From Bacteroidales bacterium (lineage in GTDB: Bacteria > Bacteroidota > Bacteroidia > Bacteroidales > UBA3824): a stretch of 52,881 bases of DNA. This document shows, one piece after another, positions 1 through 52,881 of this stretch (the first letter of the stretch is position 1; every line of letters starts with the position of its first letter). A program made the translations under genes and the position numbers. The stretch covers positions 1 to 52,881 of the forward strand of contig JAFXZT010000130.1 of NCBI GenBank assembly GCA_017541145.1, read 5' to 3'. The notes under the pieces are model-generated. The model saw nothing but the letters and a program-made list of their open reading frames with translations. It did no database searches and was not told where the DNA came from.

Positions 1-1
1 T

Positions 2-964
2 GCGCACGACCTTGGCATTATGAACTTTCTCTACTACGCTTTGATTAAATCAGGACTTCTTCCCCCGATTATTTTCATGGGTGTAGGTGCGCTGACGGAT
101 TTTGGTCCTATGCTCAGAAACTTGAAACTCGCGATTTTTGGTGCGGGTGCACAGTTCGGCATTTTTGCGGTATTGCTTGTTGCCTCTGCAACCGGTTATT
201 TCACATTGAAAGAATCTGCTTCATTGGCGATTATCGGCGGTGCTGACGGTCCGACGGCTATTTTTACGACGATAAAACTTGCTCCTGATATGCTCGGACC
301 GATTGCTATTGCGGCATATTCGTATATGGCTTTGGTTCCGGTGATTGTGCCTTTGGTTGTAAAACTTACTTGCAGCAAAAAGGAACTTTCAATCAACATG
401 AAAGAGCAGGACAAACTTTATCCTTCAAAAACCGAGTTCAAGAACATGCGTGCCTTGAAAATCATTTTCCCGATTGCGACGACAACGGTTGTTGCGATAA
501 TCGTTCCTTCGGCAGTTCCTTTGGTAGGAATGTTGATGTTTGGAAACTTGATAAAAGAGGTCGGCAGTTCTACATCGAGAATTTTTGACGCGGCTTCAAA
601 CGCGATTATGAACTCTGCGACAATATTCTTGGGACTTTGTGTCGGCGCAACAATGACTGTTGACGCTTTCTTGAATTGGCAGACAATCGGTATTGTATGC
701 GGCGGATTCTTGGCGTTCGGATTCTCGATTTTCGGCGGCATAATGTTGGCAAAACTTTACAACTTGTTCTCTAAGAAGAAAGTTAATCCGCTTATCGGTG
801 CAACCGGTTTGAGTGCCGTTCCGATGGCATCACGTGTTGCAAACGAAATCGCATTGAAATACGATCCTCGCAACCACGTGCTTAACTATTGCATGTCGTC
901 AAACGTTTCAGGCGTTATCGGCTCAGCAGTTGCAGCAGGTATTTTGATTGCATTCTTGGGATAA
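2..964 (+). CDS. oadB: Na+-translocating decarboxylase beta subunit (5' end outside window)
   Basis: This is the membrane subunit of a biotin-dependent, sodium-pumping decarboxylase (oxaloacetate or methylmalonyl-CoA type), which couples decarboxylation to Na+ export. The frame is open from base 2 with no start codon that fits, and the family normally has 50-90 more N-terminal residues, so the gene is cut by the window edge; the ATG at 20 is internal. Visible family signatures are GVGALTDFGP, the GGADGPTAIF segment that lines the ion path, NSATIFLGLCVGATM, and the C-terminal block ending in SGVIGSAVAAGILIAFLG. The protein is strongly hydrophobic with many membrane segments. The last 78 bases (889-966, with the stop codon) are repeated at 3122-3199 beyond the defence cassette. 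Oxaloacetate and methylmalonyl-CoA versions cannot be told apart from this subunit alone. Confidence 0.93.
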   Translation, partial: AHDLGIMNFLYYALIKSGLLPPIIFMGVGALTDFGPMLRNLKLAIFGAGAQFGIFAVLLVASATGYFTLKESASLAIIGGADGPTAIFTTIKLAPDMLGPIAIAAYSYMALVPVIVPLVVKLTCSKKELSINMKEQDKLYPSKTEFKNMRALKIIFPIATTTVVAIIVPSAVPLVGMLMFGNLIKEVGSSTSRIFDAASNAIMNSATIFLGLCVGATMTVDAFLNWQTIGIVCGGFLAFGFSIFGGIMLAKLYNLFSKKKVNPLIGATGLSAVPMASRVANEIALKYDPRNHVLNYCMSSNVSGVIGSAVAAGILIAFLG

Positions 965-966
965 GA
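889..966 (+). repeat. Direct repeat copy 1 (oadB 3' end, attL-like)
   Basis: These 78 bases at the end of oadB, including its TAA, match 3122-3199 at 76 positions. The two differences, C892/T3125 and C919/T3152, are both third-codon positions that keep Cys (TGC/TGT) and Ile (ATC/ATT). Sequence similarity stops just after the stop codon. A repeat that covers the 3' end of a conserved gene and includes its stop codon is the usual footprint of an element integrating at an attachment site without breaking the gene. Confidence 0.9.
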
Positions 967-984
967 CTAATACACTAATGTATT

Positions 985-1021
985 AAACGACGGATTTCTG
1001 AAAAATAATCCGTCGTTTTTT
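985..1021 (+). terminator. Intrinsic terminator after oadB
   Basis: A 12-base stem (985-996 with 1007-1018) closes a short A-rich loop and runs into a T-tract. It now terminates oadB, but it lies inside the repeat-bounded insert and so probably arrived with it. Confidence 0.85.
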
Positions 1022-1050
1022 GTTATATTTATAATAAAATGTTACCTTTG
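1019..1050 (+). promoter_or_regulatory. Bacteroidota-type promoter for ptuA-ptuB
   Basis: TTTG at 1019-1022, a 20-base spacer, and TACCTTTG at 1043-1050 match the Bacteroidota consensus exactly. The -33 box is carved from the T-tract of the preceding terminator. The start codon at 1079 lies about 28 bases downstream of the -7 box. The cassette therefore appears transcribed independently of oadB. Confidence 0.8.
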
Positions 1051-1078
1051 CAATTGGTAATCACAAATCCACTCAAAA

Positions 1079-2275
1079 ATGAAAGGCATTAAGATACGTT
1101 CCATATCCTTGAAATCATTCAAAGGCTTCGATGACATAACGATAGACTGTGCCAAGAGCGACACAGAACTCTATCAATGGACTATATTGTTGGGAAACAA
1201 CAATACAGGAAAGACGAGAATTTTGCAGGCGATAGCGGGGATGAGACCTGATTTTAATTTTGAAACGGAAAAAATTACCTTAGTCCCTGCATATTGGTGG
1301 AGTAGAAAAAAAAATGACCGAAATAGCAATGCGGATGTAATTTGCAAATTGACAAATTTTTCAGGTAAATGGAGTATAAAAAAGGTTGTTTATGGAACAC
1401 ATGACGATCATCCCGTTGATTTCCATATTTTCGGCTACGGTGTAGGTCGTTATCCTCTATTGAATACCAACCTATCAGGGCAAGAAAGTGGCGACTGCGA
1501 CACATTATTTTCTCATGAAAAAAGACTTATAAATATTGAAGAATGGTTGATAAGGTGTGATTATCAATCCAAAAGCAACAATTCCAAAGCCAAAAAACAA
1601 TTAGCAAAACTTCGCGAAGTAATTTGCAGCAACCTTTTTCCAGAAATTGAGGATTTCAAATTTGAAAGTACTGACAAAATGGAAAGTTACGTACTGTTCA
1701 AGACGAAGGACGGATGGTTCAAATATACGGAGTTGGGCTTTGGCTATCAGTCAATGCTTTCTTGGATTGTAGATTTGAGCAAACGCATGTTTGATAATTT
1801 TCCGGATTCAGACAATCCTCTTAATGAAAATGCAGTTGTTCTGGTTGATGAAATTGACTTGCATCTTCATCCGAAATGGCAGCGCGAAGTGATTTCGTAT
1901 GTTTCTGAGATTTTCAAAAATGTTCAATTCATCGTAACAACGCACAGCCCGTTGGTTATTCAATCAATGCAAGACGTAAATCTGTATGTTTTACGCAGAG
2001 AGGAAAACGGGAAAATCGCCGTGGAACATTCATCGCAACACAATTTCAGCGGTTGGACGGTAGAGGAAATATTGCGCGACACGATGAATTTGGATAATGA
2101 CATTCAATCCGATTATTTGCAACAATCATATAAAATGTTTGATGAAGGTCTTGATAATAACGATGTTGAAAAGGCATTGGAAGCATACAACACGCTTATA
2201 AAAATCCTTCATCCAAGCAATCCCGCGAGACGACTTTTGAAATTTCAATTAGGCCAAATGGACACCAATGATTAA
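1079..2275 (+). CDS. ptuA: Septu-type AAA ATPase (PtuA-like)
   Basis: This is a 398-residue SMC/ABC-like AAA ATPase of the kind paired with HNH nucleases in Septu anti-phage systems, where it forms the sensor and scaffold of the complex. Walker A is GNNNTGKT near residue 40, after an N-terminal strand-rich start (SLKSFKGFDDITID). A FGYGVGRYPL segment lies in the middle, and LGFGYQSMLSW sits where the ABC signature is expected. Walker B and D-loop are VVLVDEIDLHLHPKWQ (near 257-272), followed by the switch histidine in VTTHSPLVIQS. The C-terminal tail begins at SGWTVEEILRDT. The stop overlaps the next gene by 8 bases, so the pair is translationally coupled. No reverse transcriptase sits nearby, so a retron with PtuAB effectors is unlikely. 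The exact Septu subtype is not resolved. Confidence 0.75.
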   Translation: MKGIKIRSISLKSFKGFDDITIDCAKSDTELYQWTILLGNNNTGKTRILQAIAGMRPDFNFETEKITLVPAYWWSRKKNDRNSNADVICKLTNFSGKWSIKKVVYGTHDDHPVDFHIFGYGVGRYPLLNTNLSGQESGDCDTLFSHEKRLINIEEWLIRCDYQSKSNNSKAKKQLAKLREVICSNLFPEIEDFKFESTDKMESYVLFKTKDGWFKYTELGFGYQSMLSWIVDLSKRMFDNFPDSDNPLNENAVVLVDEIDLHLHPKWQREVISYVSEIFKNVQFIVTTHSPLVIQSMQDVNLYVLRREENGKIAVEHSSQHNFSGWTVEEILRDTMNLDNDIQSDYLQQSYKMFDEGLDNNDVEKALEAYNTLIKILHPSNPARRLLKFQLGQMDTND

Positions 2276-3005
2276 ACTTCAACTTATAGAAAAACCTGAG
2301 GAACTAACCGACGAAGTACAGCAACAACTGACTTCCGAGTTCAAGGCAGACCATCGTAAATGCGTATGGAAAAAGCCATACATCGAAAAAGCATTACTTA
2401 AAATGTCGCATAACAAATGCGCCTATTCTGAGCAATATATAAATCGAGAAAGCGCATATATGGAAATTGACCATTTTAAATGCAAAGATTTGTACGAAGA
2501 TTGTGTTGTAGAATGGGGTAATCTTCTGCCTTCATGTCAAAAATGTAATAGAACCAAATGGAAACATGACGTTGTATCAGAACCAATTGTTAATCCTCTG
2601 ACCGATACACCAAAAGAGTTTCTATACGTTAAAGCATTTAAATATTATCCTCGCGATAAAAAAGGAGAAACAACAATAGACGTACTTGGCATAAACGACA
2701 GAATACTCCTTACAAATCCAAGGGCTGAATTAGGATTCAAAATAGCTGATAATATTGGCAATTTGTTTGAGTTACTGAAATCTGCATCAACACCAAGGAA
2801 ACAAAACAATACTCTATCCAAAATAAAATCAGCATTGGAAGAATGTGGACCGACTTTTGAATATTCCGCCGTCATCTCCACCTATATTCTCTATGAAGAC
2901 GAAACCTACCAAGATTTGGAAAAATATCTCAAAAACAATAATTTATGGGATAATGATTTTGAAAAAATAAAACAAACATTGTCGGAAATAGCAATGCCCC
3001 AATAA
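2268..3005 (+). CDS. ptuB: HNH endonuclease partner (PtuB-like, TIGR02646-type)
   Basis: A 245-residue HNH-family nuclease, the presumed effector of the ATPase/HNH pair. The nuclease core occupies roughly residues 45-110: KCAYSE, then the metal-binding segment MEIDHFKCK, then WGNLLPSCQKCNRTK, then an NPLTDTP segment typical of the family. The ATG at 2268 overlaps the end of ptuA (ATGATTAA). The first zinc-knuckle motif, usually CxxC, is CAYS here, so one cysteine is replaced by serine; the second knuckle, CQKC, is intact. Whether this loosens the structural zinc site or is a normal sub-family trait cannot be judged from one sequence. The catalytic DH pair is present, so the protein is probably active. 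Confidence 0.72.
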   Translation: MIKLQLIEKPEELTDEVQQQLTSEFKADHRKCVWKKPYIEKALLKMSHNKCAYSEQYINRESAYMEIDHFKCKDLYEDCVVEWGNLLPSCQKCNRTKWKHDVVSEPIVNPLTDTPKEFLYVKAFKYYPRDKKGETTIDVLGINDRILLTNPRAELGFKIADNIGNLFELLKSASTPRKQNNTLSKIKSALEECGPTFEYSAVISTYILYEDETYQDLEKYLKNNNLWDNDFEKIKQTLSEIAMPQ

Positions 3006-3121
3006 TTGATTCTTATTATTGATATTCGTTGGCGAAATTAAAATTTATAATAAATCACAAAAATATTAGATAAAAAAGTTATATAATTAGAGATACGCAA
3101 AAGAGTTGTAGTGCAAAATGT

Positions 3122-3199
3122 TTGTATGTCGTCAAACGTTTCAGGCGTTATTGGCTCAGCAGTTGCAGCAGGTATTTTGATTGCATTCTTGGGATAAGA
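3122..3199 (+). repeat. Direct repeat copy 2 (displaced oadB 3' end, attR-like)
   Basis: This is the second copy of the oadB 3' end, cut off from any complete reading frame. It still encodes the last 24 residues of OadB and its TAA. The two differences from copy 1 are synonymous, so this DNA was under coding selection until recently or came from another strain's intact oadB. It is followed by the strong hairpin at 3222-3258. Confidence 0.9.
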
Positions 3200-3221
3200 T
3201 TGATTATTACAAGTATTAAAT

Positions 3222-3258
3222 AAAAAAAGGTTGCCGAACTCCTCGGCAACCTTTTTTT
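3222..3258. terminator. Bidirectional terminator, probably the original oadB terminator
   Basis: A perfect A/T-flanked stem (GGTTGCCGA with TCGGCAACC, five-base loop) has an A-tract on one side and a T-tract on the other, so it can work on both strands. Its place just after the displaced oadB end suggests that it ended oadB before the cassette was inserted. Confidence 0.88.
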
Positions 3259-3270
3259 GTTAAAATATTT

Positions 3271-3393
3271 TCATTTGTAAGCAAATTCATATTCAATCCT
3301 ATTTCGCTCAATTTCTTCGTTAGAGGGTTCAAGAGTTTTGTGTATGGTACGCATTTGTTCCAACTTTTGGTCTTTTGTAAAAAATCTTTTTGT
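3271..3393 (-). pseudogene. Possible C-terminal gene remnant, 40 codons
   Basis: Reading leftward from 3393, a frame of 40 codons ends in TGA at 3271-3273 and is limited upstream by an in-frame stop at 3394-3396. Its composition is protein-like (charged, amphipathic, ending ERNRIEYEFAYK) and unlike the surrounding A/T runs. No start codon or ribosome site fits. It may be the tail of a gene lost when this region was rearranged. The family is not recognised, and chance cannot be excluded. Confidence 0.3.
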
Positions 3394-3596
3394 TTATTAA
3401 AAAGTATATTTGAGTTGAGGATAATAAAATTAAGCCGTCAAAGAAACTTGGTGACAATTAATACGTATTTGTATTATCTACGCATTTTGTTAGAGAAACT
3501 GTAATCAAAAGTGTTATAATAATTTCTTTTTAATAGCCTTATTTTAAATGATTTCAAAAAAACTTACTATTTCTTTTGAAAATAATTGTCCAAAAA

Positions 3597-3628
3597 TTTG
3601 GAGGTTTCAAAAATTCGCTTTATCTTTG
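3597..3628 (+). promoter_or_regulatory. Promoter of the putative small RNA
   Basis: TTTG at 3597-3600, a 20-base spacer and TATCTTTG at 3621-3628 match the Bacteroidota promoter consensus, with the GC that often follows. No reading frame begins downstream before the terminator at 3678-3709. Confidence 0.7.
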
Positions 3629-3631
3629 CAT

Positions 3632-3709
3632 CACTTAAATAATTTAAGTGTTTCATGTTATAAAATATTATTTAGTTGGGAGGCGTTGTGATAACGACCT
3701 CCTTTTTTT
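3632..3709 (+). ncRNA. Putative ~78-nt small RNA
   Basis: A transcript from the promoter at 3597-3628 would begin almost exactly at a perfect 8-base-pair hairpin (3632-3639 with 3643-3650, three-base loop). It would continue through an AT-rich single-stranded stretch and end at a GC-rich hairpin plus T7 at 3678-3709. The layout of promoter, 5' stem, linker and intrinsic terminator within about 110 bases, with no start codon, is that of a stand-alone small RNA. No known family was recognised. A leader peptide or attenuator is less likely because the next gene starts almost 290 bases away. Confidence 0.5.
3678..3709 (+). terminator. Intrinsic terminator of the putative small RNA
   Basis: The stem pairs GGAGG (3679-3683) with CCTCC (3698-3702) and CGTT (3684-3687) with AACG (3693-3696), with one bulged A, and is followed by seven T residues. 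Confidence 0.75.
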
Positions 3710-3886
3710 AATGCCCAAATTTTAAAACATCATAAAAGCTCAAATTTTCCCCTATTGTGACGTCTTTTTTATATTTTATTTATGGCGAGATGTTTCTTCT
3801 CTGTTTATTTTATTTGATATAAAATTGTTAAAAAACCTTAATAAAAAATTAATGCAAAAAGTGATACGTTTTGATTGTATCCTGAT

Positions 3887-3894
3887 TACATTTG
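3887..3894 (+). promoter_or_regulatory. Candidate -7 box for the small lipoprotein gene
   Basis: TACATTTG followed by GC matches the Bacteroidota -7 element. No well-spaced TTG lies upstream, and the resulting leader would be about 95 bases, so this is only a candidate. Confidence 0.35.
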
Positions 3895-3995
3895 CAGCGG
3901 TTTTACAAAAGGAAAATCTGTTTGTAAAATTTTGATTTATAAAAAGAAGGAAATTATTAATTTATATTCAATATCAACTAAAGTATTAAAAACAA

Positions 3996-4229
3996 ATGAA
4001 AAAGTTATTTTTTGTAGCTGGTGTATCAGCAATGATGGCTCTCGCTTCATGCGCAGGCAATGGTTCTAACAACAATACAGTAAACGCTGATTCTACAAAA
4101 GCAGATACAGCAAAAGTAGAAGCTACAGTTGCTCCTGCTGAAGATACTACAGCAAAAGCAGAAGCTCCATCAGCATCAGTAGAAGGAGAGCAAGTTGATT
4201 CAACAGCTGCTGTTAACAACGCTCAATAA
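3996..4229 (+). CDS. Small Thr/Ala-rich lipoprotein
   Basis: A 77-residue protein with a lysine-led hydrophobic signal of about 18 residues ending in a lipobox (LASC at 16-19). The predicted mature lipoprotein is only about 59 residues, low-complexity and built from Ala, Thr, Glu, Val and Asn. No fold is recognised. It resembles the many short acidic, disordered lipoproteins of Bacteroidota, whose roles are mostly unknown. Codon use is regular and strongly biased to A/T-ending codons, suggesting good expression. A long leader and a bidirectional terminator (4274-4310) make it a single-gene transcript. Confidence 0.75.
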   Translation: MKKLFFVAGVSAMMALASCAGNGSNNNTVNADSTKADTAKVEATVAPAEDTTAKAEAPSASVEGEQVDSTAAVNNAQ

Positions 4230-4273
4230 TTGTTGTTACGGTAAAATTTGGAATTAATTCTCCATATTATTGC

Positions 4274-4310
4274 AAAAGCCGGATTTTTTCAACAAAGTCC
4301 GGCTTTTGTT
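4274..4310. terminator. Bidirectional terminator between convergent genes
   Basis: AAAAGCCGGA at 4274-4283 pairs with TCCGGCTTTT at 4298-4307. It lies between the lipoprotein gene (+) and the helicase gene (-) and can serve both. Confidence 0.88.
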
Positions 4311-7300
4311 ATTTTTGAAGTTGTACTCTTCTAAAATTCAATAACGGTAAAATTATTGCGTATTCTTTTTCGTCGTCTTTGCAAAACCATGATAGTACAA
4401 AACGAATTTTTGCTGTAAAGGGTTCATAACCAATCTTTTGATAGGCTGATAATTTTTCCGTAAAAGCTTTGGAAAATTTCATAATTTCAAAGTTTTGGTG
4501 ATATAAGGTTTCTCCTTTAATATCAAGTTTTTGACCGCTCATTAATTTCAAAATTTCCAATTTCTTGTCTTTGAAGAATTTAAGATTTATATCCTTGTGA
4601 GTAAGCGCAACTATCAATTCTTCAGGACGTTCGTATTCCGTATTGTCAGTTGTAAAACTTGTAGACATCGGTTGTAAAAAATCCAAATTGTTTGAATTGT
4701 AATGGATATTTAGAAATCTTTTAGCACGTGTAAAACCGACATATAACCTTCGTTTGTCTTCGTCTGTGTTGATACTCAGATTGTTGAGGTACATAAAAAC
4801 GTGGTCGAATTCGCGGCCTTTGGCTTTGTGAATTGTGGATACCATTACTATCGATTTTTCTGTTTTAACAAAATCTTCCAACGATGATTCTCTCAGAAAT
4901 ACTACAAAATCAGTAAGATATTTGTCTTTATAATTGTTTTCAAAAGCTGTGATGATATCCAAAACCAAATGCAAGCATCCGCTTTGTAAATATTTTTCTG
5001 TTAATGTGTTTTTTGCTTTTTCCCATATTTCTGTGCTTATTTTGGGCGTTACAAGATTCTTTTTCAATGTTTTAACGAAGAATTTTAATTCCGCAATATT
5101 TGTAAGGTCAAAACCGACATTGCTTTGTATTAGTTTGCATTGAATTTTGTTTTTTAACAATATACCCAAAATAGCAAGAGCTTCTTGATTTGTGGAAGTC
5201 AAAACGGCGCAAGTTCCGCTTTGATAGTTGGTAATCAAATCGTTGACTACTGCATTTTCAAAACTGTTTTTACAAGTATGCTTTACCAATGTTACTTTTC
5301 CATTGTCTGAATTTTTTGATACAATTGGAATTGTTTTCATGCGTTGATTGATTGTTGTAACAAATCGATTAGCAAAGTCAACTATCTGAACCGCAGACCG
5401 ATAATTTTCTACCAGTTCGTAATTTGTGGCTTTATATTTTTGTATCATTTGCGCCAAATATTCCGATGATGAACCTCTGAACTGATAGATATTTTGATCA
5501 TCGTCGCCAACTGCTATTACTCTCAGATTATCATTGTTTTCTATTAAGGCTTCTACCAACGCAAATTCATTTTTGTCCATGTCTTGCGCTTCGTCGATTA
5601 CAAGAACTTTTTTTGTGATTTTGTTTTGTTCTACTTCGTGATTCCTTATCATTTCTGAGGCTTTGAAAACTACGTCGGCAGATTCTTCTATTTTACCGAT
5701 TTGACCAATCAAATCAAAACAATACGAATGAAACGTTTTGATTTCCACAAAGTTGGCAACATTTCCCATCAATTTACAAAGTCGTGATTTAAATTCCAAT
5801 GCCGCAGCACGTGAAAATGTCAACATCAAAAGTTGTTCGTGTTTGATATCCTCCAAAAGAAGTAATGATGCAAGTTTATGAACCAAAACTCGTGTTTTTC
5901 CACTGCCCGGACCTGCCGAAACCACGATATGTGGCGAAGTGTTATCGTCTATGATTTCTTTTTGTTTAATTGACAGTGTTTCAAATAGTTCCTTGTATCT
6001 TTTGGGCGTGATATTCCGCTCTATTTCTTTCAATCGTTCTTGTGTAAAGTATCTTGCTAAAAATTTCTTGTAGTCAAGATTGAAATAATCTTTTACAAAG
6101 TTTAACGCGTCATTGTAATTCTTTACCATCATATTTGCAAATTCACCTACGATATGGATTTGTTGAATTTTTTGACTGTAAAATTCGTCCATTTGTTTGT
6201 AATCTTCTTTGGTGTATTGCTGACGATTGTTTAGGTTTAAACGGTTGATATTTAGACCCATATAAATTACAAGAAATCCGCCTTCCAATTTCATAGAGTT
6301 GATTTTTGCTAAAAACAGTAATGATTCTTCTACGTCGGAAATTTCGGCTTCAAATTCTTTGTAAAGTGAGTTGTTATAATTATTTAGTAATTCAATTATC
6401 GAAAATAGTATCAAATTGTTGTCAGAATTGTTGGTTGCGGTGTAACGTTCCAACAAAAAACTGATAATAAAAGATGACATCGCAAACATCTTTCTCTGTT
6501 TTTCACGCAGCAATGCTAATGGAATTTGTGGTATAATTAGCACTGTATCAGACGATTCTTGTGACAATTTGATGTATGATTTTATTTTCCAAAACAATAA
6601 AATCGTTTTGATGTTTTTTACATTTGATGCAAGTTTCAGTTTCTCTGCTTCTTCGTTTAATTGTTTGATATTAAATGTGTTGCCCTCTTGTATTAAGTTG
6701 TCCAAGATAAAGAAATCCAAATCGTAAAATGCTTTCAAAATTTTTTGAGTTTCTTTTGGTGAGTTGATATACGCAGAGAGGTCGCGGTCGTCTTTCAAGA
6801 TTTTTTCTTGTCGCATGGTTTGAACAGCCGAAATTACGTTTTCTTTTGTAATTCCGAGTGTATCAGCGAGATAATCAATACGACTTTCTGCATCATCGTT
6901 TCCTGCACGAGCAACATATTTGCTTGAAATTAAGGATTTTATGATTCGTTTTGCATTTTCTTTGCTACTGTCGGTCAAAAATAATTTTGATTCATTGATT
7001 TTGTTTGCTGCTTCATCGAAGTTTTTTGCTAAAATACTTGTAGCGTAAACGTGCGGCGAATTTTTGCCGCGTTGGATATAACCGGCGTTTTCAAGTGCTT
7101 GCAACGCAGTTTTTACGCGAGTTTCTACATCGCTTACTTCGTAGTCCCAGCCGGCAGCTCTGGCAATTTCCAATGCTGACGAACAGAATGATTTGCGGTA
7201 TCTGGTTTGATTTTTTATTGCTTTCCAAACTTGATTGATTTCGGCACACGAAATTTTGGTTTGGTTGTTCAAAATGAAATGTTTATCCAAATCATTGTTG

Positions 7301-9060
7301 TTGTAAAGTACAAAACATTCGGCTTCAAGATTCGGATCACGACCTGCACGTCCGGCTTCTTGTACATAATTTTCGAGTGAATCAGAGATGTCGTAATGGA
7401 TTACTAATTTTACATTTGATTTGTCAACACCCATGCCGAATGCCGAGGTTGCCACCATTACTTGTACTTTGTCTGAAATAAATGCATCTTGATTTTTTTG
7501 TTTTTCTTTCGGCTCCATTTTCCCGTTGAAAGCCAATGATTTGATGCCGTCTCTTGTTAGTTTTTCTGCAAGTAAAATTGTTCGTTTTGTTCTTGATACA
7601 TAGACAATTGTCGGACAATTTTTTGTTTCAATCAAGTCTCTTAATGTTGTATATTTTTCTTCTTCGGTTTCTTTGAAAAGTACTTGGTAACGAAGATTGG
7701 TACGAGATGCTGTTGTTGCAAATATTTTGAGTTCGATATTGAGTTTTGTTTTGAAATAGTCTTTGATATCCGATACTACCTTTTGTTTTGCTGTGGCAGT
7801 AAAACACGATACAGGGATGCTTTTACATTTCTTTTTCTGTGCTAACTCTCTGATATAGTCGCCAATATAGAGATAGTCAACACGAAAATCCTGTCCCCAT
7901 GCGCTGAAACAATGTGCTTCATCAATTACAAATCTTGCAATCTGACGTTTTAGTAACAATGTTTCAATAGTTTTGCTTCTGAGTGATTCCGGCGAGATAT
8001 ACAACAATGAAGCTACTCCGGATTCTACTCTTTCGATAGCCTCTTGCCGTTCAAGCGGACTTAATAATCCGTTTATTGTAACAGCGTCGGCAATTCCGCG
8101 TTTTTCGAGATTGTCAACTTGGTCTTTCATAAGCGATTGCAACGGCGATATTACAACTGTTAACGCCCTTTCCGTGATTCCTGAAATCAGAGCCGGAAGT
8201 TGAAATGTCAGACTTTTGCCGCCGCCGGTTGGAAAAATTGCAAGTAATGACATGTTTTCAACAGCGGCTTTTACTGCATTTTGTTGCAACGGTTCGCCGC
8301 CGTAAGTTCTAAAATTGTCAAAACCAAAAATCTTTTTCAGATGAACCGACGGGTTGAGCAATTGATTGCAATATTCACAATATCCGCATGGCGTATTCCT
8401 TAGAATTTTTATAACTGTTTCTACCATAGGATATTGCAGATGAACCCAATATGGAATAATTGAGTTTTTGTCTTTCGTGGTAATAATTGCGAGAGTATAA
8501 GCAAGTGCAACCGGCGAATTATTAATCAGAGTTTCTATTGGCGCATTTTTACAAATTTTACCGTCAAAATAGTTTGTAATCAACTGATAAACATCTTCTT
8601 GCGGGGTGCAATTGTTGTACACGAAAAATCCGTTGAATTCATCTTTTGTGTACAGAAGATCTATTAAGATGTTTCTGTAGTTTTGATTCAACGATTGAAA
8701 CGCATTTACTTCGTCATAAAACAATTCCTTAGCCTTGATTGCATCATTCAGAGGATTGGAAAGTTCGTCAGATATAATTTTGTCGTCCTTCAAAAGTTTA
8801 TGGTACGGCTTTTCCGGAAATAGCAACGGCGAAAAATATAATGTATCAATTAGATACGTGTCTTTAGCACGATTGAAGTAATTGGAATCGTGATGACAAA
8901 TATTATGACCGCAAATAAATTTGAAATCTTTAATGAAATTTTCAAAATCTGAACTTTGTGAAGTGTGTAAAGTTTTTCCGTCCATAGAAACCGCACCAAA
9001 GTCCAAAACCTTTTTTGTTTGCGGATTTACCTCAAGATCGATAAAAACAACACTTTGCAT
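4309..9060 (-). CDS. DEDD exonuclease - RecQ helicase - UvrD helicase fusion
   Basis: A 1583-residue three-engine DNA repair protein. Residues 1-150 look like a DnaQ/RNase T-type 3'-5' exonuclease (FIDLE, later GHNICHHDS). Residues about 260-640 are a RecQ-type helicase: GGGKSLTFQLPA near 282, DEAHCFSAWGQDFR near 382, MGVDKSNVKLVIHYD, and QEAGRAGRD near 570. Residues about 1030-1530 are a UvrD/Rep-type helicase: SAGPGSGKTRVLVHKLA near 1052, VIDEAQDMD near 1160, GDDDQNIYQFRGS, and STIHKAKGREFDHV near 1408. The start is placed at 9060: an ATG at 9099 is in frame, but a promoter -7 box (9087-9094) lies inside that extension, and the exonuclease fold begins right after 9060. Likely roles are processing of stalled forks or recombination intermediates (inference). 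It appears to be a single-gene transcript. Confidence 0.85.
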   Translation of the reverse strand: MQSVVFIDLEVNPQTKKVLDFGAVSMDGKTLHTSQSSDFENFIKDFKFICGHNICHHDSNYFNRAKDTYLIDTLYFSPLLFPEKPYHKLLKDDKIISDELSNPLNDAIKAKELFYDEVNAFQSLNQNYRNILIDLLYTKDEFNGFFVYNNCTPQEDVYQLITNYFDGKICKNAPIETLINNSPVALAYTLAIITTKDKNSIIPYWVHLQYPMVETVIKILRNTPCGYCEYCNQLLNPSVHLKKIFGFDNFRTYGGEPLQQNAVKAAVENMSLLAIFPTGGGKSLTFQLPALISGITERALTVVISPLQSLMKDQVDNLEKRGIADAVTINGLLSPLERQEAIERVESGVASLLYISPESLRSKTIETLLLKRQIARFVIDEAHCFSAWGQDFRVDYLYIGDYIRELAQKKKCKSIPVSCFTATAKQKVVSDIKDYFKTKLNIELKIFATTASRTNLRYQVLFKETEEEKYTTLRDLIETKNCPTIVYVSRTKRTILLAEKLTRDGIKSLAFNGKMEPKEKQKNQDAFISDKVQVMVATSAFGMGVDKSNVKLVIHYDISDSLENYVQEAGRAGRDPNLEAECFVLYNNNDLDKHFILNNQTKISCAEINQVWKAIKNQTRYRKSFCSSALEIARAAGWDYEVSDVETRVKTALQALENAGYIQRGKNSPHVYATSILAKNFDEAANKINESKLFLTDSSKENAKRIIKSLISSKYVARAGNDDAESRIDYLADTLGITKENVISAVQTMRQEKILKDDRDLSAYINSPKETQKILKAFYDLDFFILDNLIQEGNTFNIKQLNEEAEKLKLASNVKNIKTILLFWKIKSYIKLSQESSDTVLIIPQIPLALLREKQRKMFAMSSFIISFLLERYTATNNSDNNLILFSIIELLNNYNNSLYKEFEAEISDVEESLLFLAKINSMKLEGGFLVIYMGLNINRLNLNNRQQYTKEDYKQMDEFYSQKIQQIHIVGEFANMMVKNYNDALNFVKDYFNLDYKKFLARYFTQERLKEIERNITPKRYKELFETLSIKQKEIIDDNTSPHIVVSAGPGSGKTRVLVHKLASLLLLEDIKHEQLLMLTFSRAAALEFKSRLCKLMGNVANFVEIKTFHSYCFDLIGQIGKIEESADVVFKASEMIRNHEVEQNKITKKVLVIDEAQDMDKNEFALVEALIENNDNLRVIAVGDDDQNIYQFRGSSSEYLAQMIQKYKATNYELVENYRSAVQIVDFANRFVTTINQRMKTIPIVSKNSDNGKVTLVKHTCKNSFENAVVNDLITNYQSGTCAVLTSTNQEALAILGILLKNKIQCKLIQSNVGFDLTNIAELKFFVKTLKKNLVTPKISTEIWEKAKNTLTEKYLQSGCLHLVLDIITAFENNYKDKYLTDFVVFLRESSLEDFVKTEKSIVMVSTIHKAKGREFDHVFMYLNNLSINTDEDKRRLYVGFTRAKRFLNIHYNSNNLDFLQPMSTSFTTDNTEYERPEELIVALTHKDINLKFFKDKKLEILKLMSGQKLDIKGETLYHQNFEIMKFSKAFTEKLSAYQKIGYEPFTAKIRFVLSWFCKDDEKEYAIILPLLNFRRVQLQK

Positions 9061-9086
9061 AAATATTGAATTTTGAGTTAATAGTG

Positions 9087-9117
9087 CAAATCTAATCAAT
9101 AATTTTTAAAAATACAA
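9087..9117 (-). promoter_or_regulatory. Promoter of the helicase fusion gene
   Basis: On the reverse strand, TTG (9115-9117), a 20-base spacer and TAGATTTG (9087-9094) match the consensus. This places the transcript start near 9080, downstream of the in-frame ATG at 9099, and decides the start codon at 9060. Confidence 0.75.
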
Positions 9118-9214
9118 TAAGATTTTATGTTGTTTTTTGACATCGTTATATTTTTTTTGTTTTATCATAGTGTACATTTTATATTTTCCTCCTTCATTTT
9201 TCGTGAGTTTTATT

Positions 9215-9245
9215 TTTGTTGTAAGCAAAAAATGTTTTATTTTTG
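9215..9245 (+). promoter_or_regulatory. Promoter of the TerB-like gene
   Basis: TTTG (9215-9218), a 19-base spacer and TATTTTTG (9238-9245). The -7 box overlaps the upstream in-frame TTG at 9243, which rules it out as a start. Confidence 0.72.
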
Positions 9246-9278
9246 CGTTTAGAAAAATATTATTTTACTTGTTTTAAA

Positions 9279-9668
9279 ATGAAACTCAAAGATAATGAAC
9301 TTATTGCGATTACGCATCTCGCTTTTTATATTATTTCGGCAGATGGTATCGGTACCGACGAGGAATATTCTGCTATTAGTACTGAACTCTTAACTTTCGG
9401 ACTTTCTGACGAAGAAATCGTTTCTGTAATTGAAGCTTCTAATGCGATGTCTCTTGATGAAGCTGTCGCAATCGCTAAATCTATGAACGCGCCTCAAAAA
9501 ACTTATGCTTGCTCGGTAATGGGTTTTATCGTGGCTTCCGACGGCGATATTGACGACGATGAAATGAAAGTTTGGGAAGAAATTGTTAATAAATGCGGTT
9601 TCCCGGATATGAGCATTCACGAAGCTATTGAAAATGTTAACTTTGTAAATAAAAAGTTGGAAGAGTAG
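9279..9668 (+). CDS. TerB-like domain protein
   Basis: A 129-residue all-alpha cytoplasmic protein of the tellurite-resistance TerB type. It has two similar acidic helical halves: SADGIGTDEEYSAI near 21-34, and ASDGDIDDDEMKVWEEIVNK near 87-106. Both carry the DG...D/E clusters typical of the metal-binding TerB fold. The start is ATG 9279, because the alternative TTG at 9243 lies in the promoter. No other ter genes are near, so a role in tellurite resistance is not implied; single TerB proteins are common and mostly uncharacterised. It is followed by a terminator at 9698-9738. Confidence 0.75.
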   Translation: MKLKDNELIAITHLAFYIISADGIGTDEEYSAISTELLTFGLSDEEIVSVIEASNAMSLDEAVAIAKSMNAPQKTYACSVMGFIVASDGDIDDDEMKVWEEIVNKCGFPDMSIHEAIENVNFVNKKLEE

Positions 9669-9697
9669 GGTAGAACCTGCTTCCGCGATTTCTATAT

Positions 9698-9738
9698 AAA
9701 AAAGCCGAAAGTAATGGGTATTTACTTCCGGCTTTTTT
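9698..9738. terminator. Bidirectional terminator between convergent genes
   Basis: A long stem (9698-9714 with 9722-9738, containing AAAAGCCG and CGGCTTTT) with A- and T-tracts on either side serves the TerB-like gene (+) and the GH97 gene (-). Confidence 0.88.
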
Positions 9739-9752
9739 CTTTGACTTTGTTT

Positions 9753-11993
9753 TTACTTTTTGATGAATTTCGCAGATGAAATTCCGTTTGTTATAATATA
9801 AATTCCGGGTTTTAGATGCGAAATATCTATTTCCTTATTCTTATCGGTGTTATTCAACTCCATCATCTTTTTACCGGTAATATTCATGATAATAAATTTG
9901 TTACTTTGAATATTGATGTTAATATAATTGTCTGCCGGATTGGGATAAATCTTAATCGTTTTTGATGTAGAATTATCCGGAGTTTCTATTACTGAAGTTT
10001 CGAGGTTATCGTTATCAGTTGTAGTCGGCTCTTCTTGTTGTGACGGTTCATCATCTTGTGACGGTTCATCTTCTTGAGACGGCACGCCTTGTTGAGTTGG
10101 TTCGTCTTCTTGAGACGGTTCTTCTTGCTGTGGCAAGTTGCCGGTGACTGTAATTATGGCTGTAGCTCCTCCGTTGGAAAATAACTTGAAACTCAAATTA
10201 TCTTTTGACGTGAGGTTGTCAATTATTGTTTTCTTTATTGATTTATTTCCGTCGTCTTCGTACAAAACTGCGCTGTAAGTCTTGTTTGAACTCAAAAAGT
10301 CTAAACTTAAATTTGCAGTTCGTTGTCCGTAGTTGTGAGTCGATACAAACCATTTGTCATCTTTTTTGCGGGCTATGGAAAAATAATTTCCGGGATCACC
10401 TTCCAATATTTTGTAATCGTCCCAAACCGTGGGCAATTCTTTGAAGTATTCAATCTCGGTTTCGTTGGGATACTCTTTGGGTTTTCCGTACCAAAGTAGA
10501 TGTTGAATCGGACAGAAAAATGCTGTACTGAGTGCCAATTGATGTCCTTTGGTAGTGTTCATACCTTTGTATGCTACATTTTTTTCAGGGTAACCTTTGT
10601 AACAAATTGTGTAATCCGCACTTCCCGTCATGTAACGCGAAAATGGCAATAATGTGGTGTGATTACCGAGATTATCACGATGTTCGTTTCCTCTTATGCC
10701 CTCGGTGGTCATCAGGTTGGGAAATTTCATCTCCAATCCGGTTGGGCGAATATCATCATGTACATTTATTAACATTTTTCTATCGTATGCACCTTTTATG
10801 ATATCGTAAATTTGTTTCAATCCGTATTGGGATTCTCCGTCCATGAATCCGAGTTTCAATCCTTTTACGCCCCAACTTTGGTACAAATTCAGCATTTCTT
10901 CGTTGTCGTAGTTCGTCCATGCAACTTTGTTGACATATAATATTATGCCGATACCTTGTGATTGGGCGTAGTTGCAACACTCTTGAATATTTAATTGCGG
11001 TATAGGTTTTAGAGGGTCTGATTTTTTATTGTGTTCGTTGCTGTAGCCCAATCCGTACCAGCCCGCGTCCAAAAGTACGTAACTGAAATTCATCTTCTTA
11101 GCAAAATCTATTCTTTCTTTTACCGAATCGGTATAGAAGATGTTGCCCTCAATGCAAGCTCTGAATACTTTTCCGGGTTTTATCCAGTCGGTATTGTCAG
11201 TAGTTTTCTCGTTGAGTGAGTAGATAATATACTTTCCTTCAATCATTTGCGACGGTGTTTCGCCAAATACACAGTATCTCCACGATGTTGTAGAGTTGAT
11301 ACTGCTTTTAAATGATTGTGAAAATGAATATATCCCATTGTTGAATTCAATTTTCAATCTGTCAGCCAAAGCCAAATTGCCAGCCTCATTCATCAAGACC
11401 GAAAATTTCTCTGTTTGGATAAACAGCGGAGCAAGTGAATAACCGCTGCTTCCGGCTTTTTTCTCAGTGTAACCGTGTTCGCAACCTTTTTCTGAATAAC
11501 ATGTCGGATTAAAATTGGTTAAATCTATCGAAGTATATTCTTCTTTTAGAATTAAACCGTCTTTTACATCATATTTTACCGCAAATCCTTCATCGTAAAG
11601 TCTTATTATGATGTCGTAAAGATAATTGTTTGATGTTTTAAATGTTAGAATATATTGCTTATATTGATCTTTGATTGTACTTTTTTCACCGATTTTACTT
11701 TCAATAGTTCCATTATAAATGCTTTCTTTTTTATCTTGAAATTCATCGCTTGAAGTTCCAAATCGTCCTTTATTGGTTTTGATTCCCAAATTTACTTTTA
11801 TTACATTGTGATTTATTGCATTGAGATTCAGGATTCCAATCAAATTATCTTTTTCGTAAGTAAGGTAGCAAGCAATTTTGCTGTTTGGTGACTTCAATTC
11901 TGCAATATTGCTATTTGTGGATTGTGCGTTGACAAAACTGCATACAAATAGACATAATATTGTGATTATTGTATGGTATTTTATACGTATCAT
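9753..11993 (-). CDS. GH97 glycosidase with type IX secretion tail
   Basis: A 746-residue exported enzyme of glycoside hydrolase family 97 (alpha-glucosidases and alpha-galactosidases). A signal peptide covers residues 1-23. A GH97 N-terminal beta-sandwich follows to about 270, then a TIM barrel (KVFRACIEGN, VLLDAGWYG, GLKLGFMDG, TTEGIRGNEH) and a C-terminal beta domain to about 620. A linker near 625-670 holds imperfect tandem SQEDEP/SQQEEP units. The last ~70 residues (IYPNPADNY, then LKPGIYII) are a T9SS type A sorting domain, so the enzyme should reach the cell surface. The barrel strand that carries a nucleophilic Asp in retaining GH97 enzymes reads LGFMDG here, with Gly, which favours the inverting SusB-like group; substrate remains a guess. 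There are no susCD neighbours. Confidence 0.85.
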   Translation of the reverse strand: MIRIKYHTIITILCLFVCSFVNAQSTNSNIAELKSPNSKIACYLTYEKDNLIGILNLNAINHNVIKVNLGIKTNKGRFGTSSDEFQDKKESIYNGTIESKIGEKSTIKDQYKQYILTFKTSNNYLYDIIIRLYDEGFAVKYDVKDGLILKEEYTSIDLTNFNPTCYSEKGCEHGYTEKKAGSSGYSLAPLFIQTEKFSVLMNEAGNLALADRLKIEFNNGIYSFSQSFKSSINSTTSWRYCVFGETPSQMIEGKYIIYSLNEKTTDNTDWIKPGKVFRACIEGNIFYTDSVKERIDFAKKMNFSYVLLDAGWYGLGYSNEHNKKSDPLKPIPQLNIQECCNYAQSQGIGIILYVNKVAWTNYDNEEMLNLYQSWGVKGLKLGFMDGESQYGLKQIYDIIKGAYDRKMLINVHDDIRPTGLEMKFPNLMTTEGIRGNEHRDNLGNHTTLLPFSRYMTGSADYTICYKGYPEKNVAYKGMNTTKGHQLALSTAFFCPIQHLLWYGKPKEYPNETEIEYFKELPTVWDDYKILEGDPGNYFSIARKKDDKWFVSTHNYGQRTANLSLDFLSSNKTYSAVLYEDDGNKSIKKTIIDNLTSKDNLSFKLFSNGGATAIITVTGNLPQQEEPSQEDEPTQQGVPSQEDEPSQDDEPSQQEEPTTTDNDNLETSVIETPDNSTSKTIKIYPNPADNYININIQSNKFIIMNITGKKMMELNNTDKNKEIDISHLKPGIYIITNGISSAKFIKK
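10024..10134 (-). repeat. In-frame coding repeats in the GH97 linker
   Basis: Six to seven imperfect 15-18-base units encode the Ser/Gln/Asp/Glu/Pro linker between the GH97 domain and the T9SS tail. Units can be gained or lost in frame, so linker length probably varies between strains. Confidence 0.7.
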
Positions 11994-11999
11994 TTTATT

Positions 12000-12604
12000 A
12001 TATTTTTTGTTATTTATAGAATGTAAAAGTATAAATTGTTGATTAAATAAAAAAATATGATGTAATAAAAATTTTATTTATTGAGATTACATATATATGT
12101 TACATCATTTAAATTCATTTTATTACAAAGTTGTGACTTTTTGCGTTGTTATGATACTTATATCGGGTGGCGGTTCTGACTTTTTACTTCAATATGAAAG
12201 TCATATCGGGTGGCGGTTATGACTTTTTACCTCAATATGAAAGTCATATCGGACCTCGGTTCTGACTTTTTACCTTGAGTGGAAAGTCACTTCGGGGAGC
12301 AAATATTGATATTATCATGATGTCAAAACCAAGAATCTGTGTCCGATATAAGAATTTTTGTCAGAAAATTGTTTCTACTTGTTGGGATTATGGATATTTC
12401 TTGTTGGTTGAAATTCCCGTTTGAAGGATTTTATGAGTTGTTTTTGTGTGACAATTTATCCGGCTTTTTTGTAATATAATTGTTGTTAACTGTTTGATAT
12501 TGCCTCTGATATTGACTTCTGTATATTAAACAACGAAATATCATAAGAAATTTTGCAGTTTCTGAGATATTCCGTTGGTAATAATTGATGTTAAAATAAA
12601 AAAA
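12000..12604. other. 600-base non-coding interval with tandem hairpin repeat
   Basis: It holds an inverted repeat (12057-12065 with 12100-12108) around the 12-base palindrome ACATATATATGT at 12089-12100, about 95 bases upstream of the GH97 gene and possibly an operator. It also holds the 43-base tandem repeat at 12156-12298. From 12299 to 12604 I see no gene, hairpin with T-tract, or promoter that I can support. Confidence 0.6.
12156..12298. repeat. 43-base tandem repeat, three copies plus a part
   Basis: Copies begin near 12156, 12199, 12242 and 12285 (partial). Each has a conserved ATATCGG..CGGTT core followed by GACTTTTTAC..GAAAGTC, whose ends (GACTTT and AAAGTC) pair into a hairpin. The period of 43 is not a multiple of three, so the repeat is not coding. 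Copies differ at a few positions, such as TGGCGG against CCTCGG in the third copy. Confidence 0.85.
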
Positions 12605-13390
12605 CTATTTATTTAACGCTTCCAAAAGTTCGGCGTTGGTAATTTTTAGTTCTACTGATTCGTTTGACTTGTTTCCAACATATTTGTACACCATATTTTT
12701 GTTGGCATTGGCAATAATTTTTGTTTGCTGATGGCTAACTAAATCGGAAGTCAAATTTTGTATAATATTTTTTCTGGACTCAGGATCCTTCAGAATTTTT
12801 GTTTTTTCTTGCATGGTTACAAGATCTTCGTTGATTGTGTAGACGTAAACAACATCGTCTCCAATGATTGAAATAGAAGTAATGGAAATTTCGTCGTCTA
12901 ATTTTAGAGGCAATAAGCCTTGTGAAGAGCTGATTAATATTTGTACGCGTTCTTCCGGCGAAACTTCTTGTTCCATTGCTTGTTTCAATTCTTGTACTGA
13001 GATTTTTACTTTTATTGCAGTAGACTCGTCGTTGTTGTCCATAAAGGTGATGGAAATTCCGTTGTGACCTTGCAGTATTTGGAATAGTGTTTTGAAATTG
13101 CTTTGTCCGGTAATTGTTTTTAATGTGTTTTGTTTGGTTTTTTCAAGATTTTGCGCAAGTATTTTTGTGCTTTGAGTAGGATTTACGTCAGTCTCCATAT
13201 TGTAAATATAATTTAGATAGTCGTCTTCTACATTTATTTGTGTGATGTTAAGACCATCAGATAATTTTATCGGACACATCGCGTTTGCCATTTGTGCAAC
13301 CTGATTCAAAGTTTGCGCTTTTGCTGTGTTTACATCTATGATTGTAAACAAAAATACTAATAATAGTATTTTTGTAATTATCTTCTTCAT
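12605..13390 (-). CDS. Exported protein with internally duplicated domain, unknown function
   Basis: A 261-residue protein with an N-terminal signal (residues 1-25, cut after AKAQ). The mature part is two copies of one domain of about 110 residues. Copy 1 runs CPIKLSDGLNITQINVEDD ... ISVQELKQAM and copy 2 runs LPLKLDDEISITSISIIGDD ... ITNAELLEAL. Both share a hydrophobic strand with D-Y or V-Y-Y, a KTKIL helix, a central amphipathic helix, and a final strand plus helix. No cysteine lipobox or catalytic motif is apparent. It probably works in the periplasm. The function is not recognised; similar small secreted duplicated proteins occur in Bacteroidales. Confidence 0.75.
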   Translation of the reverse strand: MKKIITKILLLVFLFTIIDVNTAKAQTLNQVAQMANAMCPIKLSDGLNITQINVEDDYLNYIYNMETDVNPTQSTKILAQNLEKTKQNTLKTITGQSNFKTLFQILQGHNGISITFMDNNDESTAIKVKISVQELKQAMEQEVSPEERVQILISSSQGLLPLKLDDEISITSISIIGDDVVYVYTINEDLVTMQEKTKILKDPESRKNIIQNLTSDLVSHQQTKIIANANKNMVYKYVGNKSNESVELKITNAELLEALNK

Positions 13391-13474
13391 AATAGATTAA
13401 GTATTTTAGAATGGTTATTTTATTAGTTTTGTTTTTTTACTACTAATAATTGATATAAGATAGAGAAAATAATA

Positions 13475-13506
13475 AAAAAGCCGGAATAATTTAGTTCCGG
13501 CTTTAT
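13475..13506 (-). terminator. Terminator of pfp
   Basis: AAAGCCGGAA and TTCCGGCTTT form the stem just downstream of the pfp stop. On the reverse strand it runs into a T-rich tract. Confidence 0.8.
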
Positions 13507-13525
13507 GATAGAAATAGTAAAAAAA

Positions 13526-15169
13526 CTACTTGTGTTCCAATTGGATAGTTTCAGTAGTGATGTCAGCAACTTCTGACGGACCCCAGTACTGAATTGGACC
13601 AGGATATTGATAATCAGTTTCGATAGCCCATTTTTCGCGTTGAGAAGCGAAATATTGGAAAGGACCGCCGTCGAGTTTTACCAATGCTTTCTGGATAACA
13701 GGTTTCATCTTACCGTTACGTTTTTCCATGTTCATCATAGCAGTGATAGGAATACCACCGGCGAGCCATTCAGAAGCAGGTTTTGTAGTGTTGCGAACAG
13801 ATGACATGTAACCTGTTTTGCCTGATGAAATCAACAATGCAGCTACGCGGCCGAGTGAGTAGCAGTAGTCAGCATCGAAGTTAGACGGAGCTGCACAACG
13901 ACCTTCATAACCGAAGAAGTGGTGTTGAGTAGAGAATTTGCCGTTGAATTTGCCTTCAGCTTTCCAAGCAGCCAATTTCTTAGCAACCATTTCAGCAAGC
14001 AATTGTTCTGTTTCGATGAGAGAAACTTGTACGTTGCCGTGAGGATCGCGTTCGAGAGCCAATTGTTTTGATACTGATGCAGGCAAAGATTCGAAAATAG
14101 CAGCGTTTTCTTTAGACAAGTGAGCTACTACGTAACTGATTTTTTCGTCAGCAGCTACTTTGTCGAATTCAGCTTGGTTAGCAGCCAACATATCGTTGAG
14201 TTCGGCGATAAGTTTTTTGATAGCCGGGATAAATTCGATAAGACCTTCCGGAACCAAAACTGTACCGAAGTTCAAACCTTTGTCAGCTCTGTTTTTAACA
14301 GCTGTAGCGATATATGTTACAACATCGTCAAGTGATTGATTTTTAGCTTCAACTTCTTCGCCAACCAATGTGATGTTAGGATGAGTTTTGAGAGCGCATT
14401 CCAATGTAACGTGGCTTGCAGAACGACCCATCAATTTGATGAAGTGCCAGTATTTTTTAGCAGAGTTGGCATCGCGTTCGATATTTCCGATTACTTCAGA
14501 GTAAACTTTTGTTGCTGTATCAAAACCGAATGAAGTTTCAATCATTTCGTTTTTCAAGTCGCCGTCGATAGTTTTAGGACAGCCGATTACTTGAATACCG
14601 GTATTTTTAGCCTTGTAGTATTCTGCCAAAACGCAAGCATTAGTATTGGAATCGTCACCGCCGATGATTACGATAGCAGTGATATTCAATTTCTTGCAGA
14701 TTTCAAGACCTTTGTCAAATTGATCGATTTCTTCCAATTTTGTACGGCCTGAACCGATGATATCAAAACCGCCGGTGTTTCTGTATTCGTCGATAATATC
14801 AGAAGTAAGTTCGATGTATTTGTGGTCTACCAAACCTGAAGGACCACCGAGGAAACCGTAAAGTTTAGAATCCTTGTTGATGGCTTTGATACCGTCGAAA
14901 ATACCGGAAATTACATTGTGTCCGCCCGGAGCCTGACCGCCTGAAAGGATTACGCCGACATTGATAGCTTTGTCAGACATTGCTTGTTGAGCTGTCTCGA
15001 ATGTTACGATTGGCAAACCGTATGTGTTAGGGAACAATTTTTTGATTTCGGCTTGGTCAGCTACTGATTCTGTAGCTTTGCCTTCTACTAATTTTGTAGC
15101 GCCTTTTATTGATGCAGGTACTTTAGGTTGGTAAGCTGCACGCGCAATTTGTAAAGGACTTTTAGTCAT
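13526..15169 (-). CDS. pfp: Pyrophosphate-dependent 6-phosphofructokinase
   Basis: The enzyme phosphorylates fructose 6-phosphate with PPi, reversibly, in the central glycolytic and gluconeogenic step typical of anaerobic Bacteroidales. At 547 residues it is the long PfpB-like form. Diagnostic motifs are GGQAPGGHNVISG (N-terminal phosphate loop); GGDDSNTN near 175, whose second Asp replaces the Gly of ATP-dependent enzymes; PKTIDGDLKNE near 198, with the PPi-type lysine and catalytic Asp; and MGRSASH. Codon use is restricted, as in a highly expressed gene. It has its own promoter (15215-15246), so transcription is separate from the upstream der cluster, and a terminator follows. Confidence 0.95.
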   Translation of the reverse strand: MTKSPLQIARAAYQPKVPASIKGATKLVEGKATESVADQAEIKKLFPNTYGLPIVTFETAQQAMSDKAINVGVILSGGQAPGGHNVISGIFDGIKAINKDSKLYGFLGGPSGLVDHKYIELTSDIIDEYRNTGGFDIIGSGRTKLEEIDQFDKGLEICKKLNITAIVIIGGDDSNTNACVLAEYYKAKNTGIQVIGCPKTIDGDLKNEMIETSFGFDTATKVYSEVIGNIERDANSAKKYWHFIKLMGRSASHVTLECALKTHPNITLVGEEVEAKNQSLDDVVTYIATAVKNRADKGLNFGTVLVPEGLIEFIPAIKKLIAELNDMLAANQAEFDKVAADEKISYVVAHLSKENAAIFESLPASVSKQLALERDPHGNVQVSLIETEQLLAEMVAKKLAAWKAEGKFNGKFSTQHHFFGYEGRCAAPSNFDADYCYSLGRVAALLISSGKTGYMSSVRNTTKPASEWLAGGIPITAMMNMEKRNGKMKPVIQKALVKLDGGPFQYFASQREKWAIETDYQYPGPIQYWGPSEVADITTETIQLEHK

Positions 15170-15214
15170 TTTATTTTGTTTATTAATATTGATTTTTAAT
15201 GTCTGTTTTGGTTA

Positions 15215-15246
15215 CAAATATATGTTATCTTCTCGGATATGACAAA
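15215..15246 (-). promoter_or_regulatory. Promoter of pfp
   Basis: Reverse strand: TTTG (15243-15246), a 20-base spacer and TATATTTG (15215-15222), a perfect match to the Bacteroidota consensus about 45 bases before the ATG. Confidence 0.8.
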
Positions 15247-15265
15247 TTTTTTTGATGTTAATTTG

Positions 15266-15889
15266 TTATTCTCCTGATGTTGTTTCCGATTCTTCTGTGT
15301 TTTCGGTATCTTCTTCCGGTTTTGGTTTTTCAACAAAAGAAGTTGTACCGTCAGCCCAAACCGATCCGTGTTCTTTGATAGGAATATCGCAGGAAATCTC
15401 TGTAGGACTGATATTGAGGGCGCGGTCTATTACGTGAATCTCGTATCTGATAGTGTCATAAGATGATATAAACGCTATCGGGGTTTCGATTTTTACAGTA
15501 ATTTCGGCTTTCAGATACTTGTTTTGTCCCAACGGTGCTTGATACGGAATTCTGTATTTACCTGTAAGAGATTCTATTGTACGGTATGTGCCGTCAGATT
15601 CTTTGTTGCTTGCAGTTATAAACAGATTGTTGGTATATAGCGAGTCGGAACTGAAATTTCCAGTACTGTCTGAAGCATTCAATCCGAGATTTCCGTCGCC
15701 GTCTATTACCTCAAGTTTCAGACGTTGTAATTTTACTTCGTTTCCCAAATTGTCCACGGTGTCAGCAATATAGACACTCAAAAAGCTTACTTCCGGCAAT
15801 TCGGAATAGGTTTCGAGTTTTTCGCAAGAGCTTATCATGCCCGCTGCCAACATCATTACAACTGATAATATTCCTAAAAACTTTTTCAT
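15266..15889 (-). CDS. Predicted lipoprotein, unknown function
   Basis: A 207-residue protein with a signal ending in a lipobox (MISSC, Cys near 22), so probably anchored in the outer membrane or periplasm. The mature part is mostly beta and includes a Ca-site-like DGDGNLGLN segment near residue 64, a pattern seen in Bacteroidales lipoproteins with an Ig-like or carboxypeptidase-regulatory-like fold. The last 30 residues are acidic and disordered. The start lies 12 bases after the der stop, so it is in the der transcript. The function is not recognised. Confidence 0.7.
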   Translation of the reverse strand: MKKFLGILSVVMMLAAGMISSCEKLETYSELPEVSFLSVYIADTVDNLGNEVKLQRLKLEVIDGDGNLGLNASDSTGNFSSDSLYTNNLFITASNKESDGTYRTIESLTGKYRIPYQAPLGQNKYLKAEITVKIETPIAFISSYDTIRYEIHVIDRALNISPTEISCDIPIKEHGSVWADGTTSFVEKPKPEEDTENTEESETTSGE

Positions 15890-15901
15890 TTTGGTTTATG
15901 A

Positions 15902-17209
15902 TTATTTCTTTCTGAAGAAAATCTTCATCGGCACGCCGCAAAAATCAATATCCTTTCTAAGTCTGTTCTCGATATATCTGCGGTACGGATCGCGGATGTA
16001 TTGAGGTAAGTTGCAGAACAAAGCAAATGTCGGATAATATGTCGGCAATTGTGTTGCATATTTTATGCGGATAAATTTGCCTTTCCATGCCGGCGGCGGT
16101 GTTTCTTCTACATACTGATGAATAAGTGCGTTGAGTTTTGAGGTCGAGATTTTTTTAGTTCTGTTTTCGTAAACATGTACTGCCTCTTCCATCGCTTTCA
16201 AAAGTCTTTGTTTTGTAACTGTAGATGTAAATACTACAGGAACATCCGAGAATGGTTCAAGACTTTTCTTAACATATTCTTCGTAACTTTTTGTAGCGTT
16301 GTCTTCTGATTTGTCCATCAAGTCCCATTTGTTGACGCATACTACAAGACCTTTGTTGTTTTCTTTGATAATTCTGAAAACGTTCATATCCTGAGACTCA
16401 ATACCTTGAGTAGCATCAATCATGAGAATACAAACGTCGGATTCTTCTATTGCGCGTACTGAACGCAATGTAGAATAAAATTCGATGTTTTCAGTAACTT
16501 TTGCTTTTTTTCTCAAACCGGCAGTATCCACGAGTATAAAATCGTGACCGAATTTGTTGTATCTTGTGTTGATAGTATCGCGGGTAGTACCGGCAATCGG
16601 TGTTACAATATTTCTTTCAGTACCGGTAAGGGCATTGATAAGCGATGATTTACCGACATTAGGACGTCCTACAATTGCAATTTTTGGAATTCCGGCTTCG
16701 TCGTCAACGGTATCGTCGGAGAATTTTTCAACTACGGCATCCAGCAAATCGCCTGTACCTGTACCTGTAGCCGCTCCTATAGTATACAATTGATCGAAAC
16801 CGAGCGACCAAAATGCGTTGCTTTCAAGTTGCAATGTCGGGTTGTCGGTTTTGTTAACGGTAAGAAAAACCGGTTTGTTGGTTTTTCTCAAAATATCTGC
16901 AATCACTTCGTCTCCCGGTGTTACGCCTTCTTTGGCATCGGTCATAAAAATTATAACGTCAGCCTCGTCGATGGCGAACATCACTTGTTTCTGGATCTCG
17001 TTTTCGAAAATATCGTCTGAATCTTTTACGTAACCGCCAGTATCAATTACAGAAAATTCCTTTCCGTTCCAGTCTGATTTTCCATAATGACGGTCACGGG
17101 TTACTCCGGCTGTCTCATGCACAATGGCTTCCCTTGTTTGGGTGAGACGGTTGAATAAAGTGGATTTGCCTACATTCGGGCAGCCCACAATTGCTACAAT
17201 ATTGCTCAT
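15902..17209 (-). CDS. der: Ribosome-assembly GTPase Der (EngA)
   Basis: An essential GTPase needed for maturation of the 50S ribosomal subunit. It has the unique tandem G-domain layout. Domain 1 has GCPNVGKST (9-17), DTGGY near 57 and NKTD near 118. Domain 2 has GRPNVGKSS near 181, DTAGLRKKAK and NKWD near 292. A C-terminal KH-like domain from about 350 ends KIFFRKK. At 435 residues it has the usual length. The downstream lipoprotein gene follows after 12 bases. No abnormality was seen. Confidence 0.97.
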   Translation of the reverse strand: MSNIVAIVGCPNVGKSTLFNRLTQTREAIVHETAGVTRDRHYGKSDWNGKEFSVIDTGGYVKDSDDIFENEIQKQVMFAIDEADVIIFMTDAKEGVTPGDEVIADILRKTNKPVFLTVNKTDNPTLQLESNAFWSLGFDQLYTIGAATGTGTGDLLDAVVEKFSDDTVDDEAGIPKIAIVGRPNVGKSSLINALTGTERNIVTPIAGTTRDTINTRYNKFGHDFILVDTAGLRKKAKVTENIEFYSTLRSVRAIEESDVCILMIDATQGIESQDMNVFRIIKENNKGLVVCVNKWDLMDKSEDNATKSYEEYVKKSLEPFSDVPVVFTSTVTKQRLLKAMEEAVHVYENRTKKISTSKLNALIHQYVEETPPPAWKGKFIRIKYATQLPTYYPTFALFCNLPQYIRDPYRRYIENRLRKDIDFCGVPMKIFFRKK

Positions 17210-17294
17210 AAATAATTAGTTTATAATGCTTTTATCACAAAAGGATTATTAATTTGAGATGTAATACTATATATAGTTTTTTATAAATATAATT

Positions 17295-17531
17295 TTACTC
17301 TGCTTTGGTTTTCAGGAAAGTATCGATAAGTTGTACTGCGGATTCTACATTTTCTGCTTCCACTTCCAAAACTACAGTGGGATCAAATGTAGAAACCGAA
17401 TATTTACTTTCGTTCTCATCGCCGCGTCTGTTTTCTACAAAACACTTGATGCCGTTGCTTTCCAGATGTTTTCTTATGATATTCACGTCTATGGCAGGAC
17501 CGCTGAATACCTTGTAAAGTTGTGTTTCCAT
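17295..17531 (-). CDS. DUF2007-type small protein
   Basis: A 78-residue cytoplasmic protein matching the DUF2007 (putative signal-transducing) pattern: KVFSGPAIDVNIIRKHLESN at the start, a variable acidic middle, then VVLEVEAENVESAVQLID. This is a GlnB-like alpha/beta fold often found as a single domain. The ATG at 17531 is preferred over the in-frame GTG at 17540, because AAGG lies 8-12 bases before the ATG. The biochemical role is unknown. It stands between der and the PQQ-propeller gene with short spacers. Confidence 0.75.
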   Translation of the reverse strand: METQLYKVFSGPAIDVNIIRKHLESNGIKCFVENRRGDENESKYSVSTFDPTVVLEVEAENVESAVQLIDTFLKTKAE

Positions 17532-17656
17532 AATTCGCACCTTATATTTTACGACCGCAAATATATAATTTTTTTACTAAAAAAAGTATCAGTCATGTAA
17601 TAAATTCTCTATTTATTAATTTTCGACCAATTTTTTTTCATTTTGTTTTTAACCGT

Positions 17657-19276
17657 TTACTTTTGTTTTACAGTCATTTTGTAGATCGAACTGCCTCTTG
17701 AGCCGAGTACTACATGGTTGCCTTCTACAACTATCGGTGTAGATTCAAAATTGCTGCCTACGGATTTTACATAAATTATTTCGCCGGTGCTGCCTTCTAT
17801 GATATAAATTCTGCCGGCTGTATCGCCCGTTACGATAAATTGTTCGTTGTTTTCGTTCAAAAGTCCAACCGGCGACGACCATGAATAATATTTCAAACTT
17901 GTTTGGTAGCGAAGTTTTCCGGTTTGAGTTTCAAAAGCGTAAAAATATCCGTTTTGACCATTTTCGTTGGCAACATAGTTAACAAAAATCAAATCAGAAC
18001 AATTTCCAGAACCGACAAGCGGGGTAGAGTAGTAGCCGCCGTCAAAATGTTTGGTTCCGATGTTAACTTTTTTTGCTTCTTGGTCGTAACTCCAAATTTT
18101 TTCGCCGGTCAAACCGTCAATTTTTGAAAAATGTGACTGTCCTGTTGCGCCTTGACGATCCATCTCGCAGCCCGAATAGATGTAAGGATGCCCGTCTTCT
18201 TCTACAATTACGGGTGTGCCGTCGGTATCGTCTTTGTTGTCAAATCGCCAAACCGGTTTCATTGTATTGAGATTGATACACATCACATTGCCGTGATTAT
18301 CACCGATATAACCGTAATTTGCATATACTGCCATCGACGATTCCATACCCGGACCGCCTGCACCTTTTCTTTTATATTTAAGTGTGCTTTGAAGTTTTTC
18401 TTCGCCGTTTTCTACATAGTATTTATAAATAGTGCCGTTTTCTGAGGGTCTGAATACAAATTGTCCTACTCTTATTGGTGACGAATCCGATGCTCCCCAG
18501 CCGCGCCATGCTTTGCTGTCACGCATTTGGGCATTTCTTGTATTATGATTAAACAAATCTATTGTGATTTGTCCGAAAGGTTCTCTCGCCGGAACTCCTT
18601 GTCCTACATATACTTTGCCGTTCATTGCCGGATCTATCATCAGCGTACCTTTTATCGGATTGTTAACATAAACCGATTCCCGCGACTTTTTGCCGGTTTC
18701 GTAATTTATAAAGTATACATTGCTGCTCAGCGAACCGAGTATTATCTCCTTGTTGCTGAAATCTTCGGTGAGTTGAGCTTTGGAATTTTTGAATTTTGTA
18801 ACCATAGAATCCGGCCAATTAATATAAAGCGGTTGACCAGTCCAACCCGTGCCGCCGCCCCAAGTGCCGTATTTGGTAGGCGTGTTGTCAATATCGGTTT
18901 TAAAAGTCCAGTCAATCAACACAGTATCGGGTTTTCCTTCCACATATCCGTTGTAATTAGCACGTCGCCACGGATCGCCGCGAAATGTAAGAATACCGTC
19001 GATATTTTCGTAACAATTTTTCAGCGAATTGATTTTGCTGTCAATTGTAGTATCAAAAATTTCGGTTTTATACTCAAAAATATCAATACTTGTAAACTGA
19101 GTATCCGGAAGCTCCTTGATTTTAGTCAGTTGTGGTTTTGTATCAAAAATCGAGTCTTTTTTGATTTCAGGAATAGAGTCATGTACGAAATACGGATTTT
19201 GACCGCCGGATTGTTTGCAACTCTCAGAATATAAAGCAGTTGTTATCGCAATGAGATAATATAGTTGTATTTTCAT
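17657..19276 (-). CDS. PQQ-type beta-propeller lipoprotein
   Basis: A 539-residue exported protein with beta-propeller blades of the PQQ/BamB type. Recurrent blade motifs are seen in TGKKSRESVYV, MKPVWRFDNKDDTDGTPVI, TGEKIWSYD, TGKLRYQTSLKYYSWSSPV and TGEIIYVKSVGSNFESTPI. The signal ends in SESC; this would be a relaxed lipobox (Glu at -2 is unusual), so lipidation is probable but not certain. The N-terminal 90 residues before LTFRGDPWRR are charged and probably disordered. It may be a scaffold or a quinoprotein-like domain; no dehydrogenase catalytic residues could be assigned. The -7 candidate CAAATTTA (19324-19331, reverse strand) lies about 50 bases upstream. Confidence 0.75.
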   Translation of the reverse strand: MKIQLYYLIAITTALYSESCKQSGGQNPYFVHDSIPEIKKDSIFDTKPQLTKIKELPDTQFTSIDIFEYKTEIFDTTIDSKINSLKNCYENIDGILTFRGDPWRRANYNGYVEGKPDTVLIDWTFKTDIDNTPTKYGTWGGGTGWTGQPLYINWPDSMVTKFKNSKAQLTEDFSNKEIILGSLSSNVYFINYETGKKSRESVYVNNPIKGTLMIDPAMNGKVYVGQGVPAREPFGQITIDLFNHNTRNAQMRDSKAWRGWGASDSSPIRVGQFVFRPSENGTIYKYYVENGEEKLQSTLKYKRKGAGGPGMESSMAVYANYGYIGDNHGNVMCINLNTMKPVWRFDNKDDTDGTPVIVEEDGHPYIYSGCEMDRQGATGQSHFSKIDGLTGEKIWSYDQEAKKVNIGTKHFDGGYYSTPLVGSGNCSDLIFVNYVANENGQNGYFYAFETQTGKLRYQTSLKYYSWSSPVGLLNENNEQFIVTGDTAGRIYIIEGSTGEIIYVKSVGSNFESTPIVVEGNHVVLGSRGSSIYKMTVKQK

Positions 19277-19430
19277 GTTGTTGTTTTAATTGTTTTATGC
19301 TAAATTATTGTGAATTAATGGCGCAAATTTAAATAAAAGTTATTAAACTAAAAAAACTCAAAAAAAATTTTAACTTCCTGAGAATTTTTAGTAAAATTGC
19401 AAAATTTTTTATAAAACAATCGCAATTACC

Positions 19431-20927
19431 ATGGCACATATAATTAATGAGATTTCAAGAACATTCAACGAGTATCTTCTGATACCGGGTTTAACCACCA
19501 GAGAATGTACCCCAAACAACGTTAATTTAAAGACCCCTCTCGTAAAATTCAAGAAAGGAGAGCAACCGTCAATAACATTGAACATCCCGTTTACCTCTGC
19601 GATAATGCAGTCGGTATCAGATAGTAATATGGCTATCGCGCTGGCAAAAAACGGTGGTATCTCTTTTATCTTCGGTTCGCAGTCGATAGAGTCGCAGGCC
19701 GAGATGGTGAGAAAAGTAAAAAAATACAAAGCGGGTTTTGTAGTCAGCAACGCCAATCTTACTCCGGAAAATACCTTGGCGGATGTAATTGCATTAAAAC
19801 AAAAAACCGGCTATAGTACAATCGGTATTACTTCGGACGGCACTTCTAACGGAAAACTTCTTGGTTTGGTAACTTCCCGCGACTATCGTCCTAACCGCGA
19901 TGCTCACGACAAGAAAGTGAAAGATTTTATGACTCCTTTTGATAAACTTGTTGTAGCTCACTATCCTATAGATCTCAATCAGGCAAACGATATTATTTGG
20001 ACCAACAAAATCAACGCATTGCCGATTATCGACGACGATCAAAACCTCAAATTCTTTGTATTCCGCAAAGATTACGATTCTCATAAAATAAATCCTCAAG
20101 AACTTTTAGACAAAGACAAATCGCTTCTCGTAGGAGCCGGAGTTAATACTCGCGACTATGCTGAGCGTATTCCAGCATTGGTGGAAGCCGGTGTGGATGT
20201 TATCTGTATGGATTCGTCTGACGGTTTTTCTGAGTGGCAAAAGGAAACAATAAAATGGGTTCGTGAAAAATACGGTGAAAAATTGAAAATCGGTGCAGGA
20301 AACGTTGTAGATGCCGAAGGTTTCAACTATTTGGCAGAATCCGGAGCTGATTTTGTAAAAGTAGGTATCGGTGGCGGTTCTATCTGTATCACCCGCGAAC
20401 AAAAAGGTATCGGACGAGGACAGGCTACTGCACTTATTGATGTAGCAAGAGCCCGTGACGAATATTTCAAGAAAACCGGTGTTTATGTTCCAATCTGTTC
20501 AGACGGCGGTTTGGTACAAGATTATCACATGGTTTTGGCTTTGGCAATGGGTGCAGACTTCCTTATGATGGGACGTTATTTTGCACGTTTTGATGAGAGT
20601 CCTACAAAGAAAATTATGATCAACGGTTCTTACATGAAAGAATATTGGGGCGAAGGCTCTAACCGCGCTCGCAACTGGCAACGTTATGACATGGGTGGCG
20701 AGGCTACTATGAAATTTGAAGAAGGTGTTGATTCATACGTTCCATACGCCGGAGAACTCAAAGACAATCTTACAGTTACAATTGATAAGATAAAATCTAC
20801 GATGTGTTCTTGCGGAGTAACAAGCATTGCAGATCTTCAGCAGAATGCAAAAATCACATTGGTATCATCTACTTCTATTGTGGAAGGCGGTGCTCATGAT
20901 GTAGTTCTCAAAGAACAGAAACAATAA
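19431..20927 (+). CDS. guaB: IMP dehydrogenase, Tritrichomonas-like type
   Basis: Oxidises IMP to XMP with NAD+, the committed step of GMP synthesis. It is 498 residues with a TIM barrel interrupted by a CBS pair (about 100-220: MTPFDKLV ... NALPIIDDD ... FRKDYD). The catalytic loop [15 protein letters not shown] places the catalytic Cys at residue 319. The flap [14 protein letters not shown] places the Arg-Tyr pair at 418-419. These numbers equal those of the Tritrichomonas foetus enzyme (Cys319, Arg418, Tyr419), and the sequence follows that protozoal enzyme closely rather than the usual bacterial GPGSICTTR type. The ATG at 19431 directly precedes the conserved start ([19 protein letters not shown]). 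A shared terminator follows. Confidence 0.95.
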
Positions 20928-20949
20928 GACAAATTTTAATAAAAAAATA

Positions 20950-20986
20950 TAAGCGGCAGTATTCAAAAAAATATTGCCGCTTTTTC
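20950..20986. terminator. Bidirectional terminator between guaB and rarA
   Basis: AAGCGGCA..TATT pairs with AATATTGCCGCTT. There is a T-tract toward rarA and an A-tract toward guaB, and it separates two convergent genes. Confidence 0.85.
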
Positions 20987-20987
20987 T

Positions 20988-22268
20988 TTATTCTGTTTTG
21001 TATTTTCCTTTCCACAATGTATTAATAGTTTCCCTTGCTTTGTTTTCAGAAGGGTTGTGCTGAGGTACGTAAAATGTTGTACCTTTGATATCATCGGGCA
21101 AAAATTCTTGTTCTACAAAATGACCCGGATAATCGTGAGCGTATTTGTATTCAGCACCGTAGCCGAGTTGCTCCATGAGTTTTGTAGGTGCATTTCTCAG
21201 ATGCAAAGGTATCGGTAAATCTCCGGTTTGATTTGCAAATTTCATTGCATAATTTATAGCGTTGTATGCCGAATTGGATTTTGGCGAGTTGGCTAAATAA
21301 ATTACGGTTTCTGCCAAAATTATTCTTGATTCCGGATATCCTATTGTGTTAACAGCTTGAAAACAAGCATTTGCCAACAGCATTGCATTCGGATTGGCAA
21401 GTCCGATATCTTCCGATGCCGAAATCAACAATCTTCTTGCAATAAATTTCAGGTCTTCGCCGCCGTTCAGCATTCTTGCGAGGTAATAAATAGCAGCATT
21501 GGCATCGCTTCCTCGTATCGATTTTATGAAAGCCGAAATTATATCATAGTGCATGTCGCCTTTTTTGTCGTAAATCGCGGTATTTTTCTGAAGGCGTTTT
21601 GCAACATTTTCGTCATTTATTATTATCTCGTTGCTTGTATCGGCGTTTATTACAAGTTCCAAAATATTAAGAAGTTTTCGAGCATCGCCACCGCTTTGTC
21701 GGAACAGTGCCGTGGTTTCTTCCACCTTGATATTCATATCTTTCAGTACAATATCTTGGGTAAGAGCGCGGTTTAAAAGTTCTTCTAAATCACTCTTTTC
21801 CAATGATTTTAGTACATAAACTTCGCAGCGTGACAGCAGCGGTGTGTTTACCTCAAACGACGGATTTTCGGTAGTAGCGCCAATCAATGTTACGATACCT
21901 TGTTCCACAGCGCCGAGTAGCGAATCCTGTTGCGATTTGCTGAATCTGTGGATTTCGTCGATGAACAAAATTGGTGTCGGGCTGTTGAAAAATGATTGTT
22001 TCTGAGCTTTTTCTATTACATCGCGAACGTCTTTTACACCGCTGGAAACGGCACTAAGACTGTACATCGCTCTGTTGCTGGATTTTGCGATTATTTTGGC
22101 AAGTGTAGTTTTGCCCACGCCCGGAGGTCCCCAAAGTATGATACTCTGAATTCTGCCGGTTTCTATCATATTTCTCAGTACCGCACCTTCTCCAACAAGG
22201 TGTTTTTGTCCGATATAGTCGTCAAGATTTTTAGGCCTCATTCTCTCGGCCAATGGCATATTTGACAT
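20988..22268 (-). CDS. rarA: Replication-associated recombination protein A
   Basis: An AAA+ clamp-loader-like ATPase (MgsA/RarA) that acts at stalled replication forks. Residues 1-15 carry the conserved start PLAERMRPKNLDDYIGQ. Walker A is GPPGVGKTT near 48, Walker B is LFIDEIHRF near 102, sensor 1 is GATTENPSFEV, and the arginine-finger region is LLSRCEVYVL. The C-terminal tetramerisation domain is present (IRGSDANAAIYYLARM ... LPIPLHLRNAPTKLM). The length of 426 is normal. The reverse-strand -7 box TACCTTTG lies at 22298-22305, divergent to the HAD gene promoter. Confidence 0.95.
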   Translation of the reverse strand: MSNMPLAERMRPKNLDDYIGQKHLVGEGAVLRNMIETGRIQSIILWGPPGVGKTTLAKIIAKSSNRAMYSLSAVSSGVKDVRDVIEKAQKQSFFNSPTPILFIDEIHRFSKSQQDSLLGAVEQGIVTLIGATTENPSFEVNTPLLSRCEVYVLKSLEKSDLEELLNRALTQDIVLKDMNIKVEETTALFRQSGGDARKLLNILELVINADTSNEIIINDENVAKRLQKNTAIYDKKGDMHYDIISAFIKSIRGSDANAAIYYLARMLNGGEDLKFIARRLLISASEDIGLANPNAMLLANACFQAVNTIGYPESRIILAETVIYLANSPKSNSAYNAINYAMKFANQTGDLPIPLHLRNAPTKLMEQLGYGAEYKYAHDYPGHFVEQEFLPDDIKGTTFYVPQHNPSENKARETINTLWKGKYKTE

Positions 22269-22297
22269 ATTGCTTTTGTAATGAAAGTTAAATTATG

Positions 22298-22305
22298 CAA
22301 AGGTA
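22298..22305 (-). promoter_or_regulatory. -7 box of rarA
   Basis: TACCTTTGC on the reverse strand, 30 bases before the rarA ATG. No clear TTG at the expected distance was seen. Confidence 0.5.
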
Positions 22306-22313
22306 TTAATAAT

Positions 22314-22347
22314 TTTGCGGATTATTGATTATTTTGTTTTAACTTTG
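22314..22347 (+). promoter_or_regulatory. Promoter of the HAD-tatA-tatC operon
   Basis: TAACTTTG at 22340-22347 is a perfect -7 box. The best upstream TTTG (22314-22317) is 22 bases away, slightly long. Confidence 0.55.
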
Positions 22348-22373
22348 CAAAAATTAGCACTTAACAATTTTTT

Positions 22374-23036
22374 ATGAAGAAAATTTCAACCGTAATATTT
22401 GATATGGACGGCGTTCTGATAGATTCAGAGCCGTTTTGGCATACAGCTGAAAAAGAGATTTTTCTGCGGGAAGGTGTGAAAATCACGGAAGAGATGTGTT
22501 TGGGAGTTCAGGGTTTGAAAGCCGAACATGTAATCGACAAATGGAAATCGATGTTCCCGCAATTGAGCAGAACTTCAGAGGATTACGCCGCAGAAATAGA
22601 ATCTGAAGTCAAAAAAAATATACAGCAAAAAGGCGAGCCGATTCAAGGTGTGATTTTCGCTCTCGATTATCTGAAATCTCTTGGAATGAAAACTGCTGTT
22701 GCCTCTTCCAGCAAATATCACTTGATAAATGCGGTGTTGGACAAATTGGAAATCCGTAAATATTTCGATACAATCCATTCGTCGGAAGATGAGGCAAACG
22801 GCAAACCGGAGCCGGATGTTTTTCTTGGAGCAATGCGCAAACTTGGTTCGGAGCCGGAGGATTGTGTAGTAATAGAGGATTCCGGCAACGGAGTTTTGGC
22901 GGGAAAACGTGCGGGCATGATTGTAGTGGCTGTTCCTCCAAAGGAGCAATTCAATCTGCCGTGTTACGATATTGCGGATTACAAAATTCAATCACTAAAC
23001 GACATCGAAAACGTATTCAATCAATTAAAAAATTAA
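22374..23036 (+). CDS. HAD-family sugar-phosphate phosphatase or phosphomutase
   Basis: A 220-residue HAD enzyme of the beta-phosphoglucomutase/YniC subgroup. Motif I is FDMDGVLIDSEP (Asp10 nucleophile, Asp12), followed by an alpha-helical cap (about 18-90). Motif II is AVASSSK near 108, motif III is the Lys in GKPEPDVF, and motif IV is VIEDSGNG. The start resembles hexitol phosphatase HxpB/YniC (DSEPFWHTAE), so the enzyme probably dephosphorylates a small sugar phosphate; the precise substrate cannot be read from sequence. It is the first gene of an operon with tatA, six bases downstream. Confidence 0.85.
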   Translation: MKKISTVIFDMDGVLIDSEPFWHTAEKEIFLREGVKITEEMCLGVQGLKAEHVIDKWKSMFPQLSRTSEDYAAEIESEVKKNIQQKGEPIQGVIFALDYLKSLGMKTAVASSSKYHLINAVLDKLEIRKYFDTIHSSEDEANGKPEPDVFLGAMRKLGSEPEDCVVIEDSGNGVLAGKRAGMIVVAVPPKEQFNLPCYDIADYKIQSLNDIENVFNQLKN

Positions 23037-23042
23037 ATAATT

Positions 23043-23240
23043 ATGGTATTTCTTTTTATAGGAACACAGGAAATTATACTGATACTTTTGGTAATTCTTG
23101 TACTTTTTGGCGCAAAAAAAATTCCGGAGCTTATGCGCGGATTGGGCAAAGGCGTAAAAGAATTCAAAGACGGTATGAACGGTATCGGTACTGAATCAGA
23201 AAAAAAAGATGAGGACAAAAAAGACGACACTCAGAAATGA
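23043..23240 (+). CDS. tatA: Twin-arginine translocase subunit TatA
   Basis: A 65-residue Tat pore-forming subunit. A single N-terminal membrane helix (about 8-22) is followed by the FGAKKIPELMRGLGKG hinge and amphipathic helix, which is diagnostic of TatA/E/B, and then a charged, lysine-rich tail. It overlaps tatC by four bases (ATGA). TatB is absent, as in minimal two-component Tat systems where TatA does both jobs. Confidence 0.93.
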   Translation: MVFLFIGTQEIILILLVILVLFGAKKIPELMRGLGKGVKEFKDGMNGIGTESEKKDEDKKDDTQK

Positions 23241-24085
23241 TGTCAGAAGAAAATAGCGGTACATTTTGGGATCATTTAGATGTATTCAGATTGTGTTTAA
23301 TACGGTCGTTTGCCGTAGTTTTTGTATTTTCGGTGTTGGCATTCTGTTTCAAAGATATTGTTTTTGACGGAATCATACTTGCCCCTACGAAAGATACTTT
23401 TCCTACATTTGGATTTTTTCGTTATATCGGCGAGAAATTCAGTATCGAGGATTTCAGTATGGAATTATCGCCAATTACGATAATTAATACAAAACTTTCA
23501 GCACAACTGTTTGTGCATCTGAGTATTTCGTTTTACGTCGGATTTTTGGTATCAATTCCATATATCATCGGCGAAATCTGGTTTTTTGTAAGACCGGCAC
23601 TTTACAAGCACGAACGTAAACTTACAATTTCGGCATTGTTTTTTACAAGTTTGCTGTTTTATCTTGGCGTGCTTACATCTTATTACCTGATATTCCCGAT
23701 GTCAGTCAACTTTTTGGCGAACTATCATGTGTCCGACCAAGTTGCCAATATGGTGGATTTGGATAGTTATATTGATACATTGATATCGCTTTGTTTGTCG
23801 TTGGGAGCCGTGTTTGAACTTCCGGTTTTGGCGCATTTCTTTTCCCGAATCGGAATTCTCAGTTACGAATTTATGCGCAATCACCGTAAACATTCGTTCG
23901 TTGTGATTTTGATACTTGCGGCAATCATTACGCCGAGTACAGATATTTTTACGATGTTGATTACAGCTTTGCCGGTTCAATTGGTGTACGAACTCAGCGT
24001 TTGGGTTGTAAAACGTAATTGTAAAAATAAAAAAACGCAAACAACTGATTGCATTAATCGATTGTTTGCGTTTTTATTTTGTTAA
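23237..24085 (+). CDS. tatC: Twin-arginine translocase subunit TatC
   Basis: The polytopic receptor of the Tat pathway, which exports folded proteins. It begins with the conserved cytoplasmic segment FWDHLDVFRLCLIRS and has six predicted membrane segments. The family signature IPYIIGEIWFFVRPALYKHERK lies near 113-134, and the late ITPSTDIFTMLITALP block is intact. The frame then runs about 20 codons through an intrinsic terminator hairpin (24030-24075), and the TAA at 24083-24085 comes after the T-tract. The C-terminal residues encoded by the hairpin (KTQTTDCINRLFAFLFC) look unlike TatC. Either the terminator acts mainly on the opposite strand, or some tatC transcripts lack a stop codon. Confidence 0.92.
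   Translation: MMSEENSGTFWDHLDVFRLCLIRSFAVVFVFSVLAFCFKDIVFDGIILAPTKDTFPTFGFFRYIGEKFSIEDFSMELSPITIINTKLSAQLFVHLSISFYVGFLVSIPYIIGEIWFFVRPALYKHERKLTISALFFTSLLFYLGVLTSYYLIFPMSVNFLANYHVSDQVANMVDLDSYIDTLISLCLSLGAVFELPVLAHFFSRIGILSYEFMRNHRKHSFVVILILAAIITPSTDIFTMLITALPVQLVYELSVWVVKRNCKNKKTQTTDCINRLFAFLFC
24030..24075. terminator. Terminator hairpin inside the 3' end of tatC
   Basis: AAAAACGCAAACAA (24031-24044) pairs with TTGTTTGCGTTTTT (24062-24075). The reverse strand has the longer T-rich tail, which suits termination of the leftward methyltransferase gene. The forward strand also has T5-A-T4, still inside the tatC frame. Confidence 0.85.
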
Positions 24086-24104
24086 CTCAAATAATATCAG
24101 TCGG

Positions 24105-25340
24105 TTACTTTACAAATTTGTTTTCGCATTGAGCATTCAGTATTCTCCAACTTTGGTCAATCGGATTTTCGATAAGTTTTTCCAAGTAATGATACTGAAT
24201 ACCAAAATGATTTTTCAAATCGTCAATTTGTTTTTGAATTTTTGACTTTTCATCTTCTGACGGTTCAGCACCTTTTTCGGCCGTGATAATCAAATTCTTG
24301 GAAGTGTTGTCGTATTCCACAAATTCAAAAATCTTGGTTTTGTAACCGAATTTGTTGAGAATCAAAGCTCTGATAGTATCAGTAATAATTTCGGCTTCGC
24401 GTTCCAAGAGTATTCCGTATTTTAGTATCGGTTCCAATTATTGGGATTGTGAAATCTTGATTTGTTGTCTGATTTGCTTGTGACAGCACGGAGCTACAAT
24501 AATCACCTTCGCATTGGATTTGATACCGCGCAAAAGTGCATCGTCGGTAGCCGTATCGCAGGCATGAAGCGCTACAAGCATGTCAAGATGTTCTGTTTGA
24601 AATTCGTTGATATTGCTTTGTACAAATTTCAAACCTCCGAAAGTAGCTTTCTTGGCAGTGTTGTTGCAAAAATTTACAAGATTTTCCTGAGTTTCCACAC
24701 CAATCATGTCCACGTCCAATTCCTTTTTGTTGGTGAGAAAATCATAAGTAGCAAAAGTCAAATAACCCTTGCCGCATCCCATGTCCGCAATTTTTACCGG
24801 TTTACAGTCTTTTACATTATCAGTCAGAGAATCAATAATTTCGATAAATTTTTCTACCTGTTTGTATTTTGCGCTCATACTCGGAATTACCTCGCCTTTT
24901 TGGTCGGTGATACCGAGCGATTTTAGGTAAACACTGTTTTTTGCATCCAAAAGACGTTTTTTAGTTTCGTTGTGACTTCCGTCTGCTGCTTGATGAAATG
25001 TCGGTTTTTGTTTGTATAATTTCGGAACTCGTTTGTTGTTGTATTTCAGTTCCCAGTCTTCGGCGGTGGTGTACAAAATATTGTCAAGAAAATTGTTACC
25101 GATCATTGCCTGAAGCTGTTTTTCAGCCTCTTCTACCGAAAAATTTTTTGTAACATCATTTCTGTCGTATTTGTACACAAACTGTAAATTGGGTTTGTCT
25201 TGAATCTTTACGTACTTGATTATAATTTTGTTCATTTCCTGATTTTCAAGTACTCTTTTTGTTAGGATAAGTTTTACAAATGTTCCTTTGTAAACCGAAG
25301 AACTTACTTTGTCTGTAAATTCTTTTATAACTTTGTCCAT
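24105..25340 (-). pseudogene. SAM methyltransferase split by an in-frame UAA
   Basis: Codons 1-300 (25340 to 24441) encode the N-terminal region and a class I SAM-binding domain with ADMGCGKGYLTF near 187, IGVETQ, and the family marker APCCHKQIR, as in PF13679-type methyltransferases. TAA at 24438-24440 interrupts the gene. The same frame then continues without any shift for 110 codons with ILKYGILLEREAEIITDTIRALILNKFGYKTKIFEF, which is the normal C-terminal part of this family. The total of about 411 positions fits a full-length relative. The stop is probably a point mutation such as CAA or GAA to TAA. The downstream half has only a TTG as its first codon and is unlikely to be made alone. 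A sequencing error is possible. Confidence 0.75.
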
Positions 25341-25387
25341 GATTTTGATTTGGTTTTTAGGTATTAATTAAATTTTTTTTTCGATTG

Positions 25388-25415
25388 ATTCTTGATTTAA
25401 TAAAAAATCAAGCTT
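25388..25415 (-). terminator. Weak hairpin after the thioesterase gene
   Basis: CTTGATTT and AAATCAAG pair around a short A/T loop just past the thioesterase stop, with an imperfect T-rich run on the reverse strand. It could be a weak terminator. Confidence 0.35.
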
Positions 25416-25421
25416 CATTGT

Positions 25422-26168
25422 TTATAACGTATTTGTTGGCTCTGAGGTTTCAAATTCTGCTCTGTACATCGTTTTGCCCTCGTAACGCATTTCAATCTGA
25501 GAGATATTTTCGTTTTGCTGTTTGTATATCTTTACTTCCTGATTGTACAATACCTCTGACAAGAAATTTACATCCATTCTTTTGATTTTTTTACTTTTAA
25601 AAAAGTCAATATCAAAAAGATCAAACGTCATTTCCAAATATCTCATGCTGTAGAGATGCTTGTTGATATCGATATCAGAGTATTTTATTTTGTTGACTGA
25701 TTGATATTTATCATCATCGAGCACAAAACGTAAGTGTTTGTATTTTTCAACAGAAATTTCGTCCTCAGAAGTCAAGTCAAATACATCGGGAAATACTTCG
25801 TTTAGGAAAACAGGTCTTCTGGTTTTTGTGTTGATAATCAACCATTCCGACGATACATTTGCAATCTTTTCGCCGTTGCAGGTAATAAAGAAATCTCTTT
25901 GACTGCTAATTTTTGTGCAGTTACTTATTTTTGTATGGATGTCTACAAAACTATTGATTGTCGGCAAATTGAAAACCTCAAAATGCAATCCGGACATCAC
26001 CCAAGTCATGTTGTTTTTTGCCAAAGTTTGCATCGAAATTCCGAGCTCTGTGGCGTGTAGCCCTGCTGTATCCAAAATATAGTTGCCAAGTTTCGGTAAC
26101 GACAATTTGCCGGTATAATCAGAATCATTGTAATTGACTCTGTATTTTGAATCAAAAACTTTTGCCAT
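25422..26168 (-). CDS. Acyl-ACP thioesterase
   Basis: A 248-residue double hot-dog enzyme of the FatA/FatB-like family (PF01643), which releases fatty acids from acyl carrier protein. The N-terminal hot dog begins at YRVNYNDSDYTGKLSLPKLGNY, and the hydrophobic helix AGLHATELG follows. The second hot dog begins near 155 with IKYSDIDINKHLYSMRYLEM, containing the D-x-N-x-H segment that carries the catalytic residues. The length agrees with bacterial members. A perfect promoter lies upstream. It may tune membrane fatty acid composition (inference). Confidence 0.88.
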   Translation of the reverse strand: MAKVFDSKYRVNYNDSDYTGKLSLPKLGNYILDTAGLHATELGISMQTLAKNNMTWVMSGLHFEVFNLPTINSFVDIHTKISNCTKISSQRDFFITCNGEKIANVSSEWLIINTKTRRPVFLNEVFPDVFDLTSEDEISVEKYKHLRFVLDDDKYQSVNKIKYSDIDINKHLYSMRYLEMTFDLFDIDFFKSKKIKRMDVNFLSEVLYNQEVKIYKQQNENISQIEMRYEGKTMYRAEFETSEPTNTL

Positions 26169-26190
26169 TATTGTTTATAAATTTCGATTT

Positions 26191-26220
26191 CAAATGTAAG
26201 TCAATTTTTTGATTTACCAA
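26191..26220 (-). promoter_or_regulatory. Promoter of the acyl-ACP thioesterase gene
   Basis: Reverse strand: TTG (26218-26220), a 19-base spacer and TACATTTG (26191-26198), about 22 bases before the ATG. Confidence 0.75.
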
Positions 26221-26442
26221 GATTTTTTTGTTCAAATTAATTTATTAATTTTATAAAAGCTTGATTGTCAGTGTTATTGCTGTATTTCTAATTTTAAATT
26301 TTTCACAAAATTGTAGAAATAATCATTTTCGGACTAAAATTTGATGTTATTTTAGGTAACTTTTTATAAATTGTAACAATTACAATAATAGTAAAGACCA
26401 AATAACCAATTATTTAAGTATAAACAATTAGAATAACTAAGA

Positions 26443-28215
26443 ATGCACAGTAAGATTTCATTTTTGTCTTTATTGATAATTTTGATGCTTTGGGTGTTAC
26501 CACAAACGGGATTTTCAAAACCCAAACCGGATGCTGTACTTCAGAAAATGGAGGCAGAGTTTGAGAAAGCCAAAAGCAATAGAGACAAAGCAACTCTCGG
26601 CATGAAACTCGCCAGGTATTGTTTGTCAAAAAATAATGACGCATGTGTTACTTATGCAAACAATGCTATCAAAGCGGCAAAAGCTGCAAGAATGACCAAA
26701 ACCCAGGCTGAATTGCAATCGGTGATTGGTAATTATTATTACAAAAACAAAAACTATAAAAGGGCTGTGTTGGCTTTTGAGGCTGAGTATGCTCTCAGAA
26801 AGAAAAATCAGCAGGCAAAACCAAGAGCTATAACATGTTACAACATCGGTTTTTGTTATTATAAACTCGGATTTCAGAAAAAAGCTATCAAGTATTACGA
26901 AGAATCAATGGGTTTGGCAAAGAAATTGGGAGACAAACTGTTGATTGACCGTTTAACACGTTCTTTGTCTGATGTAAGTATCAAACAGCGTGATTACAAA
27001 TCGGCTTACGAATATCTCAACAAATATTTGAAAGCCGAAAATCAGCGTTTCAAAGAGGAATATGCTTTGCTTCAAGATTCCATGGAAACGCAAAGTATGG
27101 AAATTGTAGCAAAAGATTCTACAATTCAAGTTGTGGAAGAGCAAAAAAAGCAGCTTGAGATGTCAAAACAACTTCTCGAAGCTCAAAAAAGTGAGCTTGA
27201 AGCCATTCAGCAGGCTCAGAAACTTGAACTTGAAAAGCAAGCTCTTGAAAATCATAATCTTGAAGTCGAGAAAGAAAATGCTTCACTTTGGAGAAATATT
27301 TTGGCAATATCCGGAGGCAGCCTTATTTTGATTCTTGTTTTCGTGATTCGCAGTGTGATAATCAAGAAGAAAACCAACAAACGATTGCGCTCACTTAACG
27401 AAGAAATCAAGGCTACAAACGAAGAACTTTCTCAGAAAAATCAGATAATTGAGCTTAAAAACAAGGATATAACCGACAGTTTGAACTATGCGGGAAAAAT
27501 TCAGATGGCAATGCTTCGAGATTTTACAACGTATAGCAAACTTATGACCGATTACTTTATATTTTACGCTCCAAAAGACATCGTTTCCGGTGATTTCTAT
27601 TGGGCGCACAAAGTTGGAGATAAGTTTATTTTTACAGTCGGCGATTGTACCGGACACTCTGTACCGGGAGCATTTATGAGTATGCTTGGTATTGCGTTGC
27701 TCAATCAGATAGTAGCGCAACAGCATGAAACTCAAGCTTCTAAGATATTGGAACAGATGAGGGCTTTGGTAAAATCTTACCTTGGTCAAACCGGAATCAA
27801 CGAAGAACCAAAAGACGGTATGGATATGTCGCTTTGTGTTTGGGACGTAAAAACCAACGAAGGTAACTATTCCGGAGCATACAATCCGCTTTGGCAAATA
27901 AGAAACGGAGAACTCAAAACATTTGAAGCCGTAAAAAATCCGGTTGGAATCCATACGAGAGAAGTTCCGTTTCAGGATTCGTTCTTTCAGATAGAAAAAG
28001 GAGACAAATATTATATGTTTTCCGACGGATATTGCGACCAATTCAGTGGTACACGTCACGAGAAATATAAAACCACCCGATTCAAAAAGATGTTGCTTGA
28101 AACGGCGGGACTTACTATGAATCAGCAAGGTGACATGATAACCAAGAACTATTGGGATTGGAAAGGCGATTTCGTACAAATTGATGATGTTTGCGTGTTG
28201 GGCGTGGAGATATAA
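26443..28215 (+). CDS. TPR-transmembrane SpoIIE/PP2C phosphatase, SiaA-like
   Basis: A 590-residue membrane phosphatase, presumed to dephosphorylate SiaC. It has a signal peptide or first helix (1-25), TPR-like helical repeats (about 45-200; GNYYYKNKNYKRAVLAFE, CYNIGFCYYKLGFQKKAIKYY), a Glu/Gln/Lys-rich coiled coil (about 210-283), a transmembrane helix (about 287-308), a second coiled coil, and a SpoIIE PP2C domain from about 370. Metal-site motifs are VSGDFYWA (Asp384), GDCTGHSVPGAFMS, MFSDGYCDQF and QIDDVCVLG. The TPR part should lie in the periplasm and the phosphatase in the cytosol. In Pseudomonas SiaA has a HAMP sensor instead; the TPR front end is the Bacteroidota version. It is directly followed by siaB and siaC. 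Confidence 0.85.
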   Translation: MHSKISFLSLLIILMLWVLPQTGFSKPKPDAVLQKMEAEFEKAKSNRDKATLGMKLARYCLSKNNDACVTYANNAIKAAKAARMTKTQAELQSVIGNYYYKNKNYKRAVLAFEAEYALRKKNQQAKPRAITCYNIGFCYYKLGFQKKAIKYYEESMGLAKKLGDKLLIDRLTRSLSDVSIKQRDYKSAYEYLNKYLKAENQRFKEEYALLQDSMETQSMEIVAKDSTIQVVEEQKKQLEMSKQLLEAQKSELEAIQQAQKLELEKQALENHNLEVEKENASLWRNILAISGGSLILILVFVIRSVIIKKKTNKRLRSLNEEIKATNEELSQKNQIIELKNKDITDSLNYAGKIQMAMLRDFTTYSKLMTDYFIFYAPKDIVSGDFYWAHKVGDKFIFTVGDCTGHSVPGAFMSMLGIALLNQIVAQQHETQASKILEQMRALVKSYLGQTGINEEPKDGMDMSLCVWDVKTNEGNYSGAYNPLWQIRNGELKTFEAVKNPVGIHTREVPFQDSFFQIEKGDKYYMFSDGYCDQFSGTRHEKYKTTRFKKMLLETAGLTMNQQGDMITKNYWDWKGDFVQIDDVCVLGVEI

Positions 28216-28243
28216 AATTTTTAAAAAAAATTACAAAAAATTG

Positions 28244-28274
28244 TTGTTTTTCAAAAATCTATCATTTATATTTG
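28244..28274 (+). promoter_or_regulatory. Internal promoter for siaB-siaC
   Basis: TTG (28244-28246), a 20-base spacer and TATATTTG (28267-28274) match the consensus and lie 24 bases before the siaB ATG. Kinase and substrate can therefore be made without the upstream phosphatase. Confidence 0.75.
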
Positions 28275-28298
28275 CACTAACAAAAAAACGCATTCATT

Positions 28299-28859
28299 AT
28301 GGAATTTTCGAGAGACCACAATTGTATGCTGAAGTTGTCCAAAGAGGTCTGCGAGACTCAAGGAAAAAAACTCATGTTTTTCAACGGAGTTTTTGGCAGA
28401 GTTCCGTTTGCAATGATTGATGCATATTGCGAAGATATTTTGGATCAGCCTGCTATAGTAAACAAAAAAGTGCGAACAGTATTTGTTGAATTGGCTCAAA
28501 ATATCAATTTCTATTCCGAACAGCGTGAAAACAACAAAGGAATAGGATTTATATCAGTATGTCAGACAGCGGACGGTTTTATGATAACAAGTGCCAACAC
28601 TGCCTCAAAATACAATGAAAGCAGATTATCCCAACGTCTTGAGAATATCAAGCTTTTGGACAAAAGTGGTATGCATAGTTACAAGCGTAAACTCATGCAC
28701 GAAAATTTTCAAAACACCGAGACTGCAAATATCGGTGTGGTACAAAGTTCGATAATTGCCGAAGCAAAATTTCGTTATGATTCGGTGAAAATTGAGGACA
28801 ATTTGTATTTTATTACATTGAAAATCGAAATAAAAGTGCCTAAATTAGAAATAAATTAA
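28299..28859 (+). CDS. siaB: SiaB-family protein kinase (DUF6272)
   Basis: A 186-residue GHKL-like serine/threonine kinase of the SiaB type, which in Pseudomonas phosphorylates SiaC. The ATP-lid landmarks are an N-box-like VFVELAQNINFYSEQ near 67-81, a glycine motif GIGFISV near 87, and a late NIGVVQSS motif near 146. Unlike anti-sigma kinases such as RsbW, it has the SiaB-specific N-terminal region with FFNGVFGRVPFAMID. It lies between a PP2C phosphatase and SiaC in the same order as siaABC of Pseudomonas. The gap to siaC is 63 bases. Confidence 0.85.
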   Translation: MEFSRDHNCMLKLSKEVCETQGKKLMFFNGVFGRVPFAMIDAYCEDILDQPAIVNKKVRTVFVELAQNINFYSEQRENNKGIGFISVCQTADGFMITSANTASKYNESRLSQRLENIKLLDKSGMHSYKRKLMHENFQNTETANIGVVQSSIIAEAKFRYDSVKIEDNLYFITLKIEIKVPKLEIN

Positions 28860-28922
28860 GTACTTTTATAAAAAATAGAATAGGGAAAATATATTAACGA
28901 TAAGAAGAATTACTTTATAATT

Positions 28923-29303
28923 ATGGATAATATACATATACCGGGATCGCATGACGGATATTTCGTTCCAACCGTTGATTTCAATTATCAAAACGGTGTT
29001 TGTGAAATATCAGGCGAGTCATTTTTGGAAGAAACCAATGTATTTTATGCTCCGCTTATTTCATGGATAAGAGAGTATACTAAAACGGGATTGCCTTTGG
29101 TTTTCAATTGCAAATTAACATATTTCAATACCAGTTCCACCAAAAGTCTTTTGGACATTTTCAAAATTTTGAAAAAATACGAGACTGACGGCGGACAAGT
29201 TACTGTAAATTGGTATTATGACAACGAAGATCTTGACCTTGAAGAAGCAATTCAAGATTACATCACTGATACCGGTTTGAAAATCAATATGATAAATTTC
29301 TAA
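28923..29303 (+). CDS. siaC: SiaC-family regulatory phosphoprotein (DUF1987)
   Basis: A 126-residue protein of the SiaC/DUF1987 family, an antagonist-like alpha/beta fold. Family motifs are CEISGESFLEETNVFYAPL (27-45), LTYFNTSSTKSLLDIF (65-80) and VTVNWYYDNEDLDLEEA. In P. aeruginosa SiaC is phosphorylated by SiaB at Thr68 within an NTSS motif; here the matching residue is probably Thr70. Unphosphorylated SiaC there activates the diguanylate cyclase SiaD. No GGDEF gene is in this window, so its target here is unknown. It ends the siaABC-like module before the hairpin at 29316-29379. Confidence 0.88.
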   Translation: MDNIHIPGSHDGYFVPTVDFNYQNGVCEISGESFLEETNVFYAPLISWIREYTKTGLPLVFNCKLTYFNTSSTKSLLDIFKILKKYETDGGQVTVNWYYDNEDLDLEEAIQDYITDTGLKINMINF

Positions 29304-29315
29304 TCGTTTATAATT

Positions 29316-29379
29316 ACGAATTAAGAATTATGAATTACGATTCTCCAAAACGTATTTTAAATTCTTAATTCGTTTTTTT
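29316..29379. terminator. Long-loop terminator after siaC
   Basis: ACGAATTAAGAATT (29316-29329) and AATTCTTAATTCGT (29360-29373) are complementary over 14 bases with a 30-base loop, and the stem runs into T7. AT-only stems with long loops are less certain terminators. Confidence 0.55.
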
Positions 29380-29425
29380 ATTTCCAATTTCCAACTTTCA
29401 ATTTCCAATTTTCAATTTTCAATTT
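29379..29425. repeat. Degenerate TTTCCAA/TTTCAAT simple repeat
   Basis: About six tandem 6-8-base units of the type TTTCCAA or TTTTCAA lie between siaC and the end of the outer-membrane protein gene. It is a low-complexity intergenic filler with no visible function. Confidence 0.6.
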
Positions 29426-30104
29426 AATAATGCCTGTATCCTCTGTGAATCAATTTTATAGAGCATCCGATTGTTAAAAGAATACTTTGATTATAAACTT
29501 TTACATCTTTACTGTTAGAAATATCAGCCAATCCGTATTCGTATGCCAATTCAGCGATAAAACGGATATTATTGAATCCGAATTCCGTTCCGACAGATGC
29601 TCTTGCGCCGTAATCATTTTGCTTGTAATATTCATTTTCAGCTAATTCGTGAGATTGGCGGAAGTCGTCAGAAACAACATCTTTTGTAACTGCATAACCG
29701 TAATACAATCCCGCGCCGAAATAAATCAAGTCGCCCGGCACATATAGCCTCACATTCGGGCAAAATTGGAGGTAGCAAAGAGTAGAATTAAAAAAGTCTT
29801 GATTATCATTAAATTTATATTTTTCGCCTTTACCGGTGTAATACAATTCGCCGCAAAATCTTACAAAATTGTATTTCTTTAGTCTGTAATCAAATGAAAA
29901 TCCGGCAGTTATACCCGGTTTTACGATATCATTTACGTTTTTGAAATTTTTTTCCGGCAATGAGCTGTTTATAGGGGAGGAGATTACCGGTCCGACCTTG
30001 AATTCAATAAATTTTGTTTGTGAAAAAACGTTGTTGCCGCCAAATGCAGCAACAACGTTTATCAACATCGAAAGTATTATGATTTTGATATTGTTTTTTC
30101 GCAT
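29424..30104 (-). CDS. Outer-membrane beta-barrel protein (PorT/OMP_b-brl_2-like)
   Basis: A 226-residue exported protein with a signal peptide (1-29, ending NNVFSQ). The rest is alternating hydrophobic strands ending in aromatic residues, typical of the small eight-strand barrels of Bacteroidota: FIEFKVGPVISSP, GITAGFSFDYRL, FVRFCGELYYTGKG, YFGAGLYYGYAV and SILLTIGCSIKLI. The function is unknown. The first 28 bases overlap the end of folP, so it is probably co-transcribed with folP and the SPOR gene. Confidence 0.72.
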   Translation of the reverse strand: MRKNNIKIIILSMLINVVAAFGGNNVFSQTKFIEFKVGPVISSPINSSLPEKNFKNVNDIVKPGITAGFSFDYRLKKYNFVRFCGELYYTGKGEKYKFNDNQDFFNSTLCYLQFCPNVRLYVPGDLIYFGAGLYYGYAVTKDVVSDDFRQSHELAENEYYKQNDYGARASVGTEFGFNNIRFIAELAYEYGLADISNSKDVKVYNQSILLTIGCSIKLIHRGYRHY

Positions 30105-30925
30105 ATCTTGATAGCTTCCACAGCGGGTTTTACATCGTGAACTCTTAGGATATCAGCGCCTTTGAGCAACGCAATTGTATTAAGAACTGTTGTTCCGTTG
30201 GCTGAATCGGCAGGTGTACCGCCCAACAATTTGTAAATCATTGATTTTCTTGAAATTCCTACCAAAATAGGTAATCCGAAAATTTCAAAATCCTGCATTT
30301 TGTTCATCAGTTCGTAATTTTGATCGAGAGTTTTGCTGAATCCGAATCCCGGATCAAGAATAATATCATTGGTACCCGCTTTGCGGAATTTTTCGCTCTG
30401 AACGGCAAAAAATTTGGTAATATCCTCAATCAAATTGTTGTAATTGCAATTGCTTTGCATATTTTGCGGTGTTCCAATCATGTGCATTAAGATGTATGCA
30501 GCATGATATTTTCCTACAATTTCCGACATTTTTTCGTCAAGCATACCTCCGGAGATGTCGTTTATAATTGGCACTCCGTATTCCGAAATTGCAAATTCTG
30601 CTACTTGACTTCTGAATGTATCAATTGAAATCAGAGCTTGCGGAAATTCTTTTGTGATGATATCCAAAGCCGGTTTCAGTCTGTTGATTTCCTCTTCGGC
30701 AGAGATATCTTCGCAACCCGGACGCGTGCTATAAGCTCCTAAGTCAATGAACGTTGCACCTTCAGAAAGGTGTTTTTTTACTCTTTCTACAACCTCATTC
30801 TCGCTTTGGCAACGGCTTCCGCTGTAAAAAGAATCAGGAGTAACATTTACAATACCCATCACTTTTGGTTCGCTCAAGTCTATAATTTTTCCTGAGCAAT
30901 TGATGGTTTTGTGTTTCGTGGTCAT
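30077..30925 (-). CDS. folP: Dihydropteroate synthase
   Basis: Joins p-aminobenzoate to dihydropterin pyrophosphate in folate synthesis; the target of sulfonamides. It is a TIM barrel with all expected motifs: GIVNVTPDSFYSGSR (24-38), GAYSTRPG, ISIDTFRS near 99, NDISGG, LMHMIGTPQNMQ, LDPGFGFSKT near 190, GISRKSMI near 220 and a final RVHDVKPAVEAI. At 282 residues it has the normal length. The start lies 18 bases after the SPOR gene stop. In many Bacteroidales folP sits next to cdaA; here about 4.7 kb separate them. Confidence 0.96.
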   Translation of the reverse strand: MTTKHKTINCSGKIIDLSEPKVMGIVNVTPDSFYSGSRCQSENEVVERVKKHLSEGATFIDLGAYSTRPGCEDISAEEEINRLKPALDIITKEFPQALISIDTFRSQVAEFAISEYGVPIINDISGGMLDEKMSEIVGKYHAAYILMHMIGTPQNMQSNCNYNNLIEDITKFFAVQSEKFRKAGTNDIILDPGFGFSKTLDQNYELMNKMQDFEIFGLPILVGISRKSMIYKLLGGTPADSANGTTVLNTIALLKGADILRVHDVKPAVEAIKICEKTISKS

Positions 30926-30943
30926 TATAAATTAATTTATTTT

Positions 30944-31864
30944 TTATTGGTTGATTCCTTCGTTGATATCTTCGATTCGGACACCGTTTCTGTAAGCTGT
31001 TATAAATGCGTCTTTTACAGTTTTTCTTACTTCCAGTAATACTTCGTGAGCCTCTTCGTAAGATGAATAATATCCGAACGTATAACGGTAAACTCCGTTA
31101 GAAAGTTCGTTGTTTATAATTTCTTTGGTTGGATAAATTTTATCCAATTGCTCCAATGTTAAAGGTTGCTTTTCAGCAGCAATTTGTATTTTAAAAGTAA
31201 TTTTATCTTTTTTTACAGGTTTTTCTTCTACAAAAATATCTTCCTCTTGAACTGCTTTCACCGGTTCTTTTTTGTCGTACCAGCCGAGCAAAGTTCCGTA
31301 AGCCTGAATTTGCATTGCTATTGCATCGTTTTGACTTTGGTTAACTTGTTCTTTGGTTTTCAAAATTTGTTTTTGGTCAGCTTTTTTGCCGGTTGGAACA
31401 GTTTTTAGTTTTTGGTCAGCTTTTGTCCAGTTGTTTGTCGCCTCTTTGATACTTACATTTGCGGCTTGACGCTTTTCATCGTTGGCACTTGACAAAAGTT
31501 CTTTCAAGTTGGCAGCGTAAATGCCGTAAGTTGTTGACAAATATTTTTCGTACAAGTTATAAGCATTAATTTTTTGCGCAATAAGCGGAGTTTCAATATC
31601 TTCCGCTTGTTTTAGAAGTTTTTTTGCTTTGCCTTTTTTCTGGCTTGCAGCTTGAGTTTTTAGTTTATCAGCTGCCGCTTGTTTTGTTGCGCAGCCTTCC
31701 ATAATTTTGTCAGCTTTAGATTTTTGTGCCTCAGCGTCAGAAAGTTGTGATACCTCGATGTCGCTCAATTGTTCTTTTATCGCCTCAATTGGCTCTATTT
31801 CTTGAGCATTTACTGTTACAAGCGATATTGCGAATAATATCGCAGTGAAAATAAGTTTTTTCAT
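30944..31864 (-). CDS. Exported SPOR-domain protein
   Basis: A 306-residue protein with signal peptide MKKLIFTAILFAISLVTVNA, an Ala/Lys/Gln-rich helical, coiled-coil-like region (about 25-200), and a C-terminal SPOR-like domain (about 230-300; TFKIQIAAEKQPL ... VYRYTFGYYSSYEEAHEVL). SPOR domains bind denuded peptidoglycan and often mark division sites. The start is set at 31864, where the signal peptide begins; the frame extends 21 codons further upstream without any signal-like sequence. It is the first gene of a likely three-gene unit with folP and the barrel protein. Confidence 0.78.
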   Translation of the reverse strand: MKKLIFTAILFAISLVTVNAQEIEPIEAIKEQLSDIEVSQLSDAEAQKSKADKIMEGCATKQAAADKLKTQAASQKKGKAKKLLKQAEDIETPLIAQKINAYNLYEKYLSTTYGIYAANLKELLSSANDEKRQAANVSIKEATNNWTKADQKLKTVPTGKKADQKQILKTKEQVNQSQNDAIAMQIQAYGTLLGWYDKKEPVKAVQEEDIFVEEKPVKKDKITFKIQIAAEKQPLTLEQLDKIYPTKEIINNELSNGVYRYTFGYYSSYEEAHEVLLEVRKTVKDAFITAYRNGVRIEDINEGINQ

Positions 31865-31982
31865 TTTGTTAAGTATTTTTTGGTTCGAAAATTTTATTTT
31901 TCCCCTTTGCGGGTGTTGTATCCGCAATTATGCAATAAGAGTTCCATAATTATTTACGAATCGTAATTTATTGTTAAAAAAT

Positions 31983-32026
31983 AAAAAAATCCATCAGTTC
32001 CCCTGTATTGAGAAACTGATGGATTT
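31983..32026 (-). terminator. Terminator after the zinc-ribbon gene
   Basis: AAATCCATCAGTT and AACTGATGGATTT form the stem. On the reverse strand it is followed by T7, just beyond the stop of the zinc-ribbon gene. Confidence 0.85.
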
Positions 32027-32052
32027 GATTTTAGAGGTAAATGTATTTCGGG

Positions 32053-33174
32053 CTAATTGCTTAAAAGTTTGAAAAGTAGTGTAAGTACTGCAATTACAGC
32101 AATTATCGACATTACAATCTTAATTACGCTGTACGGTCTTTCGCCCCTTACAGTTCCGCTTTGTCCGTTTACTACAAATCGGTAGGATTTGTCTTTGTAC
32201 TTGTAGGCACTAATCCAAATCGGCAACAAAATATGTTTGTATGTAAGGTCATACCAATTAATATCCATATTTCCAATGCGTTGTTCATCGCCACCGATGT
32301 CTTCGCAGATTGTGGAGCGGATTTCTTCTTCCATAATTTTCTGAGCTGTTTTGAAACCATCCATTACTTTTATTGAGTAAGTTTCGGCTTTGAAACCGCT
32401 CATAAATTTTTCATCGTAAGGAACAAGCGAACCTAAACTCCAAGGTTGCAACGAGTTGAGATATGCCGACGGTAAGGTGTTGGAAGCAGAAAGTAAGATG
32501 TCATCAAATGCGTTTTTTACTTTTCCGAAAGCCGGACTCCATCTGGTATGTCTTACTTGTCTTATTTTCTCTTGACCTTGACTGTCTTTGTATCTTTCTT
32601 CGGTGTAATACCAAATTCCGCGCTCACCGGTATAATTTGTTGTCGATTTGGCGTCGTAAGTCCAATACGGAATATAAACGCCTGAAAGTGAACCGGTTTG
32701 TGATGCCGAATTTTTCAAATCGCTTGGAGCAAACCATAAATCTTTAAGCCATCTTTTGTACAATTCGCAAGCTTGATGCTGTTCCAATTGAAACGGAATC
32801 ATTGCTGCCGGCTTTATTTTTTTTACTGTAGAACTTTGATTTACAGTAAGTGGCGAGCCGCAAAAATCGCATTTGGATGATATTACATTTTTGTCAAATG
32901 TGGTTTCTGCTCCACACGAATTACATTTTACGGTATGAATTTCTTCTGTCTGACTGTCATCAATCATTGAATCGTTCAGCAGATCAAGTTCTTTTACCGC
33001 TTCTGTTTTGGCATTTTCGTCAACTGTAATTTCGTTAATAGTGCCGCATGATTCGCATTTCAACGAAAGTGTGCCGGGTGCAAATACTAATTTTGAACCG
33101 CAGCAACTGCATTGTATTACGTTTTGTGAAGTTTGGTTTTCTGATATATGGTTTGTGTTTTGCTCTTCTTCCAT
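32053..33174 (-). CDS. Double zinc-ribbon membrane protein (YdjG-like)
   Basis: A 373-residue protein with two rubredoxin-like zinc ribbons: CxxC pairs at 22/25 and 40/43, and at 84/87 and 102/105. A conserved middle region with many Trp and Tyr residues (about 120-340) follows, with one C-terminal membrane helix (about 350-370). This matches the family of B. subtilis YdjG, which acts with the SPFH protein YdjI to recruit the PspA-type protein to the membrane under stress. The gene lies 34 bases after an SPFH gene, the same partnership. No PspA homologue is in the window. The role as a membrane-stress adaptor is inference. Confidence 0.72.
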   Translation of the reverse strand: MEEEQNTNHISENQTSQNVIQCSCCGSKLVFAPGTLSLKCESCGTINEITVDENAKTEAVKELDLLNDSMIDDSQTEEIHTVKCNSCGAETTFDKNVISSKCDFCGSPLTVNQSSTVKKIKPAAMIPFQLEQHQACELYKRWLKDLWFAPSDLKNSASQTGSLSGVYIPYWTYDAKSTTNYTGERGIWYYTEERYKDSQGQEKIRQVRHTRWSPAFGKVKNAFDDILLSASNTLPSAYLNSLQPWSLGSLVPYDEKFMSGFKAETYSIKVMDGFKTAQKIMEEEIRSTICEDIGGDEQRIGNMDINWYDLTYKHILLPIWISAYKYKDKSYRFVVNGQSGTVRGERPYSVIKIVMSIIAVIAVLTLLFKLLSN

Positions 33175-33208
33175 TTTTACATAAGTTTATGTAGTAATAC
33201 TCAATAAC

Positions 33209-34342
33209 TTATGCACCAGGTACAGGAGGTGGAGGAGGAGGTACTGCGCCAAATAGGTTGCTCAATTCTGCAACTGTTGATGCTTGAGCCCAACCTGCCA
33301 TGCCTTGTTTCCAAACCTGAGTTTGTGGAGTAAATTGTCCTTGAGCTGCAAATTGTTGCAACTGTTGAAGGTTGAAAGGTCCTTGCTGCTGACCGTTTAC
33401 TGCCAAATAGTATGTTGAAGCATTTGGAAGTGGAGGAGGAGCCATCTGACCGCCTTGCTGATTCATCATGTTCTGTTGCATCATTTGCTGCTGGTTCATC
33501 ATGTTGTTCATCATCATCATGCCCATCATGCCTTCCATTCCGCCGCCACCGCCGGGGTTGGATGCGGCTGCTTTCATTGCATCTGCCTGAGCTTTCTTTG
33601 CGTATACATCTACGCCGCCAAGACCTTGAAGATTGGTTCTTTCTTCGAGTACCTTGTTGAGTGATTCCGGAAGATTGATGCTGGAAACAAGCATTTTGGT
33701 AAATGTAATACCATATTCCGGAAATTCCTCATTGATACGTTTTTCGCAAATCTGACTCAAATCCTTGTAATTGCTTGCAAGGTCAAGGAAAGATTTGCCG
33801 CTTTCGCCGATAGAATCAATAAGGTTGGTAGAAATTACGCTACGAAGTTCTTCTACACAATCTTCTGTTTTGTAAACAGCTGAGTTTGCGCAGAGTTTTT
33901 TCACGAAGTTGCCCGGATCAGTTACTTGCCATGAGTAAGTACCGAATGCTCCGATTTGTACTTGACCGAAATCTTGGTCTCTGATCCAAACTTTTCCCGG
34001 AGTACCCCATTTTTGTGCGATGAATACTGTTGTGTTGATGAAAAGTATTTCGCATTTAAATGGACTATCAAAACCGTATTTCCAACTTTTCAAAGTTGTA
34101 GTAATCGGCATGTTGTTGGTATTAAGTTCGTAATGTCCGGGTTGGAAGATATCTCCAATTTCGCCTTCGTTCATAAATACCGCAACTTGACCCTCATTTA
34201 CTGTGAGTTGTGCGCCGTTTTTGATTGCACTGTCTTTTCTTTCAAAGCGTTTCATCACGGTATCTTTGTCAAATGTCTGACAATAGATATTATCAATGAG
34301 TTCGCCTTTTATGAATTCTTTTGCTTTGTCGAATAATCCCAT
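33209..34342 (-). CDS. SPFH-domain protein with C-terminal GYF_2 domain (YdjI-like)
   Basis: A 377-residue protein. The N-terminal two thirds (to about 245) resemble the SPFH/virion-core-like family of B. subtilis YdjI: GLFDKAKEFIKGELIDNI, QLTVNEGQVAVFMNEGEIGD, SWQVTDPGNFVKKLC. A Gly-rich stretch and a Met/Gln/Asn-rich low-complexity segment (about 255-305, dominated by MM and QQ) come next. A GYF_2 domain (about 308-365; YYLAVNGQQQGPF ... VWKQGMAGWAQA) and a proline-rich tail end the protein. It is the likely first gene of a two-gene operon with the zinc-ribbon protein. Confidence 0.8.
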   Translation of the reverse strand: MGLFDKAKEFIKGELIDNIYCQTFDKDTVMKRFERKDSAIKNGAQLTVNEGQVAVFMNEGEIGDIFQPGHYELNTNNMPITTTLKSWKYGFDSPFKCEILFINTTVFIAQKWGTPGKVWIRDQDFGQVQIGAFGTYSWQVTDPGNFVKKLCANSAVYKTEDCVEELRSVISTNLIDSIGESGKSFLDLASNYKDLSQICEKRINEEFPEYGITFTKMLVSSINLPESLNKVLEERTNLQGLGGVDVYAKKAQADAMKAAASNPGGGGGMEGMMGMMMMNNMMNQQQMMQQNMMNQQGGQMAPPPLPNASTYYLAVNGQQQGPFNLQQLQQFAAQGQFTPQTQVWKQGMAGWAQASTVAELSNLFGAVPPPPPPVPGA

Positions 34343-34476
34343 AATAGAAATTTTTTAGGTTATTGAATCATTTTTTGATAGGGCTAATGTAAGTGTTTTA
34401 TTTTATTTAATCAAATTTTTTTGATGTTTTTAACAAAAAACTACATGTTTTTGTTTTTTGGATGCTATTTGTTTCT

Positions 34477-34484
34477 TAAATTTG
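34477..34484 (+). promoter_or_regulatory. -7 box of the voltage-sensor-like gene
   Basis: TAAATTTG lies 21 bases before the ATG. Upstream TTTG motifs are present at 34457-34460 and 34450-34453, but with spacers of 16 and 23 bases, so the -33 box is uncertain. Confidence 0.5.
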
Positions 34485-34505
34485 ACTTTTGATAAATTTT
34501 AAGAT

Positions 34506-35642
34506 ATGATAGAAAATAATAAAATAAAGAAACAATCTAAAATCGGTACCCTTTTCAAGTATTTCTTGTGGGATATGGTTTTGATGATCGTGTTGATTAT
34601 CAATCTTTTACTTATTACTTGGGATTGGGTTTATTCTATACCGTCTGTTAATGAATATTTTATAGAGAATTTTCCTAATTTTTCTGATTTTTATCAGTTT
34701 GTACATGTTAATATACGTGCTGTAGACTTAATTTTTGTTTCAATTTACATCCTTGACCTTCTTATAGGGTGGAGTATTTCGATGTTTATCAAGAAAGAAA
34801 AGTTTTACAGATATCCGTTTACTCATTGGTACGATGTTTTGGGATGTATACCTTCGGGATCGCTCGTTTTCTTCCGTTTGTTAAGAGTAGTTTCCATTAT
34901 GATTCGTCTTCATAAAAAACGTATCATTGATATTCGGAAATTATGGCTTGTAAAACAATTAATCGGCTTATATAATATAGTTATGGAAGAAATTTCGGAT
35001 CGTGTTGTGCTAAATATACTTTACGGTATAAAGCAAAATATCGGTTCGGGAATGCCGATTACAAATATGGTGTTTCAAAAAATAATTCTTCCTCAAAAAC
35101 AAAAGATTATCGATTTGGTTTTCAAGAATATCAAGGCAATTGCAAGTCACGAGTACACTTTATATAAAGGTGATATCGCAAAATATGTAAAAGAAAAATC
35201 CAAAGAGGCGATCGACAACAACAAAGAACTATCGCGATTGAAATTGATTCCCGTGGTTGGCGGACAAATTAAGGAAACTATCGAAAAGTCAGTTTCTGAC
35301 ACTATTGTAAAAGTGGTTGACAACGTTTTTGAGGACGTGATTTCAGATAGCGGACAAGAGAAGTTGAAAACTGTTGCAACCGAAGTTGCCGACAAAGTTT
35401 TGGAAGATCTTCAAAACGATTTGCAGCCGATTTTTACTGACATCGTGGTATCTGTTGTTGAAATTATTGCTAAAACAGCTAACGTTAAGCAGTGGAAACT
35501 TGCAGAAATCCGTTCTAAAATTATGAAAGTTAAAAATTCTGCCAATCCCGACGAAAAACTTATTGAAAAACTTGAGTCGGAATATCACAATTTGATTATT
35601 AACGAACTTGATAAAACTTGGGAGTATAACACTTTCAAGTAA
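34506..35642 (+). CDS. Membrane protein with voltage-sensor-like four-helix domain
   Basis: A 378-residue protein. The first 140 residues hold about four membrane helices that resemble an ion-channel voltage sensor: helix 1 (LMIVLIINLLLITWDWVY), helix 3 containing AVDLIFVSIYILDLLIGW, HWYDVLGCIPSG, and an S4-like RLLRVVSIMIRLHKKR, with Arg or Lys at intervals of three or more. No pore helix or selectivity filter follows. The C-terminal 230 residues are amphipathic helices with repeated acidic and Val-rich segments, probably cytoplasmic. It diverges from the SPFH gene and converges on cdaA. The family is not recognised by name; the voltage-sensor reading is inference from the S3-S4 pattern. Confidence 0.6.
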   Translation: MIENNKIKKQSKIGTLFKYFLWDMVLMIVLIINLLLITWDWVYSIPSVNEYFIENFPNFSDFYQFVHVNIRAVDLIFVSIYILDLLIGWSISMFIKKEKFYRYPFTHWYDVLGCIPSGSLVFFRLLRVVSIMIRLHKKRIIDIRKLWLVKQLIGLYNIVMEEISDRVVLNILYGIKQNIGSGMPITNMVFQKIILPQKQKIIDLVFKNIKAIASHEYTLYKGDIAKYVKEKSKEAIDNNKELSRLKLIPVVGGQIKETIEKSVSDTIVKVVDNVFEDVISDSGQEKLKTVATEVADKVLEDLQNDLQPIFTDIVVSVVEIIAKTANVKQWKLAEIRSKIMKVKNSANPDEKLIEKLESEYHNLIINELDKTWEYNTFK

Positions 35643-35663
35643 GATGTTAAAAAAAAAAGAAAG

Positions 35664-36509
35664 TTATCCTCGGAAAAATCTGAAAATTTTGCCTAACGTT
35701 TTGGTCTGAGTTGGTGTAACTCTTACGTCCGAAACAGCAAATCTTTCTTTCAGTTTGTCCGAAAGTTGTTCGGGTGTAACATCTTGATAAATAGTGCCGT
35801 ATTCGCAATACGAAATTTCACCGCGCTCTTCCGAAACTATAACTACCAAACTGTCAGAAACTTCGCTCATGCCGATACCGCTTCGGTGACGTGTACCGAT
35901 ATTTGCCGGCACGTCAGGATTTTCTGTTAATGGAAGAATACATTTTGCCGCTACAATTTTACCTTTTTGAATTATAACTGCGCCGTCGTGTAGCGGTGAA
36001 TTTTTGAAAAACAGCGAGCCCAAAAGCCTGGCTGTTACGCCGCAGTCAAGCTTTTCGCCCGTGTTGATTATTGATGATAAGTCAGAATGATTTGGCAAAA
36101 CAATCAACGCACCGGTATTGTCTTTTGCAAATTGTGTACATGCTTTTACAATTTCCGGAATATTTAGTTCCTCAGGAGATTCTTTTATTACATTTTTCAA
36201 AATCCTCTCCAATGAGAAAAAATTTGTGATTGAAGTTTTGTTGCCTACTTCCAAAAGGAATTTCCTGATTTCTTGCTGAAAGACAATTACAAGCGCGAGA
36301 ATGCCGACACTTGCAATTCTGCTCATCATAGTGTTGAGTAGGGTCATGTCGAGTGCCCTTACAACCATCCAAAGTACATAAACTATCAAAATTCCCACAA
36401 GAATATTCATTGCGGCAGTGTTTCTGAGTTTGATGTACAACAGATAGAGTATATACGCACTCAACAAGATGTCAATCAAATCTATAAATCCGAAATCAAG
36501 AAATCCCAT
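35664..36509 (-). CDS. cdaA: Membrane diadenylate cyclase (c-di-AMP synthase)
   Basis: Makes the second messenger c-di-AMP from two ATP, controlling potassium and osmotic balance and wall integrity. Three N-terminal membrane helices (about 10-27, 33-53, 62-78) are followed by the DisA_N catalytic domain: LGSLFFKNSPLHDGAVII with the DGA motif near 173, and the GTRHRSGIG motif with RHR near 205. The usual form is RHRAAIG, so SG is a mild variant. At 281 residues the length is normal. It is the third gene of a unit with the BT_3928-type gene 26 bases upstream and DUF1599. Confidence 0.94.
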   Translation of the reverse strand: MGFLDFGFIDLIDILLSAYILYLLYIKLRNTAAMNILVGILIVYVLWMVVRALDMTLLNTMMSRIASVGILALVIVFQQEIRKFLLEVGNKTSITNFFSLERILKNVIKESPEELNIPEIVKACTQFAKDNTGALIVLPNHSDLSSIINTGEKLDCGVTARLLGSLFFKNSPLHDGAVIIQKGKIVAAKCILPLTENPDVPANIGTRHRSGIGMSEVSDSLVVIVSEERGEISYCEYGTIYQDVTPEQLSDKLKERFAVSDVRVTPTQTKTLGKIFRFFRG

Positions 36510-36535
36510 CTTGATAAAAAGTTTTAAAATTAATT

Positions 36536-37636
36536 TTATTTAGTTTTGAAATCTCTCCAGTTCCATTTGCCTGTAACAGTACCTTTTTCGAGTTTTACGA
36601 TACCTGGATTGGCTCTGATTATAGTTTTTTGAGCGGTGCCGTCGCCAAAGAAGAACGGAAAATCAATTGAATAATCTGTTTTTATTTGTTCAACTTTTGC
36701 TTGGTCGCTTGCGGTGTAACCGATTATTAAGTAATTGTTTTCCAGAGCATAATCTTGAACATATCGCAATGTATTCAAACCCTCTTCGTTGCTTCGGTAG
36801 AGGTCGTATGCCACAACCAAAAGTATCGGCTGATCCATTTTCAAAAGTGTGTCAGCATAATCGAATCCGGAAGTGTCACGAACTACAAAATCGTGAATAT
36901 CTGGTCTGAAACCTTCTTTTACGACTTCTGTCTTGGTATCTTTCCAAACCCATGTTGTGTCGTCCGAACTTGGAATCATACACATCGTAAAATCCTTGAT
37001 TTCGCCTGTTACAGTATTTTGATATGTAACTAATGTTACAACTGAATCTTTTTCAGCATCATCCGGCACTTCCATCAGTTGTGCGATATTGTTGCCGACT
37101 TTGTAAGGACGCCAATCGAAAATCGGCAAGTGTCTTACCATGTAGGTTTGGAAAAGTATCGCAAAAACGTAAATTGCTGCTGAAATTCCAAGTTCCACAT
37201 TGTCTGACAGCGGGTTATGGAATGTTTTTGACCTAAATATCAAGAAAATTATCATTACTAAAAAGATGACATTTTTCCAGAATGTTTGCCAGTTGGTAAG
37301 TTTTATGAAATCACCGAAACATCCGCAATCGCTTACTGCGTTGGTTATTGCAAGCCAAAGTGTTATCGGTGTGAAAATCAATTCCAAACCAAGTGCAAGA
37401 AATGTTGCAAAACGTGCTCTGAGGTTCAACAGCAACATTATTCCAACTGTTAATTCTAATGCTGACAGCAAAAATGCGCTTGGCAACGCAAATGAATCCA
37501 TGTCAAGCCATCCGAAGGCTATAAAATAGTCGTTGATTTTGTAACTAACTCCATAAGGGTCAACAGCTTTGGTGAATCCGGAGAATGCAAAGACTGCACC
37601 CATAAGTATTCTTACAAGAAATGTTAATGCTTTCAT
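36536..37636 (-). CDS. BT_3928-family membrane protein (DoxX/MauE-like)
   Basis: A 366-residue inner-membrane protein. The N-terminal half has the four helices of the DoxX/MauE family, with RILMGAVFAFSGFTKAVDP at the start and a CGCFGD motif near 103-108 in the loop before a further helix. Another membrane helix follows near 150-170. The second half, which should be periplasmic, resembles a thioredoxin-like domain without a CxxC. In Bacteroides its homologues sit beside DUF1599 and cdaA, as here. The function is unknown; redox or quinone chemistry is plausible from MauE relatives. Confidence 0.8.
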   Translation of the reverse strand: MKALTFLVRILMGAVFAFSGFTKAVDPYGVSYKINDYFIAFGWLDMDSFALPSAFLLSALELTVGIMLLLNLRARFATFLALGLELIFTPITLWLAITNAVSDCGCFGDFIKLTNWQTFWKNVIFLVMIIFLIFRSKTFHNPLSDNVELGISAAIYVFAILFQTYMVRHLPIFDWRPYKVGNNIAQLMEVPDDAEKDSVVTLVTYQNTVTGEIKDFTMCMIPSSDDTTWVWKDTKTEVVKEGFRPDIHDFVVRDTSGFDYADTLLKMDQPILLVVAYDLYRSNEEGLNTLRYVQDYALENNYLIIGYTASDQAKVEQIKTDYSIDFPFFFGDGTAQKTIIRANPGIVKLEKGTVTGKWNWRDFKTK

Positions 37637-37640
37637 GTTT

Positions 37641-38201
37641 CTAACTTATTGATTTTGTACTTATTTTTTCTTCATCAAGTTTTATGAGATTGAAAATTGA
37701 ATAGTTGATGATGTCAAAATATCCGGCGTCGATGCCTTCTGAAATTTGTGTTTTACCATCGTTGTCTTCAATCTGTTTTATTCTGTAAATTTTCATTAGA
37801 ATCAAGTCGGTAATACTTGAAGTTCGCATTGTTCTCCAAGCCTCGCCATAATCGTGATTCTTTTTCATCATCAGGTTTTTAGCTTCTGTGATGTATTTGT
37901 CGTAAAGTTCTTCCGCTGTTTTTACATCCAAATCGGCAGTGTCGGCAAAACCTTTAGCAAGTTGAATCAAACCCATAACTGCGTAGTTTACCATGCCGAT
38001 AAATTCCGGTTCTTGTCCTTCGTCAATCATGGAATTTTTGTTGATTTCCAAACCGCGTATTCTGTTGGCTTTTATAAAAATTTGGTCGGTGACGGATGCC
38101 GGACGCATTATCCGCCAAGCAGTACCGTAATCAGATGCTTTTTTCAGGAATATCTCTTTACACTTAATTATTTCATTATCAAACTCTTGCTCTGTATTCA
38201 T
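37641..38201 (-). CDS. DUF1599 protein with two domain copies
   Basis: A 186-residue cytoplasmic protein containing two copies of the DUF1599 (nucleotide-modification-associated) domain. The copies begin with IFLKKASDYGTAWRIMRPAS (16-35) and LMMKKNHDYGEAWRTMRTSS (112-131), and each contains a helical NYAVMGLIQL/NYSIFNLIKL segment. The DYG.AWR.MR motif is strictly repeated. A phage and base-modification context has been proposed for this family, but here it is part of a housekeeping cluster with BT_3928 (four bases downstream) and cdaA. Confidence 0.85.
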   Translation of the reverse strand: MNTEQEFDNEIIKCKEIFLKKASDYGTAWRIMRPASVTDQIFIKANRIRGLEINKNSMIDEGQEPEFIGMVNYAVMGLIQLAKGFADTADLDVKTAEELYDKYITEAKNLMMKKNHDYGEAWRTMRTSSITDLILMKIYRIKQIEDNDGKTQISEGIDAGYFDIINYSIFNLIKLDEEKISTKSIS

Positions 38202-38324
38202 TTTTCTTGCTTTTTGTTCGCAATTTTAATAAAAATTCTTTACTCTTTAAAATTTTTTTTATGCTAAGATATACATTTACTGATAAATCGCAAAGTCTTG
38301 AATTTTTTGATGAAATTTTTGGTA

Positions 38325-38383
38325 AAGAAAATGGCAAATTAAGAAATCTTGTTTGTCACATTTTCCCTTAATTTGCCATTTTT
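38325..38383 (-). terminator. Terminator after the phosphatase array
   Basis: ATGGCAAATTAAG (38331-38343) and CTTAATTTGCCAT (38367-38379) form a 13-base stem with a 23-base loop just past the stop of the last array gene. The sequence that follows on each strand is T-rich. Confidence 0.65.
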
Positions 38384-38404
38384 TGTTGACTAAATATTGT
38401 AGTC

Positions 38405-40696
38405 TCAGAATTTCAAACCGAGTAGAATCTGGTCGTCGAGCTGAGGTGCCGGATTTTTCTCGTCTTCGGTAGCCCGCCAATTGTCTATTGTGGTTTCAAT
38501 TATAGTTTTTTGTTCGTCGAACGGATGAACCGAAATCTTCACCAAAAGTTCTTTCAATTGTTTAGTTCCGAATTTAAACTGATTGTTTTCGCCACCGCCA
38601 AATTGGTCAGAAATTCCGTCTGAACCCATGTAAATCAAATCGCCTTTTTCGATTTTTATTACGTGATTTGTAAACGGACCATTTTTTCTGATATGATATC
38701 CAACCGGCATTCTATCTGCTTTGTATTCAGTGAGTTCACCGTTTCTGATATACCAAAGCGGTCTGTTAGCTCCGGCATATTGAAGTTCGTTGGTTTCGGA
38801 ATCAATTATACAAAAAGCCATGTCCATACCGTCCTGAGTTTCGCGCTGAGGACCTGACTGCTTGAGCGCTGCTATAATTTTGTCTCTCAGTTCGTTAAGA
38901 ATTCCGGCGGCTGTAATTGTTCCGCTTTCAATATTCTTTTGAGCGGCAATATCGTTGAGTGTTGATACGCCGAGCATACTCATAAATGCGCCCGGTACGC
39001 CGTGACCTGTACAATCTGCGGCGGTAATCAATTTGTATTTTCCGGTTTGAGTTGCCCAATAGAAATCGCCCGAAACAATATTCAACGGACGCCAAAAAAC
39101 CATACATTCACCGAAGATTTTTTTCATCATTTCTGCCGACGGAACTGCCGCTGTCTGAATACGTTGCGCATATCTGATACTTGCAGTGATTCTGGTGTTG
39201 GCTTCCGAAAGCTGACTTCTTTGCGATTCAATTTCGTCGCGCTGAGCCATGATTTCATCACGTTGCGACATGATTTTTTGGTTTTGAACTTTCAGTTCGT
39301 TGTTCTTTTCTGAAATTTCGGCTTTTTGTTTTGCCAAAAGTTCGTTGTTACGGCGTTTTCTTACCAAACCTTTCCAAATGATAAATGCGAGAAGTCCGGC
39401 AAGACAGATACAAATTGCAAAGAAAATTGTAACCATTCTTTGACGCTTTGTTTCGCCTTCTTGATGAATTTTTTGTTCGTTTTCGTTTTCTTCTCTTTGA
39501 CGGATAAGTTCCACATATTCAGCTTCTGCCGATGCTTTGGTAGATTTTACGGCAAATTCGCGGTTGTAAGTAGCTTCTTCTACGTCTTTAAATTTTTCAG
39601 AATATTCAACAGCGTCTTTGTAATTTCCGGAAATCTTTAGAACCCAAATCATTGATCTGTAGAGAAATGCACGATAACGATTGTATTTTGCCGGATTTTG
39701 GTCGAATTTACGTTCCAATGCATAAAGTTTTTCTTTGGATTCTTCTACTTTTCCTTCCAAATTCAAGAAGTTTGCTTGACAAATTTCCAAAGTTGTATGA
39801 TCTCTGTTCGGCTCAATTTCAACTCTGTATTTGTAAGCCAAATCATAATAATATTTCGCGCTGTCAAACATCTGTTGTTTCTGTTGACCTTGAAGTATCG
39901 CTGTATAACTTGTATACATCAACATCAATTGTTCCAAACAACCTGCTATACAGCGTTTTGTAGTGTCAGTTTTTTCTGCGAGTGACAATGCGATTTTTTG
40001 TTTTGCGAATCCGGATTTCAGTAATGCTAACGAATCCAAATCCAAAAACTGATAATAATCTGATTTGCCGCTTTGATAAAAATCCAAACTTAATGCGTAA
40101 TTGTCTTTTGCAATTGAATCAAGCTTGAAAGCGTTTGAATAATAGGAACTTGCGGTTTCGTACAAGTGGAAACTAATGCACTGTTTACCCATGTTGCGGT
40201 ATACGTCGGTTATTTTTACGGTATCATTCAGTTCAAAGAAAACGTGCAACGCCTTGTTGTAATTTTCCGAAGCGAGGTTGTAATCATTTATTCTTGTTAA
40301 CGTGTTAGCATAATTGTTGTAACACTCACCAAGTTTCGGTTTTTCGTTGATGCTGTCGAAAATTGCGATTGCAGCCTGATATTCTTCGCCTGATTTGTTG
40401 AAATTGAAACTGTTGCTGTAACCGATTGCTTTGTAATGATGAGCAAGTCCGATGTACTTTGGTTGGTCAAGTTTTTTGGCCAAAGTAATCATCATATTTG
40501 CGTATTTATTGATTGTATCGATATTTTTTTGTACTTTGGTGATATTATCCAAAGCTTCCAATTTTGCCTTGTTGTTAGGCATTTGCAGTGCTTGTTTTTT
40601 CGCATCTGCATATTTATCAGTTTGACTTTTAGCTACTTGAGGAGCAGCCAATGTCAAAATCAATAATATTAACGATATTTTGTTTTTTATACTCAT
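38405..40696 (-). CDS. TPR-transmembrane SpoIIE phosphatase, array member 4
   Basis: A 763-residue protein: signal peptide (1-24), TPR-like repeats (about 30-390; CYNNYANTLTRINDYNLASENYNKAL), a membrane helix (about 419-443), a coiled coil (about 445-500) with the triple unit IMSQRDEIMAQRDEIESQ, then a SpoIIE PP2C domain to the end. Active-site motifs are complete: VSGDFYWA near 542, ADCTGHGVPGAFMSMLG, DGMDMAFCI, MGSDGISDQFGG and QLDDQILLGLKF. It should sense with periplasmic TPRs and dephosphorylate a cytoplasmic protein. Its closest relatives here are the other array members; the SiaA-like gene at 26443 shares the same layout. The substrate is not known; SiaC is a candidate. Confidence 0.85.
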   Translation of the reverse strand: MSIKNKISLILLILTLAAPQVAKSQTDKYADAKKQALQMPNNKAKLEALDNITKVQKNIDTINKYANMMITLAKKLDQPKYIGLAHHYKAIGYSNSFNFNKSGEEYQAAIAIFDSINEKPKLGECYNNYANTLTRINDYNLASENYNKALHVFFELNDTVKITDVYRNMGKQCISFHLYETASSYYSNAFKLDSIAKDNYALSLDFYQSGKSDYYQFLDLDSLALLKSGFAKQKIALSLAEKTDTTKRCIAGCLEQLMLMYTSYTAILQGQQKQQMFDSAKYYYDLAYKYRVEIEPNRDHTTLEICQANFLNLEGKVEESKEKLYALERKFDQNPAKYNRYRAFLYRSMIWVLKISGNYKDAVEYSEKFKDVEEATYNREFAVKSTKASAEAEYVELIRQREENENEQKIHQEGETKRQRMVTIFFAICICLAGLLAFIIWKGLVRKRRNNELLAKQKAEISEKNNELKVQNQKIMSQRDEIMAQRDEIESQRSQLSEANTRITASIRYAQRIQTAAVPSAEMMKKIFGECMVFWRPLNIVSGDFYWATQTGKYKLITAADCTGHGVPGAFMSMLGVSTLNDIAAQKNIESGTITAAGILNELRDKIIAALKQSGPQRETQDGMDMAFCIIDSETNELQYAGANRPLWYIRNGELTEYKADRMPVGYHIRKNGPFTNHVIKIEKGDLIYMGSDGISDQFGGGENNQFKFGTKQLKELLVKISVHPFDEQKTIIETTIDNWRATEDEKNPAPQLDDQILLGLKF

Positions 40697-40801
40697 GGTC
40701 GTAAAAATAATCCGTTGTAAAGATTGTAATTTTTATTGAAAATTGCAATTCTTTTGTTAATTATTTTTCAGCAAAGATTATGCCTTTGTATTTTTTTCTA
40801 T

Positions 40802-43090
40802 TCAAACTTTGATTCCTATCAGCAGTTGGTCATCAAGTTGAGGACGATAAATTTCTGCAATTGTGTCGCCTTCAAGTTTTTGAGTTGTCCATTCAGAAAT
40901 TGCGTCTTTCAATTTTATTCTTTGTTCGCGAAATGTCAACACGCTGATTTCTTCCAAAAGTTTTTTAAGCCTTTTGGAGCCGAATTTCATTTTACCGTTT
41001 TTGCCTCCAAACTGGTCAGTAATTCCGTCCGAAAATGTATAAATCGTCGCACCTTCTTGAATATCAATTACATGATTTGTAAAACTGTTGTTACCCATCA
41101 AATCTATTCCGGCAGAAATTTCATCGGGTTCCACGATTTTTATTTCTTGATTATTTTCAATCCAAAGCGGGCGGTTTGCTCCGGCGTATTGAACTTTATT
41201 TTTGTCTTTTGGAATTATCAAAATGCTCATGTCAATAGCGTCGTATTGTTCGTTGCCTTCGCAGTTCTGATGCAGAAACAATATAATTTTTGATCTCATA
41301 TCTTCCATAATATCAGACGCTAACGAAGATTCGTTGTTTAAATCGCGATTTGTGACGATGTCGTTCAAAGTAGAAATTCCGAGTACGCTCATAAATGCGC
41401 CCGGAACTCCGTGTCCAGTACAATCTGCTGTTACAAGTATCTTTAAATCAGAAATTTGCTGTGCCCAATAAAAATCTCCGGAAACTATTTCCAATGGATT
41501 CCAGTAAATTAGACATTCTCCAAATATATTTTCCATTACATGTTCGTCCGGAATTAGTGCTGTTTGAATATTGCACGCCCTCAAAAGCGAAATTCTGATA
41601 TAATTGTTGGCGCGTTTAAATTGTTTTCGCTGATAAAGCAGTTCGTCTTGTTCTTCCTTGAATTTTTGTTGCAATTCATGAAACTCTTCGCGTTGTTTGT
41701 TCAATTCTTCATTTTGCTCTTTTATTTGTTGATTTTGTTGTTTCAGCTTGTAATTCACCATGTTATGGTAAATCGTAAGACCTGCAAATACTATTATCAG
41801 CATAATGCCGGGCATCAACAAAAGTGTGAGCAACTTGTTGGTTTCCTGACCTTTAGTTTTGCGCTTTTCGAATTCTTCTTCGCGATTTTTCATTTCATTG
41901 TCTTGCGAATTTACATATTGATTGTAATTTTCTTCGGCTTGCAATTTCGTGATTTTTTTACCTAAATCATAATTGTAGCGTCTTAAATCCGTTTTGCGCG
42001 ATTCGTCTAAATAATAAAGTGCCGTTTTGTAATCTTTCTTCGATTTGTAGTAAACTATTAACGCGTGATAATACAATTCAAAGTATTTTATGCCAGCCTC
42101 TTGATTATTCTCGTAAAAATCTTTTAGTTTTTTTACTTCACGACCGGCTTCCGAAAGTTTGTTTTCCATGCAGTTAATCAAAATTTTCACTACTGCATAA
42201 ATTATTTTGTGGTCTACAATTCCAAATTTTTTTGTTAATTCATATCCTCTGTCATAATATCGTTTTGTACTGTCAATCAACGCTTTATTCTTACTAATCA
42301 TGGCAAGTTCGCTGTAAACAAGAGCCGTTTTTCCGAGCGATTCGGCACTCAAGTCCTGATAATTGTTTTCAATTGAAATTTCATTAGCACGTAAGAAAAA
42401 TCCCAAAGACCTGTAAATCAATGCAGTATCTCTGCGAATTGTATGAAATTTACTGAAATCGCAAAAACCGAACGAAATCAATGTTTCCACTTCGCCTCGG
42501 CTGTATCGTCCTTTTTCTATTTCGTAAGAGTTCGTAATATATTCTTGAGCCATGCCAAAGAATTGATAATCAATGCAGTATGAACCCATTATTCTGTAGA
42601 CATTTGCTACTTTTTCTTGATTGCCAATTTCATCATAAATTTCAAGCGACTTTCTGCAAAATTCATCAGCATAATAAAAATTTCCAAGTCCGTAATAATC
42701 AAAGCCTAACAGCAAATACAATCCGGCTTTGAAAGGTTTGGTAGAACTTGCATCGCCAAGTCCGAGTGTTTGGTAAATTTGACTTATGGATTCTGAATAT
42801 TTTCCAAAATTTAGATTACACCATGCCAGATGTGATAATGCATTTACTTGGTGTGCCTTGTGATTGTTCTTTTTCGCCAGATTATACAAAATTTGTGAAT
42901 ATTTGTATGTACTGTCAACGTTGTAATGTTGGTGACAAATTTTTACCAAACAGTTTAATTTGTTGGTATCGTCATCTTCCATTTTGGACTGCAATTCTAT
43001 CAGACTGTCCAAATATTTGTTGTCGAATTCTTGCGCCGAACAAAGTGCTGATAGAAATAGTAATAATATGGTTGTTATTTTTCTTAGCAT
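40802..43090 (-). CDS. TPR-transmembrane SpoIIE phosphatase, array member 3
   Basis: A 762-residue paralogue with the same plan: signal peptide (1-19), TPR-like helices (about 25-390), a membrane helix (about 417-441), a long Gln/Glu/Lys coiled coil (443-490) and a SpoIIE domain. Motifs are VSGDFYWA near 537, ADCTGHGVPGAFMSVLG, AIDMSILII, TFSDGITDQFGG and QLDDQLLIGIKV, so an active metal site is expected. The start lies 15 bases after the stop of array member 2, so both must share a transcript. The gap of 105 bases to member 4 has no perfect promoter. Confidence 0.85.
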   Translation of the reverse strand: MLRKITTILLLFLSALCSAQEFDNKYLDSLIELQSKMEDDDTNKLNCLVKICHQHYNVDSTYKYSQILYNLAKKNNHKAHQVNALSHLAWCNLNFGKYSESISQIYQTLGLGDASSTKPFKAGLYLLLGFDYYGLGNFYYADEFCRKSLEIYDEIGNQEKVANVYRIMGSYCIDYQFFGMAQEYITNSYEIEKGRYSRGEVETLISFGFCDFSKFHTIRRDTALIYRSLGFFLRANEISIENNYQDLSAESLGKTALVYSELAMISKNKALIDSTKRYYDRGYELTKKFGIVDHKIIYAVVKILINCMENKLSEAGREVKKLKDFYENNQEAGIKYFELYYHALIVYYKSKKDYKTALYYLDESRKTDLRRYNYDLGKKITKLQAEENYNQYVNSQDNEMKNREEEFEKRKTKGQETNKLLTLLLMPGIMLIIVFAGLTIYHNMVNYKLKQQNQQIKEQNEELNKQREEFHELQQKFKEEQDELLYQRKQFKRANNYIRISLLRACNIQTALIPDEHVMENIFGECLIYWNPLEIVSGDFYWAQQISDLKILVTADCTGHGVPGAFMSVLGISTLNDIVTNRDLNNESSLASDIMEDMRSKIILFLHQNCEGNEQYDAIDMSILIIPKDKNKVQYAGANRPLWIENNQEIKIVEPDEISAGIDLMGNNSFTNHVIDIQEGATIYTFSDGITDQFGGKNGKMKFGSKRLKKLLEEISVLTFREQRIKLKDAISEWTTQKLEGDTIAEIYRPQLDDQLLIGIKV

Positions 43091-43105
43091 ATTTGTTCGT
43101 TTTTT

Positions 43106-45133
43106 TTAGTGGTATTCCAGAAGTTTGATTCCAATAAGAGTTTGGTCATCTAATTGGGTGAATTTCAGTTTCTTGTTTTCGTTACCGTTTGCCAAGTCGA
43201 TGTCAGTCCAATTGTCCAAAGTAGCTTTTATAATGCTGCTTTGCAGTTGAACCGGATAGTTTGCAATTTCGGTAATCAATTCTTTCAACCTCTTGATATT
43301 GAACTTTTGACGTCCTTCCAAGCCTCCGTATTGATCCGTTGTACCATCGGTCCAAAGATATATTGAATCGGTTGGTTGTAAATAGATATTTTGATTAGTA
43401 AAATTTGTTTCTTTCTTATTACTTGTGATACTAATATAATCAGGCTTGTATTCCATAATTTCGTTGTTTTTTACTTTTAGTATCGAACGCATTGAGCCTG
43501 AATATTGCATCATAAGTTGTTCACTATTAATGATTATCAGTGCAACTTCCACTCTGTCTGCCGATTTGTAGTCGGGATCGTGAAGTTTTTCTGATAATTT
43601 TTCTTGAAGCATATTCAAGATGTCTGCCGCTGTTGTGTACGGTTTGATATTTTGGGCGAATATTTCGTTAAGAATTGATATACAAAGCATTCCGAGTAAA
43701 TTTCCGATTATGCTGTGACCCGAACAATCGCCGATTAAAAGGTATTTTAAATTGTTTTTTTCTTTAGCCCAATAGAAATCGCCGGACGCCTCGTATTTCG
43801 GTTTCCAGTAAACAAAACCGTTAAAATTTTTAAGCATAGTTTCCTTTCCGGGAATCATTCCCATTTGTATTGTCCGGGAATAATCGGTGGCGATGTTAAT
43901 TTTAAATTTTGCTTCTTTGTTTAATTTTCTTAGTTTTATTAATTCTACTTCGTTTATAATTGACTGTTTGCTTAAATCATTTTCCTTGATTTCAAGCATT
44001 TGTATCTTGCCGTTTAAATATTCGAGTTCATATTTATTGTTTTTGTATTCGATTTTATTTTGTTTGTCAATTTCGTGAATATGCCATGTCGATACTATAA
44101 TTGTAGTTAATAATAATATAAAGCAAATTATACATTTGTTTTTATTATTTTGGATTCTGTTATCCAAAGTTGATCTTTCTTTGAGCATTTTTGCACGGTA
44201 CGCGGTTTGTACATCTTGATGTATAATTTCTTTAATATCAGGCTTTTCGTAATAATTCGTACCGTAAAGTTTGTAATTTTGATAGTCAATTTTCATTGAT
44301 TTTTCCAATTGACTGAGTGCTGTTTTGTAATTGCCTGTTGATTTGTTGTATTCTTTCATTTGCTGCAAAATCAGCGACGATAACAAATCATCGTGGATGT
44401 TGTTACTCAGGTATTTAATTATTTCTTCAGCCTCTTTTTTTTCTTTTCTTAGGTTGTGAATTTTCAGCAAGCCGTTCATCGCGTATAGTTTGTATTTTTC
44501 TGCTGAAATTTCGTTTGCGATATCCAATGTTTTTGTACACAAAAAATTGGCTCGGTCAAGATATTCTATTGACTTTTTGGAATTCCGTATCACCTTGGTA
44601 ATCAGGATGTGCGAGATATTAAGATACAATTCCATTTTCTTGTAATTGTCCTCGATTTTGTCTTTGTTTTCGTAGACTTCCATCGTGAGTTCCTCGGCGC
44701 GATCCAGTGTATCGAGAATATTTTTCCGTTTGTAAATATTAAGATACTCGTTGGCGATGTTTTGTTTTACAATTATTATATTTTGGAGGTCATTTCTTTT
44801 CTCGTAAATTTTTAAAATCTTGTAATATAGCTCTACTGCTTGAGTGTGAATATTCAGATTGCTGTTTATCATTGCTAAATATTCGTAAGTTTTCAGAACT
44901 TGGTTTGTATCTCGAATTTCACCAAGTTTGTTGAGCGTAAGTTGTTTAAAATTAGTGTATTTCGCGAGAATTTTCAGGTCGGTATCTGTGAGCTTTCTGT
45001 TGTCGTTGATATCGGTTCGCTGTATATTATTTGCAATTAGAATCAAGCTGTCGAGCTGTTGGTCGATGTTCTGACTCACAGCTAAACGGCTGATTGAAAG
45101 TAATATTAATATCAAAATAATTCTATATTGCAT
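43106..45133 (-). CDS. TPR-transmembrane SpoIIE-like phosphatase, divergent, array member 2
   Basis: A 675-residue paralogue, the most divergent of the array. Signal peptide 1-20, shorter TPR part (about 55-300), membrane helix (about 329-350), short coiled coil and SpoIIE domain. Metal ligands remain (ASGDFYWA near 451, DCSGHS, TDGTTDQYGG, QLDDQTLIGIKL). However, the loop that reads DCTGHGVPGAFMSML elsewhere is DCSGHSIIGNLLGML, and the GMDM segment is RVEV. Activity may be weak, altered or lost while folding is kept, which would allow a decoy or regulatory role (inference). It is translated just before member 3. Confidence 0.8.
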   Translation of the reverse strand: MQYRIILILILLSISRLAVSQNIDQQLDSLILIANNIQRTDINDNRKLTDTDLKILAKYTNFKQLTLNKLGEIRDTNQVLKTYEYLAMINSNLNIHTQAVELYYKILKIYEKRNDLQNIIIVKQNIANEYLNIYKRKNILDTLDRAEELTMEVYENKDKIEDNYKKMELYLNISHILITKVIRNSKKSIEYLDRANFLCTKTLDIANEISAEKYKLYAMNGLLKIHNLRKEKKEAEEIIKYLSNNIHDDLLSSLILQQMKEYNKSTGNYKTALSQLEKSMKIDYQNYKLYGTNYYEKPDIKEIIHQDVQTAYRAKMLKERSTLDNRIQNNKNKCIICFILLLTTIIVSTWHIHEIDKQNKIEYKNNKYELEYLNGKIQMLEIKENDLSKQSIINEVELIKLRKLNKEAKFKINIATDYSRTIQMGMIPGKETMLKNFNGFVYWKPKYEASGDFYWAKEKNNLKYLLIGDCSGHSIIGNLLGMLCISILNEIFAQNIKPYTTAADILNMLQEKLSEKLHDPDYKSADRVEVALIIINSEQLMMQYSGSMRSILKVKNNEIMEYKPDYISITSNKKETNFTNQNIYLQPTDSIYLWTDGTTDQYGGLEGRQKFNIKRLKELITEIANYPVQLQSSIIKATLDNWTDIDLANGNENKKLKFTQLDDQTLIGIKLLEYH

Positions 45134-45148
45134 GTTTTGAGTTATGTT

Positions 45149-45182
45149 AATTTGACGCTTTAAATGTAGATAAAATATCTAT
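45149..45182 (-). promoter_or_regulatory. Possible weak promoter before array member 2
   Basis: Reverse strand: a TTTG, a 19-base spacer and TACATTTA (seven of eight consensus bases) lie in the 77-base gap between array members 1 and 2. Weak evidence. Confidence 0.3.
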
Positions 45183-45210
45183 AAATCCAAAATATCTTGT
45201 GATTTTTTAG

Positions 45211-47511
45211 TTATTTTAAGCTAATTCCTATCAAAAGTTGGTCGTCGAGGTTTTGTTCTTCCGGAAAATTTTTCTGCCAATTGTTCATTGCAGTTAAAAT
45301 TTCTGTTTTTTGTTGACTGAGTGATAGTTGAGAAGTTTCCTCTACTATTTTTCTCAATCTGGTTTCGTTGAAAAGTACCGCTCTTTTTCCTTTCTTTTCT
45401 CCGCCCAAGATATCCACAATTCCGTCAGTAAACATATAAATTCTATCTCCGGAATTATAGTTTATTTTGTGATTTGTAAAAGGATGAGTTTGAAAAAAGT
45501 GACGTCCAACCGGCATTCTGTCTTCTTTCAGTTTTATTAAACTATTGTTTTGTAACATCAGACAAGGACGCATAGCACCGGCAAATTGTAATTCACGTTT
45601 TGACTCGTTGATTATGCATACCGAAGCATCCATTCCGTCCATGTTTCCTTTTACAGTTGCATCAATTATTTTTTTGCGAAGTTGGCTTAGAATATCAGCA
45701 GCCGTGTTTTGTTCTGTAATTGATTGAGAAATCTGATTCAAAATACTGATTCCCAATATACTAAGCAGTCCGCCCGGTATTCCGTGACCTGTACAATCCG
45801 CTACGCATGCAATTTTTAGATTTCCGATTTTTCGTGCCCAATAAAAATCTCCGGAAACAATTTCCAACGGTTTGAAAATCAAGATGTAATCACCAAACAA
45901 ATCTTGTAACATCTCTTCTGTCGGCATGGCAGCGCATTGAATTTTGCTCGCGTACTGTATGCTATGAATTTTTGCGCGATTGTTGCTCAAAATTGAATCC
46001 TTTTTTTCTTTGATTTCGTCGCGTTGCCGTTTTATTTCTTGACTTTGTTCCAAAATATGTTCCTGAATATTCTGTAGTTTTTCGTTGAGCATCAGGATAT
46101 TGTTGGTTTGGATTTCCAAATCATTGTTGAGTTGCGCCGTGATTTTTAAATTTCGTTTGTTATAAACGCAAAGAAAAATCACGATACTGCCAACTACTGC
46201 AAGAAAAATTCTTCCGTAAAGCAAAATTTTGTTTTCGTTTTCCAACGATTCTTTTCGAGCGTTGCGGTCTGCATCTATTTTCGCAATTCGGTTTTCAAAT
46301 TGAATTCTGCTGTACTCTTTTGTAGCGTCTACTACATAATCCATACCGTATCTTTTGTGATTGAATTTTTCTCGCTCTTCGTTTAGTTCAAGATACTTTT
46401 TGTAATTTTGGGTATATTTGTAATAAGACAAAATCGCGGGACAAAGATCTTCGTAATAAAGTATTCCGTAGTTGGCGAGATTTTTCCTCAGATTTTTGTC
46501 ATTTTTGTCGAGAATTTCTTTGGCTTCTTTGTATTTGCCAAGTAGCATAAGTTTTTGACTTTCATTGATATCTACTTGTAAATTTTTTATGTCGTCGCCC
46601 ATTTTTTCGATACATTCGCGGGCAATATTTTCATAGTAATTGCAACTGTCAATCATTTGTTGAAATTTGGGATGTTTTGATGTCATCGCATTTGCAATTT
46701 CCATGTAAGTGCCTTGCAATTGTGTAGTTATCTCTACAATTACTTCGAGAAAATTGGCTGTACACGCATTTTTGTACGCTTTTAAATATTGTGTTTTGGC
46801 TTTATATAAATAAGTGGTGTCGCCGGTGTTGGCAAATCTTGCGGTGGAGACATATCCCAACGCCAAGATGTCAAACGAAATTCCTACATAATCTTTGTTC
46901 GGAAGGTCTATCGAGAGAGCTTTTTCGGCGTATTCTTCTGCGATTTCGTAAATTCTGTATTCTTTGTAATTGTTTGACAGACATCTGTATATCCTTGCGC
47001 ATCTTACAGAATCTTTGTTCGACGAAAAAATTCTTAGTGCTTTGGTGTAATATTCGTTCGAACTTATTTTGTTATTTAGATTATCAAGAATTACAGCAAG
47101 ACAATTGTAACAGATACCTTCTTTTGTAGTATTTTCAAGAGTTTTCCAAAGATACAGAGCATTGTAAAAACATTCCGACGCCTTTTGATTGTCAATTCCC
47201 GAAGAGTAATATGCGCCTGTAAACATCAATGCTTCAGCCTGTTGTTCCTTGTTATTAAGTTTGCATGCGATATTTTCTGCAAGTTTGGAATACTTGAGAA
47301 TGGAATCCATGTTGTAATGATAATGGTAAATTTCTGTGTACAATCTTAATTTTGCTGTATCCGTTTCAGCCTTAGCAGCTTCGTCGGTAAGTTTCAGCAA
47401 CATCTCGTCGGTGCCGGTATTTAGCTTTGAAGTTTGGCACATCGAAGATTCAACATTTAATATTATAATCAAATGTAAAAAAACAATTGATTTAATGCAC
47501 TTGAAAATCAT
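45211..47511 (-). CDS. TPR-transmembrane SpoIIE phosphatase, array member 1
   Basis: A 766-residue paralogue and the first gene of the leftward array. It has a signal peptide (1-25), TPR-like helices (about 30-400), a membrane helix (about 426-448), a coiled coil (455-510) with EQSQEIKRQRDEIKEKKDSI, and a SpoIIE domain with VSGDFYWA near 554, ADCTGHGIPGGLLSILG, GMDASVCI, MFTDGIVDILGG and NLDDQLLIGISLK. Active-site residues are present. Its upstream region (47512-47723) is shared with the divergent EF-hand gene, with a reverse -7 box TATCTTTG at 47645-47652. Confidence 0.85.
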   Translation of the reverse strand: MIFKCIKSIVFLHLIIILNVESSMCQTSKLNTGTDEMLLKLTDEAAKAETDTAKLRLYTEIYHYHYNMDSILKYSKLAENIACKLNNKEQQAEALMFTGAYYSSGIDNQKASECFYNALYLWKTLENTTKEGICYNCLAVILDNLNNKISSNEYYTKALRIFSSNKDSVRCARIYRCLSNNYKEYRIYEIAEEYAEKALSIDLPNKDYVGISFDILALGYVSTARFANTGDTTYLYKAKTQYLKAYKNACTANFLEVIVEITTQLQGTYMEIANAMTSKHPKFQQMIDSCNYYENIARECIEKMGDDIKNLQVDINESQKLMLLGKYKEAKEILDKNDKNLRKNLANYGILYYEDLCPAILSYYKYTQNYKKYLELNEEREKFNHKRYGMDYVVDATKEYSRIQFENRIAKIDADRNARKESLENENKILLYGRIFLAVVGSIVIFLCVYNKRNLKITAQLNNDLEIQTNNILMLNEKLQNIQEHILEQSQEIKRQRDEIKEKKDSILSNNRAKIHSIQYASKIQCAAMPTEEMLQDLFGDYILIFKPLEIVSGDFYWARKIGNLKIACVADCTGHGIPGGLLSILGISILNQISQSITEQNTAADILSQLRKKIIDATVKGNMDGMDASVCIINESKRELQFAGAMRPCLMLQNNSLIKLKEDRMPVGRHFFQTHPFTNHKINYNSGDRIYMFTDGIVDILGGEKKGKRAVLFNETRLRKIVEETSQLSLSQQKTEILTAMNNWQKNFPEEQNLDDQLLIGISLK

Positions 47512-47644
47512 TAAAATATAAAATTACGGAATAAAAACTACTTTTTTTTGAGTTATAAGTTATAAAAATCTTCTTTCGATTAGCCGCCCAATTCAGCTTT
47601 TTTCCCGTATCATGTTCTCATAATCCGGATTAGTAAATTCGATG

Positions 47645-47652
47645 CAAAGATA
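47645..47652 (-). promoter_or_regulatory. -7 box of the phosphatase array
   Basis: TATCTTTGC on the reverse strand, about 135 bases before the first array gene. There is no perfect TTG at the expected distance. It sits 8 bases from the -33 box of the divergent EF-hand promoter, so the two promoters are back to back. Confidence 0.5.
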
Positions 47653-47660
47653 ATATTTTT

Positions 47661-47692
47661 TTTGTTTTTTTAACATTAGTTTATTACCTTTG
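47661..47692 (+). promoter_or_regulatory. Promoter of the EF-hand membrane protein gene
   Basis: TTTG (47661-47664), a 20-base spacer and TACCTTTG (47685-47692), a perfect match, 31 bases before the ATG. Confidence 0.78.
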
Positions 47693-47723
47693 AAGCGAAT
47701 AATTAATCATTTATTTATAAACA

Positions 47724-49973
47724 ATGGAAAAGAACTCAGATTATAAATGGAAGTTCTCAAAGATAGGCGATGTCACCCGCGTAAGTATCGAAACCGGTGA
47801 TGATATCAAACATCTTCCTGAACTGGACACAAAGATGTGGACTGTGTTGTCGTGCCCACGCAGCAGTCTCGAATTTGATCAGAAAACACTTGACTTGCTT
47901 GATGTTAACAAAGATGGTAAAATCCGTGTCAACGAAGTTGTAAAGGCTTCGGAATGGTTGTGCAAGGTGCTTGTAACTCCGGATTTGTTGGTAAAACAGC
48001 CGGATACTCTCAAACTTTCAGATATCAACCAAGAGACCGAAGAAGGCAAAAAAATATACAATTCCGCTAAAGAAATAATTCAGGTGTTAAATCTTGGTAA
48101 AGAAGAACTTAACATCGAAGATACAAAAGACCTGAAAAAAATATTTTCAAAAACTCCATTTCCTAAATACGGTGTTGTTTCCGAAAAATCTACCGACGAT
48201 GTTGTTTTGAAAGACTTAATCGCACTTGTAGCCGACAAAATCGGTTTTATAGAAGGCGAAGACGGTTTGAAAGGTATTGATAAAGATCATGTTGAAGCTT
48301 TTTACAAGGAACTTGCTGATTATTCTGATTGGAAAAAATCTGCTGTAGATTTGTGTTACGGCGACAATACCGAAGCGGCTATCAATGCTTTCAACGCAAT
48401 TAAACTCAAGATTCAAGATTATTTTGTACGTTGCAAAATGGTGGCTTTCAACAAAGAAACTTATTCTGCAATGGAACTTCCGATAGAGCAGCTCGCTCAA
48501 ATTACTACCGAAAATCTTTCCGAAAAACTTTCTGAACTTGCAAAATATCCTATCGCAAGAATTTCTGATAAATGCGAACTTCCTTTGAACGGAGAAATCA
48601 ATCCGGCTTGGGAAAATGCATTTGCCGAGGTTAAGAGATTGATTTTTGATGTAGATTTCGCCGGAAAAACTTCGATTACCGAGGCCGAATTCCTTACAAT
48701 TGAGCCGAAACTGAAATCTTATCAAGAATGGATTTCCGCAAAAAAAGGTGCAAAAGTAGAATCTGTAGGATTGGAAAAAATCAATCAGTTGCTTGCTGAA
48801 GACAACAAGTCAAAACTTCTTGCTTTGATAGAAGAAGACACTGCCAAAGAAAAAGATTTAACTGAAATTTTGGCTGTTGACAGTTTGTTGCATTGTTGCA
48901 AATATTTCTTCAGTTTCTTGCGCAATTTCGTTACATTTTCTGACTTTTATACAGCTCATCACGAAAAACTCGCGATGTTTCAAGCCGGAAAACTTTTTAT
49001 CGACCAGCGTGAATGTGACCTTACAATAAAAGTAACCGACATGCCAAAACATGATGCAACAGCTACTGCAAGTGGTATGTTTCTTGTTTATTGCGATTGT
49101 GTAAGCAGTGTCACAAAAGCTACAATGAAAATTTGTGCTGTAGTAACCGACGGAGAAAACGAAAATATTATGGTTGGCAAAAATGCAATTTTTGTTGACC
49201 GTGACAATGTGATTTGGGATGCTACGGTATTCAAAGTAATTGAAAATCCGATTTCAATTCGTGAGGCATTCTGGGCTCCATACAAGAAATTTGTAAAATT
49301 TGCTGAAGATCAAATCAACAAAATTGCAGCCTCAAAAGACAAGGCAATGACCGAAAAAGCTTCGGCTTCGATTGCGGATACAAGTACAAAACTTGCCACA
49401 ACACCGGCTCCGGCTGCCGACGGTACAGCTGCTGCTCCTGCTGATCCGCTTTTAAGCGAAAAGAAACAAGCTTTTGACATCGCTAAATTCTGCGGTATTT
49501 TTGCTGCAATCGGTATGGCTTTGGGCTACATCGGAGGATTTTTGGTAAGTGTGGTTACAGGTTTTGCAAGTTTGAAAGTTTGGCAAATGGTATTGGCAAT
49601 TCTTGGAATATTGCTTTTGATTTCCGGTCCGTCGATGCTTATCGCTTACTTGAAACTTCGCCGTCGCAACCTGTCACCGCTTCTCAATGCAAACGGTTGG
49701 GCTGTAAATGCTCAGTCTTTTGTTAACATCTTGTTTGGTGCTACATTAACACATATCGCAAAATTCCCGATTCTCAATGTAAAAGATCCGTTGGCTGACA
49801 AGGGTTATCCGAAATGGAAAATTGTACTTTGGGTATTGTTTATTTTGGTGATTGTAGGATTGGTATTGTATTGCAACGGTTATCTTACAAGATTCGGTTT
49901 GAGCCCCGAAGGAATTTGGGATTTTACAACAGACCCGATTGTAAAAAATGCTGCTGATACATTGTCACACTAA
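47724..49973 (+). CDS. Large membrane protein with an N-terminal EF-hand, unknown function
   Basis: A 749-residue protein. A classic calcium-binding EF-hand loop DVNKDGKIRVNE lies at 60-71. A long, mainly helical soluble region follows (about 75-580), including an acidic patch and a small beta segment with LFIDQRECDLTIKVTDMPKHD. An Ala/Pro/Thr linker (about 555-575) leads to three membrane helices (about 588-612, 620-645 and 697-722). It has no signal peptide, so the soluble part is probably cytosolic. The family occurs in Bacteroidota and other phyla as an uncharacterised EF-hand protein; I cannot name it. Its promoter is back to back with that of the SpoIIE array, so co-regulation is possible. 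A terminator follows. Confidence 0.75.
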   Translation: MEKNSDYKWKFSKIGDVTRVSIETGDDIKHLPELDTKMWTVLSCPRSSLEFDQKTLDLLDVNKDGKIRVNEVVKASEWLCKVLVTPDLLVKQPDTLKLSDINQETEEGKKIYNSAKEIIQVLNLGKEELNIEDTKDLKKIFSKTPFPKYGVVSEKSTDDVVLKDLIALVADKIGFIEGEDGLKGIDKDHVEAFYKELADYSDWKKSAVDLCYGDNTEAAINAFNAIKLKIQDYFVRCKMVAFNKETYSAMELPIEQLAQITTENLSEKLSELAKYPIARISDKCELPLNGEINPAWENAFAEVKRLIFDVDFAGKTSITEAEFLTIEPKLKSYQEWISAKKGAKVESVGLEKINQLLAEDNKSKLLALIEEDTAKEKDLTEILAVDSLLHCCKYFFSFLRNFVTFSDFYTAHHEKLAMFQAGKLFIDQRECDLTIKVTDMPKHDATATASGMFLVYCDCVSSVTKATMKICAVVTDGENENIMVGKNAIFVDRDNVIWDATVFKVIENPISIREAFWAPYKKFVKFAEDQINKIAASKDKAMTEKASASIADTSTKLATTPAPAADGTAAAPADPLLSEKKQAFDIAKFCGIFAAIGMALGYIGGFLVSVVTGFASLKVWQMVLAILGILLLISGPSMLIAYLKLRRRNLSPLLNANGWAVNAQSFVNILFGATLTHIAKFPILNVKDPLADKGYPKWKIVLWVLFILVIVGLVLYCNGYLTRFGLSPEGIWDFTTDPIVKNAADTLSH

Positions 49974-49994
49974 AATTTATTGAAAATAAAATTA

Positions 49995-50030
49995 TTACAA
50001 GCACTAAGTTTTTTAGTGCTTGTATTTTTT
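49995..50030 (+). terminator. Terminator of the EF-hand gene
   Basis: ACAAGCACTA (49997-50006) pairs with TAGTGCTTGT (50014-50023) and runs into T6. An upstream in-frame TTG of the next gene (50020) falls inside this hairpin and is therefore not a start. Confidence 0.85.
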
Positions 50031-50055
50031 AACAAACAGTAAAATATACAAAATA

Positions 50056-51057
50056 ATGTCATTAAAAGCATCGTCGATGTTGATCTCTGCTGCAATTTGC
50101 GGACAGGTACTCTGCGGTTCGGGTGCTATGGCACAAGTTCCGGAAGGTTATGACATCGCTAATTGGAAAAATTTCAGTACCTCTGCCGTAACATATTCTT
50201 TCGACGACGGTACAGCAAATCAGATTCCGGTAGCAATTCCGCTTTTGGATAAATACAATTTTAAGGGATCATTCAATCTCGTTACCGATTGGGTGAAAGA
50301 TTGGTCGGCTTGGAAAAAAGTTGCTGACAACGGGCATGAAATAGCATCTCATACAGTCAGTCACAAAAATTTCGGACAGATAACAGAAGATATTCAAGAG
50401 CAAGAACTCAGAGATTCCAAACAGATTATCGAAAAAAATATTGGTCGCGAGTGTATTACAATGGTGTATCCGTATTGCGCCCGTGGCAACGATAATATTG
50501 TTGCAAAATACTATATTTCAGCTCGTTCATGTTCCGGACATATCGAAAATCCCAAACCACAAAACATGTTTGATATTACATCGTTGGGTGTCGGTACCGA
50601 ATCTCAAACCAATTCGGCAAAAGCTTTCAACGATTGGGTTGGCAACGGAGTTTCTCAAAACGGTTGGGCAGTATTTTTGATTCACGCAATAGACAACGAT
50701 GGCGGATATTCACCGATAAATTCTTCCGATTTTGAGCAACATCTTAAATATGTAAGTTCCAATCCTCAAAAGTTTTGGGTTGCAACATTTGCTCAAGTCA
50801 GTAAGTATATCCTCGAACGTAACAGTTTGAATATCAAAGAAAAAGTTACAAAAAAAGCTGTAGACGTAATAGTAACATGTACAGATAAAACAGAAATTAC
50901 AAAATTGGACGAACCTATTACAATTAGCCGCAAACTTCCTAACGGCTGGACAACAGCAAAAGTAAAATGCGGACAACAGCAAGTAGAATCCAAAATCAAA
51001 GACAATAAGTTGATTTTCAATGTAATACCGGGAAACAACTATAAAATTGTTAAATAA
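50056..51057 (+). CDS. Exported polysaccharide deacetylase (NodB-like)
   Basis: A 333-residue exported protein of the carbohydrate esterase 4 family. The signal peptide is 1-27 (cut after GAMAQ), and the start is ATG 50056 because the frame further upstream runs through a terminator. NodB motif 1 is TYSFDDGTANQ near 46 (catalytic and metal Asp), and motif 2 is HEIASHTVSH near 94-103 (metal His pair). YPYC is a variant of motif 3, and FLIHAIDN supplies the late His. The last 75 residues form a small beta domain. It may remove acetyl groups from peptidoglycan or a glycan (inference). It stands alone between two terminated genes. Confidence 0.82.
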   Translation: MSLKASSMLISAAICGQVLCGSGAMAQVPEGYDIANWKNFSTSAVTYSFDDGTANQIPVAIPLLDKYNFKGSFNLVTDWVKDWSAWKKVADNGHEIASHTVSHKNFGQITEDIQEQELRDSKQIIEKNIGRECITMVYPYCARGNDNIVAKYYISARSCSGHIENPKPQNMFDITSLGVGTESQTNSAKAFNDWVGNGVSQNGWAVFLIHAIDNDGGYSPINSSDFEQHLKYVSSNPQKFWVATFAQVSKYILERNSLNIKEKVTKKAVDVIVTCTDKTEITKLDEPITISRKLPNGWTTAKVKCGQQQVESKIKDNKLIFNVIPGNNYKIVK

Positions 51058-51185
51058 AAAAATAGTGAGAAAAATTGTTAAATCCTTGATTTTATGTTAA
51101 TTATTGACGCAAAAATGTAATATTTAATCTAAAATCAGGGACAAACACAATTTAAATGATGTAATAATTCATTTTTGTAATATAT

Positions 51186-51218
51186 TTTGGGTTATTAACA
51201 TTTTTTATCTTTACTTTG
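51186..51218 (+). promoter_or_regulatory. Promoter of the porin gene
   Basis: TTTG (51186-51189), a 21-base spacer and TTACTTTG (51211-51218; seven of eight bases), 40 bases before the ATG. Confidence 0.6.
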
Positions 51219-51258
51219 CACCAAAAATCAGAATATTAATTTAGTAAATTTACATAAA

Positions 51259-52350
51259 ATGAAAGTATTAAACAAAGCGTTATTAATAGCAGGAGTTGCC
51301 GCTATATCATCGCAAGCACAGGCGCAAATTACTTTAGCTCCTAAAAACGATTCAACTTTTACCCTTAAGTTTGCAGGTCGTACAAACATGGATTTAGGAA
51401 CTTATCTTGCAACAGATTCTGCCGCTGACAATGGCGCAGCTGTAAATGATACACGTTTGTGTTTTGTTGCAAATTGGGACAATTGGGAAACAAAAGTAGA
51501 AGTTTGTTACGCTAACAAAGCAATTTCGTTCAGAGATGTTTACATCCGTTACAATTTTTCAAAAAACAACAAACTTACAATCGGTAATCAGTTTATGCCT
51601 TACGGTACAAAACCTGCGGGACTTAATTATAAATTTGTAGAAGACGGTTCTGTTGACTATGCATTGTGTTCAGCCAGAAAAATGGGTATCAACTACTTGT
51701 ATACCACCGATCCGTTGAACCTCACAGCCGGCATTTATTCAGACGGAAATGTTGACGCTAAAGGTATTAACAAGGGTTATAACCTTGCTGCTCAGGCAAT
51801 TTGGAGACCTATTTGTGACGAAAGCACAATTTTGCATTTCGGAGGTGCTTTCATCCATACCGTTAGCCCTGCAAAAGTAAGTTACTCAGGCATAGTTCCT
51901 ACAACTATTGAAACCAGAAAAGTAATCAGCACTACAGAAGGGGATGCCGATAATGTAGAACGTTGGGAAGCATCATTGCTTTTTATCCATACAAAATTGC
52001 TTTTGGAAGCACGTTTCTTGGGTTCAAATGTAAAATCAGATGCATTTGTTGATGATTCATATTACGGCGCTTGGGGACAAGTTTCATATCAAATCTTGGG
52101 CAGCCAACAGAAATACAACAAAGCAACCGGTTTGGCAAGCAACTCAGCAGCAGGTACTTTGGAAGTTTTGGCTCGTTACGATTATCTCGACCTTAAGAGC
52201 TTTGGCAAACAAAACGATTTCCAAATTGGTGTAAACTATTTCTTTAGCAAACACTTGAATCTTAAATTCAACTATGTATATGTAGATCAGGATATTGTTG
52301 ATAGAGATCCGTATCATTTGGTACAAGCTCGTTTGCAGTTCTCATTCTAA
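51259..52350 (+). CDS. OprO/OprP-like outer-membrane porin
   Basis: A 363-residue outer-membrane beta-barrel with a signal peptide (1-23, cut after QAQA). The mature part is a series of amphipathic strands ending in aromatic residues (KLTIGNQFMPYG, YNLAAQAIWRP, ASLLFIHTKLLLEARFLG, DFQIGVNYFFSKHLNLKFNYVYVDQD). The final strand, LVQARLQFSF, ends in the Phe needed for BAM assembly. The QFMPYG segment and the length resemble phosphate-selective porin family PF07396, but substrate preference cannot be read. It has its own promoter and terminator. Confidence 0.8.
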   Translation: MKVLNKALLIAGVAAISSQAQAQITLAPKNDSTFTLKFAGRTNMDLGTYLATDSAADNGAAVNDTRLCFVANWDNWETKVEVCYANKAISFRDVYIRYNFSKNNKLTIGNQFMPYGTKPAGLNYKFVEDGSVDYALCSARKMGINYLYTTDPLNLTAGIYSDGNVDAKGINKGYNLAAQAIWRPICDESTILHFGGAFIHTVSPAKVSYSGIVPTTIETRKVISTTEGDADNVERWEASLLFIHTKLLLEARFLGSNVKSDAFVDDSYYGAWGQVSYQILGSQQKYNKATGLASNSAAGTLEVLARYDYLDLKSFGKQNDFQIGVNYFFSKHLNLKFNYVYVDQDIVDRDPYHLVQARLQFSF

Positions 52351-52380
52351 GATTTTAGTTAACAAATATATTTATCGATT

Positions 52381-52411
52381 GGCCTCTTCAAGAAATTGGG
52401 GAGGCTTTTTT
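52381..52411 (+). terminator. Terminator of the porin gene
   Basis: GCCTC and GAGGC form a short GC stem with a 14-base loop, followed by T6. Confidence 0.65.
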
Positions 52412-52509
52412 GTTGACATCTTTTTATTTAAAATTCTGATTAGTAAAAAAAAATTGTAGTTAAATTTTTAGTTTATCCTAATCTGCTGTCTTTTCCAAAA
52501 AAATAATTT

Positions 52510-52541
52510 TTTGTTACTTCAAAAAGTTTATTCTAATTTCG
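52510..52541 (+). promoter_or_regulatory. Candidate promoter of the last gene
   Basis: TTTG (52510-52513), a 20-base spacer and TAATTTCG (52534-52541; seven of eight bases), 31 bases before the ATG. Confidence 0.55.
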
Positions 52542-52572
52542 CGACGTTAAAAAAACTAAAAAAAGATACAAA

Positions 52573-52881
52573 ATGACTGCAAATGTAAATAAAATTCTAC
52601 CCTATGGTAGAAATCGCAATTTGTTGATGTTCAATAAATTGGCTGTTTTATTTTGCCTGATTTTTCTTTTTAATTCTTTTGCTGCATTTTCGCAAGGTTC
52701 TAACTCGATAAATATCAGTATTTTGGGTTGCGGAAATTATAGCGCAAAACTTTCAGATTATTATTCGCCCAAAAATGCAGGGATGTTAACTGTAATTGTC
52801 AGAAATACTGACTTCAAAGATCCTTATTTGCAAATCCAACTTTACATGTCGGTAACAAACGGTCTCAAAACTTATATCCAA
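52573..52881 (+). CDS. Start of a large secreted protein (3' end outside window)
   Basis: 103 codons are visible and the frame is still open at the edge. A 45-residue start contains a charged segment and then a hydrophobic signal (KLAVLFCLIFLFNSFAAFSQ) with a typical Bacteroidota cut site. The mature part begins with short beta segments and SDYYSPKNAGMLTVIVRNTD, a pattern I associate with the N-termini of very large Bacteroidota surface proteins. No more can be said without the rest. Confidence 0.6.
   Translation, partial: MTANVNKILPYGRNRNLLMFNKLAVLFCLIFLFNSFAAFSQGSNSINISILGCGNYSAKLSDYYSPKNAGMLTVIVRNTDFKDPYLQIQLYMSVTNGLKTYIQ

Follow-up and report, generated by a model that had tools for sequence, protein, structure and literature searches.

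A Septu type I cassette between partial copies of the oadB 3' end in a Bacteroidales genome, possibly acquired by homologous recombination

The stretch of Bacteroidales DNA analysed here (contig JAFXZT010000130.1, 52,881 nucleotides; hereafter the window) raises the question of how a small cassette came to lie between two copies of the end of oadB, the gene for the beta subunit of the Na+-transporting oxaloacetate decarboxylase. The window's contig begins within oadB, and the 3' part of the gene (20-964, forward strand, as are all features below; Pfam PF03977, E 4.3e-114) is visible as 314 codons, counted from an internal ATG; the frame is open from the window start, and the first 91 bases of the window are identical to the end of C112, another contig of the source genome (G000). 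The last 76 bases of oadB, including the stop codon, together with two further bases (889-966) recur as a direct repeat at 3122-3199 without the remainder of the gene, and the aligned copies are alike at 76 of 78 positions. Both differences are silent third-position changes, namely 892 C against 3125 T (TGC/TGT, Cys) and 919 C against 3152 T (ATC/ATT, Ile). When the final 298 bases of oadB were compared with the 2.3 kb downstream, exact shared words reached 45 bases, as against no more than 13 bases in 200 mononucleotide shuffles. A sequence-only reading of this DNA had claimed a 78-base repeat around a two-gene cassette, synonymous differences and an insertion at the 3' end that leaves oadB intact; these claims were borne out, with the whole gene on the near side and the displaced copy at the far end.

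The two genes between the repeats are ptuA (1079-2275, 398 aa) and ptuB (2268-3005, 245 aa), which are adjacent with open reading frames overlapping by 8 bases, and a spacer (3006-3121) separates ptuB from the second repeat copy. On the evidence of this overlapping pair of an ATPase and an HNH-type nuclease, and of strong PADLOC matches to PtuA (PDLC00304, E 4e-100) and PtuB (PDLC00342, E 1.9e-83), the cassette is assigned to Septu type I, which confirms the Septu-like ATPase/HNH pair proposed earlier. The ptuA product matched Pfam AAA_15/AAA_21 and is related in sequence to PtuA chains of known structure; the ptuB product had no Pfam match and weakly matched TIGR02646 and solved PtuB-type chains. 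No reverse transcriptase frame was present in the open reading frame list of the cassette, and the proteins scored far under the cut-offs of the NCBIfam equivalog models made for retron Ec78 (PtuA 175.5 of 500 bits; PtuB 40.7 of 150 bits). Studied PtuAB systems are reported to target nicked DNA or tRNA-Tyr (PMC11555353, PMC13096335).

The Septu genes have a leader of their own, consisting of a terminator-like hairpin recognised by eye (AAACGACGGATT..AATCCGTCGTTT, 985-1022) and a promoter-like TTACCTTTG (1042-1050) read from the sequence upstream of ptuA. The hairpin was absent from the output of the terminator scan that lists the intrinsic terminator after the second repeat copy (3219-3261; 19-pair stem, T tail). 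Where the window has TTACCTTTG, the relatives G006 and G014 have TATCTTTG. Of the promoter and terminator proposed for the cassette, the first is kept as promoter-like, by comparison with the Bacteroidota consensus. A short palindrome after the first repeat copy (about 969-987) is, by eye, not conserved in G006 and G014, and a Dif/Xer site at this place was discarded on that ground.

The genus sample comprised 18 genomes, all drafts, with 15 oadB loci, of which 12 had at least 1.3 kb of downstream sequence. A partial oadB end beyond the cargo was present at three of these 12 testable loci (G000, G006 and G015) and was not found at the other nine; the second repeat is thus not a feature of every relative regardless of the cassette. 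Directly behind oadB, Septu was found at three of the 15 loci and a MntA/HepT-like pair at one (G015), which supplies the other cargo between oadB-derived repeats that had been suggested as a check; the remaining loci had other neighbours, partly common within clades, or no neighbour in view (G003 and G005). In the G015 pair, the HepT-like assignment was made by Pfam, the other protein is presumably MntA by its motif, and the pair was not accepted as a defence unit since the HepT-like protein had no PADLOC match. This locus holds two partial oadB ends, and behind the most distal one lie the same leader and a truncated piece of mntA, as expected for a new unit inserted ahead of an old one. Counted from the last base of the stop codon, the left edges of the repeats lie at -75 (G000), -29 (G006), and -199 and -56 (G015), which gives lengths to the stop of 76, 30, 200 and 57 bases.

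In G014, Septu occupies the same position behind oadB with no repeat, and comparison with cassette-free relatives shows a clean exchange of a terminator for the cassette, with rejoining at a T-rich run. Since Septu lies at the same spot in G014 and repeats lie behind the cargo at three of the 12 testable loci, the 3' side of oadB is a place of repeated insertion. In our literature search, we met no earlier description of oadB in this role. The empty-site comparison called for by the sequence-only reading succeeded for G014, whereas the predicted exact site, in which oadB is followed by the 3222-3258 hairpin, was seen in the first 70 bases past oadB in none of 14 relatives. The terminators behind oadB differ between lineages, and it is a guess that the 3222-3258 hairpin was the original one of the gene. 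G000, G006 and G014 have the leading hairpin in common (one base different in G014), placed between the stop codon of oadB and ptuA, and none of the 12 other loci showed it downstream of oadB.

The sequences of gene and cassette are mosaic. Between G000 and G006, oadB (-945 to -100) is 87.4% identical and the cassettes are 70.5% identical; between G000 and G014, the values are 77.2% for oadB and 78.8% for the cassette, and about 165 bases hold 2 differences. Cassette distances therefore disagree with the distances of the host oadB genes. Moreover, oadB of G000 and G008 is 95-100% identical per 100-base bin from about -1100 to -74 and 71-93% identical further upstream, and this switch falls in the interior of contig C112, away from the joint between the contigs. 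Over its final 73 bases, the gene shows 7 differences between these two genomes, against at most 5 in each of 800 overlapping 73-base windows upstream; the second copy has 9 differences from G008 over 75 positions, and both G000 copies are alike. Across all pairs compared, the last 73 bases of oadB are on average 8.1 points more alike (sd 5.4). The first copy is identical to G009 over 73 bases and 99% identical to G003, and because this stretch is generally more alike, the identity is weak evidence of import and was not used as proof of it. Among the five listed pairs with at least 97% identity, similarity falls by 6.6-8.4 points over the last 73 bases in three (two of which share G005), but not in the other two (-2.5 and -0.1 points). 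The mosaic sequences of oadB and the cassette point to homologous recombination, and the differing accessory genes behind one core gene agree with a hotspot exchanged in this way.

The sequence-only reading had taken the locus for an attachment site of the integrase type. Islands in tRNA, icd or guaA genes use gene ends as attachment sites. Under such a mechanism, the 3' end of oadB would be the attachment site, the element would carry a gene-end copy that restores oadB, and the integrase would act in trans or would since have been lost. This fits an oadB that stays whole, the different cargo (Septu, MntA/HepT-like) at one point and the resemblance of G015 to tandem accretion; the gene end is regenerated, with a displaced copy at the far end. 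Against it, the cassette has no integrase, and a search of the source genome (97% complete, contamination 4.22%) for the tyrosine (PF00589) and PF00239 recombinase families returned XerD above the cut-off, a XerC-like protein below it, and two resolvase-type frames, one of 195 aa and the other, at a contig end, of 66 aa. The tyrosine recombinase sought as a check was thus represented only by XerC/XerD-like proteins. Furthermore, the repeat edge differs between events (-29, -56, -75 and -199), although decay after insertion could blur the original edges, and G014 has no repeat at all.

Searches for a partner site or carrier also count against site-specific integration. No oadB 3' piece was found elsewhere in the 18 genus genomes at E <= 0.001 (in five of them, scoring covered the first 27 of 30-41 candidates). 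No viral contig matched the oadB end, as represented by a single degenerate pattern, matched exactly, which fits G000 and misses some relatives such as G015, and none carried a PtuA relative. PtuA matches occurred in 119 plasmid and 9 phage records, all below 60% identity (23-40% among those listed), and the oadB end matched only in part, with 5 plasmid records and an unannotated phage clone; a phage or plasmid carrier was rejected on these grounds. Beyond the genus, a repeat reaching the gene end was found at none of 35 oadB loci in other families of the order, which were those with at least 1.3 kb downstream in a non-random sample of the 40 best-ranked matches, and three short internal matches (G237, G227 and G371) were taken as chance.

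G015 has the same footprint at a second gene, which encodes a GH8 glycosidase, with a copy edge at -50, similar terminators behind both copies and a 305-aa cargo gene without a Pfam or PADLOC match. It was the one clear case in about 1003 other open reading frames, an upper figure because frames close to stretch ends had shorter downstream sequence, as compared with 2 of 11 oadB loci excluding the window (Fisher p 3e-4; 0.02 counting G015 alone). The scan accepted gene-end matches at E <= 1e-4 within 15 kb, and these counts leave out a first scan of 0.63 Mb that included deliberately chosen oadB loci. A 22-base match in L181 and matches short of the gene end were not counted as clear. Gene-end duplications in L136 and L187 (by match pattern alone) and in L146 (after inspection) were judged tandem paralogs or in-gene repeats and likewise left out of the count, and three duplications at or near gene starts (L181 and L185 inspected, L173 by pattern) were assigned to tandem arrays or paralogs. 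In a second Septu family, represented in G008 by a PtuA of 59% identity downstream of a bcp-like gene (gene names by eye), the unit sits in the remains of an AlbA-like gene between 39-base direct repeats that are 90% alike. This may be a second recombination footprint; it was not counted as one because pieces of the AlbA-like gene recur in several genomes. PtuA relatives at 58-59% identity in G001 and G011 showed no such repeat in the stretch examined. The enrichment at oadB would also fit a site-specific target. Nevertheless, a dedicated attachment site at oadB is not supported, because the recombinases are only XerC/XerD-like, the repeat lengths differ and the glycosidase gene of G015 has the same architecture; we regard site-specific integration as possible but on the unlikely side.

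The explanation that we favour, with modest confidence, is import of an oadB end with its cargo by a single crossover, without a dedicated integrase. DNA of a related species with its own oadB end, terminator and cargo would enter the cell and would probably be closed to a circle by end joining, which would leave an oadB end of random length. The circle would then integrate at the recipient oadB by a single crossover, presumably of the RecA type. The recipient gene would thereby remain complete and be followed by the cargo, and beyond the cargo would lie part of an oadB end whose length varies. Cassettes could afterwards be moved between species by homologous exchange, and the displaced copy may decay. 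The architecture, its recurrence with different cargo, the variable repeat length and the mosaic sequence were all observed, and no candidate integrase was found. A precedent is described in a study of E. coli, in which linear DNA with homology to the lacZ end was found to have been closed up and to have integrated through one crossover, and such crossovers required recA; PCR indicated a partial duplication of lacZ in 56 of 60 Lac- clones, and the duplications measured 109-950 bp in the 14 that were sequenced (PMC3240628). Several observations count against import by single crossover. The 18 draft genomes yielded neither a circle nor an excision product nor an empty site at strain level, and footprints are rarer at other genes than at oadB. 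In addition, the explanation needs a subsequent gene conversion or another import, because a simple crossover into a G008-like gene would leave a G008-like second copy.

Alternatively, illegitimate insertion or template switching beside oadB might have duplicated a piece of the gene end locally, so that the end did not travel with the cargo. The variable duplication lengths, the missing integrase and the clean exchange in G014 agree with such a rearrangement, and homology-facilitated illegitimate recombination has been described (PMC3240628). However, the leading hairpin common to three hosts implies that DNA directly past the oadB stop travels with the cassette, and the last 73 bases of oadB have been exchanged in some close pairs, so a local event appears improbable. 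An assembly or binning artefact is more improbable by far. The genus genomes are all drafts, the window begins at a contig break within oadB and the contamination of G000 is 4.22%; nevertheless, usual sequencing reads exceed the 78 bases of the repeat, junctions of oadB with Septu are also present in the assemblies of G014 and G006, and G015 has a separate case.

Compared with known systems, the locus combines features of several. Many gene hotspots have no visible mobile element, and examples with recombination at flanking core genes have been described (PMC5635113). The oadB locus resembles these in turnover behind a conserved gene, a mosaic flanking gene and no integrase found; the model for them is a double recombination at two flanking core genes, whereas a partial copy of one gene's end lies on the far side here. 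With the integration of closed-up linear DNA (PMC3240628) it shares a variable-length partial gene-end duplication flanking the cargo, that case being a laboratory plasmid in E. coli and this one natural loci of a Bacteroidales genus with more than one cargo. Genomic islands at the 3' ends of tRNA genes and trmE (PMC4383910, PMC8409611) are similar in the regenerated gene end and the displaced copy at the far end; unlike the oadB locus, islands of this kind carry or use an integrase, and here the repeat edge varies between events.

A more speculative and rather unlikely extension is that the duplicated oadB end, being short and well conserved, is more than a scar and forms with the co-travelling terminator a portable homology arm of an integrase-free, RecA-driven mobile cassette. 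If so, RecA would loop small defence operons out and then into the same gene in other species, the host gene would be kept whole on every move, and other conserved gene ends could serve in the same way, with oadB and GH8 as two cases. The footprint, consisting of a whole gene, a travelling terminator, a small cassette and a variable partial gene-end copy, is recognisable in sequence. It offers a testable signature of movement by the recombination normal to the cell, as well as a means of finding small defence units that escape searches based on integrases.

In the window, the last 76 bases of oadB (the gene for the beta subunit of the Na+-transporting oxaloacetate decarboxylase), stop codon included, and 2 further bases (889-966) were duplicated at 3122-3199, behind a two-gene cassette. 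The identity of 76/78 bases, with both mismatches silent, agreed with the sequence-only reading. The longest exact word common to the oadB end and the downstream DNA was 45 bases, compared with at most 13 in 200 shuffles. Queried with 880-980, the window's own genome (G000; 4.63 Mb, 192 contigs, 97% complete) matched at the two repeat sites only; whole oadB gave one extra match, 72 bases at the end of contig C112, because that contig overlaps the window start. Window 1-91 is identical to the end of C112, which places the assembly break within oadB; at several other oadB loci, too, the contig ends 85-498 bases downstream of the gene. Among the candidates scored in 18 genomes (in five, part of the first-look candidates), no oadB-end pieces were found elsewhere.

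The genes between the repeats were identified as ptuA (1079..2275) and ptuB (2268..3005) of Septu type I, which bears out the earlier Septu-like assignment, and both are open from start to stop. PtuB carries the motif CAYSE, with the same Ser in the PtuB ORFs of G006, G014, G001, G011 and G008 (other genomes of the genus), where TIGR02646-type proteins have CAYCE. A second Septu locus (890-3056 of L102, on G008 contig C135; PtuA 59% identical) is flanked by 39-base direct repeats, 90% alike; it sits downstream of a bcp-like gene, within what is left of an AlbA-like one (both genes named by eye). For PtuAB pairs studied elsewhere, the reported target is nicked DNA or tRNA-Tyr (PMC11555353, PMC13096335). 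Beyond the cassette, the intergenic stretch 3540-3642 (TTTGGAGGTTTCAAAAATTCGCTTTATCTTTGCATC) recurs about twenty times in the genus genomes at 73-89% identity, resembling a repeated leader or promoter-like element. The 1596-aa ORF at 4309-9099 (minus strand), by eye an exonuclease-like N-terminus with RecQ-like and UvrD-like helicase parts, has near-full-length DNA matches of 70-73% in relatives, on contigs other than that of oadB.

Within the one genus compared, oadB was found in 15 of 18 genomes by both DNA and protein search, and at least 1.3 kb downstream was visible at 12 of these loci (the short views being G003, 159 bases; G005, 159; G017, 498). The G003 contig stops 159 bases past the oadB stop, as does the G005 view (L029), whose end presumably resembles a group II intron end. 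A partial oadB end lay behind cargo at 3 of the 12 testable loci, beginning, with positions numbered backwards from the final stop-codon base, at -75 in G000, at -29 in G006 (90% identical up to the stop, directly 3' of the ptuB stop) and at -199 and -56 in G015, which has two such partial copies. Outside the genus, none of the 35 oadB loci with sufficient sequence showed the footprint. Septu stood behind oadB at 3 of 15 loci, namely G000, G006 (ptuA split into two frames) and G014. The G014 cassette replaces a hairpin present behind oadB in the cassette-free G007 and G001, with a T-rich run marking the point where the G014 sequence joins theirs again; G014 is without the oadB-end repeat. The other cargo expected between oadB-derived repeats was present in G015, where the first insert consists of a 102-aa ORF, presumably MntA-like from its motif, and a HepT-like protein (PF01934, 4e-17); the latter had no match in PADLOC. 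The most distal copy is followed by the same leader and a shortened mntA remnant, from which at least two insertions are inferred. Between oadB copies 2 and 3 of this locus, 8.4 kb (L024, G015 contig C112) hold transposase-like ORF pieces (by eye), a DUF5686 protein, a prohead protease (PF04586) and a capsid-like protein below the Pfam cut-off.

The hairpin CGACGGATT..AATCCGTCG lies between the oadB stop and ptuA at all three Septu loci, with one base different in G014, and was not seen behind oadB at the 12 other loci; thus, the moving unit includes the DNA immediately behind the oadB stop. Cassette and host distances (oadB over -945 to -100) disagree: G000 and G006 are 87.4% identical in oadB and 70.5% in the cassette, G000 and G014 77.2% and 78.8%, and G006 and G014 74.3% and 75.8%. 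Between G000 and G014, a segment of about 165 bases at the promoter and the start of ptuA has 2 differences. The oadB of G000 is mosaic: in 100-base bins, it is 95-100% identical to that of G008 from about -1100 to -74 and 71-93% farther upstream, and the last 73 bases hold 7 differences from G008, above every one of 800 overlapping preceding windows. Among the pairs listed, five were at least 97% alike, of which three (G003-G005, G000-G008, G009-G005) were less alike by 6.6-8.4 points in the last 73 bases and two (G014-G007, G009-G003) showed no such drop. The control ran the other way: averaged across every pair, the 73 terminal bases were more alike by 8.1 points, and the 100% match of copy 1 (889-966) to G009 therefore proves little.

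The main rival explanation is a site-specific integrase that acted in trans or was later lost, and the enrichment of the footprint at oadB over other genes speaks for it. A scan for gene-end duplication over 1.29 Mb of G000 and G015 (81 stretches, among them the window, with 1004 ORFs of 90 aa or more) gave one other clear case, a glycosyl hydrolase family 8 gene (PF01270) of G015, whose last 51 bases are repeated 1.67 kb downstream at 90% identity, enclosing a 305-aa gene that belongs to no known family, with similar terminators behind both copies; in five relatives, this gene end had no repeat within about 1.5 kb. Therefore, the footprint is rare and not confined to oadB, yet enriched there (2/11 loci, window excluded, vs 1/1003 other ORFs, p 3e-4; p 0.02 counting G015 alone). 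Against an integrase, more than one gene is hit, the partial copy varies in length, and the PF00589 and PF00239 searches of G000 yielded no candidate for such an enzyme: the two PF00589 proteins are one above the XerD cut-off and one whose best match, below cut-off, is XerC. Elsewhere in the genus, each genome has between one and eight PF00589 matches. In G000, PF00239 matched two frames, one of 195 aa and one of 66 aa, the latter at a contig end.

The whole gene, the travelling terminator, the variable partial copy, the lack of any integrase found and the more than one gene hit together lead us to interpret the locus as a defence hotspot driven by recombination. Incoming DNA would be trimmed, closed up into a circle and joined to the recipient chromosome by a single crossover, probably RecA-dependent; the expected trace is an intact gene with a partial gene-end copy of variable length. 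This pattern matches what trimmed, closed-up DNA leaves at E. coli lacZ, where 56/60 Lac- clones yielded a PCR product of the partial duplication, which measured 109-950 bp in the 14 clones sequenced (PMC3240628). Hotspots that turn over through recombination at core genes are already known (PMC5635113).
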